From a virus: a stretch of 50,046 nucleotides of DNA. Each line of letters begins with the position of its first letter. Positions within the stretch are counted from its first letter, which is position 1. The notes beneath the pieces are model-generated. The model ran no database searches. It was not told the origin of the DNA and worked only from the letters and a program-made list of their open reading frames with translations. The position numbers and the translations under genes are program-made. Of the stretch, positions 1 through 50,046 are shown one piece after another. The stretch is taken from positions 1 through 50,046 of IMG/VR virus record IMGVR_UViG_3300045012_000081. One strand, written 5' to 3'.

Positions 1-1
1 C

Positions 2-1627
2 TCTGGTATCGAACTAAGCCTCATGATGGGCGAGGCGGGGATGAAGCGAAGTGACTGTTATCTTACGAATGTCGTCCGGAGTCGTCCTCCTGGCGGAGAA
101 ACCTCGGCGTGGATTGCCTCGAACAAGACTGAGGAAGCGGTCTTTCTCTCGCGCGGGGGCATCCGCTACAACGGCCACGTCATTGCACCAGAACTTTACG
201 CCGGGATCATGGACCTCCGTGAGCAGGTGGAAAAGCAGAGACCTAAACTCATCGTGGCCCTGGGAAACGTGGCGCTCTGGGCACTCACCGGGGAGTGGGG
301 CATTGGATCCTGGCGCGGTAGTGAACTTACAGCGACGCTTAGCAGCGATTGGCGCCCGCCCTGCATCCCAACCTACAACCCTGCGGCGATCCTTCGCCAG
401 TGGGCGCTACGACGTGTTGTCGTCCAGGACTTTAGGCGGGCACGAGGCGTATTGGCAAACGGACCAATCAACCCGCGCTATAACTTCCTTGTCGAACCCA
501 CCTTCGAGCAAGCCATCCATGTCCTCGACTTTCTTGCGGATAAACTGGAGTCTGCTGAACAGCCAGTCCCACTCAGCGTCGATATCGAAACCCGCAACTA
601 CCACCTGGCTTGCCTGGGCATTGCGTGGAGTAAAAAAGACGCTATCTGTTTTCCTTTCTTAGACTCTCGGAGGCCAGATGGCTATTGGAATGAGGCAGAG
701 GAAGCGGAGATTGTATTCCGGCTATACCAAATCCTCACACATCCTCGTGCTATCAATATCGGGCAGAACTTCCTTTACGACGCGCAGTATATTTGGCGCT
801 ACTGGCTCTTTATTCCGCGTGCAGTACGCGACACAATGCTCACTCAGCACCTTTGCTTCCCAGGACTACCAAAGAGCCTTGATTTTATTGCGTCGCTCTA
901 TTGCGAATCGTACCGATATTGGAAGGACGATGGGAAAGTTTGGTCCGACTCTATGGACGAGCGCATCCTGTGGAAATATAACTGCGAAGACTGTGTCCGT
1001 ACGTTCGAGTGTAAGGAAGCACTGGATTCGGTCGTGGATAGCCTTGGGCTGCGCGATCAATATGACTTCCAAATGCGGCTCTGGCCCGCAGTCTTGCGTA
1101 TGATGAACCGAGGTATGGCCATCGACAACGTCATGCGCGCGAAGCTCGAGCTCGAGATGCACACCCATGAACGAGGTTTGCTCGAGGACATTGAATACAT
1201 CGTCGGTCATCCACTCAACCCCGGCAGTCCGAAACAAATGAAAGAGTTTTTCTATGGCGAACTACAACTCCCACCGGTATACCAGCGCGGGAAACGAGCT
1301 AAACCTGGTAAAGTCCGACAGCCAAGCTGCGATGACGAATGCCTTAACCGCGCAGCTGCTCGCGAGCCTATCATACGCCCCCTTGTTAACCTTATTCTCG
1401 AGTATCGCTCTGTCCGCGTTTATGCTAGTACCTTTCTCGCAGACCATAGCGATTTCGACGGCCGCATACGTTGCAGCATCAACATCGCAGGCGCGGTTAC
1501 GTTCCGTTTCTCGTCAAGCGAAAACCCCTTTGGCTCTGGAATGAATCTCCAGAACCTGCCGGGCAAGGAGAACAAGACCCGCGCGGAGATGGATGCCGCG
1601 GACAAGGAGCTGCGCCATGCTACCTAA
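2..1627 (+). CDS. UDG-like domain fused to 3'-5' exonuclease and N-terminal half of family A DNA polymerase (split polymerase, piece 1; 5' part at window end)
   Basis: The frame is open from base 2 and continues the gene that starts at 49924, giving about 580 aa once the circle is closed. First comes a family-4-type uracil-DNA-glycosylase-like fold: GEAPG and CFVGASG at the window end, then TNVVRSRPPGG and PTYNPAAIL here. Next is a DEDD 3'-5' exonuclease with SVDIET (Exo I), NIGQNFLYD (Exo II) and YNCED (Exo III). Then the thumb and the first palm strand of a PolA-type polymerase, ending at RFSSSENPFGSGMNLQNLPG. The N-terminal CxxC expected for an Fe-S family-4 glycosylase is absent, so catalysis on uracil is uncertain. 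The frame stops at TAA 1625-1627 just before polymerase motif A. A UDG-like domain ahead of a polymerase is also known from phage SPO1-type enzymes. The role is genome replication and proofreading. Confidence 0.88.
   Translation, partial: SGIELSLMMGEAGMKRSDCYLTNVVRSRPPGGETSAWIASNKTEEAVFLSRGGIRYNGHVIAPELYAGIMDLREQVEKQRPKLIVALGNVALWALTGEWGIGSWRGSELTATLSSDWRPPCIPTYNPAAILRQWALRRVVVQDFRRARGVLANGPINPRYNFLVEPTFEQAIHVLDFLADKLESAEQPVPLSVDIETRNYHLACLGIAWSKKDAICFPFLDSRRPDGYWNEAEEAEIVFRLYQILTHPRAINIGQNFLYDAQYIWRYWLFIPRAVRDTMLTQHLCFPGLPKSLDFIASLYCESYRYWKDDGKVWSDSMDERILWKYNCEDCVRTFECKEALDSVVDSLGLRDQYDFQMRLWPAVLRMMNRGMAIDNVMRAKLELEMHTHERGLLEDIEYIVGHPLNPGSPKQMKEFFYGELQLPPVYQRGKRAKPGKVRQPSCDDECLNRAAAREPIIRPLVNLILEYRSVRVYASTFLADHSDFDGRIRCSINIAGAVTFRFSSSENPFGSGMNLQNLPGKENKTRAEMDAADKELRHAT
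1604..1627 (+). promoter_or_regulatory. Ribosome binding site and start/stop overlap that splits the polymerase
   Basis: AAGGAG at 1604-1609 lies 7 nt before ATG 1617-1619, while the upstream frame ends at TAA 1625-1627, so the frames overlap by 11 nt. The second frame is +1 relative to the first. The near-ideal Shine-Dalgarno supports independent translation of the second piece. A programmed +1 shift here would also join the two frames and cannot be excluded from sequence. Confidence 0.7.
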
Positions 1628-2345
1628 CATCCGCAAGATGTTCGTTCCTGACCCTGGCTTCACGATGTTCGACTTGGATCTCGAGTCCGCGGACCTTCGC
1701 ACTGTTGCATGGGAATCCGACTGCAAGTACTTGAAAGAGTGCTTCAAAGCCGGAAAGAAACCCTATATTGAAATGGGCAAAGAGTTTTATGACAACCCTA
1801 GCTTCTCGAAGAAGGACGAGCCGTTTTACACCCAGTTCAAAAGTCTCTGTCACGGAGGTAACTATCTCGGTAAGGCTGAAAATATTGCGGGACGGATCGG
1901 TCTCGCCGTTTCTGATTGTGTCCGCGTCCAGGGATGGTATTTCAAAAAGTGCCCAGAAGTCGTGGAATGGCATAACAGAACCATACGTCAAATGGACACT
2001 ACAGGAACTGTCCGCAATGCTTTCGGATATAGGAGAAAATTTTTTGACCGCATCGAGGGCACTGTCTATAACGAAGGAGTTGCTTGGATTGGACAATCGA
2101 CAACTTCAATCATCATCAACAAAGGACTCGTCGCGATAGACGAATGGGAGGAGGAAAACCATGGCGGCCTACAGCTGCTCATGCAAGTGCATGACTCTCT
2201 TGTTGGACAGTTTCCCACTGCGGAGACCGCCTTCTTTCTTGACCTCATCCGAGCGCTCTGTACTATCACAGTGCCCTATGAAGACCCAATGGTCATGCCC
2301 GTTGGAATTAAGACTTCTACGATATCTTGGGGAGATTGCAGCTAA
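1617..2345 (+). CDS. Family A DNA polymerase, C-terminal catalytic half (split polymerase, piece 2)
   Basis: The 242-aa product begins MLPNIRKMFVPDPG and carries all three catalytic polymerase motifs: motif A (FDLDLESADLR, about residues 18-28), motif B/O-helix (QFKSLCHGGNYLG) and motif C (QVHDSLV). It lacks thumb, exonuclease and NLQNLP segments, which lie in the preceding polypeptide, so both pieces should be needed for one active polymerase. The start was set at ATG 1617 because of AAGGAG 7 nt upstream; LPNIRKMF is also the usual continuation in unsplit phage PolA proteins. The stop overlaps the next start (TAATG). A sequencing or assembly error that created a frameshift is the main alternative. 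Confidence 0.88.
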   Translation: MLPNIRKMFVPDPGFTMFDLDLESADLRTVAWESDCKYLKECFKAGKKPYIEMGKEFYDNPSFSKKDEPFYTQFKSLCHGGNYLGKAENIAGRIGLAVSDCVRVQGWYFKKCPEVVEWHNRTIRQMDTTGTVRNAFGYRRKFFDRIEGTVYNEGVAWIGQSTTSIIINKGLVAIDEWEEENHGGLQLLMQVHDSLVGQFPTAETAFFLDLIRALCTITVPYEDPMVMPVGIKTSTISWGDCS

Positions 2346-2617
2346 TGGACACAACTAACATGCACTGGTTCGATACCTACTGCATTCACCATAACATCAC
2401 ACAGTATGGCGAACCACCCACGAGCAACCGTGGCTACTTCTATGTCGATATGGCTGGGCCGACTGAGGAAGATCTTATCTTCCCTGCGTTGGCCGAGTTC
2501 TATAAACAGCTCAATGGCTATCACAACGTATGGCTTCGAGTCCGTCCATCGGTACAAAAGGTAACGGAAGCTGATGACGTTTGCTACCGCTGCCGCTTTC
2601 GTGGAGTCTACTGGTAA
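2345..2617 (+). CDS. Hypothetical protein, 90 aa, between polymerase and primase/helicase
   Basis: The start at ATG 2345 overlaps the polymerase stop and the stop overlaps the next ATG, both as TAATG, so the gene is translationally coupled on both sides. The acidic to neutral product has aromatic-rich N-terminal residues (HWFDTYCIHH) and a Cys pair near the end (VCYRCRF). No family was recognised. Its place in the replication operon suggests an accessory replication role, which is inference only. Confidence 0.75.
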   Translation: MDTTNMHWFDTYCIHHNITQYGEPPTSNRGYFYVDMAGPTEEDLIFPALAEFYKQLNGYHNVWLRVRPSVQKVTEADDVCYRCRFRGVYW

Positions 2618-3810
2618 TGTCCCGCATCTTTCCCGACTGGATAGAAGCGTTCGAAGCGTACACTCGGTTTGGCGAAGCCCCGAACAAGATGTACCGCTGG
2701 TGCGCTGTGAGTGCCATCGCTGGCGCGATCCGTCGCAAGTGCTGGCTTGATCAAGTCTACTTTAAATGGTACTGCAATGAGTACATTATTCTTGTCGCTC
2801 CTCCCGGAATCGTCTCCAAGTCTACAACGGTTGAAATTGCAATGTCGCTACTGCGGCGCGTGGAAGGCGTACGCTTCGGTCCCGACGTTATCACTTGGCA
2901 GGCTCTCGTTAAATCCTTTGCGGGAGCAGGTGAGAAGTTTGCCTTGCCGGATGGCACCGAGCTCGAAATGTCCCCGCTCACAATCGCATCGAGCGAGTTT
3001 GGAAATCTCATGGCTCCCGGAGATCGAGAAATGGTTGATCTGCTTGTCTCCCTCTGGGACGGACGCGAGGGAGCTTTCCGCAAAGAGACCAAAGGTTCTG
3101 GTAACGACGAGGTCATCAACCCATGGATCAACATGATTGCTTGTACCACGCCCGCGTGGATCAGTGGAAACTTTCCCGAGTACATGATCGGCGGGGGTTT
3201 TATGTCGAGGTGTATCTTCGTATATGCAGAGGAGAAGAGGAACTATGTCGCGTACCCGGGCATGGCTGTAGCTGGCATCGATATAGCGAAAATGGAGGCG
3301 GACCTTACCCAGGACTTAACGCAGATAGCTGCCTTGTCCGGCGAATTTGGTATGACGCAGGAGGCCGTGGAGTGGGGGACGGACTGGTACAAGCGCCACT
3401 TCGCGACAAAGGGCAATGGACTATTGGACGATTCACGTTTCGGTGGGTACGTAGCGAGGAAACAGACCCACTTACACAAGCTTGCTATGATATTTTCTGC
3501 ATCGAGATCGGAGGACCTGGTTATTACGGTGACGGACCTCAAGCGCGCAGAGCAGGAGCTAACTGACCTCGAGGCCGATTTACCCAAGGTCTTTGATCGA
3601 GTAGGAAAGAGCCAAGACTCCGTGCAAGCCGACCGCTTGCTCGAGCTTGTAAAGAGCCGTGGCTCTATTCCTCTCATGGAAGCTTACGCGGCCCTCCACT
3701 CCGCCATCCCGCACTTCGACGAGTTTGAAACCCTCATGCGCAGCCTGACGCAAGCCGGGCTCCTTCGCGTTGAAGTGGCTGGAGGCAAGCTCATACTCCA
3801 CGCGCTATGA
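2617..3810 (+). CDS. DUF3987-like primase/helicase-type ATPase
   Basis: The product of about 397 aa starts MSRIFPDWIEAFEAYTRFGEAP at ATG 2617, overlapping the preceding stop. A Walker A-like loop, VAPPGIVSKSTT, sits near residue 65 and is followed by SSEFGNLM and a long helical region. The layout resembles DUF3987-type AAA ATPases that serve as replicative helicases or primase partners in phages. The C-terminal 60 residues look like a small winged-helix module (SIPLMEAYAALH). It is the last gene of the plus-strand block; its 3' end overlaps the 3' end of the endolysin gene on the other strand by 20 bp. Confidence 0.75.
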   Translation: MSRIFPDWIEAFEAYTRFGEAPNKMYRWCAVSAIAGAIRRKCWLDQVYFKWYCNEYIILVAPPGIVSKSTTVEIAMSLLRRVEGVRFGPDVITWQALVKSFAGAGEKFALPDGTELEMSPLTIASSEFGNLMAPGDREMVDLLVSLWDGREGAFRKETKGSGNDEVINPWINMIACTTPAWISGNFPEYMIGGGFMSRCIFVYAEEKRNYVAYPGMAVAGIDIAKMEADLTQDLTQIAALSGEFGMTQEAVEWGTDWYKRHFATKGNGLLDDSRFGGYVARKQTHLHKLAMIFSASRSEDLVITVTDLKRAEQELTDLEADLPKVFDRVGKSQDSVQADRLLELVKSRGSIPLMEAYAALHSAIPHFDEFETLMRSLTQAGLLRVEVAGGKLILHAL

Positions 3811-4270
3811 TGAAGAGCCGCTTTGTCCACCCATCTCCATCGTGCGGCCACCCTGCCAATCCTTGATAATGCTTCAGCCGAGCTAGGAGATACAACTCCG
3901 GCTCGGCGAAGGAGGCCGCCGCTGCCGCGGTAGTCGGTCCGACCTTTCCGTCCTGCGCTACCCCCAACACTCCCTGCAATATCATAGCAGCCGTACCAAC
4001 GCCGTGATTAATCGCGCCGTCGAGCAGCCACAAGTCCAAGCCACGAGGCATAAGCCCAGCCCCGCTAGGCTGCCAGTAATCATTGTAGTAAATCTGCGCG
4101 GCGCCAAGCTCCGTGAGTCCTGCGATATCAACGTTAGGGTAGGCCGCTTTGCTGATGCCATAGTTTGTTTCTCCGCCTGGGTCTTGGGGATCATTCGCGT
4201 AACCTCCTTCAATGCGTTCGATAATCAAGCCGATACACGCCATGAACCGCGCGGGTAGAATATTGCTCAT
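3791..4270 (-). CDS. Endolysin, GH108-type peptidoglycan hydrolase (N-acetylmuramidase)
   Basis: The 159-aa product has the GH108 signature IERIEGGYANDPQDPGGETNYGIS in pieces: catalytic Glu in IERIEGGY, then DPQDPGG and TNYGIS near residues 20-40. The C-terminal half carries a peptidoglycan-binding-like stretch (ILQGVLGVAQDGKVGP). There is no signal peptide, so export should depend on a holin. It is the last gene of the late block, just after a small membrane protein, as in a lysis cassette. Its stop overlaps the opposing primase/helicase gene. Confidence 0.9.
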   Translation of the reverse strand: MSNILPARFMACIGLIIERIEGGYANDPQDPGGETNYGISKAAYPNVDIAGLTELGAAQIYYNDYWQPSGAGLMPRGLDLWLLDGAINHGVGTAAMILQGVLGVAQDGKVGPTTAAAAASFAEPELYLLARLKHYQGLAGWPHDGDGWTKRLFIIARGV

Positions 4271-4271
4271 G

Positions 4272-4454
4272 TCAATGCCCTCTCAAGTCCTTGATCAATT
4301 CCCACACGCCAGTGGCCACACTCATCAGACCAAAGGCCCATACTGCGAATTTCCTCCACAATTTAAGCTCCCGTACTAGCGCGGTTGACTCGGTTGTGTT
4401 AGCGTCAATATTTCTCACCCGAGTCAGCAATTCTTGTTCTTCTATAGGCTTCAC
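4272..4454 (-). CDS. Small single-TM protein, putative holin-like or XhlA-like lysis protein
   Basis: The 60-aa product starts at GTG 4454 with GGAGG just upstream. Residues 1-30 are polar and helical (LLTRVRNIDANTTESTALVREL) and one membrane helix follows (FAVWAFGLMSVATGVWELI). This layout resembles XhlA-type small lysis proteins. It lies directly upstream of the endolysin, which supports a lysis role. Function is inferred from topology and position. Confidence 0.65.
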   Translation of the reverse strand: MKPIEEQELLTRVRNIDANTTESTALVRELKLWRKFAVWAFGLMSVATGVWELIKDLRGH

Positions 4455-4462
4455 GGCTCCTC

Positions 4463-4744
4463 CTATTCAATCAACGTAGGCCCCTTGCGCGCGTCTAGGG
4501 CGAGCTGGTTAAAAACGTCCTGCCGCTTGGTGATTTCGTTTCGGGTACTTTCAACCGCTGCTTGCACATGCCGCGTTTGGTTCGCGCTCTCGAGCATCAG
4601 CAAAGGCAAGAAGGCAATCGAGCACCCGTCTTGGTCAAATGGCATACCGGTCTGGGGATTAACCATCGTCATATGGCTGTACATCATACACTCGTGTTGG
4701 ATGCAAGGCTTCTTGAGGAATGGACAGATAGGCGTCTTGTTCAT
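4463..4744 (-). CDS. Hypothetical Cys-rich N-terminal protein, 93 aa
   Basis: The start ATG 4744 overlaps the upstream stop (ATGA). The N-terminus has CPFLKKPCIQHECMMYSH, a cluster of three Cys plus His that could bind metal. The C-terminal half is helical and polar (VESTRNEITKRQDVFNQL). No family was recognised. It sits between a fibre-like protein and the lysis genes. Confidence 0.7.
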   Translation of the reverse strand: MNKTPICPFLKKPCIQHECMMYSHMTMVNPQTGMPFDQDGCSIAFLPLLMLESANQTRHVQAAVESTRNEITKRQDVFNQLALDARKGPTLIE

Positions 4745-5262
4745 GACTTCACCGCGAGAATATGGTCGACGTACTTCAGTTGAGGAGTAGTGTAAGTCGG
4801 CGTGATACCGGAGCCCGAGCCTGTATTTTGGATACTCGCAAAGCCTGTTTGAATATTCGCCGTGCTAGTCAGCGTCGCCTGCCCGCCCGGGCTTACAATA
4901 GTCCCCGCGCCACCACCGACGTAGCTTGACCCAGATGCATTATAGTACGTCAACGCATTCTGTGTGTGCGCATGGCCTGAGTCCGTATGAGTATGCCCTG
5001 CGTCTGTGTGGTTGTGCGCGGGGAGTTGGGCTATGGATAGTGTGAATGTGTTAACGTTAAATGTGCTGCCAAAGTTCCAGCTTGACCAGTTAGCTGAACC
5101 ACCACTTGCTCCACCACTTGCGCTATTGTACCGAAACGAGGTATCAGTTATCGCGCTACTCGTCCAGCCGTTCGGCGCCGTGGCTTGCGCCATTGGCCAG
5201 CTCGTACCAACAGGAGCAATTAGCGCGTCATATTCTCCTGCGAAGGGAAGTTTATTAAACAT
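4741..5262 (-). CDS. Tail-collar/fibre-tip-like structural protein
   Basis: The 173-aa product resembles the C-terminal part of phage tail collar and fibre proteins: APNGWTSS early, then the His-rich repeat AQLPAHNHTDAGHTHTDSGH near residues 80-105, and the ending PQLKYVDHILAVKS. In T4-like short fibres and related proteins, HxH repeats of this type bind metal ions along a trimer axis. A role in host contact is likely. Overlap with its neighbours indicates one operon with the lysis genes. Confidence 0.75.
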   Translation of the reverse strand: MFNKLPFAGEYDALIAPVGTSWPMAQATAPNGWTSSAITDTSFRYNSASGGASGGSANWSSWNFGSTFNVNTFTLSIAQLPAHNHTDAGHTHTDSGHAHTQNALTYYNASGSSYVGGGAGTIVSPGGQATLTSTANIQTGFASIQNTGSGSGITPTYTTPQLKYVDHILAVKS

Positions 5263-5264
5263 GA

Positions 5265-5591
5265 CTATTGCCCCGTTTGGCCGCTGATGGTGAGCCAGAT
5301 ACCTGTCGCGGCACTGGCATAGGCGTCGAGTACCTCCGCCGCGTTGAGCACAATCAGGCCGGTGAAGTGTACAGTCTGGTTTGGCGGAACAGACATGGCG
5401 GAGAAGATCGACGACGTCACGTTACCGATGGTGAGCGTAAGGGTCTCTGCCGCGCCAGCCGTGTTCGTGACAATAATATCTTTAATCAACGCCTGGGTAC
5501 TCGCAGGCACAGTATAGACTGCTGTCCCGGCACTCGTAGCTGTTACTTGTTGTGCAACAAACCGCGCGTATTGGTAGGTCGAGAAAGTCAT
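5265..5591 (-). CDS. Structural protein with all-beta sequence, 108 aa
   Basis: The start was set at the ATG opening MTFSTYQYARF, with GGAG upstream and just after the holin stop; longer versions would run into the holin gene. Alternating hydrophobic residues (ALIKDIIVTNTAGAAETLTLTIG) suggest a beta-sandwich like those of head fibre, neck or tail accessory proteins. It lies between the holin and the collar-like protein. No specific family was recognised. Confidence 0.72.
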   Translation of the reverse strand: MTFSTYQYARFVAQQVTATSAGTAVYTVPASTQALIKDIIVTNTAGAAETLTLTIGNVTSSIFSAMSVPPNQTVHFTGLIVLNAAEVLDAYASAATGIWLTISGQTGQ

Positions 5592-5592
5592 T

Positions 5593-6030
5593 TCAGTTAG
5601 CTCCGTTAGTGCTACCGCCTTTGAACGCGCTGATAATACCTGGCGCGACTTTTTCCGCACTGCGTCCCATTACATATCCACCGACACCGAGCTTAAGCAA
5701 GTCCCACATGTCTGGAGGGATCGCCAGTGCCAGCCCGACGTGGAACATGGCTTGGAGGTACGGCGCGAGAATATAGTTATTCACGATGATCGCCATGAAG
5801 ACATACATCAAAACCGGCCTCCAGCTGCTTGTAAGCTTATTCGCGCTATTGGCTTCTGCGGTAATAACGCCTGCCGCAGTAGTCATCTTTTGCAGGTCGC
5901 CTGTGATGTACATCTGCGTCAGCGTGGCTTGCGCGGCAGCCTTCTGCTCTGGGTTTGGAAACTCGTTGATGATGCTTTGTACTACGCCTGCTACCGCGCT
6001 AACAGGGTCGTTTACAAGAGAGACAGTCAT
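5593..6030 (-). CDS. Holin, three-TM (GTA/Holin_3TMs) type
   Basis: The 145-aa product starts MTVSLVNDPVSAVAGVV at ATG 6030 with GAGG 5 nt upstream; a 15-residue longer start lacks such a site. The N-terminal half contains FPNPEQKAAAQATLTQM, then WRPVLMYVFMAIIVNNYILA, typical of the GTA_holin_3TM family, followed by further hydrophobic segments (MFHVGLALAIPPDMWDLLKLGVGGYVMGRSAEK in pieces). It should form inner-membrane lesions that release the endolysin, although the two genes are separated by four others. Confidence 0.82.
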   Translation of the reverse strand: MTVSLVNDPVSAVAGVVQSIINEFPNPEQKAAAQATLTQMYITGDLQKMTTAAGVITAEANSANKLTSSWRPVLMYVFMAIIVNNYILAPYLQAMFHVGLALAIPPDMWDLLKLGVGGYVMGRSAEKVAPGIISAFKGGSTNGAN

Positions 6031-6067
6031 GATAACCTCGGGTTGTATCGGGAACAAAAGGTAGGGT

Positions 6068-6751
6068 TTATCCAACCTTAACTACTTGAAATTGGTTGTA
6101 GAGGCCGCCTGCGTTTGCATAAAGCGTATTGGCTGCGCCTGAATCCTGCGCGCCTTGGAGGGCGATAGTATCTCCTGCCTTGCATTGTATAAGGTAAGAG
6201 CCGGTAATGTCTATATATAGGGATGCCGTAGCTGTACCTACCTGCTGAAGGTCGTTATACACTTGAGTCCCGTTCTTGACGATAGATACCTCTGCGTAAC
6301 CCTGCGACAGATAAGTAACGTTGTTCCAGAGTATGTTGTATGACACCAGATAGATACCGCCAACAGGTACAGTGTAAATGCCAGTCGAGGTCGCTAGAGC
6401 AGAAACCGTATCGATCTGCACAGTCCATGTGGTGATGGTACTATAGGCACCTGAGGTAGGGAAAGATTGAGTGCTGGTACTAACAGCGCACATTGCTATG
6501 GCTGGGCCCAGTGTGCTAATCCCATCACTCCCCTCTCTTGCCCATCCACTCAGCGGCAAGCCGTCAATACTCGTACCCGAACTCGCCGTACCAGAGTTCA
6601 CAATGCCCTTTACATTTTGCCGCAGCGTACCTAACCATGCGCGGAGTCTGGTCCACGTATCCAGCGTCATGTATGCGCGCTGCTTCTCTGGTATCTGCTG
6701 CGCACCCGCTGGCGCGTTGTCTGTCGGCGGTGGATCAAGGGGCTTAGCCAT
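6068..6751 (-). CDS. C1q/TNF-like receptor-binding or tail accessory protein
   Basis: The 227-aa product has an N-terminal polar segment (residues 1-50) and a C-terminal half with the pattern of phage C1q-like domains: GIYTVPVGGIYLVSYNI, YAEVSIVKNGTQVYND and GSYLIQCKAGDTIAL. Such domains trimerise at fibre tips and bind surface sugars or proteins. ATG 6751 overlaps the stop of the upstream ATP-grasp gene by 8 nt. Confidence 0.72.
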   Translation of the reverse strand: MAKPLDPPPTDNAPAGAQQIPEKQRAYMTLDTWTRLRAWLGTLRQNVKGIVNSGTASSGTSIDGLPLSGWAREGSDGISTLGPAIAMCAVSTSTQSFPTSGAYSTITTWTVQIDTVSALATSTGIYTVPVGGIYLVSYNILWNNVTYLSQGYAEVSIVKNGTQVYNDLQQVGTATASLYIDITGSYLIQCKAGDTIALQGAQDSGAANTLYANAGGLYNQFQVVKVG

Positions 6752-8054
6752 TTACCCACTCCTCGCAGTAGCCGGCCTTCTGTAGAGGCTCAAGCGGCAG
6801 GCACTCTGCAATATCGTCGCGGCAGAAGGGGCTGTTAGGAATCTTCAGGCTCTTGTAGAGTTTGTACGACCGATCTCGAGCCTGCATAACCGTCGAGCCT
6901 TTCCCTACCACGCAGCCAACAAAGGGGCCAGCGGTACAGAAGGTATCTTGCATCTTCCACTTGCCGTTCTCGCAGCATTCTACCTGGTTGCACTTGACCT
7001 GTGCGAGATGGACATCATCCATATTGCCTTGGTCCACGCCCCAGATTGGATAGTCCTCTACCTCCTTATCATGCACGTAGTCATCGTAAGGCCAAGGCGG
7101 CATTGCCACTGTGAGGCCTACGGCATGTGCAGCACTCACGCGCAACGTATCCTTCCCAGCTACAAGGTTCGCGAAGAACTCTACCATCGAACCCTTGTGC
7201 AAACTGCTCTGAATATAGATCGCCGGTATGCCAAGCCTTGCCGTGCACTCAAGCGGATGCATGGTCTTGGCTTTCTTGTCAAACATCAGGCCCATGGCGA
7301 AGTTGCCCACAAACTTCAGCGCGTGGAGTGTGTCGGTGAGTGGTAGCAAAAAGTCCCGCGCAAGCTTGCTGTCCTCCACGTACTTCAGCGCGTTCCCCAT
7401 CTCCCACGTGTTAGGTCCCATATCGCCGGGCATCAGCTTCTTGTGCTCGAAGTCTTCTTCAAAACACCCGCACCAGCCACCAGGCCCAAACCACCCGCTC
7501 ACACCCACCTCACAACCTTCTTCAATCTTCTCCTGGAGAATGAAAGGAAACTTGTACCCTTTCCGCTTCCACTTCTCGAGCATAAACAGCATGTCTTCCG
7601 GTCCTTTGCTGACGTATGAAAGAGCCTTGTTGGCGTTATCACCAAGCGGCTTGCTAACAAACGAGCCCTTTGTCTTTCGCACATACGCAATCGCCTCGTC
7701 GTAGTTCTCGAACTTGCGGAACGGTAAACAATCGAAGCCTGCGTGTTCAAAGGCTTTGTTACCGGCTTCGCGGTCGATTTCCAGTTGCTGTGCGCGCGGG
7801 TGCGTACCAAGGATCGGATACCCATTATCAAAGTACCATTCAAGTTCAGCTGAGTAAGTATGGTTGAAAGGCAGCACAATCAGCTCCGCCCACTTCATGT
7901 GAGCTTGCCACTCTTGTACGCGCGGAACCAAGCGCTCGCCAATGTCATGCAGCTTCCTGTGTCCATTATAGACCTTGACCGAGTGTCCTTCCCATTGCGC
8001 GCGCAGAGCCAAGTCCGTCATCGTCCCATCAACGTCGAGGTAGAGAACCTTCAT
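6744..8054 (-). CDS. ATP-grasp enzyme, PurD/GARS-like
   Basis: The 436-aa product has ATP-grasp features: FVSKPLGDNANKALSYV (ATP-binding strand and Lys), FILQEKIEEGCEVGVSGWF (the hinge and metal-binding Glu pattern of glycinamide ribonucleotide synthetase-like enzymes), then MHPLECTARLGIPAIYIQS near the C-terminal third. ATP-grasp enzymes join a carboxylate to an amine using ATP. The substrate is unknown. Its place among virion genes, not nucleotide genes, argues against plain purine synthesis. The N-terminus (LDVDGTMTD) recalls a HAD motif, but other HAD motifs are not seen. ATGA overlap with the upstream gene. Confidence 0.8.
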   Translation of the reverse strand: MKVLYLDVDGTMTDLALRAQWEGHSVKVYNGHRKLHDIGERLVPRVQEWQAHMKWAELIVLPFNHTYSAELEWYFDNGYPILGTHPRAQQLEIDREAGNKAFEHAGFDCLPFRKFENYDEAIAYVRKTKGSFVSKPLGDNANKALSYVSKGPEDMLFMLEKWKRKGYKFPFILQEKIEEGCEVGVSGWFGPGGWCGCFEEDFEHKKLMPGDMGPNTWEMGNALKYVEDSKLARDFLLPLTDTLHALKFVGNFAMGLMFDKKAKTMHPLECTARLGIPAIYIQSSLHKGSMVEFFANLVAGKDTLRVSAAHAVGLTVAMPPWPYDDYVHDKEVEDYPIWGVDQGNMDDVHLAQVKCNQVECCENGKWKMQDTFCTAGPFVGCVVGKGSTVMQARDRSYKLYKSLKIPNSPFCRDDIAECLPLEPLQKAGYCEEWVNG

Positions 8055-10513
8055 TGTTGGCTCCTTGCTTTGCGCCGTTCGTCTGCAGCCTTAGCCTTTG
8101 CCCGCGCATCCATTTGCTTCTGGGTCGGTGAGTTAATCCCGACTTGCGAAAGCAACATCTGGCCGGCCCCGCGCTTGCCGCTCGCCACATCGGTCACCTG
8201 TCCGATTGGACTGACCTGTTGCGTGAGATAATGTCCGACAGACTCGTCTTGGCCGATCTTCTTGCCAGTAAATGTGTCCGTACCTGTCATCAGCTCTACT
8301 GGGACTTTTAATGCAGGTGAGATTGGCATGACCGAGCTCATCAAACCGCCCCAAGTTTTATCTCCCGTGCTGAATTTATAGATCGCGTCTGGCACCGAGT
8401 CCGCGCCGAACCGGCGTAGTGAGGCGTTATCATTCCCCGTAACCTTCTGTACTAACTGATCAAGCGCCGGATATACAACCAGGCTAGCAGTAGCAAGCAT
8501 AGCCATCTGATCGATCGCATGTGCGCGGTCTGCGATAGAAGAGTCTCGACTAACGAGATCCTTAACCATGTTGCCATAAGAAGCAAGCCGCCCATAGTCG
8601 TACCTCCCGAAAGCCGTTACCGCTGGTGATTTAAGGAACTGTGAAGCTGCGCGGCCACCAGGCAGGTCAGTAATCTGATCCGGAATACGATAGTTTGGAA
8701 TGTGCTTCTCTGTCTGCGTGATAGCTTCATCGAGCCCCATTCCGCCGTTCATCTTCGCCATGTAGCCGTGCATCATAATCACGTCGTTCCAGGACCAAAG
8801 CGACTTTGCACTATAGGCATAGATAGCCTTAACCATGTTCGCTGGATTCGCATAGCCCCAGGCCTTGGCAACCGCATCCATTTCTGGCGCGGTGCCTAGC
8901 TGTTGCGCCATGCTCTCAGCAAAGTTCCGCGTCACCACCGAGGGGTAGATCAGTCCCGCGCCTTGCTTGAGTGCTTGGCGGTAGAGAGGTCCCATGGTCA
9001 TGACTTCCTTATGCGCGGCCAAGGCTGTCTTTACTGTGCTCGGCAAGTCGATAGTCAATGCTTTGAGGTTCCCTACCAACCCTCCCTCAATCATCTTATG
9101 ATCCAGCACGTTTGCAATGTGCGGCAGAGGGTTCCAGAACAACGAGCCAACAGTCACCCGCGTGATGTTACCGAGCTTTGCCAACGCGCCACCCTTGTCT
9201 ATCCCCGAGTAGTCATCCAATATATTCGCCACTCGTGGCGCGAACTTATACCCAGCCAGCTGCGGTATCCCATTCACCGCGCGGAAGCCTTCTGGCGCCT
9301 CTGCGGCCTTTGGCGATACGAGAGTCTTGAACTCTGGACTGTGCTTGATTTGTTCAAGGAACTGCGCGTTGTGGAGAGCCTCGCTCAAGTTAATGTTGCC
9401 GTTGATTGCGCTCAGCAATGGATCATGATAGTAGCGGATAGGCGTATTGGCCTCAATCGCCTTCGTAGTGCTATCGGTTAGCTTAAATGTTTCGCCCATG
9501 AATTTGACTTGCTTGTTAGCGAGATCATCCGCGCCAAGCTTACCAGAGCCCATTACCTTCCCACCGCGATAAACCTCGAAGCTATTGTTGTTCTTGCTCT
9601 GCACCAGGTGCAAGTCTTTCTCTCCTGCCCCTTCCATTCCAAACACTTTACGCGCTTGCATCTCTGGCGCGAAGGTACTAATCCCTTTAGGCTGGTTCGG
9701 CGGCAGCACTCCCTTGATGGTATCCACTACGCTCGACTGCCCAACGGGAATCCGCCCGACGTATTTCTCCACGTCAGGACCTTTCTCGCCAGTCAAGATA
9801 GTAATCATGTCACGCATCTTCTCATTCTTCGCCATGATCGGAGCGACCATCTTGTCTTTGATATACTGTGCGCGCGGACTTAGCTTAATCGAGTCATCCT
9901 CAAACGAGTGGTAGATATCCTCCGCATGCGTGCTATAATCCTTCGGCAGAAAATTCTTCACGTCCACCAGCCACTGCATCTTCATTCCTTGCGCGGCTTT
10001 GCTGAGGGTATAGAGGCTATCGCTGATTTTCGCAATAGGATCACCAAGCCGAGATGCGATATTCCCGAGAGCGGATATACCAGCGGCCTTGTTCGTGACC
10101 GCGTTGATTGTACCTTTGGCCGCGCTGGCGAGAGCCATAGTCGCAGCCTTGCCGAGAACCACTGGCGCGGCTTCAGGAAACGGACTATCTGCCGCAGACA
10201 CTTTATCGAATTCTTCATTCTCTCCCACCTTCGGTGCGCCGAAGAAGCCACGCAGTTTATTCTCTAAATCCCACGGACCTCCGCTACGGTCTACTTTGTT
10301 TCGTTTAATGTCTTCCGGGGTTGGCGGAGTAGCCGCTCCAGCCGTTGCGCTCGCGAGCGCATCTTTCGTTGGCGCTTGAGGTAATACTGCTCGCGACTGA
10401 CCGAGTGCGCTTGGTGCTTGCTGTTGCTCACGGCTGCCTCCGAATAGTTCATCGGCGTTGCCAGTCGGAGCTGGCGCGCTTGCGCTGCCGAATAGTTGAT
10501 CTGCATCAGGCAT
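8051..10513 (-). CDS. Large virion-associated/internal protein, 820 aa
   Basis: The long, mostly helical product has a low-complexity N-terminus (repeats of DQLFGS / DELFGGS) and many Ala-, Gly- and Lys-rich helices. The C-terminal half (GSLFWNPLPHIANVLDH, then several amphipathic or hydrophobic helices) resembles large polyvalent-protein or ejection-type domains. It is the third of three consecutive long, repetitive, non-enzymatic genes after the tail genes, the position of ejected internal virion proteins in podoviruses. ATG overlaps the upstream stop (TAATG). Confidence 0.7.
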   Translation of the reverse strand: MPDADQLFGSASAPAPTGNADELFGGSREQQQAPSALGQSRAVLPQAPTKDALASATAGAATPPTPEDIKRNKVDRSGGPWDLENKLRGFFGAPKVGENEEFDKVSAADSPFPEAAPVVLGKAATMALASAAKGTINAVTNKAAGISALGNIASRLGDPIAKISDSLYTLSKAAQGMKMQWLVDVKNFLPKDYSTHAEDIYHSFEDDSIKLSPRAQYIKDKMVAPIMAKNEKMRDMITILTGEKGPDVEKYVGRIPVGQSSVVDTIKGVLPPNQPKGISTFAPEMQARKVFGMEGAGEKDLHLVQSKNNNSFEVYRGGKVMGSGKLGADDLANKQVKFMGETFKLTDSTTKAIEANTPIRYYHDPLLSAINGNINLSEALHNAQFLEQIKHSPEFKTLVSPKAAEAPEGFRAVNGIPQLAGYKFAPRVANILDDYSGIDKGGALAKLGNITRVTVGSLFWNPLPHIANVLDHKMIEGGLVGNLKALTIDLPSTVKTALAAHKEVMTMGPLYRQALKQGAGLIYPSVVTRNFAESMAQQLGTAPEMDAVAKAWGYANPANMVKAIYAYSAKSLWSWNDVIMMHGYMAKMNGGMGLDEAITQTEKHIPNYRIPDQITDLPGGRAASQFLKSPAVTAFGRYDYGRLASYGNMVKDLVSRDSSIADRAHAIDQMAMLATASLVVYPALDQLVQKVTGNDNASLRRFGADSVPDAIYKFSTGDKTWGGLMSSVMPISPALKVPVELMTGTDTFTGKKIGQDESVGHYLTQQVSPIGQVTDVASGKRGAGQMLLSQVGINSPTQKQMDARAKAKAADERRKARSQQ

Positions 10514-11760
10514 TATTTAATCTCCTCGTACTGGTTCGGTCCAGTCTTCTTGTACATCTTGTCTCCCTTGCGGAACTGATCCCCGACGGAGAGCGCAGTG
10601 AATTGCTCCTTCGTATCGATGGCTTGAGGGAGAGGTCCTTTGAGACTCGCGTCCTTTGCGCCGATACCTGTGCCGAAGAAACCTTTCTTGCCTGGGTCCA
10701 CCATCTTCTTCGCCATCGGAACGAGCTTGTTAACCTCGCGCGTGAAGTCATCTGCGGTCACGGTGTCACCAGGCTTGGTTACTTGCTTCGACAACGCAGC
10801 TTTCGCGCCAAGCAACAACTGTTGCGCGACAGCCTTCTTCTGCGTATCACCAAGCATGCTCAAGTCAGGGTCGCTTGCGATCAAAGATTGAATGTATGGC
10901 GCACCTTTGTCAGCTTGCTTCGCCGCGAAATCTTTGCTCTTGGCCAAGTCCATCGCATCCGTGCGGCTCACGCCTGCGGCTGCCCGCGCATCAGTCCGCG
11001 CATGCCAGTCCATCTCCGCTGACTTCCACTGTTTGTCCAAGTCCACCTTCTGCGCATTGAGATTTAGGTTCGCGCCTTCAAGCCCCAACCTGCCGCTGTC
11101 GTATCGGACTTTCTCTTGGTAGCTCAGGTTCGCTTGGTCTTCTGTTACTTTACGATGAGCCTCTTCGAGATTGTCTTTGTAGCTCATCGTCCCCTTCGCG
11201 ATCTGCTGCAACCGCGGCCAGTCCTGCACGACATTACCAGACAATTGGAACTTGCTAATGTCTGTGCCAGGCGGTAGGCTCGCTAGCGCGTCAGTGTAGC
11301 CTTGCTGATCGCCCGGCTGTATCGCGCTAAAGACTTTACCAATCGCATCTGTTTGCTTGCCCATGATATCGAGCGCGTTCTTCTGCCGCGTCATGGCTTG
11401 GTCTCGTAGCGTGCTAGCCTTGGTGCTGTACTCAAGAGCCAACTTCGGGCTGAACCGACTTATATTAGCCGCGATCTTATCGTAGATAGCTGCAGTCTTC
11501 TCCGCAGGATCAACGTTCGGCTGGCCAGTCGCTGGGTTCGTTCCACCGCCTTGGCCACCTTGCTGATCCGGTTGCTGTGCTTGCGCGTAAGCGTCCGCAA
11601 TTGCCTTACGCTCTTGCATCTGGTTCTGTATGTTGATAATCCCTTGCGAGAGCTCTACCGCGTGCAAGCCCATTTCGAGCTTAGCATCTTGCATCTTAAT
11701 CCGCCCTTGCACCGCGTCGATGTAAGCCTGATAAATCGGCGGTCCATAGTTGAGTGCCAT
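10513..11760 (-). CDS. Coiled-coil internal virion/ejection protein candidate
   Basis: The 415-aa product is mainly predicted helix: an N-terminal coiled-coil-like stretch (IKMQDAKLEMGLHAVELSQG), Gln/Gly-rich linker (QQPDQQGGQGGG, about residues 62-75), then long charged helices (EEAHRKVTEDQANLSYQEKV). The C-terminus has a short beta-like tail (RKGDKMYKKTGPNQYEEIK). No enzymatic motif was seen. Together with its two neighbours it fits an internal core or ejection protein set. Confidence 0.68.
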   Translation of the reverse strand: MALNYGPPIYQAYIDAVQGRIKMQDAKLEMGLHAVELSQGIINIQNQMQERKAIADAYAQAQQPDQQGGQGGGTNPATGQPNVDPAEKTAAIYDKIAANISRFSPKLALEYSTKASTLRDQAMTRQKNALDIMGKQTDAIGKVFSAIQPGDQQGYTDALASLPPGTDISKFQLSGNVVQDWPRLQQIAKGTMSYKDNLEEAHRKVTEDQANLSYQEKVRYDSGRLGLEGANLNLNAQKVDLDKQWKSAEMDWHARTDARAAAGVSRTDAMDLAKSKDFAAKQADKGAPYIQSLIASDPDLSMLGDTQKKAVAQQLLLGAKAALSKQVTKPGDTVTADDFTREVNKLVPMAKKMVDPGKKGFFGTGIGAKDASLKGPLPQAIDTKEQFTALSVGDQFRKGDKMYKKTGPNQYEEIK

Positions 11761-11769
11761 AGTCCCTCC

Positions 11770-13017
11770 TTAACCTGTGTAGCCAGAGATGAGATCATCC
11801 GGCGTGCTGGTGCTCGACGCGCCAAAGTTTTCGCTGCCCGACGTTGAGCCGCCCGAGCCGAAGCTAAGTCCGCTAAGCAACTGCCCAACGCCTGAGCCAA
11901 GGCCGGCAAGGCCCGAAGCAATATTGCTTCCGCTGGCTTGGTTCGCGACCCCAAGGTTAGCCAAGATACCGCCTGCGCTAGCTGGGCTCGAGTTGCTAGC
12001 TTGCGTAGCCGTGAGCAGAGGCCCAAGGATCGACAAGTTCGCGTTGATCGCGCCAGAGTTAATTCCCATCATGCTCTGCAACAGGTTCTGCAAATTGACT
12101 TGCGAGTTTTGTTGCTGCGTCGACTGCAGTTGTTGCGTTCCCAACTGATTGCTGAACGACTGTTGCTGTTGGCCGGTGAGCAAGCTAGCCAAGCTCGCGG
12201 TGTTGCCGAACTGATTCTGGCCCATCTGGTTGACCAGCCCTTGTAGACCTTGGTTCGTGGTTGAGGTCTGGTTCGCGCTAGTCTGCGCGCCGAGCAAGTT
12301 CGTAATGTTCTGTTGTACTGCCTGTGAGGCAAAGTTCTGCCCGTACTGCTCCGCTGCCGCGTATTGATTGCCTGAGCCTAGTTGACCGGTCTGCGCAAGG
12401 CTGCGGTTGAGATTCGACAAACCTTGCGTCTCTTGGAATTGCTCGCCAGAGGTGAGTGAATAAGGGTTCTGCCCCAGTATCGCGCTAATGCCGGAGGGCA
12501 ACTGCACGCCTCCGCCTTGCAGCGTGGACAACAGCTGCGTCGGGTTGTTAAGCAAACCTTGCAATGCGCTCGTTTGACCCGGCGTGCTAATATTACCTTG
12601 CGCGGACAACCCACCAGTGTTAGTGCTAATATTCGCACTGCCCATAATCGAATTGAGCAGACTCAGTTCCCCTTGCTGCGCCGTTGCTGTCTGGCCTTGG
12701 ATACTACCTAGCTGGCCAGGATTGAGCAAGTTCTGCAACGTAGGGACGAAACCAGTTGCGTACTGTCCAAACGGATTCGACGCTGCCGCGCCAGCTTGCA
12801 ACTGGTTGAGGTTACCTCCGGCCAGACCTTGAATACCAAGCCCCGCGCTGAGACCACCCGCAAGAATATCGCCAATACCTTGGCCAAGCGAGCTGCCACC
12901 ACTAGCGCCTCCTCCACCTCCACCGCCACCCCCTCCGCCGGAGAGAAGCGCACTAGCTCCTGCAGACGCAACGCCACCTGCGACAGCAGCTCCAATTCCT
13001 CCAGCGACTACGCACAT
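11770..13017 (-). CDS. Gly/Gln/Ser-rich internal virion protein candidate
   Basis: The 415-aa product opens with a hydrophobic Ala/Gly segment (residues 5-26) followed by an 11-Gly tract, then long runs of Gln-, Asn-, Leu- and Ser-rich sequence (SQAVQQNITNLLGAQTSANQ). This composition is common in ejected proteins of podoviruses that insert into membranes. The start overlaps the GNAT-like gene's stop by 10 nt. No catalytic motif was seen. Confidence 0.68.
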   Translation of the reverse strand: MCVVAGGIGAAVAGGVASAGASALLSGGGGGGGGGGGASGGSSLGQGIGDILAGGLSAGLGIQGLAGGNLNQLQAGAAASNPFGQYATGFVPTLQNLLNPGQLGSIQGQTATAQQGELSLLNSIMGSANISTNTGGLSAQGNISTPGQTSALQGLLNNPTQLLSTLQGGGVQLPSGISAILGQNPYSLTSGEQFQETQGLSNLNRSLAQTGQLGSGNQYAAAEQYGQNFASQAVQQNITNLLGAQTSANQTSTTNQGLQGLVNQMGQNQFGNTASLASLLTGQQQQSFSNQLGTQQLQSTQQQNSQVNLQNLLQSMMGINSGAINANLSILGPLLTATQASNSSPASAGGILANLGVANQASGSNIASGLAGLGSGVGQLLSGLSFGSGGSTSGSENFGASSTSTPDDLISGYTG

Positions 13018-13529
13018 GATTCACCTCTTGGAAGGTCTTTCAACTTTAGTTCCATGATAACATCGTCTGCGATATAACCGCGCTTTTTAAGAATCTCAAA
13101 CAACTTTCCAGCTCTTGTTACGGGCCAGCCTATGATGCTAACCCCGCGCGAACTGAATTCCTCTTCCACGCAAGACATAAATCTTGGCATAGATGCTCTG
13201 TACGCAGGCTGCACATAAAAAGTATCCACGTTGCCGCATAGCTCGTTTTTCAGATGCATGCTGTAATAGACCACCATCAACGCGTAGCCGTGTAGAGCGC
13301 CGTTCTCCCCGCGCAACGTTAGGGCTACCAAAGCCCCATTGTCCGCCAGGCTAAGATACTGGTCAATGTTTGGGTCTATTTGCAAGCCCCGCTGTCCGTG
13401 ATAAGCACAGGTGTCTTTCTTTATCTCCGAGCACTCGTCCCAGCATTCTTGACCGAGTGGGGTAATCTCTTCGGAAAGCTTGATTGTAAAAGGCTCAACA
13501 GCTATGTTTACAACAGCGGTGGCTTCCAT
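13008..13529 (-). CDS. GNAT-like N-acetyltransferase-fold protein
   Basis: The 173-aa product starts MEATAVVNIAVEPFTIKL at ATG 13529, chosen over a start 10 residues earlier because of AAGGGG just upstream and contact with the preceding stop. The order of elements is that of small GNAT proteins: GALVALTLRGENGALHGYALM (strands 2-3), NVDTFYVQPAYRASMPRFMS (strand 4 and pyrophosphate-loop region, but without a clean Q/RxxGxG/A), then IIGWPVTRAGKLFEILKKRGY. The weak loop suggests a structural or altered enzyme. Similar genes occur beside internal virion genes in other podoviruses. Confidence 0.65.
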   Translation of the reverse strand: MEATAVVNIAVEPFTIKLSEEITPLGQECWDECSEIKKDTCAYHGQRGLQIDPNIDQYLSLADNGALVALTLRGENGALHGYALMVVYYSMHLKNELCGNVDTFYVQPAYRASMPRFMSCVEEEFSSRGVSIIGWPVTRAGKLFEILKKRGYIADDVIMELKLKDLPRGESCA

Positions 13530-13530
13530 C

Positions 13531-16407
13531 TTATACCCCTTCTTCGAATTCGAGTTCAATCGACTCTACACGCTGAGCGGTAAAGTCGGTGTGGCGGATC
13601 TGGTACGCGGTTCGGTTCGCGCGGCCCATTGCCGAGATAAATGGCCAAGGGTTTTGCATGTTTACAGGCCTGTAATAAGACCACGTTTTGTAGTCCGTCT
13701 CGCTATGCCGAATCCACAGGTTGCTTGCGGTCTGATCGCCTACGATTGCCGCGCGAGTGATAAACTTGTCCCGCAGTTGCCCAGCGTCCCAGATTTCACT
13801 TACCGTGTTAAAGTCGATTGGGTTACCGTAGTCTGAGCCTGTGTTGTAAGTCACAACGTAGATGTTGCCATTGCTTGGGTCTTGGACAAAGACCGAGCCA
13901 CCAATGTTGCCTGCTTCTGAATTTCCAAGCTCGTGTCCATCGACGCCTTGGTAGTAGGTATACATGTAAGGCTGAAGCGAGCCGCTAGTCTGCGGCGAGG
14001 CAAAACCGTTGATGTTATATTGCAGCGTGTATGGATCAATAACATTAAAGACCGCGTTACCGTTGAACAACGGATTGCCAATGCCACTTACAACCCCAGG
14101 GTCGCCGTCGTTCATGCCATGCTGGTTTGGCGCAGTGCTGATTACTGCCCGCGCAAAGCTTGCGGTGTAGAAACCAGTAACGCTCACGCTGGTAATCGGC
14201 TGGACTGGCGCAGGCCGCAGGCTGGTCCACACGTACCAAAACTGCATTGAGAAATCGTACACGAGCGTGATACCAGTCGTGACCAATGTGAGCACATAGC
14301 ACGGATGTCCAAAGTGGCTGGTAGCAAACGCATAGATCGAAGTGAGCGGATCGTTCTGAATAATCCGATCGATGAAAGGAGTAGAGACAATCGTCGGCGA
14401 GTACCCTTGCATCATGTAGACCTTAGCGCCCTCTGTCGAAGTCTGGCCTACCCAAAGCACACTTGCTTGCATCTCTACAATCGAGCGGCCATTGGCGCAA
14501 CCCACTTGGTAAGCCAACGCGGTGTTTGCGGAGAGCGCAGAGCCTGGACTAGGATTCGCGTTGTCGTAGAAGAACTCGCAAGACCATGCGCCGAAGCCAA
14601 CGAGGAACTGTCCTACCTTCGCAATGCCGACGCCACCGTTTGGCTCGTTCTGAATCGCGATTTCGTTGAGGGCAGTCCATGTGCTTGGGTCGTTGATGGC
14701 TGAGCCCCAGATCTTTCCAGCCGGGTCCATGACGTAGAACACACCATCGAGGTAAACGAGGCCAAAGACTGTTACCGCAGGATAGTTCGCGTTGGTGATC
14801 TTGGTGAGCAACGAGAGGGCTGCGTTGAAGTAGTAGCCTTGATGCGCGGACTTAAACACCAGCAACGGTGTGGCAATACCGCTCGAGGTCTGGTTGAAGT
14901 TGTAGAACTCGCCGGCAACAGTCGGAGTCAGCGGAAAGTTAACATTGCCGCCACCGACAGTCCACACGTCATTGTAGAACGTGGAGCCGCCGCTGGAGCC
15001 ACCAATGATCCAAAGGTTACCGTAGGCAATGACCTGCATAGAGCGGTTGGCGTAGCCAGGGCTTGCAGTAAGCAAAGTCCAATTGATGCCATTGGAGCTG
15101 GTCCAGATCTCGTCAACCTGCGCGCCGTTGATGTAGGAGGTGAAGTAGAAGTAAGTCCCGTTTGCGTAGACTACTTCACCTCCACGGCCACCGCTGACCG
15201 CAGTGCCGTCGAGGAAACCGTAGCCGGTGACAGGGATGTTCTCACCATTCGCGATGTCAGTCCAACCGCAAGCCGTTGTGTAGAGCGAACCGACAGTGGT
15301 GAACGTGACTGTCGGCGCGTCGTAGTAATCACACCATTCATCCTCGAACAGATCACTGTCGCCAGATATGTAGCGCTGTGCTACCGCGCCGGAACCACCA
15401 GCACCATTCACCGTCGTGACAGTGATACCGTAAGGCTCTTGCAGCCCCTCGCTCGTAACCACCGTAAAGGGTAACATCGGACAGCCAGCGACTCCAAACA
15501 CATTACTATTCACCCGAGTCCACGTGACACCGTTCGTACCTCCGTCAGACCACAGATCGGCCACTGCGGTTTGAAACGCGGTGAAGCTGCCGTTGTTGTA
15601 GAAGCCTCCAATCACATACATCGTCGAACCGACAGCGAAGAAGCCGAACCTGCGCCGGCCGATCCAAGGTGCTGCCGCGTTCTGCACTGTCCAAGCGGTA
15701 CCGTTAGTCGTGCTCCATACGTCGTGCCATAAACCTGGGGTTAGGCCAGAAAGACCTTGGCCGCCTGCAAGATAGATTGTGTTGCCCAGTACCAAAAGTT
15801 CAAAGTCCGCGCGAGGCAGCCATGCGGCATGTGCAGTAATCTGCGTCCACGTTGCGCCGTCTGGCGTGCTCCACACATCATTGAGATAGGCACCTGCCGC
15901 GTTCTGCCCTCCCATGATGTAGAGAATGCTGTTGAGTACGATAGCCTTCGCGCCAGTGCGGCCCGTCAACGCCGCTGGTAGGGTTGTGTTTTGCGTCCAG
16001 ACTGAACCGTTGATGCTTGTCCATGCGTCGTTGAGCAAACCGCCCGCGTTATTCCCGCCGATGACCCACAGCTGACCAAGAAAGCCAACCATCGCCGCGC
16101 CGTCTCGCGCGCCAAAGCCGGCTGAGGCAGTAACCAAAGTCGGAAGAGAAGCGGCTGCGCCTGAGTATTCATTCAGGTAATCACCAGAGACGCCGTACAG
16201 AGTGCCGTTGTAGTCATCAATACCTTGGCCAAGCCCTACCACGCCAGTGTAGGCGATGGACAGCCCAGCGCGTTTGATCGCGCGAAGCTTCTCCTGGCCC
16301 TGCTCCACAAGCCCATTTACTACCTTCGAGTCATACGCAAGTGTCGAATCACGAGACTCGATCCTCTCTACAACCCCAATGCGCGGATTCTTTTGTGCCC
16401 AGGCCAT
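13531..16407 (-). CDS. Kelch-repeat beta-propeller tail protein
   Basis: The 958-aa product has about five or more kelch-like blades between residues 90 and 500, e.g. GGQNAAGAYLNDVWSTPDGA, AGGQGLSGLTPGLWHDVWS and IGGSSGGSTFYNDVWT, each with the GG and W spacing of kelch motifs. The C-terminal third is different (GFGAWSCEFFYDNANPSPG, PGVVSGIGNPLFNGNAVFNV, ending RTAYQIRHTDFTAQRVESIELEFEEG) and looks like the tail-tubular-B or P22 gp10-like plug proteins of podoviruses. It follows the tail adaptor gene directly. A structural role in the tail hub or nozzle is likely. Confidence 0.8.
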   Translation of the reverse strand: MAWAQKNPRIGVVERIESRDSTLAYDSKVVNGLVEQGQEKLRAIKRAGLSIAYTGVVGLGQGIDDYNGTLYGVSGDYLNEYSGAAASLPTLVTASAGFGARDGAAMVGFLGQLWVIGGNNAGGLLNDAWTSINGSVWTQNTTLPAALTGRTGAKAIVLNSILYIMGGQNAAGAYLNDVWSTPDGATWTQITAHAAWLPRADFELLVLGNTIYLAGGQGLSGLTPGLWHDVWSTTNGTAWTVQNAAAPWIGRRRFGFFAVGSTMYVIGGFYNNGSFTAFQTAVADLWSDGGTNGVTWTRVNSNVFGVAGCPMLPFTVVTSEGLQEPYGITVTTVNGAGGSGAVAQRYISGDSDLFEDEWCDYYDAPTVTFTTVGSLYTTACGWTDIANGENIPVTGYGFLDGTAVSGGRGGEVVYANGTYFYFTSYINGAQVDEIWTSSNGINWTLLTASPGYANRSMQVIAYGNLWIIGGSSGGSTFYNDVWTVGGGNVNFPLTPTVAGEFYNFNQTSSGIATPLLVFKSAHQGYYFNAALSLLTKITNANYPAVTVFGLVYLDGVFYVMDPAGKIWGSAINDPSTWTALNEIAIQNEPNGGVGIAKVGQFLVGFGAWSCEFFYDNANPSPGSALSANTALAYQVGCANGRSIVEMQASVLWVGQTSTEGAKVYMMQGYSPTIVSTPFIDRIIQNDPLTSIYAFATSHFGHPCYVLTLVTTGITLVYDFSMQFWYVWTSLRPAPVQPITSVSVTGFYTASFARAVISTAPNQHGMNDGDPGVVSGIGNPLFNGNAVFNVIDPYTLQYNINGFASPQTSGSLQPYMYTYYQGVDGHELGNSEAGNIGGSVFVQDPSNGNIYVVTYNTGSDYGNPIDFNTVSEIWDAGQLRDKFITRAAIVGDQTASNLWIRHSETDYKTWSYYRPVNMQNPWPFISAMGRANRTAYQIRHTDFTAQRVESIELEFEEGV

Positions 16408-17129
16408 TACCGCCCCCGCATATCGTATTTGATACGGACTTCAGTATCTTGCTCTTGGCCCCACTCGATGATCTTTTCCTTCGCGGTGAGGGCACGCTTC
16501 TCGATCCGCGCATAGCGAGAGTCGGAGACTGGATACTCATTCGCGATCTCGTACGCCAAACACCACTTGAAGGGAAGATAATATTCCGCTGGAAAGTCAA
16601 TCACGTCCGTGAGCAACACAGGATTCTGCAACGGCTGGAGGGCCTTGAGCAAGACCTGCTGCGTAATGCCTGCAAACGGAATCGGGTACATAGTGATTCG
16701 CGCGCTGGTTGAATTCAACTCACTACCGAGGGGCTCAAACCAGTACTGCGTCGGTATCCCGAATGCAATGTCCTTTCCGCTCAGCTCTACATACTGCGAT
16801 CGCGAGATTGGCCATAGCTGGATGCACTGGAGATTAATTGTGTTTTGGATCTCCGCCTCGAGTACCCTAAGCGGACGGTCGGTAATAAGGTCTGGTCCCG
16901 TCGAGCCCATATAATACGTCGCCTGATTAGCCACCATCGGCAGCGTAAGCGTAGCCACCTTCCACAACGGAATACCATCTGCTACCCACTCCTTGAGTAA
17001 AAGTTGAAGAGCCATTCCAACGTTGTTGTAATCGTTGGAACCTGGAGTCGCAGACTGATCCAGCGCGCCACACTGGCGCATAGCTGCTTGGATGATCTGG
17101 TCCTGCGTGACAGCGTAATCAGTGGCCAT
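16407..17129 (-). CDS. Head-tail adaptor/tail tubular A-like (P22 gp4-like) protein
   Basis: The 240-aa product starts MATDYAVTQDQIIQAAMRQC at ATG 17129 with AGGAG 7 nt upstream; the upstream extension overlaps the neighbouring gene and was dropped. The helical N-terminus, IQLWPISRSQYVELSGK, PTQYWFEP and a helical C-terminus (LPFKWCLAYEIANEY) match the layout of P22 gp4 / T7 gp11-like adaptor proteins that dock on the portal. Its stop overlaps the kelch gene start. Confidence 0.75.
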   Translation of the reverse strand: MATDYAVTQDQIIQAAMRQCGALDQSATPGSNDYNNVGMALQLLLKEWVADGIPLWKVATLTLPMVANQATYYMGSTGPDLITDRPLRVLEAEIQNTINLQCIQLWPISRSQYVELSGKDIAFGIPTQYWFEPLGSELNSTSARITMYPIPFAGITQQVLLKALQPLQNPVLLTDVIDFPAEYYLPFKWCLAYEIANEYPVSDSRYARIEKRALTAKEKIIEWGQEQDTEVRIKYDMRGR

Positions 17130-17137
17130 TGCTGCTC

Positions 17138-17629
17138 CTAGTATGGCACATAGGCCCAGTAGATGTTGAACACAGTTGTCGAGCCATCGCCTTGCGCGAA
17201 CTGGAACGGGGTGGTGAACTTTTGCTGCGCGCCACTGTTGTGAAGCCAGACGCCAGTCCACTGGATCGCGGCGTTGAGCGGCGGTGGAGTGGTGAACGTA
17301 ACCTGGCCCTGTGGGAGAACTATCGTGTAGGCAGCCGTTAGAACACCGTTAACATACAACGCCGGCGTGCCTACTACAATCTCACCAGTCGGAGTCGGCA
17401 GCGTTCCGCTGAAGACATTCGGCGGCTCAGGGTTGCTGTACGGCACAGCCATTTGGTCCTTCACACCGCGCACGAAGTCCTGCGGCTGGCGCAACTCCCA
17501 GTCTTCCGGACAGCACCAAACGTTGTCCCAACGGAGCTTCATCTCCGTGTTCTTGTACTTGAATCCGCATACTTGGCAGACCATATTCCATCCGCCAGGC
17601 AGCCAGTAGTCAGCGCGTCCCATGATCAA
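17138..17629 (-). CDS. Structural protein with N-terminal zinc ribbon, 163 aa
   Basis: The N-terminal 50 residues carry CQVCGF, WCCPEDWELRQPQDFVRGVKD, a pattern seen in many tailed-phage proteins, with two Cys pairs suited to Zn2+. The C-terminal 100 residues have a beta pattern (GEIVVGTPALYVNGVLTAAY, TTVFNIYWAYVPY). It may act at the head-tail joint. ATG 17629 or the following ATG at residue 3 could both serve as the start. Confidence 0.7.
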   Translation of the reverse strand: MIMGRADYWLPGGWNMVCQVCGFKYKNTEMKLRWDNVWCCPEDWELRQPQDFVRGVKDQMAVPYSNPEPPNVFSGTLPTPTGEIVVGTPALYVNGVLTAAYTIVLPQGQVTFTTPPPLNAAIQWTGVWLHNSGAQQKFTTPFQFAQGDGSTTVFNIYWAYVPY

Positions 17630-18942
17630 GGCCCATTTTTACCAACACCCAAGAGAGGCAACCGCTGCGGCACCGCGGGGATTACTATCTGCGGCGGCTC
17701 GCTTTGAGTCCAGCCGGCGAATACGAAAGCGAACTTAGCCCATTGCTGCGAACGCGTCTGCGCGGGAAGCGTGTCCCACATACTCGAGCGCATAGGCGGC
17801 GCAACGTCGGCCGAAAGTGGCGCCTGCTGAAAACCGTGAAAGTCAAACTTCTGCCATTGCCTTGTATGAGTTCCGACTGGAGGCAACTCAAACCAAGGTA
17901 ATGGTACAAGGTACTCGACCGGAATCGGGCCACGTTGGAAGCCGGTCCAGTCTATACGCCTATCGCGAAGCTTGCCAATGGGTGGCAACTCATCCCACTG
18001 GTGTCGCCAGGCAAGGTCATTGTCTTGCGCGATTGGGCTGTGCTGCCAGCCTTGGTAATTATAAGCCGCGTTCTTGCGTCCGCCCCACTTGCCACCGAAG
18101 GCTGAAAGCCACCAAGCGTCTGTCCAATCTGCGGCGATGCTAAGCACAGCTGGGGTGTAAGTAATGCGAATCTGACCATTAGCTCCTGCTCCACCAAGGC
18201 CATTAGGGCCACCGTTGTCTGCGCCACCGCCACCTCCGCCCGGCAACCCACCGACACCGCCTGTGTTACCAGAGCCGTTATCTGCGTATGAACCGCCGCC
18301 TCCACCACCGCCATTGACATTAGCCGTGCCTGCACCACCGTTCTTAGACCCACTGGTGCCGCCAACTCCACCAGCTCCGCCGCTACCGTTGTCACCTGCG
18401 CCACCGGCTCCACCGTTATCGTTACCTGTGCCGGTAGGAGGCGTTGCCCCAGCTGCACCCACTCCGTTCGGCCCTGGCGCACCAGCACCGCCACCACCAG
18501 GCCCACCGAATGTCGGATCATCGCCGCCGTTACCGCCTGTTGCGCCGGCTGTTAACGTAGTGCCAACCGCACCTGTGGTAGAGCCGCCAGCACCACCTGT
18601 GCCTGCGCTGGTACCGCTGTAGATACCACCACTGCCTGGATTAGACCCAACGATAGAAGCCGCAAGGCTTGCTCCGTCAAACCATGTAGCTGTGCCGTTG
18701 CTGCCGGAAACACCGTTGCCGCCAACACCTCCTGTGCCTACCTGAATCTGCAAAGAGCCAGACAATCCGGTCTTGTTAGAGATCGAAGAATAACCGCCGG
18801 AACCACCGCCGGAACCACCAAGAGCTCCGTCGCCATTACCGCCACCACCAGAACCCCACGTCTCGATCTGGTTCGCGCTGGTCCAATCACCAGGTATTGT
18901 GTAGCTGGTGGTTGCTGTGTTGGTAATGACGACTACTGTCAC
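17626..18942 (-). CDS. Glycine-rich adhesin-like protein with C-terminal Trp-Pro repeats
   Basis: The 438-aa product starts at GTG 18942, overlapping the upstream stop. Residues 30-260 are dominated by Gly tracts (GGGGGGGSYADNGSGNTGG type), like the polyglycine-helix adhesins of S16/T2-type phages and bacterial Gly-rich surface proteins. The C-terminal 170 residues hold about four imperfect repeats with the core W/F-x-GF/W-Q-x-x-P and W-x-x-LPP (e.g. YQGWQHSPIAQ, WTGFQRGPIPV, FHGFQQAPLSA, FAGWTQSEPPQ). Role inferred as receptor binding or virion surface decoration. Confidence 0.75.
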   Translation of the reverse strand: MTVVVITNTATTSYTIPGDWTSANQIETWGSGGGGNGDGALGGSGGGSGGYSSISNKTGLSGSLQIQVGTGGVGGNGVSGSNGTATWFDGASLAASIVGSNPGSGGIYSGTSAGTGGAGGSTTGAVGTTLTAGATGGNGGDDPTFGGPGGGGAGAPGPNGVGAAGATPPTGTGNDNGGAGGAGDNGSGGAGGVGGTSGSKNGGAGTANVNGGGGGGGSYADNGSGNTGGVGGLPGGGGGGADNGGPNGLGGAGANGQIRITYTPAVLSIAADWTDAWWLSAFGGKWGGRKNAAYNYQGWQHSPIAQDNDLAWRHQWDELPPIGKLRDRRIDWTGFQRGPIPVEYLVPLPWFELPPVGTHTRQWQKFDFHGFQQAPLSADVAPPMRSSMWDTLPAQTRSQQWAKFAFVFAGWTQSEPPQIVIPAVPQRLPLLGVGKNGP

Positions 18943-19235
18943 GCTGCGCTCGATGTAAAGTTCGGCACAGGGACAGTTACGACGCGAGCTGGCGCGCCAA
19001 TGAATGTCGAAGTGCCAGGGCTGGTTACAGGCACTGGCGCAGTGGCATTAGGATTGAAGCTAGCCACACTCGTCTGTTGCTGCGCGCCAACTAGCTGTGC
19101 CGATACGTTGCCGATAAGACCGGCGAGATTCATCGCCTGCGCTACCGCAGTTGCAACGATGGACTCGGCCAGCTGCACTGCTGTGCCTTGCGGTACGTCG
19201 GCCTGGACTGTGAAAATATAAATAACGTTGCTCAC
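18939..19235 (-). CDS. Small structural protein, 98 aa
   Basis: The start GTG 19235 overlaps the stop of a 30-codon ORF (GTGA). The N-terminus is a hydrophobic beta/helix stretch (VIYIFTVQADVPQG) and Ala-rich helix (QLAESIVATAVAQAMNLAG); the C-terminus is Pro/Thr-rich. No family was recognised. It lies in a run of small head or fibre-accessory genes. Confidence 0.65.
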   Translation of the reverse strand: MSNVIYIFTVQADVPQGTAVQLAESIVATAVAQAMNLAGLIGNVSAQLVGAQQQTSVASFNPNATAPVPVTSPGTSTFIGAPARVVTVPVPNFTSSAA

Positions 19236-19324
19236 TTTTTGCCTCGCACGATAAGGAAAGCTGGCGCGCGGTAAGTCCTCCGGCGCCGCCGAAACAACTG
19301 AAAGAACCGGAGGACCGTGCTCAT
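19232..19324 (-). CDS. Arg-rich microprotein, 30 aa
   Basis: ATG 19324 overlaps the stop of the upstream gene (ATGA) and its TGA (19234-19232) overlaps the GTG of the next gene (GTGA). The peptide is MSTVLRFFQLF followed by five Arg and ends AFLIVRGKK, very basic with a hydrophobic start. It exactly fills the space between two genes, with four-base coupling on both sides, which argues that it is translated. No family was recognised. Confidence 0.5.
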   Translation of the reverse strand: MSTVLRFFQLFRRRRRTYRAPAFLIVRGKK

Positions 19325-19623
19325 GATACTGTTACCGTCAGCGATGCAGGTTGCGCAAACGTTGCCGGAGGCGGAGCCGCGACGGTGAAGTCTGCCGTGG
19401 CTGCTGCGCCCATCGTTGCGCCGGTTTGATTGACCGCGATGGCTGTGGCTGTGTAAGCGCCTGGCGCGACGTCAGTCGGGAAGGTGAAGGACGTCTCGTT
19501 TGCCGTGCCAGTTTGGATGACTTGAGTGCCCTGCAGGATCTGGAACTGATAGCCAGAAAACGTATCGCCGGATGGCAGATCGACGTCCGTCGTGGATGCG
19601 ATGACTACTTCGACTTTAGACAT
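19321..19623 (-). CDS. Ig-like/beta-sandwich small structural protein, 100 aa
   Basis: The start was set at the ATG opening MSKVEVVIASTTDVDLPSG, with AGGAG upstream; the longer frame overlaps the neighbouring gene. The pattern DTFSGYQFQILQGTQVIQTG, TSFTFPTDVAPGAYTATAIAVN resembles a fibronectin- or Big-type domain, common on phage capsid or tail surfaces. Function beyond virion decoration is unknown. Confidence 0.65.
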   Translation of the reverse strand: MSKVEVVIASTTDVDLPSGDTFSGYQFQILQGTQVIQTGTANETSFTFPTDVAPGAYTATAIAVNQTGATMGAAATADFTVAAPPPATFAQPASLTVTVS

Positions 19624-19633
19624 GGTACTACTC

Positions 19634-19879
19634 CTAATCGTTAGGTCCCCAGAGGGAATGTTTACCGAACTTCGCAAGGGATGCTGTGCAGTGATCGTCG
19701 CGGAGAAGCTTTGCTAAAATCTTGCACAGTACGCACCCCCATCTTACACCAGCTAGTTGCGCCTTTGCCGCGGCGACTGAGATGCTCTCGCCTGGGTCTC
19801 CGCCGCGCAAGGTGTTGAGCGACTGGTCGAACAGGAAAATAATCCAGTTCATTATGTACTGCCAGACCAGACGTAGCAT
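19634..19879 (-). CDS. Small membrane-associated protein, 81 aa
   Basis: The start ATG 19879 has a very strong AAGGAGG upstream. Residues 1-18 (MLRLVWQYIMNWIIFLFD) form one hydrophobic, Trp-rich segment. The remainder includes VAAAKAQLAGVRWGCVLCKIL, with a Cys pair. It may be a membrane or virion accessory protein; no family was recognised. Confidence 0.62.
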   Translation of the reverse strand: MLRLVWQYIMNWIIFLFDQSLNTLRGGDPGESISVAAAKAQLAGVRWGCVLCKILAKLLRDDHCTASLAKFGKHSLWGPND

Positions 19880-19889
19880 TGCTGCCTCC

Positions 19890-20360
19890 TTAAAGTGGAT
19901 CTTCCATCCAGACGATCATCATGGAAATCGTCCCCGTACCGACCTTAGAACGGAAGGAAAACTGCGGGTTAACACGTGCAGCTGCAGCAAGCCCTACCGA
20001 GTAGAGTGGCTGGTCTGGCGCTGTCTTCCAACGGTAGATACCGCCGTTGGAGTTGCACGGAATAGAAACGATCTCGGTGCTCACGACCGGCTGCGTGGTC
20101 CAGCCGGTATTGACTGTTGACACCGCCGCAGGGGCGAGACCATCACCACTCCACGCGTTTGGTGTGATAGCGCCACTGCCCGTAACGCCCACCGTTGTGA
20201 CCCAGTAGACGGCAAGCTCGTTCGCCGCGCTGGCTGTGCCCATACCGCCGATCGAGACTTCAAGCAACTGCAGCCGTCGGTTGGAAGCTGGAGTAAGGGT
20301 CATAGTATCGGCGGCAGTGTTGAATGTCGCATTCGATACACATGCTGAATAAACAGACAC
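19890..20360 (-). CDS. Structural protein, 156 aa, beta-rich
   Basis: The GTG start at 20360 has AGGAG 6 nt upstream. The sequence alternates hydrophobic and polar residues (RRLQLLEVSIGGMGTASAAN, FSFRSKVGTGTISMMIVWME) in the manner of capsid or tail-surface beta proteins. It shares general style with the next two genes and may be a diverged paralogue. No specific family was recognised. Confidence 0.65.
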   Translation of the reverse strand: MSVYSACVSNATFNTAADTMTLTPASNRRLQLLEVSIGGMGTASAANELAVYWVTTVGVTGSGAITPNAWSGDGLAPAAVSTVNTGWTTQPVVSTEIVSIPCNSNGGIYRWKTAPDQPLYSVGLAAAARVNPQFSFRSKVGTGTISMMIVWMEDPL

Positions 20361-20369
20361 AATATTCTC

Positions 20370-20696
20370 CTAGGAACTGCTCGGGCACCATACGAGCTGA
20401 ATAGCTGTCGGTGCCGCGAAGGATTGGTTGAAGTTCAGCGCATCGCCAATACCTGTTTGAAACCAGCCAACTTGGGAAAACGGCAGCACGAAACCGCCGT
20501 TTGCCGCGAGGGGCCATAAACAAGTAATATCCGTGGGTCCAGTACTTGTTTGAAACTTAACATTATCCGCTGCGCTAGCGATTACGCACACTTGCAAAAC
20601 TATAATACGTTGACCGGTTTGCGCAGCTACAATTGTAGTACTGCCAGACGAACTTGGCGTCGCAAATACATACTGGACACGCAGATCTGCAGCCAT
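20370..20696 (-). CDS. Structural protein, 108 aa, beta-rich
   Basis: The product starts MAADLRVQYVFATPSSSG and continues with QRIIVLQVCVIASAADNVKF and WPLAANGGFVLPFSQVGWFQ. This resembles the short phage beta-sandwich proteins that decorate heads or act in fibre networks; the 5265-5591 product has a similar pattern. No defined family was recognised. Confidence 0.65.
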   Translation of the reverse strand: MAADLRVQYVFATPSSSGSTTIVAAQTGQRIIVLQVCVIASAADNVKFQTSTGPTDITCLWPLAANGGFVLPFSQVGWFQTGIGDALNFNQSFAAPTAIQLVWCPSSS

Positions 20697-20881
20697 TACG
20701 TTACCTTCTCTAGCTGATCATGCGAGCTTACTACAAGCTGTAGCGTAAGGCTGTGGGCGTAAATGGCTTCGGACTCGATACGATGCACAGTAAGAGGGCC
20801 GATACCCTTCCACATAACCTTGTCGCCGACCGCGTGTTGCACTGGTGGGGGCAGCGGAGGGGCTGATTTAAAGATTTGCAT
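20696..20881 (-). CDS. Hypothetical protein, 61 aa
   Basis: ATG 20881 overlaps the upstream stop (TAATG). The Pro-rich start (APPLPPPVQ) leads into GDKVMWKGIGPLTVHRI, suggestive of a small SH3-like barrel. Function unknown; probably a virion or assembly accessory given the neighbours. Confidence 0.6.
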   Translation of the reverse strand: MQIFKSAPPLPPPVQHAVGDKVMWKGIGPLTVHRIESEAIYAHSLTLQLVVSSHDQLEKVT

Positions 20882-21321
20882 TATGCACCTCCGGCGCGGT
20901 TTTTAACCATGTGGAGAATCAATAGAATCGATACATCTGTTGGGAACGAAGCTGCGCTGGCATTGATCGCAAGATCGATGTTGCCGGTTACTCCTGCGCC
21001 GGCGTTGTTCTGCAGGCCGCCGTAGTGATGCGAAGCAATTTTGCCGCGGCCATACAACTCCACAATCGGCACATCGGTTGTCGCGTTCCACAAAAGCTGA
21101 ACAATAACACCGTCTGTGATAGAGTAGTCAATATGGTCAATGCGCAGCAACGTCGGCGGAAAGCTACCAGCAAAGCCCGGCAGCATACTCGTCAAAAGGC
21201 TAGCTGTGATGATTGTCGTTTGTCCAGGTGGCGAGGCGCCTAGAAAGTCTCCCGTTACCTTCGCGACAGTATTGCGCGGACCGTCGTTAAGGATCTGGGT
21301 CGCGATGGCGTAGTTGGCCAT
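20881..21321 (-). CDS. Structural protein, 146 aa
   Basis: The product begins MANYAIATQILNDGPRNTVAKV and has PTLLRIDHIDYSITDGVIVQ and VELYGRGKIASHHYGGLQNN. The all-beta look and location between two structural genes point to a virion protein (head completion or decoration). No catalytic motif was seen. Confidence 0.68.
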   Translation of the reverse strand: MANYAIATQILNDGPRNTVAKVTGDFLGASPPGQTTIITASLLTSMLPGFAGSFPPTLLRIDHIDYSITDGVIVQLLWNATTDVPIVELYGRGKIASHHYGGLQNNAGAGVTGNIDLAINASAASFPTDVSILLILHMVKNRAGGA

Positions 21322-21324
21322 GAC

Positions 21325-22095
21325 TTACCGCTCCTTATGGCAAAGGTGAAAGTCAGCTGTACCGGTTGTAATAGCAGCTGTCGCACCATTACCTACCGCC
21401 ATTGTCAGGTTCAGGTTGACAGCCGTAAGCGGCGGTGCAATCATACGCGAGTTTGGTCCTGCCTGAGGAGGCGTGTTGGCACCAGTCCCGGCGCTGGGGA
21501 TATACCCTACCAGTTGGCCGGCAACGAATGCAAGCACGTCTCCTTGGCGGTTGAGGTAGAACGCAAGGTCAAGGTTGGTGGCGTTAGCAAAGTTTGCGTT
21601 GGCGACGTTTAGTGCAACGTTAGTTCCACCTACGTTGCAGTTAAGTACTACCTGCGTCGACCCCGCTGCTTTGCTGAAATAAATACCATCGGTAGTACCG
21701 CCAGACAGCGGTGTAGCATTCTGGTTCATCAACCCGGCCGCAAACGCCGCTGTGGTAGCTGCGGCAAGTTGAATGCGAGTCAGATAAAACAGTTTCTTAC
21801 CAAGCGTAAGTGTAAAGCTAGCGGCAGGAAGATAAATTTCCGCAAAGCTGCCGGCGGTACCAGTAGTTGTGAATAGCGCTAAACCGCCATCGCCTGCTGT
21901 ATGCGCTACAGTACCTGTACCGTTGTACACGTACAGTCCGTTAGTTGTAGCGCCCAACGCGTTGTCGAAGTCATCCTGAAACCCGTGGTAGAAGAACGGA
22001 TTGCCTTGACCGTCGTCCGCCAACGGCTGCCATGCGGCGTCGCTTGTCGAGCCGCTCGTGCACCGTTGCGGAGGTTGAGAATATTGTCCAGCCAT
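21325..22095 (-). CDS. Structural protein with lectin-like (concanavalin-type) pattern, 256 aa
   Basis: The sequence DDFDNALGATTNGLYVYNG, FAEIYLPAASFTLTLGKKLF and NLDLAFYLNRQGDVLAFVAG alternates as in jelly-roll/ConA-like domains found in phage head fibres and similar proteins. It is a late-region gene two places downstream of the major capsid gene. Carbohydrate binding is possible but not shown by sequence. Confidence 0.68.
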   Translation of the reverse strand: MAGQYSQPPQRCTSGSTSDAAWQPLADDGQGNPFFYHGFQDDFDNALGATTNGLYVYNGTGTVAHTAGDGGLALFTTTGTAGSFAEIYLPAASFTLTLGKKLFYLTRIQLAAATTAAFAAGLMNQNATPLSGGTTDGIYFSKAAGSTQVVLNCNVGGTNVALNVANANFANATNLDLAFYLNRQGDVLAFVAGQLVGYIPSAGTGANTPPQAGPNSRMIAPPLTAVNLNLTMAVGNGATAAITTGTADFHLCHKER

Positions 22096-22107
22096 GATAG
22101 GTTCTCC

Positions 22108-22326
22108 TTAAGCCTTTTTGCCGTAGATAGGAGCAGGGTGCTGGCGCGCACCAAGGCTAGAATTGGGAAGCGTACGAGGGCCAGCCGAACGAGTCGGGGT
22201 GGCTACACCGTCGTAAGGGCAGTTGGGGATTGAAGTCTCGCCGACGTTGATCGGCTGCGCAGGGCCGTACTGAGGCCCTTGCTCGTTGATGGACTTCTGT
22301 ACGTCGCGAAGTTTGCGATTGGCCAT
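22108..22326 (-). CDS. Small head-region protein, 72 aa
   Basis: The Lys/Arg-rich N-terminus (MANRKLRDVQKSINEQG) and Pro-rich remainder give a mostly disordered 72-aa protein. AGGAG precedes the ATG. It directly follows the capsid gene; function unknown, possibly a capsid accessory. Confidence 0.62.
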   Translation of the reverse strand: MANRKLRDVQKSINEQGPQYGPAQPINVGETSIPNCPYDGVATPTRSAGPRTLPNSSLGARQHPAPIYGKKA

Positions 22327-22363
22327 GAGATACTCCTAGGGTTTTTGCCAAGATTACAACTAG

Positions 22364-22381
22364 GGTTGGCCGTAACCAACC
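22364..22381 (-). terminator. Weak hairpin after the major capsid gene
   Basis: An inverted repeat GGTTGG / CCAACC with a 6-nt loop sits in the 79-nt gap between the capsid stop and the next gene. No U-run follows on the minus strand, so it is at best a partial terminator or RNA processing site. Its position matches the attenuating terminator found after capsid genes of other podoviruses. Confidence 0.3.
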
Positions 22382-22405
22382 CCCTGCCTAGGATTCGGAG
22401 CACGC

Positions 22406-23329
22406 TCAAGGACCGTTGCTGCCCCACAGTGTGCGTGGATCGCCCCAGAAAATCGAGTAGCGTTCGCGGGACTTGGCCTTCGCGTTGTCTGTGTCGAAGT
22501 CGTTGTCCTGTGTGAAGCTGATACCGACGCGCTCGTAGTAGATGAGGCCGTTCGGCGCATTGCTGCGCAGGAACCAAGCGTGCGGGGAGGTGAAGTAGTG
22601 GTTGAGGTGAATGCCGCCAGGGATGCTATTCGTAGCCTTGAGCACGTTGATATCGTTGTTCGCGGTGCCGGACTGGAAGACTGACTTGAGAATTCGGTTG
22701 GCATTGAACCATTCCTGGCGCGCAATGTGCAGGCTCTTGGGAATGATATTGATCAGGTTACCGACGTCGTCTTGCGCGCCCATCATCTGAATGATCAGAT
22801 CTTCCATGCTCGCTTCGGACAAGTCAGCACCGACAGCCAACATGTTGCTCCAGGTACCGCCACTGGTGTTCGGGTGCGCGGTGTTGAGGAGACTCACACC
22901 ATCGCCGCCGAGGTAGCTGGCATTGAAGGCATTGTTATAAACGTTTGCAACGACGTTTTCCTTCGTCTGGTTGAACGCGAACGCGAGAGCACGTGCGCGG
23001 GTCTTGCTCACTGCCTCGTACAAGTTGTCTTCAAGCTCAACTTGCGAGACGATGTAGCCCAGCGAGTACTCGACGTGCGTCCAGATTGAGGAGAAGCCTT
23101 GGACTTCCGCAACGTAGTTTGTTGCGGAGGTTTCTTGCTTGACCTGTGCCAGACCGAAACCGATGATCTGCGTTTCTTTCTCGTAGTTCATCGAGCTGAC
23201 ATCTTGCTCGCACAGCGCCGTCCATTCTGGCGCGTGCTCCATGTACATCCTGCCCCACCATGCATGAATCCCAGGCCACAACGCTAGGGGGTGGGCGCCT
23301 GTGGTGATCGGACCGCCAAGAGCTGCCAT
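22406..23329 (-). CDS. Major capsid protein
   Basis: The 307-aa product begins MAALGGPITTGAHPLALWPG and includes MNYEKETQIIGFGLAQVKQE, SLGYIVSQVELEDNLYEAVS, FNQTKENVVANVYNNAF and LLNTAHPNTSGGTWSN. This resembles Mu gpT-like/HK97-fold phage coat proteins, including the HPN-containing loop. AAGGAG precedes the ATG. It follows scaffold and a head protein and is followed by small structural genes, the expected head-gene order. It assembles the capsid shell. Confidence 0.85.
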   Translation of the reverse strand: MAALGGPITTGAHPLALWPGIHAWWGRMYMEHAPEWTALCEQDVSSMNYEKETQIIGFGLAQVKQETSATNYVAEVQGFSSIWTHVEYSLGYIVSQVELEDNLYEAVSKTRARALAFAFNQTKENVVANVYNNAFNASYLGGDGVSLLNTAHPNTSGGTWSNMLAVGADLSEASMEDLIIQMMGAQDDVGNLINIIPKSLHIARQEWFNANRILKSVFQSGTANNDINVLKATNSIPGGIHLNHYFTSPHAWFLRSNAPNGLIYYERVGISFTQDNDFDTDNAKAKSRERYSIFWGDPRTLWGSNGP

Positions 23330-23344
23330 GATAGTTCTCCTTAA

Positions 23345-23962
23345 TTAGGCTGCGCCGGTAGTGCCGGTCGACATCAGTTCGTGGGAGTTCCACGCAACCA
23401 ACAGTGGGACATACAAACCTGTCGCGATGTTGGGCCGTTGTGCTACGCCGAGGATCTTCAGTGGGAAGCCGATCGTCGCAGCGGGTGTGGTTGTGTTGAG
23501 CACCGTGGTGCTGATGTTCAACGGAGCGGCTTGGGCTGCCGTTACTGTATAGGTCGCATTCGCGCCGACCCAGGTCGAGACGTACGAGTTGTTACCGTCA
23601 GGCAAAATCTCCATGACGATGTTCGGTGAGTCCATGACCATAACGTAATAGTTCTGCGTCTTGGTCTGCGGCACGTAGGGCTGGTCGAGGTTGAACGGAT
23701 TGCGGAACATACCGACGACGATACCGCGAGCAAGCTCGGTGGTAGCGCCAGTGCATTTGACAACCTGCGCAATGCCGAAGGTTCCCCAAGGGTTACTTGC
23801 ATCGGCACCACCAGCGGCAAGGGACTTAACAGCGTCACCGATGCTATACGTATTTGTCCCATCCGAAGACGGGATTTCATACATATGGCACTGGCTGTTG
23901 TAGTCCATGCCATTCTGGGCACCGAGTACAGTAAACCCGTGAGGGCTATTTTGGTTAGCCAT
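23345..23962 (-). CDS. Head decoration or accessory structural protein, 205 aa
   Basis: The product MANQNSPHGFTVLGAQNGMD... has the beta-rich pattern of proteins commonly encoded just upstream of Mu gpT-like coat genes (GIAQVVKCTGATTELARGIV, YYVMVMDSPNIVMEILPDG). It probably binds the capsid surface. The exact family was not identified. Confidence 0.7.
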   Translation of the reverse strand: MANQNSPHGFTVLGAQNGMDYNSQCHMYEIPSSDGTNTYSIGDAVKSLAAGGADASNPWGTFGIAQVVKCTGATTELARGIVVGMFRNPFNLDQPYVPQTKTQNYYVMVMDSPNIVMEILPDGNNSYVSTWVGANATYTVTAAQAAPLNISTTVLNTTTPAATIGFPLKILGVAQRPNIATGLYVPLLVAWNSHELMSTGTTGAA

Positions 23963-23970
23963 ATCAACAC

Positions 23971-24498
23971 CTATTCAAGTTTGGTGTTTATCGAGATGTG
24001 GCCGCCTTTGGGATGGTAAGTCTCAGGGCGACGCACGCCATCAACCTTACCGGCTTTGATCTGCTGTTCGATGGCGCGTGTGCGAGCGGCGTAGAACTCT
24101 TGGTTCTCTTTGTACCACTCGTCGCGGATCTTCATCAAGTGCAGAGTAAGCGGTTTGCCTGTATCGTGAGAACCGGAGATACACGTCACTCGGTCGCCCG
24201 CGTCGTCGCTGGAGCGGCTACGCTTGACATCCTTTTTGCTGACGTACTCATATCCGTTCTCTTCTGCCTGTTCGAGTCTGCCTGGGTAATCTGCGATCCA
24301 GTGGAGATGATAACCAGGGATCTTTGTGACGCCGAGCGTTAGTTTGCCGTTGACGCCGAAGGGGGTACGAGTGCGCTCGAAACCCTGCTCCATCTCGGGG
24401 TTACGCTCGCGCACGTTGACTACTTCCTCGACCTCATGCCGTGAGGGGAGGCGTTCGCCCGGCTGCTGCTCGTCGTTGTCCATGTCTGTGATCTTCAT
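23971..24498 (-). CDS. Hypothetical head-region protein, 175 aa
   Basis: ATG 24498 overlaps the scaffold stop (TAATG). The product is polar: an Arg/Glu-rich N-terminus, then LGVTKIPGYHLHWIADYPGR, EENGYEYVSKKDV and a helical region (LMKIRDEWYKENQEFYAART). This layout recurs between scaffold and capsid genes in many podoviruses without a known function. Confidence 0.7.
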   Translation of the reverse strand: MKITDMDNDEQQPGERLPSRHEVEEVVNVRERNPEMEQGFERTRTPFGVNGKLTLGVTKIPGYHLHWIADYPGRLEQAEENGYEYVSKKDVKRSRSSDDAGDRVTCISGSHDTGKPLTLHLMKIRDEWYKENQEFYAARTRAIEQQIKAGKVDGVRRPETYHPKGGHISINTKLE

Positions 24499-25349
24499 TA
24501 TCTTACTCCTGGTTGTGCCCAGTATTCTGCCGCGTAGGCTTCCATGTCTTTGTAGAGGCCTTGTTTGACGTATCGCGCGCCAGCTGCTGCGGCATCGTCC
24601 GGTAGGCTCGAAACCGATTTTGCAGACTTGCGGGAGCCATCGCGGCCTCCACCCTCGCCAGCACCCACAGTTGTGGCTGTGCGTTTGCGAGTTCCAAAAC
24701 GATCGGGGAAAGCTTTCTTTACGCGTGCGGTTAGCTCATCGAGCTTTTCTTGCACGCTAAGGTCTTGACGAGGGGCAAGCTTTGCTGCCATACCATCGGC
24801 GTAGGCAACGAGATCCTCGTTTTCCTCCTCCTGATTGTACCAAGATGCACTTTCAGCAAGCCACTCCTTGACTTCGGGTAGGACTTGGCCGCTTGCTGGG
24901 GTCGGAGTAGGAGCAGGCGCTGCTGTCTCTTTCTTGCCTGGGACTGCGCTTGGCGCGTTTTTCAGCTCGTCAATCTCATCCCCAAGCTCTTCAGCCAGTG
25001 CCATGTTGCCTGAGCCAAGAGCTTCGGAGCGTTCGCGCTTGAGTCGAGCCACTGCGGCTTCGATCGCGCGCTTCTCCATGTTTGCGTGGTACTCACGAAT
25101 TTCCTCGATCGTTTTGCCTTTCTCCTCGAGCTCTGTTTTCAATGCGGCCATCTCGCGCCGAAGTTGTTCGTTCTCGCGTTTGGTGAAGGCTTTGATTTCC
25201 TTCCCGCGCTCGATGAACGTTTCTGCGTCGATCCAGGTGCCAGGCTTGCCGCGGTACTCTTCCTCCGGACGCCATCCTTGGACTCGCGCGCGATGCTCGA
25301 TTGCCTCTTGATCCACTTCGACTTCGCTGCCTGTTTGCTCTTCAGCCAT
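24498..25349 (-). CDS. Capsid scaffolding protein
   Basis: The 283-aa acidic product has a long charged coiled coil (about residues 48-130, e.g. ENEQLRREMAALKTELEEKG), a Pro/Ala linker, and helical C-terminal segments ending KDMEAYAAEYWAQPGVR. Composition, coiled coil and the position between portal and capsid genes identify a scaffold that templates procapsid assembly. No protease was seen nearby. Confidence 0.8.
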   Translation of the reverse strand: MAEEQTGSEVEVDQEAIEHRARVQGWRPEEEYRGKPGTWIDAETFIERGKEIKAFTKRENEQLRREMAALKTELEEKGKTIEEIREYHANMEKRAIEAAVARLKRERSEALGSGNMALAEELGDEIDELKNAPSAVPGKKETAAPAPTPTPASGQVLPEVKEWLAESASWYNQEEENEDLVAYADGMAAKLAPRQDLSVQEKLDELTARVKKAFPDRFGTRKRTATTVGAGEGGGRDGSRKSAKSVSSLPDDAAAAGARYVKQGLYKDMEAYAAEYWAQPGVR

Positions 25350-25740
25350 TTTGTTTGCCTCTGAAAACCATTGTGATTTCAGTGTCGTGGAGAACGCGAT
25401 ACTCTACGCTTTCGTCGTCTCCGTCTTTTTCCAAGTGCACCCAACCGTGGTGCAGCTGGAACTTTACTCGGTCACCGACCTTGACCCAGTCTTGTTGAAG
25501 CCAGCCCTGCGTGGCATCGTCCCATACTCGCATGTCTTTATACGCGGCAGGGCCGAGCGCGGCAACTGTTCCTTCGGTCTGGTTCATGTTGTTTCGTTCC
25601 GTGAGTTGCGGTGGAACGTAAATCCCGCTATGCGTGAAGCTCTCGACCTTGTCGAGCTGAACCATGATCTTGTTCCCACTAGGGACCCAGTCTGGCTCAC
25701 GTAGCTCCTTACGCGTTGTCGGTGTAAGCATCTCTGTCAT
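25342..25740 (-). CDS. GroES-like co-chaperonin
   Basis: The 132-aa product matches the GroES fold order: WVPSGNKIMVQLDKVESFTHSGIYVPP (strand 1 and mobile-loop region), TEGTVAALGPAAY, WVKVGDRVKFQ, then YRVLHDTEITMVF at the end, where host GroES has VLIMSESDILAIV. Phage co-chaperonins such as T4 gp31 replace GroES so that GroEL can fold the coat protein. The gene lies directly before scaffold in transcription order, consistent with capsid folding. Confidence 0.82.
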   Translation of the reverse strand: MTEMLTPTTRKELREPDWVPSGNKIMVQLDKVESFTHSGIYVPPQLTERNNMNQTEGTVAALGPAAYKDMRVWDDATQGWLQQDWVKVGDRVKFQLHHGWVHLEKDGDDESVEYRVLHDTEITMVFRGKQNG

Positions 25741-25957
25741 CTTCTGCCTCGTCTGTTAACATGAGCCGAAGTAGCTCATCTATCTCATTGATACGGCCGA
25801 TTACTTCAGCCATTTTCAGCGCGGTGGCTTCGCATGTCTTGTATGTGAACTCACCGGCTGCGAGCAATTCTTTGTACTTGTCTCGGCGCTCTTGCAGCCC
25901 CTTAACGACCAGGACTGTTCCCTCCGACAGGCGCCATTGCTGCCATAGAATGCTCAT
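25709..25957 (-). CDS. Hypothetical helical protein, about 82 aa
   Basis: The likely start is MSILWQQWRLSEGTVLVVKG; an alternative start lies 7 residues earlier. The product is mainly helical (LQERRDKYKELLAAGEF, KMAEVIGRINEIDELLRLML). It overlaps the end of the portal gene by 56 nt and the start of the GroES-like gene by 32 nt. Function unknown. Confidence 0.65.
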   Translation of the reverse strand: MSILWQQWRLSEGTVLVVKGLQERRDKYKELLAAGEFTYKTCEATALKMAEVIGRINEIDELLRLMLTDEAEDDRDAYTDNA

Positions 25958-28073
25958 GCTCTCGCTGCTTGTCTGCATCTTCGAACTCTCCTTGAGTCTC
26001 GATCATACTGTGCGTGAGTTCGATCATCTTGACTACGCGGTCGAGGTGAGCGTTCTTCGCACCTATCTGGGCTTCGAGGAGCGCGATTGCGTGCCCTTGG
26101 TCGACGCCCTTGGCTTGCGCCATTTGGTTTGCTGCCTGGGCCGTGAGCAGAGCAATTTCGCTCTTGAGCTTATCGGCTTCGATCTGGAGCTCTGCTTGCT
26201 GCATCTTAGCTTTGTTCTGGACGTCTTGCATCTTCGCCTGAGCCACCATTTGTTTGGCTTGGGAGTCGAGCATTTTCGGATTCGGCAACGGCATTGCGCC
26301 GAGCGGGAAGCCTTCGGGAAGCGGCTTGCCTTGTTGCTGGGCTTGCATGCCTTGCATGAGGACTTCAGGCGCGACGAGGAACCGATCGGGGTCTTGGACC
26401 TTGAGCGCTTCGAGGTAGTATAGGCCGACTTGGTAGCGGTCCATACCAGGGATCATTGCCGCGCCCTGCATCATGGCTTGCGCCTGGTTGAAGCGTTGGG
26501 TGTCAGACATGTAGAACGGGTTCGCGCTGGGGCGGATTAGGTTCAAGCCCGGGGAGGTATAGTCCGCGCCGAAGATCGAGGCGGAGTTCCCTTTCGCGTC
26601 GTAGAACTTCGACTCACCATCGGCTAGGAAGTTAATGTTGAGGCGGAAAAGCTTTTGCAACTCACGTGTGAAAGCTTTATGCACGCGTTTGTAGATGCCG
26701 TTGAAGGTGCTCATGCCCTGCTCGACTAAGGATTGCTGGGTCGAGGCAGGTGTGTTTTGGCCAGGATTTTCGCCCAGCAATGCGTCAGTCGCGCCGGCAA
26801 CGTGCTGCGCGTACTCGATTAGCAAGCCGACGAGTTTGAAGAGGGTATCGGAAGGCTGTGGCACCGGCAACGGCATGATGTTGTCTTTCAGCTCGCTTCC
26901 GAGGCACTCCAGCGTGACCCATTTGCCTGGGGAGATGTGGAGATCCCCCTTCTTCATCTTAGAGCCCTTGCCCAGAAAGCCACCTCCCGCATTCGCAATG
27001 GTACCCGCGTCGAGCATTTGGTTAATGGCGGAGTCGATGACTTCGGAGATTGGACCAAGCAACGCGCCAAGGCCGAGGTCGTAAATGCCTCCATCAGGAC
27101 TGGGGATAAACGTGTACTTAGTGTATAGCCCGCTCGGAGCAATACGGAGGACGCGTGGCTTCGCGCGGCTAGAACCTTGTGGGCGAGTCCATGTGATATC
27201 TTTGCGAGTGAAGCAAGGTGCGAGTCGAAGGACCTGGCGCGTGTCGTGGCGCACGGTGGCCACATATGGCTCGCGGTAGTCGTCTCCGTCGAGATCGAGA
27301 TAGAGGCATTGCTCCAGGCACTCGTAAGGGGTGTCCCGGTCGACTGGAGGCGGATTTGTTCCCTGCCGTTTGTCCACCCCGTTACCGTCTCGAAGGGTTG
27401 GTGCCATTGGTATGATGGTGCCATTGGTGAACTCCGAGAAGGTACCGATAAGTTGCTGCTCGCGGACCGCATTGTGGGAGAGGTAAATGAGGTGTGTAAT
27501 GCGCTGGGCTTCTTCGACCGAGGTTGCCCAGTAGTTGATGTAGAGATCGCGCGGGTTGATGCACACCGAGCGGTTGATATTTCGCACTGGATCGTACCAC
27601 GTTTTCTTAAACACACATCCCATGATGGCTAGGATGAGCAACGCCTTGTCGGCCTCTTCTTCCCAGTCGAGCATTTCTTCCAGGATTTGGTACGACATGT
27701 GGCGCTGGATCCGTAAGGCGCGCTGTTCCTCTTGCTTGTCTCCAACAACGATAGGTTTAGTAGCAACTGGGTTAGGCCCGCCAATGAGCGCAGGGTACGC
27801 GCGCGACTGGAACTGCAGTGCGGCGATAGTGATAAGCGGAAACTTAACGTTAGCAGCGTGCTCCCAGGGAAAAGTTTTCTTCTCGACGACCTGGAGAGCC
27901 ATCTCCATCGCCTTCTGCATCCGGCGTTCCCAACCATCGCGCGAGTCCTTGTCTTGTTTAAAGTGCTCGCAGATCTCGTGACCGAGCCAACGGACTTCTT
28001 GTTCGTCAAGAAGCTCGATGAGGTTCGGTTCGCGCAAGATGGTTTCGAGCGGGATGACAGTTTCGATCTGCAT
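25902..28073 (-). CDS. Portal protein
   Basis: The 723-aa product starts MQIETVIPLETILREPNL at ATG 28073, overlapping the upstream stop as TAATG. Features typical of P22-like portals: WERRMQKAMEMALQVVEKKTFPWEHAANVKFPLI, then FKKTWYDPVRNINRSVCINPRDLYINYWATSVEEA (both given in part of longer segments), a C-terminal helical barrel with many Gln/Met-rich helices (SQAKQMVAQAKMQDVQNK). It forms the dodecameric DNA portal at one capsid vertex and follows terminase. Confidence 0.85.
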   Translation of the reverse strand: MQIETVIPLETILREPNLIELLDEQEVRWLGHEICEHFKQDKDSRDGWERRMQKAMEMALQVVEKKTFPWEHAANVKFPLITIAALQFQSRAYPALIGGPNPVATKPIVVGDKQEEQRALRIQRHMSYQILEEMLDWEEEADKALLILAIMGCVFKKTWYDPVRNINRSVCINPRDLYINYWATSVEEAQRITHLIYLSHNAVREQQLIGTFSEFTNGTIIPMAPTLRDGNGVDKRQGTNPPPVDRDTPYECLEQCLYLDLDGDDYREPYVATVRHDTRQVLRLAPCFTRKDITWTRPQGSSRAKPRVLRIAPSGLYTKYTFIPSPDGGIYDLGLGALLGPISEVIDSAINQMLDAGTIANAGGGFLGKGSKMKKGDLHISPGKWVTLECLGSELKDNIMPLPVPQPSDTLFKLVGLLIEYAQHVAGATDALLGENPGQNTPASTQQSLVEQGMSTFNGIYKRVHKAFTRELQKLFRLNINFLADGESKFYDAKGNSASIFGADYTSPGLNLIRPSANPFYMSDTQRFNQAQAMMQGAAMIPGMDRYQVGLYYLEALKVQDPDRFLVAPEVLMQGMQAQQQGKPLPEGFPLGAMPLPNPKMLDSQAKQMVAQAKMQDVQNKAKMQQAELQIEADKLKSEIALLTAQAANQMAQAKGVDQGHAIALLEAQIGAKNAHLDRVVKMIELTHSMIETQGEFEDADKQREHEHSMAAMAPVGGNSPGR

Positions 28074-28450
28074 TACATGTCCTTGAGGTAGCAATCGCAG
28101 ACTTCGCGGCCACACAAGCCACAGCTGGTTGGTCGTACTACGCGCGGATTGCGGCGCTGGCATTCGAACCCAGACTCTTGCCAGCCAGTACAATCGCACT
28201 GAACGGAGTCAGCAAAGGCTATAAGCTCATGGAGAGGGCACTCTAGCCGCTGCGATTGATCAAGTTCCACTTGAGGAATTCCAACACTCCCACTGTCTGG
28301 CAGATCGTAAGCTCGTTGAATCTCTCCTGCGCAATCACCTTGCACAGCGCGTCCTGAAGCTGTGAAGGCAGGCTCTCCGTTGGCGCGATGCTCACCACCG
28401 GCGCTGAGCGAATTTCCGTAAGCATTGAGTTTCTCCTGAACAGCTGGCAT
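28073..28450 (-). CDS. Cys-rich small protein between terminase and portal
   Basis: ATG 28450 was chosen because GAGG lies 8 nt upstream; a GTG at 28531 would run into the terminase gene. The 125-aa product has a C-terminal zinc-binding-like pattern (CDCTGW, ECQRRN, CGLCGREVCDCYL) with seven Cys in 45 residues. Its stop overlaps the portal start. Function unknown; a small zinc protein in packaging or head assembly is possible. Confidence 0.6.
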   Translation of the reverse strand: MPAVQEKLNAYGNSLSAGGEHRANGEPAFTASGRAVQGDCAGEIQRAYDLPDSGSVGIPQVELDQSQRLECPLHELIAFADSVQCDCTGWQESGFECQRRNPRVVRPTSCGLCGREVCDCYLKDM

Positions 28451-28460
28451 ATTCATTACC

Positions 28461-29984
28461 TCAGTAACCTGTCGTCTCGCTGCGGCCCGAGTCGCCCGTT
28501 GCAGCAACCATTTCGTCGTATTCTTGCTCACGCTCTTCTTCCTCAGTCGGCGCGGCAGCTTGCGCGTCGAGGTCCATACCGATCATGCTTAAAGTGTCTA
28601 CGCGGTCATCGTGCTTCGCGCGGGGAAAGCCCATCATCTCTGACTCAAGGCCTTCGTAGCCTCCAGGCATTTGCTTGTTGTAGCGGCAGCCTCGGGCTGC
28701 GTGGCACGCTTGCCAGCTACGAGCGCGCATCTTCTTATCGGACTTGGGCTTGACCAGCTTGATGTTAAGGAAGTGATTCTTCTGCAACATCATAACGCGG
28801 AGGAAAGGCCCGACGGATTTGCTAATATTCTCGTCTTCGACTATCCAGTACTCAGGGCGGTAGATGAGGTCTAGCTCGAACCACAACTCCGCGGCTTTGA
28901 GCGTGTCGATAAGCTCAGCGCGCATATCAAGCACGTTACGAATGTTATCGCTAGACACTCCGACAACCCCAAACGCGGTGTTGTCTGTGTCTTTCTTTTC
29001 AGAGACAGCAAAATCAATTGCCCCATAGACGTTCATCGCGCGGGTATAGTCCGCGCCCTCCATTGCCACAAACCCCTCCGGTACGAAAAATTCATTCCCC
29101 TCTGCGATCGCGATGCCAAGGTACTCTTGTGAGTACCCATTCTTGTTGCGCATGTTGATGTAGCGCTGGCGGATTTTTCTCAGAGCCTTCTCGGTGAAAG
29201 CTTCAGGCCAAAGGATCTGAGAGAAATCGTCAAACGACTTGTGCGCGCTGCGGAAGAAACCGTACCACTGAGGCTGGTCCGCGGCCTCGTTTAGCTGGCT
29301 GTCTTCGAGGAAGTTCGCGAGAAGTGCATCCGCGTGCATGATAGTGCCAACCATGCGGATCTTGACTCCGTCGAAGGTACCAGCAGGGAGAACGGCATTG
29401 AGAAACCAGTTCTTGTGCTTCTTCCTCGACTCGTCGTTGAGAACCTCCTCGTCGTCTTCTAAGTCATCGATGCGGATCTTGCCAGGGCGTTTTTGGCGCC
29501 AGAGCTCACCGCGGACTTTTTGTCCTCGGCCTCGGGCCATGATGCAGAACTCGCGGCCTTTGACACGACCAATCAACTCAGTTTCGTTACACTTTACTAC
29601 CTCGCATGCGAAAGCCTCTTGCAAGTCCGCGTATTGGCTGTCGGTGAGAATGAACGCTATGTTGTCGAGAATCTGCGCGGCCTTCTTCTCATTTACTCCG
29701 ACGATGATTTCAAAGTCTTCAGCGCCAAAGAGCACATCTGCGAGAGCGCAAGTGATAGTACTTGCTGTTGTTTTTCCGTGACCGCGTGGACAGACAGCAA
29801 CTCCCAGTTCTGCGTCACTGCAATCCCACTCCCACAGATCGTGATGAAAGACGGGAGTTGGCTTTGCTTTGTCGAAACCAGCATGGAGGAACATCTCCGA
29901 AAATCCCGCGATCAGCGCCGCGTCGAGCTTGATGCGCTCGGCTCCAGCGGTGGGGTGCGGGTAGTTAAATGGCTTGCGGGCCAT
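28461..29984 (-). CDS. Terminase large subunit
   Basis: The 507-aa product starts MARKPFNYPHPTAGAERIK at ATG 29984 with GGGAG upstream. Walker A is VCPRGHGKTTAS (near residue 65), Walker B IRIDDLEDDEEV, and the nuclease domain has AIDFAVSEKKDTDN, DENISKSVGPFLR and AKHDDRVDTLSMIG with the acidic residues of an RNase H-like nuclease. It cuts and pumps concatemeric DNA into the procapsid with the small subunit upstream. Confidence 0.9.
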   Translation of the reverse strand: MARKPFNYPHPTAGAERIKLDAALIAGFSEMFLHAGFDKAKPTPVFHHDLWEWDCSDAELGVAVCPRGHGKTTASTITCALADVLFGAEDFEIIVGVNEKKAAQILDNIAFILTDSQYADLQEAFACEVVKCNETELIGRVKGREFCIMARGRGQKVRGELWRQKRPGKIRIDDLEDDEEVLNDESRKKHKNWFLNAVLPAGTFDGVKIRMVGTIMHADALLANFLEDSQLNEAADQPQWYGFFRSAHKSFDDFSQILWPEAFTEKALRKIRQRYINMRNKNGYSQEYLGIAIAEGNEFFVPEGFVAMEGADYTRAMNVYGAIDFAVSEKKDTDNTAFGVVGVSSDNIRNVLDMRAELIDTLKAAELWFELDLIYRPEYWIVEDENISKSVGPFLRVMMLQKNHFLNIKLVKPKSDKKMRARSWQACHAARGCRYNKQMPGGYEGLESEMMGFPRAKHDDRVDTLSMIGMDLDAQAAAPTEEEEREQEYDEMVAATGDSGRSETTGY

Positions 29985-30213
29985 TGGCCAGCTCCCACTC
30001 GATATCGTCCGCGAGGTTGCGAAGGCAGTCCGCAATGCGCCGCTTGTCTTCCGCGCAATCCCCCGCATTGCTGATCTGAACCGACAGCACCTCGCGCGGA
30101 GTGCATTCAAACGTCACGGTCCAGAAGAACTTTTCCCCCGCCTTGGTAGGGTGGCGAAACGCTAGCACAGGTGCCAAGCCATGCACCGTTCCTTCGGCCC
30201 GTGCGTCAGTCAT
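29965..30213 (-). CDS. Hypothetical protein, 82 aa
   Basis: The product MTDARAEGTVHGLAPVLAF... contains EKFFWTVTFECTPREVLSVQ, a beta hairpin-like stretch, and ends with a helix (RRIADCLRNLADDIEWELAN). It overlaps the terminase start by 20 nt and the upstream gene by 4 nt. No family was recognised. Confidence 0.62.
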   Translation of the reverse strand: MTDARAEGTVHGLAPVLAFRHPTKAGEKFFWTVTFECTPREVLSVQISNAGDCAEDKRRIADCLRNLADDIEWELANGPQAI

Positions 30214-30560
30214 TTTCCATCTCCGTAATCCGCGCAGAGCTCACACTCAATAGCGAAGTGTGGCGTCCAGCGCGGTCTGGTGATCCATACAATTCTGCGA
30301 CGACCTGCAAGCCAGGTAGTGACTTCATCGTCGAACTCGGCGAGGGATTGCCGAATATCTCGAGTGTCTCCGCGCACAGTAAATCTTTGTACGCGGCCTC
30401 GAACACTGCTTTCAGTCCCGGCCACAAGCTCTTCGGTAGCGAAACCGTGGTAATTGGTCCACGCTGCGAGCCACTCATCAATCATCTCCTGAAGCATACT
30501 CGCGAGTGTCTTCGCGTTCGGCCCGTTCAAGGCTGGCAGAGGTAGTCGGATCTGGGACAC
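30210..30560 (-). CDS. Hypothetical protein, 116 aa
   Basis: The GTG 30560 is supported by GGAGG six bases upstream, even though it lies 83 nt inside the end of the terminase small subunit gene. The product has a helical N-terminal half (MLQEMIDEWLAAWTNYHG) and RRRIVWITRPRWTPHFAIEC near the end. The large out-of-frame overlap is unusual; an internal ATG at 30497 is an alternative start but lacks a good RBS. Confidence 0.58.
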   Translation of the reverse strand: MSQIRLPLPALNGPNAKTLASMLQEMIDEWLAAWTNYHGFATEELVAGTESSVRGRVQRFTVRGDTRDIRQSLAEFDDEVTTWLAGRRRIVWITRPRWTPHFAIECELCADYGDGK

Positions 30561-31137
30561 AGCGTGCCTCCACGTCGACAGGTTCTACATAAGGATCCTT
30601 GTAGCCTACAGCGCGGAGCTTGTGCGCGAGCTTCTCCAAGGTCTTGTTTGTTCCGTCGATGTGCGTGGGCTCACCGATTAGCAACTGGCGTTGTTTGAAG
30701 ATCTCGCCTGCGGCGCGCGCAAGGTCTCGGCCGGACATCTTGAGCCGAGCGAAGCCGTTCCCGCGCATGATAAAGTCCCCATGGACAATGCGGTCCTCGA
30801 GGGCTTCGAGTGTAAGGTTGTGGATGCGAGTGAGGCGGGCGTTTTTCATAGCCGACTCTTCGCGCCGGAGTGCCGCGAGTTCTGCCTGCCACCACTCAGT
30901 ACGTTGGAGTTTCTGGAGCTCGTAGATCGCAATCCCCAGCGCGCGCGAGACCTCAGCGAGGCTACCGCACTGCGCGTACATCCGGACCGCCTCCAGCTCA
31001 AGCTTAATCGGAGCTAGCTGGGAAGCGTCCTGGAGCAATGTTTGTTCGGTGCGTCCTACGGCTGGCGCGCAGTCAGCCACAGCCTCGCGCGAGGGCGATT
31101 CTGCCACCAGCTGGCCACCTTTGCCGTAGACTCTCAT
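30478..31137 (-). CDS. Terminase small subunit (putative)
   Basis: The 219-aa product has a helix-turn-helix-like segment (VRMYAQCGSLAEVSRALGIAIYELQ, given here in shorter form as GSLAEVSRALGI) near residues 55-75, followed by a charged coiled-coil region and a basic oligomerisation-type segment. This layout and its position upstream of the large subunit fit a DNA-recognising small terminase. AAGGTGA precedes the ATG. Confidence 0.75.
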   Translation of the reverse strand: MRVYGKGGQLVAESPSREAVADCAPAVGRTEQTLLQDASQLAPIKLELEAVRMYAQCGSLAEVSRALGIAIYELQKLQRTEWWQAELAALRREESAMKNARLTRIHNLTLEALEDRIVHGDFIMRGNGFARLKMSGRDLARAAGEIFKQRQLLIGEPTHIDGTNKTLEKLAHKLRAVGYKDPYVEPVDVEARCVPDPTTSASLERAEREDTREYASGDD

Positions 31138-31146
31138 GTCATCACC

Positions 31147-31335
31147 TTAAAGCTTCTTTTCCAGCGGGCCTTTCGCGTGCGGGACCTTGCTCGCCGCGGA
31201 GCCTTTGTGCGAAATGCTACCGCCAGTGTGCGGCTGGATCATCTGGCCTTTCGCATGAACCTGCTTGGCTTTGCCGACCGCGCCAGGCACTACACTATGC
31301 GCGGTCACCGTGACCCCTTTGCTCTTCCCTTTCAT
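31147..31335 (-). CDS. Lys/Gly-rich small protein, 62 aa
   Basis: A basic, His-containing product (MKGKSKGVTVTAHSVVPG, KQVHAKGQMIQPHTGGSIS) with no hydrophobic core, likely disordered. GAGGTG precedes ATG 31335, which overlaps the upstream stop. It may bind DNA or pack in the head; no family was recognised. Confidence 0.6.
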   Translation of the reverse strand: MKGKSKGVTVTAHSVVPGAVGKAKQVHAKGQMIQPHTGGSISHKGSAASKVPHAKGPLEKKL

Positions 31336-31592
31336 TTCACCTCTCCCCCGACGTTGTTCTCTGGCAGGATTTTCTCCGCCACAGCCTCAACCGTGTCACC
31401 AGCTTCGATTGCCGCGTCCTTCGCATCGGCAACGGCCTGCGCAGCCACCAGGCCAAACCCATCCGCGCCAGCGATCTTCTTCACCCATTCCTCGCTCACA
31501 GTAACCGCATGCTCGGCCTCGAGCTTCACCGCGACCTCCGCGTGGGAGAGGCCTTGCGCCAGGTAAGCGCCAATCGTTGATAGCAAGTTCAC
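31332..31592 (-). CDS. First gene of the late block; small helical protein, 86 aa
   Basis: GTG 31592 is preceded by GGAGG. The product MNLLSTIGAYLAQGLSHAEV suggests a helix-turn-helix-like start, followed by Ala-rich helices (VAAQAVADAKDAAIEAGDTV). It is the first gene of the minus-strand block, next to the divergent control region, a position often held by regulators; this is inference. Confidence 0.6.
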   Translation of the reverse strand: MNLLSTIGAYLAQGLSHAEVAVKLEAEHAVTVSEEWVKKIAGADGFGLVAAQAVADAKDAAIEAGDTVEAVAEKILPENNVGGEVK

Positions 31593-31667
31593 CCCACACC
31601 TCCGTTGTCAATTGCCAGGTTAGACCCGAGGCTACGAGGCAAAGTTCCCGAGCGGGCTGGGCGTAGA

Positions 31668-31692
31668 CCTAGGGTTTGATCGCGGCCCTAGG
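31668..31692. repeat. Inverted repeat CCTAGGG/CCCTAGG
   Basis: Two perfect 7-bp arms separated by 11 nt, upstream of the late block. It contains the CTAGGGTT word seen in other intergenic sites of this genome. Could be a regulator binding site or an RNA hairpin at the 5' end of the late transcript. Confidence 0.55.
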
Positions 31693-31934
31693 ACGGGCTG
31701 GCGCCGCTACCCACCCCACCCTATGCTAAAAATAGGGCCAGGTTATCCTACCCCCCATTCCGTGCGCCGCAGCGCCATCGGCGGCCTCGTCGGTGCCCGG
31801 TAGTCGCAACGCCCCAACCCTACCTTTATTCTCCGCAAAAACTAGGGTTCTCTCCCCACTTTTCACTCCGCTACAACTCAGGGCTATATCGCACGCGCGG
31901 GAGGCAGCTTTTTGCCCCCCGGGCGGGTCGAGCG

Positions 31935-32006
31935 CGATTGCATCGCATGCGACTGGGGTCAATGGGTAGTGCCGCGCGGGCGCGCAGTCGATTGCATCGC
32001 GTGCGA
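31935..32006. promoter_or_regulatory. Pair of operator-like palindromic repeats
   Basis: CGATTGCATCGCATGCGA (31935-31952) is repeated with one change at 31989-32006, 54 bp apart, so about five helical turns. Each holds the palindrome TCGC-N2-GCGA. A third partial match (ATCGCACGCGC) lies near 31888. Spacing and symmetry suggest binding by a dimeric regulator or origin-binding protein. Confidence 0.5.
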
Positions 32007-32049
32007 TAGAGCTGCAGCCGTGCCGCGCGTCGAGATCGCGGGGCTAGGC

Positions 32050-32316
32050 ATAGCGATACTCGCGCAACATGGGGAACATGAAAACCGTGGAAACACGGGG
32101 ACGAGGGAAGGTGATCTTAGGTGAGGGACGGTAGGTGTGTGTGTGGTGTGTAGTGGTGTGTATATGTATGAAGATTTAAAAAAATTAAGTAACTACTACA
32201 TACACACTCTACCCTACCTACCTACCTACCCTCTCCCCTCACTAGCGAAGAGGTCGGATGGGGCTGTCCGTGTTTCCACGGTTCCCGTGTTCCGGCAATA
32301 TCGGGAATATCGCTAT
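32050..32316. repeat. Nested inverted repeat with AT-rich core, candidate origin
   Basis: Arms share one symmetry axis near 32182: ATAGCGATA 32050-32058 / TATCGCTAT 32308-32316; a perfect 16-bp pair at 32083-32098 / 32268-32283 (AACCGTGGAAACACGG and complement); and GTGTGTA 32156-32162 / TACACAC 32201-32207. The left side is G/T-rich with GT repeats, the right side C/T-rich with four CTAC/CCTA repeats, and the centre holds a 30-bp AT-rich stretch with seven A in a row. This looks like a replication origin or a large protein-binding palindrome. Confidence 0.6.
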
Positions 32317-32437
32317 CGCTACCGGTATTCGATAGATAAATATCATAATGCCATGTTGCGCTAAATCACCTATACTGGAATCTAGTTCGCGGCAACCCCA
32401 CGTCACACGGCACGGGTAACATGGTTCGGAGACTATA

Positions 32438-32602
32438 ATGAATGCACTAGGGACAATGGATGACTTTGGTAATCACATGGGACTGATCACCGCGCGGATG
32501 TCAACGGCGACATTGGATGCGCAGTTGCTGTGGCTGGTCAGTGACGAAGCGGTGGCGGAGCAGTTCACCGATAGTTTCCTTCAATCGTTCGGGGCTTGCT
32601 AA
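32438..32602 (+). CDS. First early gene, 54-aa protein
   Basis: ATG 32438 follows GGAG at 7 nt spacing (GGAGACTATA leader). The product MNALGTMDDFGNHMGLITAR ends with SDEAVAEQFTDSFLQSFGAC, a helical acidic peptide. It is the first gene of the plus block and would be transcribed at once after infection. No family was recognised; host-takeover function is possible from position only. Confidence 0.62.
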   Translation: MNALGTMDDFGNHMGLITARMSTATLDAQLLWLVSDEAVAEQFTDSFLQSFGAC

Positions 32603-32606
32603 AATT

Positions 32607-32831
32607 ATGTACAGACTATTTGATCTAATCCGCGCGGTGCGCGCATTGCTGCAGCCCTACGAGGTGGACGTGGTGTGGGATGGAGACTTTTACCGGCACC
32701 GCGCATGGACGACTAGCGATGCGCGCGAGTGGATGGCGCAATATCCGCAGGCTTATTGCGAAGTGTGGACGCGCGGACTGTATCGCGGTCCGGTTATCGT
32801 GGCAACGCGCGGGAGGTGGTGCGATGCGTGA
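32607..32831 (+). CDS. Early protein, 74 aa
   Basis: ATG 32607 lies 4 nt after the previous stop, so translation is probably coupled. The product MYRLFDLIRAVRALLQPYEV is rich in Trp and Arg (REWMAQYPQAYCEVWTRGLY). It overlaps the start of the next small gene. No family was recognised. Confidence 0.6.
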   Translation: MYRLFDLIRAVRALLQPYEVDVVWDGDFYRHRAWTTSDAREWMAQYPQAYCEVWTRGLYRGPVIVATRGRWCDA

Positions 32832-32895
32832 GACCTTTTGGTTCCTCGTGTTTCTGTTGGTGATCGTTGGGTGCGTGTTGCTTAGTTTCATCTAG
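32824..32895 (+). CDS. Single-TM microprotein, 23 aa
   Basis: GGAGG lies 7 nt before ATG 32824. The peptide MRETFWFLVFLLVIVGCVLL SFI is one continuous membrane helix (written in two parts). The strong RBS and ATG inside the end of the upstream gene support expression. Such early membrane peptides often interfere with host functions or superinfection, but nothing here shows which. Confidence 0.55.
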   Translation: MRETFWFLVFLLVIVGCVLLSFI

Positions 32896-32903
32896 TCGGC
32901 TTA

Positions 32904-32964
32904 CTAGAGCCGTGGAACACGGCGCATGGCGTTGCGGGTTGCGCGCAACGTGCTACGGCTCTAG
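32904..32964. ncRNA. Cruciform/branched hairpin element between early genes
   Basis: CTAGAGCCGT (32904-32913) and ACGGCTCTAG (32955-32964) form a perfect 10-bp stem. Inside it are a perfect 7-bp stem CGTTGCG/CGCAACG (32930-32936/32944-32950) and a competing 5-bp hairpin CCGTG/CACGG (32910-32914/32918-32922). The strong, nested pairing suggests a structured RNA or DNA cruciform. No poly-U follows, so it is not a classical terminator. Confidence 0.5.
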
Positions 32965-32990
32965 CTAGTTGATTGCAAGTGAGGTGTATG

Positions 32991-33122
32991 ATGCGTGAAT
33001 TTTCTAGTTTCATTGCAGCGCGCGGGTTTGTTGCGATTTGTCATGAGCGCGCGGTGGCGTGTAGCGAAGTGCGGCGCATTGGTGCGCGGTATTTTGTGGA
33101 GGTGCGCGATGGCGCGGAGTAA
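32991..33122 (+). CDS. Early protein, 43 aa
   Basis: The second of two adjacent ATGs was chosen since GAGG then has 6-nt spacing. The product MREFSSFIAARGFVAICHER is small and mixed in charge, ending RYFVEVRDGAE. Its first four residues recall the 23-aa TM peptide upstream (MRE-F). The stop overlaps the next gene. No family was recognised. Confidence 0.5.
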   Translation: MREFSSFIAARGFVAICHERAVACSEVRRIGARYFVEVRDGAE

Positions 33123-33477
33123 GGGGGTTTGGCCTAGTTGGTTTCGCGTGGCGCTCGAGCAAGTCCGCGCGGACGGGTTTGCGCTAGCGGAATTCCCTAC
33201 GCAAGCGGAATGCGAGCGAGAGAGACTAAGATTTTACAAGTTTCTGAAAGAAACGCGGGAATGCGCGGACGATGCACTGGCCGACATTGCGCGCGAGTGT
33301 GTCGTGCAATGGCTTGCGAGCATGGATAACGGCAAGTCCAAGCGAGTGCTGCGGTTTGAAAAGCAGTCGAATACCGCGAACCCGCTAGTGAGCGGTGGCA
33401 AGGCAAGCGAAGTAGCAGAGCAGGCTGAGGTAGAAAGGTTGCTGAAAGAAATGCGCACGGCGTTTAAGGAAAAGTAA
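33109..33477 (+). CDS. Early protein, 122 aa, basic and helical
   Basis: GGAGG lies 6 nt before ATG 33109. The product starts MARSKGVWPSWFRVALEQVR, includes AECERERLRFYKFLKETREC and a polar C-terminal helix (EQAEVERLLKEMRTAFKEK). Net basic and helix-rich; perhaps nucleic-acid binding. No family was recognised. Confidence 0.65.
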   Translation: MARSKGVWPSWFRVALEQVRADGFALAEFPTQAECERERLRFYKFLKETRECADDALADIARECVVQWLASMDNGKSKRVLRFEKQSNTANPLVSGGKASEVAEQAEVERLLKEMRTAFKEK

Positions 33478-33510
33478 GCCAGTTACAATTTTCACCTAGG
33501 CTTTTTTCGC

Positions 33511-33545
33511 GCATGTGCTAGACTGAAATTGTCGCCAATGCGACA
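33511..33545 (+). promoter_or_regulatory. Possible extended -10 promoter and leader hairpin
   Basis: TGC-TAGACT (33516-33524) resembles an extended -10 box, but no good -35 is seen. It is followed by a perfect 6-bp hairpin TGTCGC-CAAT-GCGACA (33530-33545) in the leader of the next gene. Could be a promoter with a structured 5' end; weak evidence. Confidence 0.3.
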
Positions 33546-33584
33546 CATTACCCGGGCGAACGACCCTAATTGAAGGAGATAGAC

Positions 33585-34151
33585 ATGTCTGACACTCTCA
33601 CGCAGGATAACGCGGTTGAAACTACCGCGACGGCAGCCCCGAAGAAAATGAAAATGACGGAGACGCACGGGGACGGGAACCTCGTCACGTTTCGCATTGT
33701 GTTTGGCAATGGCGCGGAGCATGAATTTTCGTTCGACCCTACATCGGAATTGTATCATTCCTTCGCCGTGCATGGGGCGCGCCAGAAGTTATCCGATGCG
33801 GGCTCGACCAAAAAGACTGCGGACGATGCCGAGAAAGCCGTTGCGGGCCTGATCGAGGCGCTCGAGGCAGGTGAATGGAGCATGAAAGGCTCGGGCGATG
33901 GAGAGCCGACAGGGGGCTTGCTCGCAAAGGCTCTCGCGAACCTCTACAAGCGTGAATTGTCCGACGTGCGGACTTACCTTGCTGGCTTGCACGAGGATCC
34001 GAAGAAGCGGACCAAGATTCATAACGCCCTCCGCGCGCAACCGGAAGTTGCGGCAGAAATCGAGCGCATTCGCCCGCCGAAGAAAGAACGGAAGGTGAAC
34101 GAAAGCGCGGCGCAGGCAGCTGCGGCGGCTCTCGCAGGGTTGAAGTTGTAA
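33585..34151 (+). CDS. Early protein, 188 aa, Ala/Lys-rich
   Basis: A strong RBS (AAGGAGAT) precedes ATG 33585. The product MSDTLTQDNAVETTATAAPK has a beta-like segment (VTFRIVFGNGAEHEFSFDP), then helices with ELSDVRTYLAGLHEDPKKRT and a basic, Ala-rich tail (PPKKERKVNESAAQAAAAAL). The largest protein of the first early cluster; likely abundant given its RBS. The basic tail suggests nucleic-acid binding. No family was recognised. Confidence 0.7.
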   Translation: MSDTLTQDNAVETTATAAPKKMKMTETHGDGNLVTFRIVFGNGAEHEFSFDPTSELYHSFAVHGARQKLSDAGSTKKTADDAEKAVAGLIEALEAGEWSMKGSGDGEPTGGLLAKALANLYKRELSDVRTYLAGLHEDPKKRTKIHNALRAQPEVAAEIERIRPPKKERKVNESAAQAAAAALAGLKL

Positions 34152-34313
34152 GCACGGAACGCGCGGGCACCGCGAAAAGCGATGCCTTGCGTGCTGTGTG
34201 CATTAGCAGGGGCGAAACGCGATGCGCGGCTTCATGCGCGCATGTCTAGGGTGTAGCAGCCTAGAGCCCCGCCTAATGCGCATCCGGCGCATTGTTACGG
34301 AACGGAGGCAGGA

Positions 34314-34508
34314 ATGGACGGTAAAATAGTGGATAGCGCGGAATATGGCGAGCATATCGCGCTGACTTGCGTGAATCACCCGAGGCTGCGGTGGAGCACA
34401 AAAAACATCGCGCCAATCGGCTGCAGGACGATTTTCTTCAATCCGCATGCGGACCCAGAAATGGGCGGGGAGTGTAGCTGCACGTGTGACGATTTGCGCG
34501 CGGTTTAA
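34314..34508 (+). CDS. Early Cys/His-rich protein, 64 aa
   Basis: GGAGG precedes ATG 34314. The product MDGKIVDSAEYGEHIALTCV contains CVNHPRLRWSTK, NIAPIGCRTIFF and ECSCTCDDL, five Cys with His, suited to one zinc site. The 162 bp before it hold only hairpins (e.g. AATGCGC/GCGCATT at 34275-34293 and CTAGG/CCTAG). No family was recognised. Confidence 0.62.
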   Translation: MDGKIVDSAEYGEHIALTCVNHPRLRWSTKNIAPIGCRTIFFNPHADPEMGGECSCTCDDLRAV

Positions 34509-34526
34509 CTAGTCTCGGAGACTATC

Positions 34527-34706
34527 ATGGAATTAGAATCAATTAAGAGCATCTTGATCCGTCGCGACGGTATGACTGCGCTCGAGGCAATTGAAGTGAT
34601 TCATGAAGCCCGCGCGCGGATAGCCGACGGAGAGGATCCCGAAGAAATCTTGCACGAGGAATTTGGTCTGGAACCAGATTATATTTTTGACCTGTTGAAG
34701 CTGTAA
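34527..34706 (+). CDS. Early protein, 59 aa, acidic helical
   Basis: GGAGACTATC precedes ATG 34527, the same leader word used by other early genes. The product MELESIKSILIRRDGMTALE continues AIEVIHEARARIADGEDPEE and IFDLLKL, a compact helical acidic domain. Such short acidic phage proteins with a conserved 'EDPEEIL..EFGLEPDYI' style are common in early regions. Function unknown. Confidence 0.68.
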   Translation: MELESIKSILIRRDGMTALEAIEVIHEARARIADGEDPEEILHEEFGLEPDYIFDLLKL

Positions 34707-34757
34707 CCAGTCTCCCCTCGCGCGGATATGTCCCTGGGCTGCGCGAGGTTTTCCGTA

Positions 34758-34800
34758 CCGTAGTGCGCACTGGCAATCACTTGCGCACTACGGGCTTTTT
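34758..34800 (+). terminator. Rho-independent terminator
   Basis: A perfect 12-bp stem (CCGTAGTGCGCA 34758-34769 and TGCGCACTACGG 34782-34793) with a 12-nt loop is followed by GC and TTTTT at 34796-34800. It should end transcription of the first early gene cluster. Confidence 0.85.
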
Positions 34801-34815
34801 GCCACCGCGTTAGTT

Positions 34816-34904
34816 AACCGCGCGAGCGGTTGCACAAGTCTCCGACCTCGCGTGCGAGGGTGCGTAAAACTAGCGCGGTTACAAAAGGGGCGCGGCTTGC
34901 CGCG
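34816..34904 (+). ncRNA. Three tandem perfect hairpins after the terminator
   Basis: AACCGC-GCGA-GCGGTT (34816-34831), CCTCGC-GT-GCGAGG (34846-34859) and CGCGGC-TT-GCCGCG (34891-34904) lie one after another in 90 bp before the next gene. The density of perfect stems suggests a structured leader or small RNA; the last stem ends 35 nt before the GTG start. Function unknown. Confidence 0.4.
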
Positions 34905-34939
34905 ATGCATGGCATTGCACTTTCAATGGAGGACCCAAG

Positions 34940-35173
34940 GTGGCTGAACTAATCAAACCTTTCTCGGTCAAGCAATCGCTCGAGATGAAGCTCTACCGCG
35001 TTGTCAAGTGCGTGGTAGCAATGCCGGGGATTGGGAATACAGATGCCTTCGCGGTCCAGCGCGTCTATGCGTTGCAAGAGGCTCCGACGGTTGCGATGTT
35101 CGTGATCCGAGAGCACGCGGAGCAATATTGCTCTTGGCTGATCGCGCAACAAGTCGAGATCAATCGTGTCTAG
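34940..35173 (+). CDS. Early protein, 77 aa
   Basis: GTG 34940 has GGAGG 7 nt upstream. The product MAELIKPFSVKQSLEMKLYR has a beta-strand rich centre (RVVKCVVAMPGIGN, FAVQRVYALQEAP) and a helical end (REHAEQYCSWLIAQQVEI). No family was recognised. Confidence 0.65.
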   Translation: MAELIKPFSVKQSLEMKLYRVVKCVVAMPGIGNTDAFAVQRVYALQEAPTVAMFVIREHAEQYCSWLIAQQVEINRV

Positions 35174-35252
35174 CGCGCACTGGGTGGAGCTTGTGGGAGT
35201 GCTGGTGGCGCTAGCGTTGTTCGCGTGGCTGGTAACGCCTCCGCGCGAGTGA
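35166..35252 (+). CDS. Single-TM microprotein, 28 aa (possible)
   Basis: GTG 35166 overlaps the end of the preceding gene. The peptide is VELVGVLVALALFAWLVT with short polar ends: one membrane helix. GAGA lies upstream as a modest RBS. Similar in kind to the 23-aa peptide at 32824. Expression is uncertain. Confidence 0.42.
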   Translation: MSSAHWVELVGVLVALALFAWLVTPPRE

Positions 35253-35271
35253 GGTTGTTACAATTTTGTGG

Positions 35272-35309
35272 TTGACAAACCTAGGGTTTTATCCTATCAT
35301 ATAGATAGG
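35272..35309 (+). promoter_or_regulatory. Strong sigma70-type promoter with palindromic operator
   Basis: TTGACA (35272-35277) and TATCAT (35295-35300) are spaced by exactly 17 bp. A palindrome CCTATC-ATATA-GATAGG (35293-35309) overlaps the -10 box, and AACC-TAG-GGTT lies in the spacer. A repressor bound there would block RNA polymerase. It drives the hairpin, tRNA-like element and following early genes. Confidence 0.8.
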
Positions 35310-35329
35310 GTTTGGCAACGGAGGTTATC

Positions 35330-35335
35330 ATGTAA
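35330..35335 (+). other. Start-stop element ATGTAA behind a perfect RBS
   Basis: GGAGG stands 5 nt before ATG immediately followed by TAA, just downstream of the promoter. Ribosomes would initiate and stop at once. It may be a decaying gene start or a leader that holds ribosomes. Confidence 0.4.
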
Positions 35336-35390
35336 CCCGCATCCGGGCGCGGTACGCTAACACGAGATTAAGTGAATGATACGCGCAACA

Positions 35391-35415
35391 GGCCCCGCGC
35401 GGTGAAGTCGGGGCC
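35391..35415 (+). ncRNA. Hairpin immediately upstream of the tRNA-like element
   Basis: GGCCCCG (35391-35397) and CGGGGCC (35409-35415) pair perfectly over 7 bp, ending 4 nt before the acceptor stem. No U-run follows. Possibly an RNA processing or stabilising stem. Confidence 0.45.
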
Positions 35416-35419
35416 AAGT

Positions 35420-35491
35420 GGGTGGAGCAGGGGCAGTTTAGTGCTTTGGTAAGCACAGAAACTCTGGGTTCGAGTCCTAGTCCACCCGCCA
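35420..35491 (+). tRNA. tRNA-like element with abnormal middle
   Basis: The acceptor stem GGGTGGA (35420-35426) pairs perfectly with TCCACCC (35481-35487), followed by G and an encoded CCA (35489-35491). The T arm CTGGG-TTCGAGT-CCTAG is canonical. Between them are only 37 nt rather than about 41, and no standard D arm plus 7-nt anticodon loop can be drawn. Instead AGTTT/AAACT and GTGC/GCAC form one long hairpin with an 8-nt loop TTTGGTAA. Either a degenerate tRNA or a dedicated tRNA-like RNA. If TTTGGTAA is an anticodon loop, UGG (Pro) or a four-base reading is possible. Confidence 0.6.
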
Positions 35492-35518
35492 ATAGGCAAG
35501 TGTCAACGGAGACACGTC

Positions 35519-35740
35519 ATGTTAGTTCGACTTCAGTTCATAGTCAGCCTAGGCGACGCAGGGACTGCGCTTGCTTGGCCCGCTGATAACAAACCCCTCG
35601 GCCTTCGCTTAACCTACGAGCCGTTGTCATCCATCGGCTATGGCAGCGAAGCCATCGCAATCGCCGACCTCGATCGCTGGCTCTCCCTCTTTCCTTGCAT
35701 TACTGCGGCCGAGACTGTTGTTCTCGGTTTGGAGCACTGA
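35519..35740 (+). CDS. Early protein, 73 aa
   Basis: CGGAGA precedes ATG 35519, within a small hairpin (GTGTC/GACAC) that holds the RBS in its loop. The product MLVRLQFIVSLGDAGTALAW has LRLTYEPLSSIGYGSEAIAI, a small alpha/beta protein. No family was recognised. Confidence 0.62.
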   Translation: MLVRLQFIVSLGDAGTALAWPADNKPLGLRLTYEPLSSIGYGSEAIAIADLDRWLSLFPCITAAETVVLGLEH

Positions 35741-35742
35741 TC

Positions 35743-36120
35743 ATGCTGCCCTCATTCGATTCCCTCATCGCCTCCGCGCGCGAGCAAATCCGCCCCTATC
35801 GTTGGCTGGTGAAACAAAGTCGCTGCCGCGCATGCGGTGAAGTGCATGAGCAACAGCCCCTCCTCATGTGCGATGGAGACAATGGCTGGAGCTTCACTTG
35901 CGAAGATGATGGTTCGCATGAGTCCGCGCCAGTTGTTTTTGAGGAACAGATCCTCGCATGGTGCGCGCACTGTCATTCACCTGCCGCCCAAGAGCTAACG
36001 AAGCTCGCGCGCGAGGCACTCGATATGTATTCTAACTCCACTACGCTAGCCGTTCGGCTCCAGATCGCTCTGCGCCGATTCGAGCTGGCGCAAACCAAGG
36101 AGCGCTTTCACCATGCCTAA
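35743..36120 (+). CDS. Early zinc-ribbon protein, 125 aa
   Basis: GGAG lies 8 nt before ATG 35743. The product contains CRACGEVHEQQPLLMCDGD, SFTCEDDGSHES and WCAHCHSP, giving three Cys pairs suited to zinc, then a C-terminal helix (ALRRFELAQTKERFHHA). Might bind nucleic acid or protein; no defined family. Confidence 0.65.
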   Translation: MLPSFDSLIASAREQIRPYRWLVKQSRCRACGEVHEQQPLLMCDGDNGWSFTCEDDGSHESAPVVFEEQILAWCAHCHSPAAQELTKLAREALDMYSNSTTLAVRLQIALRRFELAQTKERFHHA

Positions 36121-36301
36121 GCCACCAAGCGCGGTCCCAACGCGCGAGGTTTTTATCACAATGCCTGAGCCTCTGTACCAACGTATGGAGGCTTTGCTGC
36201 GTTCCGACCTCACAGGGAGCATCCCTTACGGCGCACGACGGGATTTGATCGTCTCGTTGCTCACCAACTATCTCGATATTGTGGAGGGAATTGTAGAATG
36301 A
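36113..36301 (+). CDS. Early protein, 62 aa, ribbon-helix-helix-like
   Basis: The start overlaps the preceding gene by 8 nt. The strand REVFITMPEPLYQRMEALLR followed by GARRDLIVSLLTNYLDIVE has the strand-helix-helix pattern of small RHH DNA-binding proteins. If so it could be a repressor of a palindrome such as that at 35293. The fold call is tentative. Confidence 0.62.
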   Translation: MPKPPSAVPTREVFITMPEPLYQRMEALLRSDLTGSIPYGARRDLIVSLLTNYLDIVEGIVE

Positions 36302-36486
36302 AATCCGTTAATGCTATGCTGCGCCAGCTCCACAATTTGCTCAACACCTCGGACCTCACCCCTTGGGAGCAATCCTTCATCTCCAGCTGCTGGTCGCGCA
36401 GCGAGGAAGGTAGCAACACCGCGCGACTGACCGAACGGCAGGTCGAAGTCGTGCCGGATATTTATCGTAAGCATTTTGGAGACTAA
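36298..36486 (+). CDS. Early protein, 62 aa
   Basis: ATGA overlap with the previous gene. Product MKSVNAMLRQLHNLLNTSDL with WEQSFISSCWSRSEEGSNTA and LTERQVEVVPDIYRKHFG. The LTxxQxxxvxxIYxKHF ending is shared by many short phage proteins of unknown function. Confidence 0.65.
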   Translation: MKSVNAMLRQLHNLLNTSDLTPWEQSFISSCWSRSEEGSNTARLTERQVEVVPDIYRKHFGD

Positions 36487-36487
36487 T

Positions 36488-36691
36488 ATGAAACGTAAGC
36501 CGGTTCAAATCGCTGTTTGCACGCAAGGCCCGGGCAAGATTCTCGTTGTTCTCGCGGACGACGGGACGCTCTGGCAACGCGTATCGCGCAAGGTGCCTGG
36601 CGGTGACACTGGCGTAACCAAGTACGTGAGCGAGTGGAAAGAAATCCCCGCGCTCCCGTCGGACAACTCCAACTTGACAAAGGTGGCTTAA
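36488..36691 (+). CDS. Early protein, 67 aa, beta-rich
   Basis: GGAGACTAAT leader precedes ATG 36488. Product MKRKPVQIAVCTQGPGKILV with VVLADDGTLWQRVSRKVPGG and WKEIPALP. Beta-propeller-blade-like short protein ('LADDGTLW' style) common in phages; function unknown. Confidence 0.65.
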   Translation: MKRKPVQIAVCTQGPGKILVVLADDGTLWQRVSRKVPGGDTGVTKYVSEWKEIPALPSDNSNLTKVA

Positions 36692-36692
36692 A

Positions 36693-37187
36693 ATGATGAC
36701 CCTCTCTCGACGCACCGCATGGTGCGAGGCCCTTCGCAGCTATATGTATACGCGGATTGAAGGAGAAATGCACCGCGGTACCGGCCATTGCGCGCTCGGT
36801 TTGGGCATGCACGTGCTGGGTGTAGGCGAAGGCGAGTTTGCTAACATGCTTCCGCCCGGAACAGCCTGCATGATCGCGCGAATGAATGACGCAGTTAAGC
36901 GCTCGTGGGACGATGCTCCGCGCTTTCGCTACTCGTGGAGCAAGATTGCCGATTGGATTGAGCGCAATGTCCAGTGCGTGAACGATCGTCGCGGATACGA
37001 ATTCATCGAAATCTCGCGCGACGAGAACAGTGTGACGTTGATGCAGATCGAAGGCTACAAATACCTCCTCGACCAAATCGACTGGAGCACGGTCGTAATC
37101 GAACCGCCGAAGCAAAGCGAAACATACACTGGCTTATGCAAGGTGCTCGATCAGTTTAAGGCCGACATCGCGGAGATTTGCACATGA
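36693..37187 (+). CDS. Early protein, 164 aa
   Basis: The product MMTLSRRTAWCEALRSYMYT includes HRGTGHCALGLGMHVLGVGE, RFRYSWSKIADWIERNVQCV and YEFIEISRDENSVTLMQIEG. The GxGHCALGLGM segment suggests a compact helical domain seen in several phage hypothetical proteins. No assigned function. It ends overlapping the next start (ATGA). Confidence 0.65.
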   Translation: MMTLSRRTAWCEALRSYMYTRIEGEMHRGTGHCALGLGMHVLGVGEGEFANMLPPGTACMIARMNDAVKRSWDDAPRFRYSWSKIADWIERNVQCVNDRRGYEFIEISRDENSVTLMQIEGYKYLLDQIDWSTVVIEPPKQSETYTGLCKVLDQFKADIAEICT

Positions 37188-37345
37188 CCGTCAGCGAACT
37201 TATCGCTGCACTTTCGAGCCTCGTTGCTAACGACGACGATGACTCGAAAGTCGCGCAGATGGAAGTTCTCACCACAACCGAGTGCGGGTATGTTGAGGAT
37301 GCTCTCGCACTTCCTTATATCTACAACGGGAGAGTTTTCGTATGA
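37184..37345 (+). CDS. Early acidic protein, 53 aa
   Basis: ATG 37184 and TGA 37345 overlap both neighbours by four bases. Product MTVSELIAALSSLVANDDDD continues KVAQMEVLTTTECGYVEDAL and IYNGRVFV. The acidic run and short size recall small phage proteins of unknown role. Confidence 0.6.
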   Translation: MTVSELIAALSSLVANDDDDSKVAQMEVLTTTECGYVEDALALPYIYNGRVFV

Positions 37346-37566
37346 CCCCTGAACTCAGTGCCCAGCTGGCGCTCTATCGCCAGAAGTGCGCGGACAACAC
37401 CATTACCCGCGACGAGATGCGACTCGCCATCGAGGCCCTGCGCAGTGTCCGCTCGGGGGCAGCTCAGGCCGCCCGCTCGAGTGCCCGCGCAAAGGCACTC
37501 GGCGCCGCGCCAGCAATCAACGCAAACGAGATTCTCAAAGGCCTTGGGGAGATGAAGAGAAAATGA
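37342..37566 (+). CDS. Early protein, 74 aa, helical Ala-rich
   Basis: ATG 37342 overlaps the upstream stop. Product MTPELSAQLALYRQKCADNT, ITRDEMRLAIEALRSVRSGA and an Ala/Ser/Arg-rich linker then NEILKGLGEMKRK. Similar to short phage helical proteins with ExRxAIxxLR patterns. Function unknown. Confidence 0.62.
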   Translation: MTPELSAQLALYRQKCADNTITRDEMRLAIEALRSVRSGAAQAARSSARAKALGAAPAINANEILKGLGEMKRK

Positions 37567-37787
37567 CCGCGCGAGATCCACAAACTACCCTCATCGACGA
37601 GTGGCGGCCACTGTGGTCTCGCGAATGCGAGATCTGCGGCCAGGTCCCCTGCGTGCAAGGGGTTTCTTACCGTTTCGACGTCAACAACATGCGCGATGCT
37701 TCGCGCGATAAAGTCGAGTACGACGGCACCATGTGCGGCGTTTGCACCTGGGGCGAAGCAGCTTGCGCCGACCCGGAGAACTGGTGA
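37563..37787 (+). CDS. Early Cys-rich protein, 74 aa
   Basis: ATGA coupling with the preceding gene. Cys pairs CEICGQVPC and CGVCTWGEAAC suggest a zinc ribbon. The product ends CADPENW. No family was recognised. Confidence 0.62.
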   Translation: MTARDPQTTLIDEWRPLWSRECEICGQVPCVQGVSYRFDVNNMRDASRDKVEYDGTMCGVCTWGEAACADPENW

Positions 37788-37924
37788 TGATGCAGTCAAC
37801 CAAGATCTATCTCGATTTCTTATCCTACCGTGCGTGTATGCGCCGCGTAGGAGTCCCCTTCCGCGTAGTTCTCACCTTTGCCGAATACCGCGCGGACTGG
37901 CTGCACTTTTCTTCAGGAGACTAG
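37787..37924 (+). CDS. Early protein, 45 aa
   Basis: GGAGA stands 7 nt before ATG 37787; the start overlaps the previous stop. Product MMQSTKIYLDFLSYRACMRR then GVPFRVVLTFAEYRADWLHF. Small basic aromatic-rich protein of unknown function. Confidence 0.52.
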   Translation: MMQSTKIYLDFLSYRACMRRVGVPFRVVLTFAEYRADWLHFSSGD

Positions 37925-37925
37925 C

Positions 37926-38315
37926 ATGCAAGAGTTTCAAGTTGGTATCTTCGCCTCGCTCGATAAAAGCTACGAGCGCCTCGAAAGCGGCGAATACGGT
38001 TATGTCGAGCGCATTACCTACCGCGTTCACGACTGGTGCAACGAGCACGGTATCGCGCACTACGCTAAAGAAGGGCACGTATTGGTCGAGATGTGTACTG
38101 TCCGGCTTAGCGCGCCAGTCACACGCCTCTTCATTGTCGAGGGCATGGTCTCTGGTCTCAAAACCAAACGGACAGAGCTCCAAGCCGATACACAAGCCCA
38201 AATCACCGCGATCGACGCGAAGATTAACGAGCTCCTTGCCCTCGAATACTGCCCGGCTGTGCAAGAGCCTGGCTTCGCACCGCGCCGACACAACGACGAC
38301 GTAACAGACGTTTAG
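37926..38315 (+). CDS. Early protein, 129 aa
   Basis: The GGAGACTAGC leader precedes ATG 37926. Product MQEFQVGIFASLDKSYERLE with a helical C-terminal half (TKRTELQADTQAQITAIDAK) likely a coiled coil. It is the last gene before the second tRNA-like element. No family was recognised. Confidence 0.65.
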   Translation: MQEFQVGIFASLDKSYERLESGEYGYVERITYRVHDWCNEHGIAHYAKEGHVLVEMCTVRLSAPVTRLFIVEGMVSGLKTKRTELQADTQAQITAIDAKINELLALEYCPAVQEPGFAPRRHNDDVTDV

Positions 38316-38320
38316 CCCTC

Positions 38321-38392
38321 GGGTCGCTTAGCTCAGTCGGTAGAGCGTGGCCTGATCAGCTTGCGCGCTGGTTCGAATCCAGCAGCGACCCG
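38321..38392 (+). tRNA. tRNA-Ile(GAU)-like gene with imperfect anticodon arm
   Basis: The acceptor stem GGGTCGCT/AGCGACCC has 8 bp. The D arm GCTC-AGTCGGTA-GAGC and T arm GCTGG-TTCGAAT-CCAGC are canonical. The anticodon arm is GTGGC-CTGATCA-GCTTG: only the three loop-proximal pairs form unless one T is bulged, and base 37 is C rather than a purine. The variable region is short. CCA is not encoded (CCT). The loop gives anticodon GAT. The gene may be degenerate or specially shaped. Confidence 0.65.
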
Positions 38393-38401
38393 CCTTCCAT
38401 C

Positions 38402-38421
38402 AGCCTCCTTCGGGAGGCTTT
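38402..38421 (+). terminator. Rho-independent terminator after the tRNA
   Basis: AGCCTCC-TTCG-GGAGGCT is a 7-bp stem closed by a UUCG tetraloop, then TTT. A further GGGGC/GCCCC hairpin follows at 38431-38445, before the RBS of the next gene. The U-run is short, so termination may be partial. Confidence 0.65.
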
Positions 38422-38461
38422 CCCACTGAAGGGGCCTCCTGCCCCAAACTAGGAGCATGGC

Positions 38462-39214
38462 ATGAAATTAGGCATCATAGGATTTTCACTCGCGCTAGCC
38501 GCTTGCGGAGGTGGTGGCTCACCCACTCCCGCGCCAACCAGCGCGGCGTCTACTCCACCCTCTCTTGTCATGTCGAAGCCAGGCCCAGCGCTATCCAACC
38601 TGTCCTCGGTCGTAATCGCTCTCTACGGCGATTCGACGATGTGGGGCACAACGCTCGTCAACGGCGTCTATACCCAGTCGCCAGACAACGAGCCGGCTCT
38701 ACTCCAAATAGCCTTCAACACCAGCTTTCCTGGCCGTGTGGCAGTCCTCAACCGCGCCGTACCGGGCTCTACCTGCCCAGAGCTTCTCTACGGCCAACCG
38801 CCAATCGCCCAGCCTTGGGCGGTGGAGATGGCTTCGTCCCCCGCGCAGATCGTCGCGTGGAACCAAGAAATCAACGATGCGTTCATCCCAGGCTACACCG
38901 ACGCGGATGAAATTTACTGCGAGTCCCAACTCGTCGCTATCGCGCGGACTTACGGCAAGACCGTTCTCATCATGTCCGGCAACCCGATTAACGACTCGCA
39001 CAACTCCATCATGTGGTCGTTGACTCACGACATTCTTTACGTCGGGCAGCAACTCCAAGTTCCCGTCATCGACCAGTGGGACACGATACTTAACTGGTAT
39101 CCGGATTGGCAAGCCGATCTGCCTGACAACATTCACCCCGACGCGCGGCTATACACCTACAAAGCCGGCGTTTCTTATAACATCCTTGAGCCCATTGTGG
39201 CCGGAGCCCTGTAA
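38462..39214 (+). CDS. Lipoprotein with SGNH/GDSL hydrolase domain
   Basis: AGGAG lies 6 nt before ATG 38462. Residues 1-15 (MKLGIIGFSLALAAC) are a signal peptide with lipobox LAAC, followed by a Gly/Pro/Ser linker to about residue 48. The hydrolase has block I LYGDSTMWG (nucleophile Ser in GDS), SGNPINDSH as block III-like, and DNIHPD carrying the catalytic Asp-x-x-His. SGNH enzymes remove acyl groups from sugars or lipids. As a lipoprotein it would sit in the host envelope, where it could alter surface sugars. The target is not shown by sequence. Confidence 0.82.
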   Translation: MKLGIIGFSLALAACGGGGSPTPAPTSAASTPPSLVMSKPGPALSNLSSVVIALYGDSTMWGTTLVNGVYTQSPDNEPALLQIAFNTSFPGRVAVLNRAVPGSTCPELLYGQPPIAQPWAVEMASSPAQIVAWNQEINDAFIPGYTDADEIYCESQLVAIARTYGKTVLIMSGNPINDSHNSIMWSLTHDILYVGQQLQVPVIDQWDTILNWYPDWQADLPDNIHPDARLYTYKAGVSYNILEPIVAGAL

Positions 39215-39363
39215 TGGATATTCTCAACCGCATTCACTACGACGACATACGAGGGACTTGGAAAGTCTTCCTCGCTGGCAAAGACGTCGGGAAGGAATTC
39301 AAGACCTCCTCCGAAGCCTTTGCACACTTGCAATCTCTCCTCAAGCCCGGAGCCAAGCCATGA
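39214..39363 (+). CDS. Early protein, 49 aa
   Basis: ATG 39214 overlaps the stop of the SGNH gene (TAATG) and its TGA overlaps the next ATG. Product MDILNRIHYDDIRGTWKVFL ends SEAFAHLQSLLKPGAKP. Small alpha/beta pattern, unknown function. Confidence 0.58.
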   Translation: MDILNRIHYDDIRGTWKVFLAGKDVGKEFKTSSEAFAHLQSLLKPGAKP

Positions 39364-39683
39364 GCCTATGCATCAAGACCGGCGCGGATCTGTGGATCGT
39401 CTCGCGCAATGCCGTTGTCCACTGCGATGCGTACTACGTCGCGCATGAAGGTGGCGCAGGCAACGAGCCAGGCTGTTACGTCTTTCGCCATGCGCAAGGA
39501 GCTTGGTTTTACCCCTCCGGCAAGGCGCGCGAACAATCCAAGGCCCATTGCCACTTTTGGCTCCTCGACGCAGCCATCGACGCACAGCATCGCATCCTCG
39601 AGCTCGAAACCGCTTACGTCATTGTAGCTCCCGAAGGTGACGTACTCGATAACCTCAACTGGGAAACCGGAGATCACGTATGA
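39360..39683 (+). CDS. Early protein, 107 aa
   Basis: ATG 39360 overlaps the upstream stop. Product MSLCIKTGADLWIVSRNAVV with a beta-rich middle (GCYVFRHAQGAWFYPSGKAR) and a helical end. It is coupled to rtcB by overlap. No family was recognised. Confidence 0.62.
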   Translation: MSLCIKTGADLWIVSRNAVVHCDAYYVAHEGGAGNEPGCYVFRHAQGAWFYPSGKAREQSKAHCHFWLLDAAIDAQHRILELETAYVIVAPEGDVLDNLNWETGDHV

Positions 39684-40867
39684 AAGTCATCCAAGAGGCT
39701 GGTCATCGCCCGATCAAAATCTGGACCGACAACGTCGAAGCTAGCGCCATGTCTCAGCTTCTCAACATGGCGCGCATGCCTTTTATCGCCTCCAATGGCG
39801 TAGCTTGCATGCCAGACGTCCACGCAGGCATTGGCGCGACGGTCGGAACCGTCATTGCTACTCATCAAGCTCTCATCCCTGCCGCAGTCGGGGTTGATAT
39901 TGGCTGCGGTATGAATGCTGTACGCTTGTCTCTAAAGGCCAGCGATTTGCCAGATAGCTTGCTTGCGATCCGCCATCAGATTGAGCGGGACGTTCCTCTT
40001 GGCAAGGGTGGCGCGCATCAGCCTAACCGGTTGCCGAGCATCGCCAGCTCCGAGCACGCAATGTGGACTGAACTCGAGCGGATTACTGTGATGCATCCTC
40101 TTCTCGCGAAAAACCATGCGCGGCGGCAGCTTGGCACCCTTGGCTCTGGCAATCACTTCATCGAGCTTTGCGTAGACGAAAACCAAGACGTTTGGATTAT
40201 GCTTCACTCCGGCTCGCGCGGCGTCGGCAACATGATCGGTCGCTACTTTATCGAGCGCGCAAAACGCGAGATGGAGCGGTACTTCATTACGCTCCCCGAC
40301 CAGGACCTCGCCTATTTCCCCGAAAACACGAGCGACTTCAACGACTACGTCGAGGCTATGAACTGGGCGCAAGACTACGCGCTCGAGAACCGGCGCCAGA
40401 TGATGAACGCGATACTTCATGCTTTGCTCGGAAAGGTACCGTCTTTCTCGGTCACGCACGAGGCCATTAACTGCCACCATAACTACACCACGCGGGAGAA
40501 TCATTTTGGCAAAAACCTGTGGATTACGCGCAAAGGAGCAATCCGCGCACGATCTGGTGATATGGGAATCATCCCAGGCAGCATGGGCACGCGTAGTTAC
40601 ATTGTACGAGGCCTTGGGAATACTGAGTCATACTGCAGCTGTAGCCACGGCGCAGGCCGTTGTATGTCCCGTACCGCCGCGCGGCGCCAGTTCACCATCG
40701 CGGACCTCGTTGCCCAGACCGCCGGAGTCGAGTGCCGCAAAGACGAGGCTGTGCTCGACGAGTTACCGTCTGGGTACAAAGACATCGACCAAGTAATGGC
40801 GAATCAAACCGACTTGGTCGAAGTCGTCCATACCCTCAAGCAAGTTCTTTGCGTCAAAGGAGCGTAG
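39680..40867 (+). CDS. rtcB: RNA-splicing ligase RtcB
   Basis: The 395-aa product matches RtcB throughout: ACMPDVHAGIGATVGTVIAT (metal-binding Asp and His), AAVGVDIGCGMNAVR (Cys metal ligand), LGSGNHFIELCVDE (active loop), HSGSRGVGN, HEAINCHHNY, GSMGTRSYIVRG and YCSCSHGAGRCMSRTAA (guanylylated His region). RtcB seals RNA 3'-phosphate or 2',3'-cyclic phosphate ends to 5'-OH ends with GTP and Mn2+. In a phage it could mend tRNAs cut by anticodon nucleases. Slightly shorter than many bacterial forms but with all key motifs. Confidence 0.93.
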   Translation: MKVIQEAGHRPIKIWTDNVEASAMSQLLNMARMPFIASNGVACMPDVHAGIGATVGTVIATHQALIPAAVGVDIGCGMNAVRLSLKASDLPDSLLAIRHQIERDVPLGKGGAHQPNRLPSIASSEHAMWTELERITVMHPLLAKNHARRQLGTLGSGNHFIELCVDENQDVWIMLHSGSRGVGNMIGRYFIERAKREMERYFITLPDQDLAYFPENTSDFNDYVEAMNWAQDYALENRRQMMNAILHALLGKVPSFSVTHEAINCHHNYTTRENHFGKNLWITRKGAIRARSGDMGIIPGSMGTRSYIVRGLGNTESYCSCSHGAGRCMSRTAARRQFTIADLVAQTAGVECRKDEAVLDELPSGYKDIDQVMANQTDLVEVVHTLKQVLCVKGA

Positions 40868-40868
40868 T

Positions 40869-41852
40869 ATGAAAGACAGCCATTCGCGCCAATTCCCTTC
40901 CGTCATTGACTCAACGATGATCGCTGCCCTCGCGTGCCACCGTCGATGGGACTTTGCTTATCAGCAAAACTATATCCCTGATGCGCGCAAGTCCATTCAC
41001 CTCATGGCAGGAGCTAGCTTTGCAAAAGGCCTCGAAGTCATGCGTCTTGCGTGGTCACAAGGTTACTATGACCGACCAGTATACAGAAACTATGTGGACG
41101 AAGCTGGAAATGACCAAAGAGAACTGGACTATCATGAGCACTGCGTTATCGAATCTACCGATGACGCTCTCCAACTCGGCCTTGAAGCCCTCATGCTCGC
41201 CTACGACGAATCCGTGGAGCATAACACAGCTAAAACCCTCGATCGCATGTGTGGAGCCTTGGAATACTACGCCTCCGTCTTTCCCATTGACGATCTCGAG
41301 TTTGGCACCCTTTCGCGCATCAACGATCGCCCGGCAATTGAGTGGAATTTCTGTGCTCCGTTACCTGTTCTTCATCCCGAGACGAACGAACCGCTCTTGT
41401 ACGCCGGGAGACTTGACTGCATTCTGGATGCTTACGGCGGCCGGTATCTTACTGACGATAAAACAACCTCTAGCCTTGGGGCCAGTTGGGCCAATCAATG
41501 GGATATGCGCGGGCAGTTTGTCTCATATGCGTGGGGAGCATCCGAATCTGGTCTACAGATCGATGGTACGCTCGTTCGCGGTATCTCGATCCTCAAGACC
41601 AAGTACGACCATGCCCAAGCCATAGTCCACCAGCCTCGCTGGAAGATCGACGAATGGTTCGCGTCAACCTGCGAGAAGCTTCGCTACGCAATTGACCTCT
41701 ATCGGCGCGGCATCAACGTGGCTGCGTTCGGCGAGGCCTGCAACGAATACGGCGGTTGTGAGTTCAAAACCGTCTGCATGGTCAAGGACCACCCAGCGTG
41801 GATGAACGCAAACTTCGACCAGCGTAACTGGAACCCTTTGGAGCGTCACTAA
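40869..41852 (+). CDS. PD-(D/E)XK nuclease, Cas4/RecB-like
   Basis: The 327-aa product has AGRLDCILDAYGGRYLTDDKTT (Asp plus D-x-K active site) and QFVSYAWG (motif QxxxY), the pattern of PD-(D/E)XK phage exonucleases. The C-terminal CNEYGGCEFKTVC resembles the Cys cluster of Fe-S Cas4/AddB-type nucleases. GGAG precedes the ATG. It may provide the exonuclease for the Sak4-like ATPase and SSB candidate downstream. Confidence 0.82.
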   Translation: MKDSHSRQFPSVIDSTMIAALACHRRWDFAYQQNYIPDARKSIHLMAGASFAKGLEVMRLAWSQGYYDRPVYRNYVDEAGNDQRELDYHEHCVIESTDDALQLGLEALMLAYDESVEHNTAKTLDRMCGALEYYASVFPIDDLEFGTLSRINDRPAIEWNFCAPLPVLHPETNEPLLYAGRLDCILDAYGGRYLTDDKTTSSLGASWANQWDMRGQFVSYAWGASESGLQIDGTLVRGISILKTKYDHAQAIVHQPRWKIDEWFASTCEKLRYAIDLYRRGINVAAFGEACNEYGGCEFKTVCMVKDHPAWMNANFDQRNWNPLERH

Positions 41853-41853
41853 C

Positions 41854-42138
41854 ATGCTCGAACGCCTTCGCTTGTTCTCCCACATCAAGCACCGCAAAAG
41901 TGGGAAAGAGTTCTCGACGCTCCAGAAACTCAACCTCTTCTACTACGCCCAGCGGCGCACGGTCCTCATGCTGCGGTCGCAGTTAGAGCTCCTCGCCGCC
42001 GCGAACCCGACCATCAAAACGCAGTGCTACGATGCACTTCGATCGGTCGGCGCATGCGAGGACGCGCTGTTTAACGAATACACGCGAGATCGCAACGCGC
42101 TTCTTCTACACAAGATGGAGGTGGTTGAAAATGGCTGA
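41854..42138 (+). CDS. Hypothetical helical protein, 94 aa
   Basis: Starts one base after the nuclease stop. Product MLERLRLFSHIKHRKSGKEF then LQKLNLFYYAQRRTVLMLRS: basic and helical with a hydrophobic centre. Its end overlaps the next gene. Unknown function. Confidence 0.62.
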   Translation: MLERLRLFSHIKHRKSGKEFSTLQKLNLFYYAQRRTVLMLRSQLELLAAANPTIKTQCYDALRSVGACEDALFNEYTRDRNALLLHKMEVVENG

Positions 42139-42493
42139 TCATGAATGGCAAATCGGGGACGAAGTCGAGTACATTTACTCCAGTGGTAAGCCCTCTGGTC
42201 ACTTCGGTATTATATTTGAGCTCAAGCCAAAAGAAAGCAGCTATAAGCAATTTGTCTCTGTCCGTGACTACACTTGTAATTCTTGTGGTTTAGACCGTTA
42301 TGAAGGAGATCAACATTACGTTCTCTGGTATGCCGAGGGTTTACCAACCGAGGAAGAGCGCATTGAAAGCGGTTGGCTCAGTCTGCGCAAGCCCTCACCA
42401 CAGGCCGAAACCCGCATTGGTCTCTGCCGCGAATCCATCGACTGGACCGCGCACGAGGAACTCAAACGCCTAGCCCTGGGGAACCAAAAATGA
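42131..42493 (+). CDS. Hypothetical protein, 120 aa, SH3-like start
   Basis: Product MADHEWQIGDEVEYIYSSGK, with a CNSC pair (YTCNSCGLDRYEGDQ) and a helical end. Codon use in 42190-42340 is visibly more AT-rich than the neighbours, which may mark recent acquisition. Function unknown. Confidence 0.62.
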   Translation: MADHEWQIGDEVEYIYSSGKPSGHFGIIFELKPKESSYKQFVSVRDYTCNSCGLDRYEGDQHYVLWYAEGLPTEEERIESGWLSLRKPSPQAETRIGLCRESIDWTAHEELKRLALGNQK

Positions 42494-42705
42494 CCATCCG
42501 CTCCCGCACGGCGAAAGCCGTTCTCAAGCGAACTGCGACGGAGGTCCGTTACCCGGAGCCCGGCTTTGTCGAGCTCTCCTTGTCCGCGCATGAAGCCCAG
42601 CTCCTGCGTCAGATCGCCCAGTATCTGGCCACCGACGGTGACGAACTGCCGGTCAACCTTGCCGAAGCGATACAGTTCGCCGGCTGGCTAGTGAGGAAAC
42701 TATGA
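42490..42705 (+). CDS. Hypothetical protein, 71 aa
   Basis: ATGA overlap with the previous gene. Product MTIRSRTAKAVLKRTATEVR then ELSLSAHEAQLLRQIAQYLA, helical with basic start. May be a small DNA-binding protein; unassigned. Confidence 0.6.
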   Translation: MTIRSRTAKAVLKRTATEVRYPEPGFVELSLSAHEAQLLRQIAQYLATDGDELPVNLAEAIQFAGWLVRKL

Positions 42706-42893
42706 AGCTCAAACCCGGAACGTTCACTCGCTATGGCAGCTCGTTTTACTACATGCCGCATCCAGATACCGTTCGTATGCGCTCTAGCTGGTTACCTTGG
42801 CGCGCCATTGCCGCGAGACGCTACATGGACCAAGAGTGCTCCGAATACTGCGACAAGCTCTACAACGAGCCGGAGCAGGAGCCCAAGCCGTGA
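42702..42893 (+). CDS. Hypothetical protein, 63 aa
   Basis: ATGA overlap on the left and GTGA overlap on the right. Product MKLKPGTFTRYGSSFYYMPH with RSSWLPWRAIAARRYMDQEC; basic and aromatic. Unknown function. Confidence 0.58.
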   Translation: MKLKPGTFTRYGSSFYYMPHPDTVRMRSSWLPWRAIAARRYMDQECSEYCDKLYNEPEQEPKP

Positions 42894-43186
42894 CCTCCTA
42901 CACCCACTTCACCGTCGAGGCCGAACATGTTTTCACAGAGGAGCTCTTCCCCTACTCCCAAAACATTGCGTTTCTCTGCGAGATTTGTGGACGAGAATGG
43001 GCGCGATGTGAGTTTAGCAAAAGTGCCAGATGGCGTTTTATTACAGACCACTGTGCACAGTGTGACGCTTCGTGGGGAGGTTCTTTGTTTAACCTACATG
43101 ATAAGCAGTTCCATGCTTGTCTCCCCCGCGCGGTCTTGATGCGGGAATTACTCTTGGAGCTTTCGCGCCATGGCACTGCTATTTGA
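42890..43186 (+). CDS. Zinc-finger-like protein, 98 aa
   Basis: GTG 42890 overlaps the preceding stop. Cys pairs CEICGREWARC and CAQCDASW suggest a zinc ribbon; the C-terminal helix is LPRAVLMRELLLELSRHG. Unknown function. Confidence 0.6.
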   Translation: MTSYTHFTVEAEHVFTEELFPYSQNIAFLCEICGREWARCEFSKSARWRFITDHCAQCDASWGGSLFNLHDKQFHACLPRAVLMRELLLELSRHGTAI

Positions 43187-43409
43187 AGCCGTTGTTCCCG
43201 CCGGCCAGCGTCTCGCGCAAGGAGGCGGCTGTAACTTTTTCTGGCTCCAGTTTAACAACTGTGCCGGAGAGTCATTGAAGATCACCGTCGAGACTCTCTC
43301 CAAAGTCGCGCTCGATCCAACCGATGGTGTTGTGCTATCCGACTTTGCTGACGAGGAAGAGCCAGACGAGATCCCACCGCACGACTACCTGCCGCGAGGC
43401 TTCTTGTGA
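43170..43409 (+). CDS. Hypothetical protein, 79 aa
   Basis: Overlaps the preceding gene by 17 nt. Product MALLFEAVVPAGQRLAQGGG continues CNFFWLQFNNCAGESLKITV and an acidic tail (FADEEEPDEIPPHDYL). Unknown function. Confidence 0.58.
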   Translation: MALLFEAVVPAGQRLAQGGGCNFFWLQFNNCAGESLKITVETLSKVALDPTDGVVLSDFADEEEPDEIPPHDYLPRGFL

Positions 43410-43666
43410 GACGTAACAACACCAGCGGCATCGTTGGCGTATGTTGGGAGCCCTCCAACCAACGATGGTCAGCTAAAGCCTATAGCGGCGGCAAACGCCA
43501 CCTCCTCTACGAAGGCCCAAACTTTCTAACTGCATGTTGTGCGCGCAAATCCTGGGAAAACCAAGTGCGCAAAGGAGCCAATCATGAAACTGACCTACGA
43601 CGAGCTTTTAGCCCTGTCGTCCCATCGGCAGATCACCTCGCGTGCACAGCTGTCTGCTTACCTTGA
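43406..43666 (+). CDS. AP2-type DNA-binding domain protein, possibly a homing-endonuclease remnant
   Basis: GTG 43406 overlaps the preceding stop. Residues 3-58 fit an AP2 domain: NNTSGIVGVCWEPSNQRWSA, KAYSGGKRHLLYEGPNF, then ACCARKSWENQVRKG. The same ACCARKSxExxV ending occurs in the HNH-AP2 protein at 45661. The last 27 residues run out of frame over the next gene and look unlike protein-coding sequence, as if the normal stop was lost. It may be the C-terminal half of a former HNH-AP2 endonuclease. Confidence 0.65.
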   Translation: MRRNNTSGIVGVCWEPSNQRWSAKAYSGGKRHLLYEGPNFLTACCARKSWENQVRKGANHETDLRRAFSPVVPSADHLACTAVCLP

Positions 43667-44192
43667 CAATGACGCGCTCGAGTGCTTGATCTGCGGCAAG
43701 TGCTTCATTAACCTCGGCGCGCATATCAAGCCCGCGCACAACGTCACGGTGATCGAGTACAAGCGCGCCTTCGGTATTCCGCGGCGTTATGGAGTCATCG
43801 GCCGCGCGATGAAAGCGCACCTTCAAGACCTCGCGCACTCTCCGCATCGCATCGAGGAAGCTCGCGCGCTAGGCCAGATCTACGGCCATGACAACGGCGG
43901 ATTGCATCTAACCAAGCCCCCTCTCTACAGCCAACAAACGAGAGGGAATAGCAAACCCAAGGTTTTGCCGACGATAAAACCCGAGGTTATTCAGCAAACT
44001 TACGTCGCGACGCGCAAAACGTTTAACGAGTGGGCCGAAGAGCAGGCTAAACTCAAGGGGCAAACAGAGCCTCCCGTAGATTCTATGAAGACCTACGACG
44101 AACACTCGGCCCAGCACCGACTAGCAAAGCTCGAGGGCCTTATGCTAGTTTTCTACACTGCCCTCAAGGAGTATTTCCGTGAAACTACTTGA
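43584..44192 (+). CDS. Ros/MucR-like zinc finger regulator, 202 aa
   Basis: AAGGAG lies 6 nt before ATG 43584. The N-terminal half has CLICGKCFINLGAHIKPAHN (C-x2-C and H-x4-H), then VIEYKRAFGIPRRYGVIGRA, the pattern of the Ros/MucR zinc finger (CLxxGKxFxxLxxHLxxxHxxTxxEYR). This family represses genes in alphaproteobacteria, and phages carry copies. The C-terminal half is helical and polar. It could act on a recurring intergenic motif in this genome, which is inference. Confidence 0.78.
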   Translation: MKLTYDELLALSSHRQITSRAQLSAYLDNDALECLICGKCFINLGAHIKPAHNVTVIEYKRAFGIPRRYGVIGRAMKAHLQDLAHSPHRIEEARALGQIYGHDNGGLHLTKPPLYSQQTRGNSKPKVLPTIKPEVIQQTYVATRKTFNEWAEEQAKLKGQTEPPVDSMKTYDEHSAQHRLAKLEGLMLVFYTALKEYFRETT

Positions 44193-44502
44193 ATTTCAAA
44201 TGTCTGGTACCGCGCACTCTGCCGCGTACAAAGCCCACAAGGCCGATATCTCCGCCGGCGACGACCTTAACTTCTTGCGCGATCCGCACAACCAGTATGA
44301 CTCTGCCGCGATCAAAGTTTTTTGGCGAGGCGAACACATCGGCTGGGTTCCCAAAAAGCTTGGCGAGGCCAAGGCCATGCTTGATCGTTTGCTCGAAAGC
44401 GAGGAATTCCTCATCGACCCCATTGTCGAGTCCCACGAGGTCGATAACCCGGTTGATATGCAGCTCACCGTCACCGTTGAAATCTATTCCTTCGAGGAGT
44501 AA
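44179..44502 (+). CDS. HIRAN-domain protein
   Basis: GTG 44179 has GGAG 7 nt upstream. The 107-aa product fits HIRAN: LNFLRDPHNQYDSAAIKVFW, RGEHIGWVPKKLGEAKAML. HIRAN domains recognise ssDNA or damaged and stalled-fork DNA ends, normally as parts of larger helicases and nucleases; here it stands alone. A role in repair or recombination with the neighbouring Sak4-like ATPase is likely. Confidence 0.8.
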   Translation: MKLLEFQMSGTAHSAAYKAHKADISAGDDLNFLRDPHNQYDSAAIKVFWRGEHIGWVPKKLGEAKAMLDRLLESEEFLIDPIVESHEVDNPVDMQLTVTVEIYSFEE

Positions 44503-44507
44503 TCACC

Positions 44508-44798
44508 ATGCACAACTACAACTCTAGTATCGAGTCCCACTCCCACGACGACGCGGATTTGAAGCAGGACGTTGACTGGGCCCTTAGCAACCAAATGCCT
44601 GCCGCCCTGCGCTGGCGCGTATGCGCGCTGAACGAACAAGGCGGTACCGTCTTCTCCGCAATTGTCACCGTCCCCGAAGTAGCCGACGCAATGCAGTTTG
44701 CCGCGCAAGGCCTCTACAACAATCAGTTCGTTGACTACGACAACGACTGGGTGCCAGGACCCGTCGCCAAGCTCACGATCGAAAAGGTGCTCGGATGA
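44508..44798 (+). CDS. Hypothetical protein, 96 aa
   Basis: Product MHNYNSSIESHSHDDADLKQ with ALRWRVCALNEQGGTVFSAI and ADAMQFAAQGLYNNQFVDYD; alpha/beta, unknown. Its stop overlaps the start of the Sak4-like gene, suggesting coupled expression. Confidence 0.62.
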   Translation: MHNYNSSIESHSHDDADLKQDVDWALSNQMPAALRWRVCALNEQGGTVFSAIVTVPEVADAMQFAAQGLYNNQFVDYDNDWVPGPVAKLTIEKVLG

Positions 44799-45664
44799 CC
44801 GACTACCTCACCCTCACGCCCGACAGCGAGCTAACCGGCCTGAACCTCTGCGTCCAAGGCGACGGTGGCACAGGCAAAACTCACTCCATCGGTACGCTCG
44901 TCGACTACGGCCTTGATCCCGCGCACCCACTCGAGGTCTACGTCCAGATGCTTGAGCCAGGCCTCGAAACTCTCAAAGGCTACTGGGTCGACCGCGGCAA
45001 GCCTATTCCGCCTAACCTCCACTGGTCCTACATTCGCCCAACTACGGCTGACCTCGACGCAATGATTGGCGCGTCAACCAAGGTCAATACCCTCAACCAC
45101 AAAGCCCTGGCCGAAATGCAGGATCCTGAACGAGGCAAGTATGCAAAGTGGACAGACATCCAACGAAACCTCAACGGCTTCGTCGATGCCCGAGACGGGA
45201 AGAATCACGGTCGAGTCTATGACTGGGGACTTGATCGCGTGCTGGTCATGGACGGGCTCACTGGCTTCTGCCGTGCTGCAATGTCCTTGGTTATTGGAGG
45301 CAAGCCTGTTAGAAGCCAGTCGGACTGGGGGATCGCTCAAGGTGAAGTCGAAAAAATGCTCCTTTATCTTACGGATTCCTGCAGGTGCCATTTCGTCCTT
45401 CTCTCGCACATTGAGCGAGAGACTGATCAAGTCCTTGGAGGAAGCAAGATAATGGTCTCGGCCTTGGGTCAAAAGCTCGCGCCGAAGTTGCCTCCAATGT
45501 TCTCCGACGTGGTTATGTCGGTTCGCGAAGGCTCAGCCTTCACTTGGGACACGAGCAATCCCCAGGCTGTACTAAAGGCCCGCAACCTGCCCATTGCCGC
45601 GAACCAGAAGCAGGACTTCGCGCCGATCTTTAACAAATGGAAAAAGAGGAACGAAGCGCAATGA
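44795..45664 (+). CDS. Sak4-like RecA-fold ATPase (AAA_24), recombination
   Basis: The 289-aa product has Walker A CVQGDGGTGKTHSIGT near residue 22 and Walker B-like DRVLVMDGLTGFCRAAM. The layout matches AAA_24/Sak4 phage recombinases of RecA fold, which anneal or exchange strands together with an SSB. The C-terminal part KAPNLP-like (KARNLPIAANQKQDFAPI) is typical of this family. ATGA overlap with the following HNH gene. Confidence 0.8.
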   Translation: MTDYLTLTPDSELTGLNLCVQGDGGTGKTHSIGTLVDYGLDPAHPLEVYVQMLEPGLETLKGYWVDRGKPIPPNLHWSYIRPTTADLDAMIGASTKVNTLNHKALAEMQDPERGKYAKWTDIQRNLNGFVDARDGKNHGRVYDWGLDRVLVMDGLTGFCRAAMSLVIGGKPVRSQSDWGIAQGEVEKMLLYLTDSCRCHFVLLSHIERETDQVLGGSKIMVSALGQKLAPKLPPMFSDVVMSVREGSAFTWDTSNPQAVLKARNLPIAANQKQDFAPIFNKWKKRNEAQ

Positions 45665-46080
45665 GTACTTATACCGCGTGGGTTAATATGCATACACGCT
45701 GTACTAACCCAAACTATCACGGTACTGATCGCTATCGTGGTAGAGGTATTATGTACTGCGCAAAATGGGAGCGTTTTGATATCTTTTTAAAAGAAATGGG
45801 GGAGAAACCCGAAGGTACGCAGTTAGAACGCTCTAATAATAACGAAGGCTATTACAAGGAAAATTGCGTATGGGCTACTGCTACGCAGCAGGCGCGAAAT
45901 CGTCGTGTGCGTCGCACCAGTAAAACTGGTGTATCCGCTGTGCATTGGTGTACTACATTCAACATCTGGTTGGCTAAAGATTTTGAAAAGAATACTTTGT
46001 ACAGAGGTCAAGACTTTTTTGAAGCATGCTGCGCTCGTAAATCTTTTGAAGCAAAGGTTAAAAATGGCCTCTATTCTTGA
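45661..46080 (+). CDS. HNH homing endonuclease with AP2 DNA-binding domain
   Basis: ATG 45661 overlaps the ATPase stop. Residues 3-85: YTAWVNMHTRCTNPNYHGTD, YRGRGIMYCAKW, then ERSNNNEGYYKENCVWATAT, the usual HNH-family signature (…LDRxDNxGxYxPxNCRWAT). Residues 88-135 are an AP2 domain (KTGVSAVHWCTTFNIWLAKD; ACCARKSFEAKVKNG). Base composition is clearly AT-richer than the flanking genes, marking a mobile insert between the ATPase and SSB-like genes. Confidence 0.85.
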   Translation: MSTYTAWVNMHTRCTNPNYHGTDRYRGRGIMYCAKWERFDIFLKEMGEKPEGTQLERSNNNEGYYKENCVWATATQQARNRRVRRTSKTGVSAVHWCTTFNIWLAKDFEKNTLYRGQDFFEACCARKSFEAKVKNGLYS

Positions 46081-46360
46081 GCAAGATTTCCAAAAGGCTT
46101 TGAACCCTAATGGGAAAGCTGTTGGGCGCAAGATGCCGCCACTTGTCCAACAGATGATGAGAGTGTTCTTTTATTGTGGTTGGTCCGCTGGTGCCTCCCG
46201 CATCATGCAAGCCGGCCGCATGCTGGACGAGACTTCACAAATGCTCGCCATCATGGAAATCATGGATTGTATAGAGAAAGACTACCTCTTTCTCGGCAAA
46301 CCTAAGGAGGAATTAATCAGCAGCCCCGAGTTTGACTCCAACCTTCCTGAAATTAATTGA
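46064..46360 (+). CDS. Hypothetical protein, 98 aa
   Basis: Starts within the last codons of the HNH gene. Product MASILEQDFQKALNPNGKAV, then PLVQQMMRVFFYCGWSAGAS: helical, with a middle segment shared by other short phage proteins. Unknown function. Confidence 0.62.
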   Translation: MASILEQDFQKALNPNGKAVGRKMPPLVQQMMRVFFYCGWSAGASRIMQAGRMLDETSQMLAIMEIMDCIEKDYLFLGKPKEELISSPEFDSNLPEIN

Positions 46361-46369
46361 GACCCTATC

Positions 46370-46813
46370 ATGCCCTTTGACGCAAATACCTTCCTCGACA
46401 CCCAGATCTCTGGCCCGACTTCCACCGAACGTATCTTGATCGAGCCTGGCGTCTACTCCGCCTACATCGTGGACCTGAAGTCCGCCAGCGGCTTCTCGGA
46501 CAAGTCCCAGTCCCACTGGGCGCGCCTCGACGTCGTCTTCGAGCTCGACGATGAGCACCAAAAAGAACGCACAGGCCGCGCACGGCTCATGCTTACCTAC
46601 GGTATCATGCTGGAGCTTGACGAAAATCAAGACCTCGCCGAAGGGCGCGGCAAGAACGTGAAGCTTGGCAAGTTCCGCAAAGCCGTAGGAAAGAACGACG
46701 GTCCGCTGAACCCGCGCGAGTTGATGCATCTCTACGCGCGAGTCCAAGTCTCCCACGAGATCTACAACAACGAACCGCAAGAGAAAATCACCGCGGTCTC
46801 GGCGATTGCCTAA
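46370..46813 (+). CDS. Putative single-stranded DNA-binding protein (DUF669-like)
   Basis: The 147-aa product has the all-beta pattern of phage SSB-like proteins: GVYSAYIVDLKSASGFSDKS, WARLDVVFELDDEHQKERTG, ARLMLTYGIMLELDE, then KLGKFRKAVGKNDGP and VQVSHEIYNNEPQEK. DUF669-type proteins stand next to Sak4-like ATPases in many phages, as here. A rho-independent terminator follows directly. Confidence 0.68.
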   Translation: MPFDANTFLDTQISGPTSTERILIEPGVYSAYIVDLKSASGFSDKSQSHWARLDVVFELDDEHQKERTGRARLMLTYGIMLELDENQDLAEGRGKNVKLGKFRKAVGKNDGPLNPRELMHLYARVQVSHEIYNNEPQEKITAVSAIA

Positions 46814-46827
46814 CTTCTAACTAGGAG

Positions 46828-46851
46828 AGGGAGCCTGCGTGCTCCCTTTTT
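46828..46851 (+). terminator. Rho-independent terminator
   Basis: GGGAGC-CTGCGT-GCTCCC (46829-46846) is a perfect 6-bp stem, extendable by an A-T pair, followed by TTTTT. It ends just before the next ATG at 46855, so it should separate the recombination cluster from downstream genes or act partially. Confidence 0.85.
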
Positions 46852-46854
46852 GCC

Positions 46855-47037
46855 ATGACCGATGCTGAAACCTGTGCCCGCGCAATACTCGAGATCCGCA
46901 AGAAAGCTCTCGATGCAGTCATGCTCGATCCGACCAACCAAGCAGCTAGCTGTGCCTACGCGATCACTTCTCAAGCTGTCTTCGCTGCCGCACGAGTAAT
47001 CCGCGCGGTTGAAGAAGCCGCTGCCAAGGAGGCCTAG
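46855..47037 (+). CDS. Hypothetical protein, 60 aa, helical
   Basis: Product MTDAETCARAILEIRKKALD, Ala-rich with two helices (VMLDPTNQAASCAYAITSQA). No clear RBS, since the start abuts the terminator U-run; translation may need readthrough. Unknown function. Confidence 0.55.
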   Translation: MTDAETCARAILEIRKKALDAVMLDPTNQAASCAYAITSQAVFAAARVIRAVEEAAAKEA

Positions 47038-47040
47038 CCC

Positions 47041-47244
47041 ATGGACGCAATCTCCTTCGTCGCTCTTGCTTGCGCAATTGACATCTTCTGCGCAGTTCTA
47101 ATCCTCTTCATCGCCTACTACGTTAACCAGATGACGGTCAAGGTCTCCGTCGTTGCTCAACAAAACACGGAGAACGCCAAGCTTCTCCTCTCCGTCATCC
47201 AGCAGATTCAGCACAAAGCCGAGGTCGAACGTGCTAATAACTGA
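47041..47244 (+). CDS. Small membrane protein with one TM helix, 67 aa
   Basis: AAGGAGG precedes ATG 47041. A TM helix (SFVALACAIDIFCAVLILFI) is followed by a polar helix (ENAKLLLSVIQQIQHKAEVE), a typical layout for small phage membrane proteins or spanin-like partners. Unknown function. Confidence 0.62.
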   Translation: MDAISFVALACAIDIFCAVLILFIAYYVNQMTVKVSVVAQQNTENAKLLLSVIQQIQHKAEVERANN

Positions 47245-47878
47245 ACGAGACCTAGAGAACATTTGCATCGCCCTTATGACCTCGCGCGACCCACAAGGGC
47301 GCCTTACTGCTTGGGGCTCACACCTCAGCTCCGCCATCTTCGGTGAGTTCATCAAAGAAGGCCGCGTAACTTTCGTTATCGAAGGAGCCAATCATGCCAC
47401 TCAAATCGGGCAAGAGCAAGAAAACAGTATCGAGCAATATCTCCGAACTCGCCCACGGCCCGCACCATGCGAAGATGGCAAAGAAGTTCGGCGCGAAGAA
47501 GGCGCAAAAGATCGACGTAGCGATAGCCTTGGACAAAGCGCGCAAGTCGGGGGGAAAGAGAGGCCGATAATCTATATCGCTGGTCCGATGACCGGCCTGC
47601 CCGACCACAACTTCCTCGCGTTCCACGAGGCGGCAGCCCACTACCGCGCACGTGGCCACGCAGTCCTCAACCCAGCCGAAATCAACACCGTCTCCGACGG
47701 CCGCCCTCTACTCGAGATCATCCAGCGCGATCTCTCTGCCCTCCTCCTCTGCAACACCATCTACATGCTGCGAGGGTGGGAGAACTCAACTGGCGCGCGA
47801 ACCGAGCACGCCGTTGCCAAGTGGGCTCAAATGACCATCATCTACGAGGGCGGTAATGTCAACCATCCACAGCTATGA
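47231..47878 (+). CDS. DUF4406 (nucleoside 2-deoxyribosyltransferase-like) protein with N-terminal extension
   Basis: GAGG lies 6 nt before GTG 47231, inside the end of the previous gene. Residues 1-55 form a separate helical module (ITERDLENICIALMTSRDPQ). Residues 114-212 are the DUF4406 domain: IYIAGPMTGLPDHNFLAFHE, HAVLNPAEI, then LSALLLCNTIYMLRGWENST and GARTEHAVAKW. This fold recognises nucleosides or nucleotides. The linker between the two parts overlaps a second gene in another frame. The two parts may be separate proteins; no ordinary start is seen just before the domain. Confidence 0.68.
   Translation: MLITERDLENICIALMTSRDPQGRLTAWGSHLSSAIFGEFIKEGRVTFVIEGANHATQIGQEQENSIEQYLRTRPRPAPCEDGKEVRREEGAKDRRSDSLGQSAQVGGKERPIIYIAGPMTGLPDHNFLAFHEAAAHYRARGHAVLNPAEINTVSDGRPLLEIIQRDLSALLLCNTIYMLRGWENSTGARTEHAVAKWAQMTIIYEGGNVNHPQL
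47394..47570 (+). CDS. Nested small basic protein, 58 aa, DUF-type 'MPLKSGKS'
   Basis: AAGGAG lies 6 nt before ATG 47394, wholly inside the 47231-47878 frame but shifted by one base. The product MPLKSGKSKKTVSSNISELA ends KKAQKIDVAIALDKARKSGG. Many phages and prophages carry similar Lys-rich peptides (MPL..GKS....S.NI...........AIALxxARKS). The conserved pattern and the strong RBS support a true gene in a nested overlap. Confidence 0.7.
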   Translation: MPLKSGKSKKTVSSNISELAHGPHHAKMAKKFGAKKAQKIDVAIALDKARKSGGKRGR

Positions 47879-49142
47879 AACCAGCCACATACGCATCTCC
47901 GAGCACCGTCAGCGTCGTCACTTCGACGGGGCCGCGATCATCGAACTCGCCAATTCGATCCAGACCTTGGGTCTCCTCCAACCCATCACTGTCGCCGCGG
48001 GTGGAGAGCTGGTGGCTGGTGAGCGCCGTCTTCGTGCTTGCAAGCACCTGGCCGTGTTGGGAATCCCTGTGCGCTGCGGTAATGAGACTTATCCACTAAA
48101 CCAGGTCCCCGTGATCTTCTTCGACTTCGACGACGAGACGCGGCTATGGGAGGCCCAACTTCATGAGAATATTCGACGAGAAAACCTTACGTGGCCGGAG
48201 CGCGCGGCTGCTGAGGCCTTCCTTCACGAGCTACGTTGCCGCCAAAACCCCAAGCAAACGTTCGCGCAGACGGCTGCAGAGACGCCCAATACCAATGGTA
48301 CTGCTCTACGTGACGCCGTCATTGTTGCCGCGCATCTTGAAGACAAAGAGGTTTCAAGCGCGCCTACGCTGAAAGACGCAATGAAGGTCCTAAGGAAACG
48401 CGATGAAAAAGCACGGCTCAGCCGTCTCTCTGCTTCTGTCAATGTGGCAGCTCTGTCTAGCCTTCACAGCTTACAGCATTGCGACTTCCGCGCTGCTACC
48501 GTTGAAGATGGCTCGATCGATACGATTCTCACCGATCCTCCATATGGCATGGGCGCCCAGGCTTTTAAAGACGGCGGAGACCCTTCTACGGTTCTCCACG
48601 ACTATGATGACATGGATGGAGAAGAATGGCAAACAATGATACAGGAGTTTGCCGCGTGGAGCTGGGCCAAAACCAAACCAAAGGCGCATATCTATGTGTT
48701 CTGTGACATTGATAAATTCCCTTTGCTTCGGAGCCTCTTTAGTAATACTGGCTATCGGGTGCATCGCACCCCGCTTGTCTATGCGAAGAGCCATGCAAGT
48801 AGCCGGCGCGTACCTTGGCCTACTATGGGTCCTCGTCGTGGTTACGAGCTGGTCTTGTACGCGGTGAAGGGAGATCGCAATGTTAACGTCGTTGTGTCGG
48901 ACGTATTTTCTGCTGGAGAGAACGACGAGAATCTCGGACATGCAGCACAAAAGCCTGTTGGAGCTTACGTCGATCTTCTGCGTCGGTCTGTCGCCGCCGG
49001 AGATTGCGTGTGCGATCCGTTCGCAGGTACGGGGACGATACTCCCCGCGGCTCACTTACTTAAATGCCGTGCCATTGCGATTGAGCGTGATGCTTCTTTC
49101 CACGGGATCGCTTTGGAAAGGCTCGCAAAACTCAAGGAGTAG
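47856..49142 (+). CDS. ParB-like nuclease domain fused to DNA methyltransferase
   Basis: The 428-aa product has an N-terminal ParB/Srx-type domain (IELANSIQTLGLLQPITVAA, GELVAGERRLRACKHL, HENIRRENLTWPERAAAEA) to about residue 130. The C-terminal half is an N4/N6 methyltransferase: LTDPPYGMGAQA (motif IV, DPPY) near residue 220 and CVCDPFAGTGTILPAAHL (SAM motif I) near residue 390. It may methylate phage DNA to evade restriction, with the ParB part giving specificity or nuclease-like folding. No restriction enzyme was seen. Confidence 0.87.
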   Translation: MSTIHSYETSHIRISEHRQRRHFDGAAIIELANSIQTLGLLQPITVAAGGELVAGERRLRACKHLAVLGIPVRCGNETYPLNQVPVIFFDFDDETRLWEAQLHENIRRENLTWPERAAAEAFLHELRCRQNPKQTFAQTAAETPNTNGTALRDAVIVAAHLEDKEVSSAPTLKDAMKVLRKRDEKARLSRLSASVNVAALSSLHSLQHCDFRAATVEDGSIDTILTDPPYGMGAQAFKDGGDPSTVLHDYDDMDGEEWQTMIQEFAAWSWAKTKPKAHIYVFCDIDKFPLLRSLFSNTGYRVHRTPLVYAKSHASSRRVPWPTMGPRRGYELVLYAVKGDRNVNVVVSDVFSAGENDENLGHAAQKPVGAYVDLLRRSVAAGDCVCDPFAGTGTILPAAHLLKCRAIAIERDASFHGIALERLAKLKE

Positions 49143-49145
49143 TTT

Positions 49146-49337
49146 ATGAGAGTAGCTCGCATTTCAAACTTCGATGATGAAATGTACTCGCAAGCGTTCA
49201 TCACCATGCCAGGGCTTAGCGAGAAGATGGCTGAGGCTATCAAGCGCACACTCAACAACGAATTTAGTTCAAGCGTATCACCAGACTACTATCGCGTGGT
49301 AGCAGACGACTACAAACTTTACGAGTTCGAGCCATGA
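49146..49337 (+). CDS. Hypothetical protein, 63 aa
   Basis: AAGGAG precedes ATG 49146. Product MRVARISNFDDEMYSQAFIT with a middle helix (EKMAEAIKRTLNNEFSSSVS) and acidic end. Unknown function; overlaps the next gene by 4 nt. Confidence 0.62.
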   Translation: MRVARISNFDDEMYSQAFITMPGLSEKMAEAIKRTLNNEFSSSVSPDYYRVVADDYKLYEFEP

Positions 49338-49687
49338 AAATCACACCCAACAAAGACGCACCATTGCCTGTCGAGTATGACGCAGAGCACGGTGGCGAGC
49401 GTAAGATATTTCCTGACTTGCGCAAGCCCCATGGCCGCGTTGAGATCACTGCCGCGCGTCACGAGGCCGCACTCACCTCCCTCTTCTCCGAACTTCGAGA
49501 GCGTCTCGACGAGAACAATCCGCGCGAGGACGACCGAACCCCGGTCTACCAGTGGTTCCAGCAGATCTCCAACCAAATATCGAAAGCGCAATCAGGCAAG
49601 GGCCCCATGCGCGATCGGTATCTTGCCGTCGCCGAACTAGCTCTTGCCGCTATCTTGAGCATCCAACGTAACGAGGAAAGATCATGA
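49334..49687 (+). CDS. Hypothetical protein, 117 aa
   Basis: ATGA overlap. Product MKITPNKDAPLPVEYDAEHG continues ERKIFPDLRKPHGRVEITAA and a helical C-terminus (DRYLAVAELALAAILSIQRN). Unknown function. Confidence 0.62.
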   Translation: MKITPNKDAPLPVEYDAEHGGERKIFPDLRKPHGRVEITAARHEAALTSLFSELRERLDENNPREDDRTPVYQWFQQISNQISKAQSGKGPMRDRYLAVAELALAAILSIQRNEERS

Positions 49688-49920
49688 AAGCCCTTCTCTT
49701 ACTAGCCGCAGTTGTCCTCGCTGGTTGCGCCACCGCCACAGCGCCTGCCAATCCCCCAGGCACCAACGCCAATACACTCACAGAGATACAAAAGTCCTGC
49801 GATGACCCTGGCCAGTCTGTAACCTTCATCAACGGACACTCTTACTTCTGCGGCGACTATGACACTGTGCAGAAGTCCATCCAGCAGCTCATACTCCAAG
49901 TCCACCAACGAGGAGCCTAA
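49684..49920 (+). CDS. Small lipoprotein, 78 aa
   Basis: Signal peptide MKALLLLAAVVLAGC with lipobox LAGC cleaved before Cys15, leaving a 64-aa mature part with two Cys (SYFCGDY and KSCDDPG) that may form a disulphide. ATGA overlap with the upstream gene. Possibly an envelope or superinfection-exclusion lipoprotein. Confidence 0.7.
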   Translation: MKALLLLAAVVLAGCATATAPANPPGTNANTLTEIQKSCDDPGQSVTFINGHSYFCGDYDTVQKSIQQLILQVHQRGA

Positions 49921-49923
49921 ACC

Positions 49924-50046
49924 ATGCTCGTCACCGGTCTGCAGGTCAAACCTTACGGCCCACCGAATGCCGAGGTTATGCTAGTCGGTGAAGCCCCCGG
50001 CGCGGAGGAGGTCAAGCAAGGCCTCTGCTTCGTCGGGGCCTCTGGT
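49924..50046 (+). CDS. 5' end of the UDG-exonuclease-polymerase gene (continues at base 8)
   Basis: ATG 49924 opens MLVTGLQVKPYGPPNAEVML followed by VGEAPGAEEV and CFVGASG. These are the first motifs of a family-4-like uracil-DNA glycosylase. The frame leaves the window in phase with base 8 at the other end once the 7-base overlap is removed. The remaining domains are described in the entry at 2-1627. Confidence 0.87.
   Translation, partial: MLVTGLQVKPYGPPNAEVMLVGEAPGAEEVKQGLCFVGASG

Follow-up and report, generated by a model that had tools for sequence, protein, structure and literature searches.

A phage family A DNA polymerase encoded by two overlapping genes that divide its palm domain

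In the IMG/VR virus record analyzed here (50,046 bases; the window in the following is the whole record), the parts of a family A DNA polymerase are distributed over two reading frames, which raises the question of whether a single gene has been broken or whether the phage makes its polymerase from two polypeptides. Both ends of the record carry the sequence CTCTGGT (a 7-base overlap) and the frames are in register across the join, the last 123 bases being an open frame that starts at ATG 49924 and is in register with base 2 (frame 2). Because of the shared ends and the frame continuing from 49924 into base 2, the record is very probably circular, with the polymerase gene crossing the join.

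The first gene (half 1) lies, like all features of this locus, on the + strand. Its 5' end, comprising the start codon and the first 41 codons with the UDG-like motif GEAPG, is located at 49924..50046, and the remainder at 2..1627 encodes a UDG-like domain (14..415; Pfam PF03167, residues 5-138), a 3'-5' exonuclease domain (527..1033; PF01612, residues 176-344), the thumb, and the palm up to the primer-binding motif NLQNLP (1544..1561, aligned with Klenow N675-P680). This motif is the last conserved element of half 1, and it is followed by a C-terminal tail of 21 residues (1562..1624) and a TAA stop codon at 1625-1627. The exonuclease motifs D-x-E, D and Y-x3-D are all retained. In the H-P motif of the UDG-like domain the His is replaced by Asn (N126, window 374-400), a position that is variable among relatives; since the catalytic-type His is missing, this domain may be inactive or structural. 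The original prediction was correct in its start and stop codons, the AAGGAG site and the 11-nt overlap, and needs amending at the 5' end: half 1 starts at ATG 49924 and not within the first bases of the window, and it carries the N-terminal UDG-like domain in addition. Upstream of the polymerase, at 47856-49142, a ParB-like N-terminal part and a DNA methyltransferase are combined in one ORF, and a comparable fusion is found upstream of the fused polymerase of L327.

The second gene (half 2, 1617..2345) was assigned to palm and fingers by its ORF, its PF00476 match and structure prediction. It contains motif A (DLESADLR, 1677..1700; D21 and D26 are equivalent to Klenow D705 and E710), motif B (KSLCHGGNY, 1839..1865; K75, H79 and Y83 are equivalent to K758, F762 and Y766, with His in place of Phe) and motif C (QVHDS, 2184..2198, residues 190-194, with the H881 and D882 equivalents). 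Residue 79 is His in nearly all members of the polymerase family, whether split or fused; F762 in Klenow is the sugar-selection position. PF00476 was detected above the cut-off in both genes, in half 1 at residues 382-527 (profile 7-139) and in half 2 covering profile 140-357, such that the halves tile the profile end to end; this coverage together with motifs A, B and C identifies a family A polymerase. The break corresponds to Klenow residues ~681-686. Start codon of half 2 and stop codon of half 1 overlap by 11 nt (1617..1627), and a Shine-Dalgarno sequence for half 2, AAGGAG (1604..1609), lies within half 1 codons with a 7-nt spacer to ATG 1617. Both genes are therefore complete ORFs with initiation signals of their own, as in a split phage polymerase. 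The end of half 2 forms a TAATG overlap with a small ORF without assigned function (2345..2617), which is followed by a primase-like DUF3987-type protein (2617..3810) that has the same neighboring position in fused relatives.

Relatives with the same break had been proposed as a check, and they were found. Among the IMG/VR matches listed with both halves in view, ~105 distinct relatives were present, of which 20 are broken at the same point and 85 are fused; as these are a score-ranked sample of matches, 20:85 is not a population frequency. Adding the window and one Vibrio phage in culture gives 22 distinct split forms. Since about four fifths of the sampled relatives are fused, splitting is not needed for function. 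A control set was drawn from matches to just the C half that had sufficient DNA upstream, and it contained 40 fused forms and 12 with the split at the junction. The sole break elsewhere is near the N-terminus of L042, and L035 was flagged only since its match overruns the junction stop. In L042, the N-terminal ~45 residues of half 1 (1847-1981) are read in a different frame from the rest. As the near-identical L043 has no break at this site, either a genuine variant or a mistake in assembly may be the cause. A scan of viral contigs with a single protein returned nothing and alignment queries were needed, a scan with a split-clade profile showed no further split lineage among the best 80 matches listed, and bacterial genomes, when scanned, yielded a single fused relative, on a Saccharibacteria MAG contig, and no host. 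Two further arrangements were observed in related polymerases: in L005 (Caulobacter phage Kuura, 1565-4969), a member of the same family, the junction is unbroken and the exonuclease domain is split with two small ORFs between the parts, and in L166 (MW202554, ctLwi270, 1727-4364) the polymerase is annotated as two ORFs with a gap of ~150 nt.

An artefact of sequencing or assembly in an ordinary single-chain gene, or its recent inactivation by a frameshift, would account for the two frames being offset by one, and fused relatives are indeed known (L002, L003 and the ~85 IMG/VR forms among the matches listed). However, the nearest relatives L006 and L007, two separate contigs of ~50.8 kb each with 79% identity to the window in half 2, have the same half 2 start codon and frame offset despite more than 20% residue difference from the window, and their half 1 stop is a different one (35 nt overlap instead of 11). 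Moreover, in the sister phages L086 and L087 the halves are separated by ~200-250 nt with a further ORF, and both halves are under purifying selection (see below); an error or recent frameshift is thus highly improbable. An unbroken gene in relatives had been named beforehand as an observation that would speak against the split. Such genes exist, but only in relatives of ~50% identity; the near relatives are all split.

Comparison of split and fused forms showed what the junction consists of. Fused relatives have a linker of 6-25 residues, often rich in Gly and Asp (PKGGETED, PSGDSD etc.), between NLQNIP and LPNIR, at the same site as the C-terminal tail of half 1 in the window. In the split forms, half 1 proteins terminate inside this linker region, typically with NLQNIPKGDD-stop, and half 2 starts at or at most ~21 residues from the conserved LPNIR, often in a TAATG or TGATG overlap with half 1. 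The K-G-D/E codons (AAG GGA GAn) at the end of half 1 are at the same time the ribosome site for the start of half 2. Of the 22 split forms, 18 have a Shine-Dalgarno-like site ahead of the half 2 start, whereas 16 of the 366 internal in-frame ATGs used as controls have one (p 3e-18, Fisher test). These signals also bear on the possibility that programmed ribosomal frameshifting in the overlap yields a single fused protein. The frames do overlap in the window, L006 and L007, but sequence and length of the overlap are not conserved (11 versus 35 nt), half 2 has its own ribosome site, and frameshifting could not join the halves in about half of the split relatives, where 175-1015 nt and separate genes lie between them. 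We consider such a mechanism very improbable.

In these 12 relatives the separating stretch nearly always holds at least one ORF: genes for XRE-type regulators in L087, L035 and L078 (in L089 seen by eye only), for MazG-like pyrophosphatases in L043 and L115, for HNH endonucleases in L094 and L035, and ORFs without assigned function in L024, L155 and L004. A homing endonuclease was considered as the general cause of the split and rejected, as HNH genes are present between the halves in L094 and L035 only; it may explain some cases, not all.

A further possibility is that the halves are joined at the RNA level by a self-splicing intron or after translation by a split intein. Group I introns are known in phage DNA polymerase genes: the family A DNA polymerase gamma of the Microcystis phage Mic1 is encoded by ORF86/ORF85 (PMC7156551), and our Rfam search found a group I intron (RF00028) inside its motif A. 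Mic1 thus resembles the window in having a family A polymerase broken near motif A and differs in that the break is due to a group I intron and the protein is probably one chain. An intron was also proposed for MEP401-type phages (Zobellviridae), in which the family A polymerase is encoded by gp13 and gp15 with gp14 between them (PMC10580990). In the window there is no room for an intron, and neither a group I intron nor another known RNA was detected at its junction or in the 12 relatives with spacers (Rfam, E<=0.1), whereas the same test detects the Mic1 intron; the threshold was chosen because the Rfam gathering score would miss this control (45.5 versus 50 bits). An interruption of the Mic1 or SPO1/Bastille type was thus not found in the window. 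Likewise, Rfam gave no intron at the MEP401 junction itself. In two fused relatives, L114 and L158, we observed intein-like inserts of ~300 residues within motif B (..AHG/CLTAGHEVLTPDGW.. to ..VTGN/..), which lends the intein variant some plausibility, but no intein halves were found at the two termini of the split forms: half 2 starts near LPNIR, half 1 tails are short, and neither end carries an intein-sized extension. Splicing of either kind is therefore most unlikely.

Polymerase-fold proteins have previously been co-opted in phages. In keeping with this, half 1 alone could be functional as a stand-alone exonuclease and UDG-like protein, with half 2 decaying or repurposed and the host polymerase replicating the phage. 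Yet all 22 split forms keep the equivalents of Klenow D705, K758, Y766, Q849, H881, D882, R668 and N675 as well as the exonuclease residues D, E, D, Y and D, so that the catalytic positions of the exonuclease and of polymerase motifs A to C are invariant. Comparison of L006 with L007 gave similar dN/dS values for both genes (half 1, ~0.07; half 2, ~0.08), indicating purifying selection on both. The halves also co-diverge: across split pairs, the identities of half 1 and half 2 correlate with r 0.86, hence they travel together, and independent exchange of halves between phages was not seen in these pairs. A function for one half only is accordingly very unlikely. The conserved split, the selection on both parts, the invariant catalytic residues and the conserved ribosome sites support the expectation that both halves are deliberately expressed.

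Structure predictions were made for single chains. Half 2 alone gave a model with a mean pLDDT of 93.6, which among solved folds most closely resembles Pol I/Klenow (TMq ~0.86-0.88). In the model of the fused relative L103, pLDDT is lowest (62) in the linker block (residues 541-550), as expected for a flexible loop. Because the break falls in a flexible surface loop, which is a mere linker in unbroken relatives, the halves should be able to associate through the palm core. Half 1 would contribute the UDG-like domain, the exonuclease, the thumb and that portion of the palm which grips the primer (R668, N675 and Q677 equivalents), and half 2 the fingers and both catalytic aspartates. Since half 1, with residue roles as in Klenow, has the primer minor-groove residues and half 2 the two metal-binding aspartates, the active site would be a composite one. 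Ribosomes that end half 1, or that load at the internal AAGGAG, could begin half 2 at ATG 1617, and such coupled starts would provide matched amounts of both proteins, which would then associate non-covalently via the intact palm core.

No other family A, B or C DNA polymerase was found in the 50,046-base record. Taken together with the evidence against an intron and for the maintenance of both genes, this supports the implication of the original prediction, and we consider it highly likely that the sole recognizable DNA polymerase of this phage is a genuine two-subunit family A enzyme, whose palm would be built from two translationally coupled, non-covalently assembled polypeptides with replicative activity.

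Two-chain phage replication enzymes are already known, as is a split family A polymerase in MEP401. The gene 43 of Aeromonas phages 25 and 44RR, encoding a family B polymerase, is split into 43A and 43B, the phage 25 halves co-purify and are polymerase-active, and phage Aeh1 has a split nrdA (PMC2988022). As in the window, a replicative enzyme is made as two polypeptides, and HNH-type genes lie between the halves in our L094 and L035 as well; the Aeromonas polymerases differ in belonging to family B and in having a homing endonuclease or an untranslated spacer at the site, whereas the window genes overlap without an insert. PolB of Methanothermobacter thermautotrophicus also consists of two polypeptides (PMC7776575) and is a natural two-chain replicative polymerase, although an archaeal one of family B.

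The position of the break had been described as unlike known split points. This applies less strictly than stated, as the same break is present in the cultured Vibrio phage vB_VspS_VS-ABTNL-3 (MF497422). Its PVS_29 and PVS_27 belong to the same polymerase family, are broken after NLQNLPKGD and are annotated separately, without a remark on the split; they differ from the window in a 184-residue gene between the halves and in sequence (~30-33% identity). The break of the MEP401 lineage (PMC10580990) is in the same palm segment: here, too, a family A polymerase in two ORFs is broken between NLQN and motif A, but ~13 residues further downstream; the IKxLF..RY segment precedes this break, and the second half opens with the motif A strand and not with LPNIR. 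All 77 MEP401-type loci with both halves (L167-L246) are split; their spacers range from -17 to 635 nt, and the inserted ORF varies or is absent. This is a separate lineage without the UDG domain, and the window shares with it neither lineage nor break residue. A two-subunit palm was not discussed by the MEP401 authors (PMC10580990), and a literature search, mostly of journals accessible without subscription, brought up no publication describing a two-subunit family A palm. New here is a family A polymerase that carries a UDG-like domain and is split in the palm, with the split recurring at one linker and with overlapping genes in the branch of the window.

A tree of 100 polymerases, calculated with the linker left out, places the window in a clade of 15 rows that are all split (support 96). 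Six other split rows stand apart from it, surrounded by fused forms; the Vibrio phage, which is distant, is located at the root. The tree requires 5-6 changes between the split and the fused state, and constraining split rows to one clade was rejected (p-AU 5e-54); as these changes are undirected, re-fusion and repeated fission look alike. A more far-reaching idea, which we put forward tentatively and regard as rather doubtful, is that phage family A polymerases have a general fission site in the palm loop between NLQN and motif A, at which several lineages arrived independently, that the split junction then takes up and exchanges genes of regulatory or accessory function (XRE, MazG-like, HNH), and that the two-subunit state is kept by selection, perhaps for assembly control, and is not a neutral accident.

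If the two-subunit reading is true, a genome can be replicated by the best-studied polymerase fold even when the domain holding its active site is severed. The natural fused and split homologues would be matched pairs for testing how a split enzyme works, and the junction would offer a natural split point for engineered two-part polymerases. Such phages are probably misannotated by pipelines that would call their polymerases truncated, interrupted by an intron or pseudogenes. Elsewhere in the window, a tRNA gene (38322-38391) is located close to a gene for an RtcB-type tRNA-splicing ligase (39680-40867).
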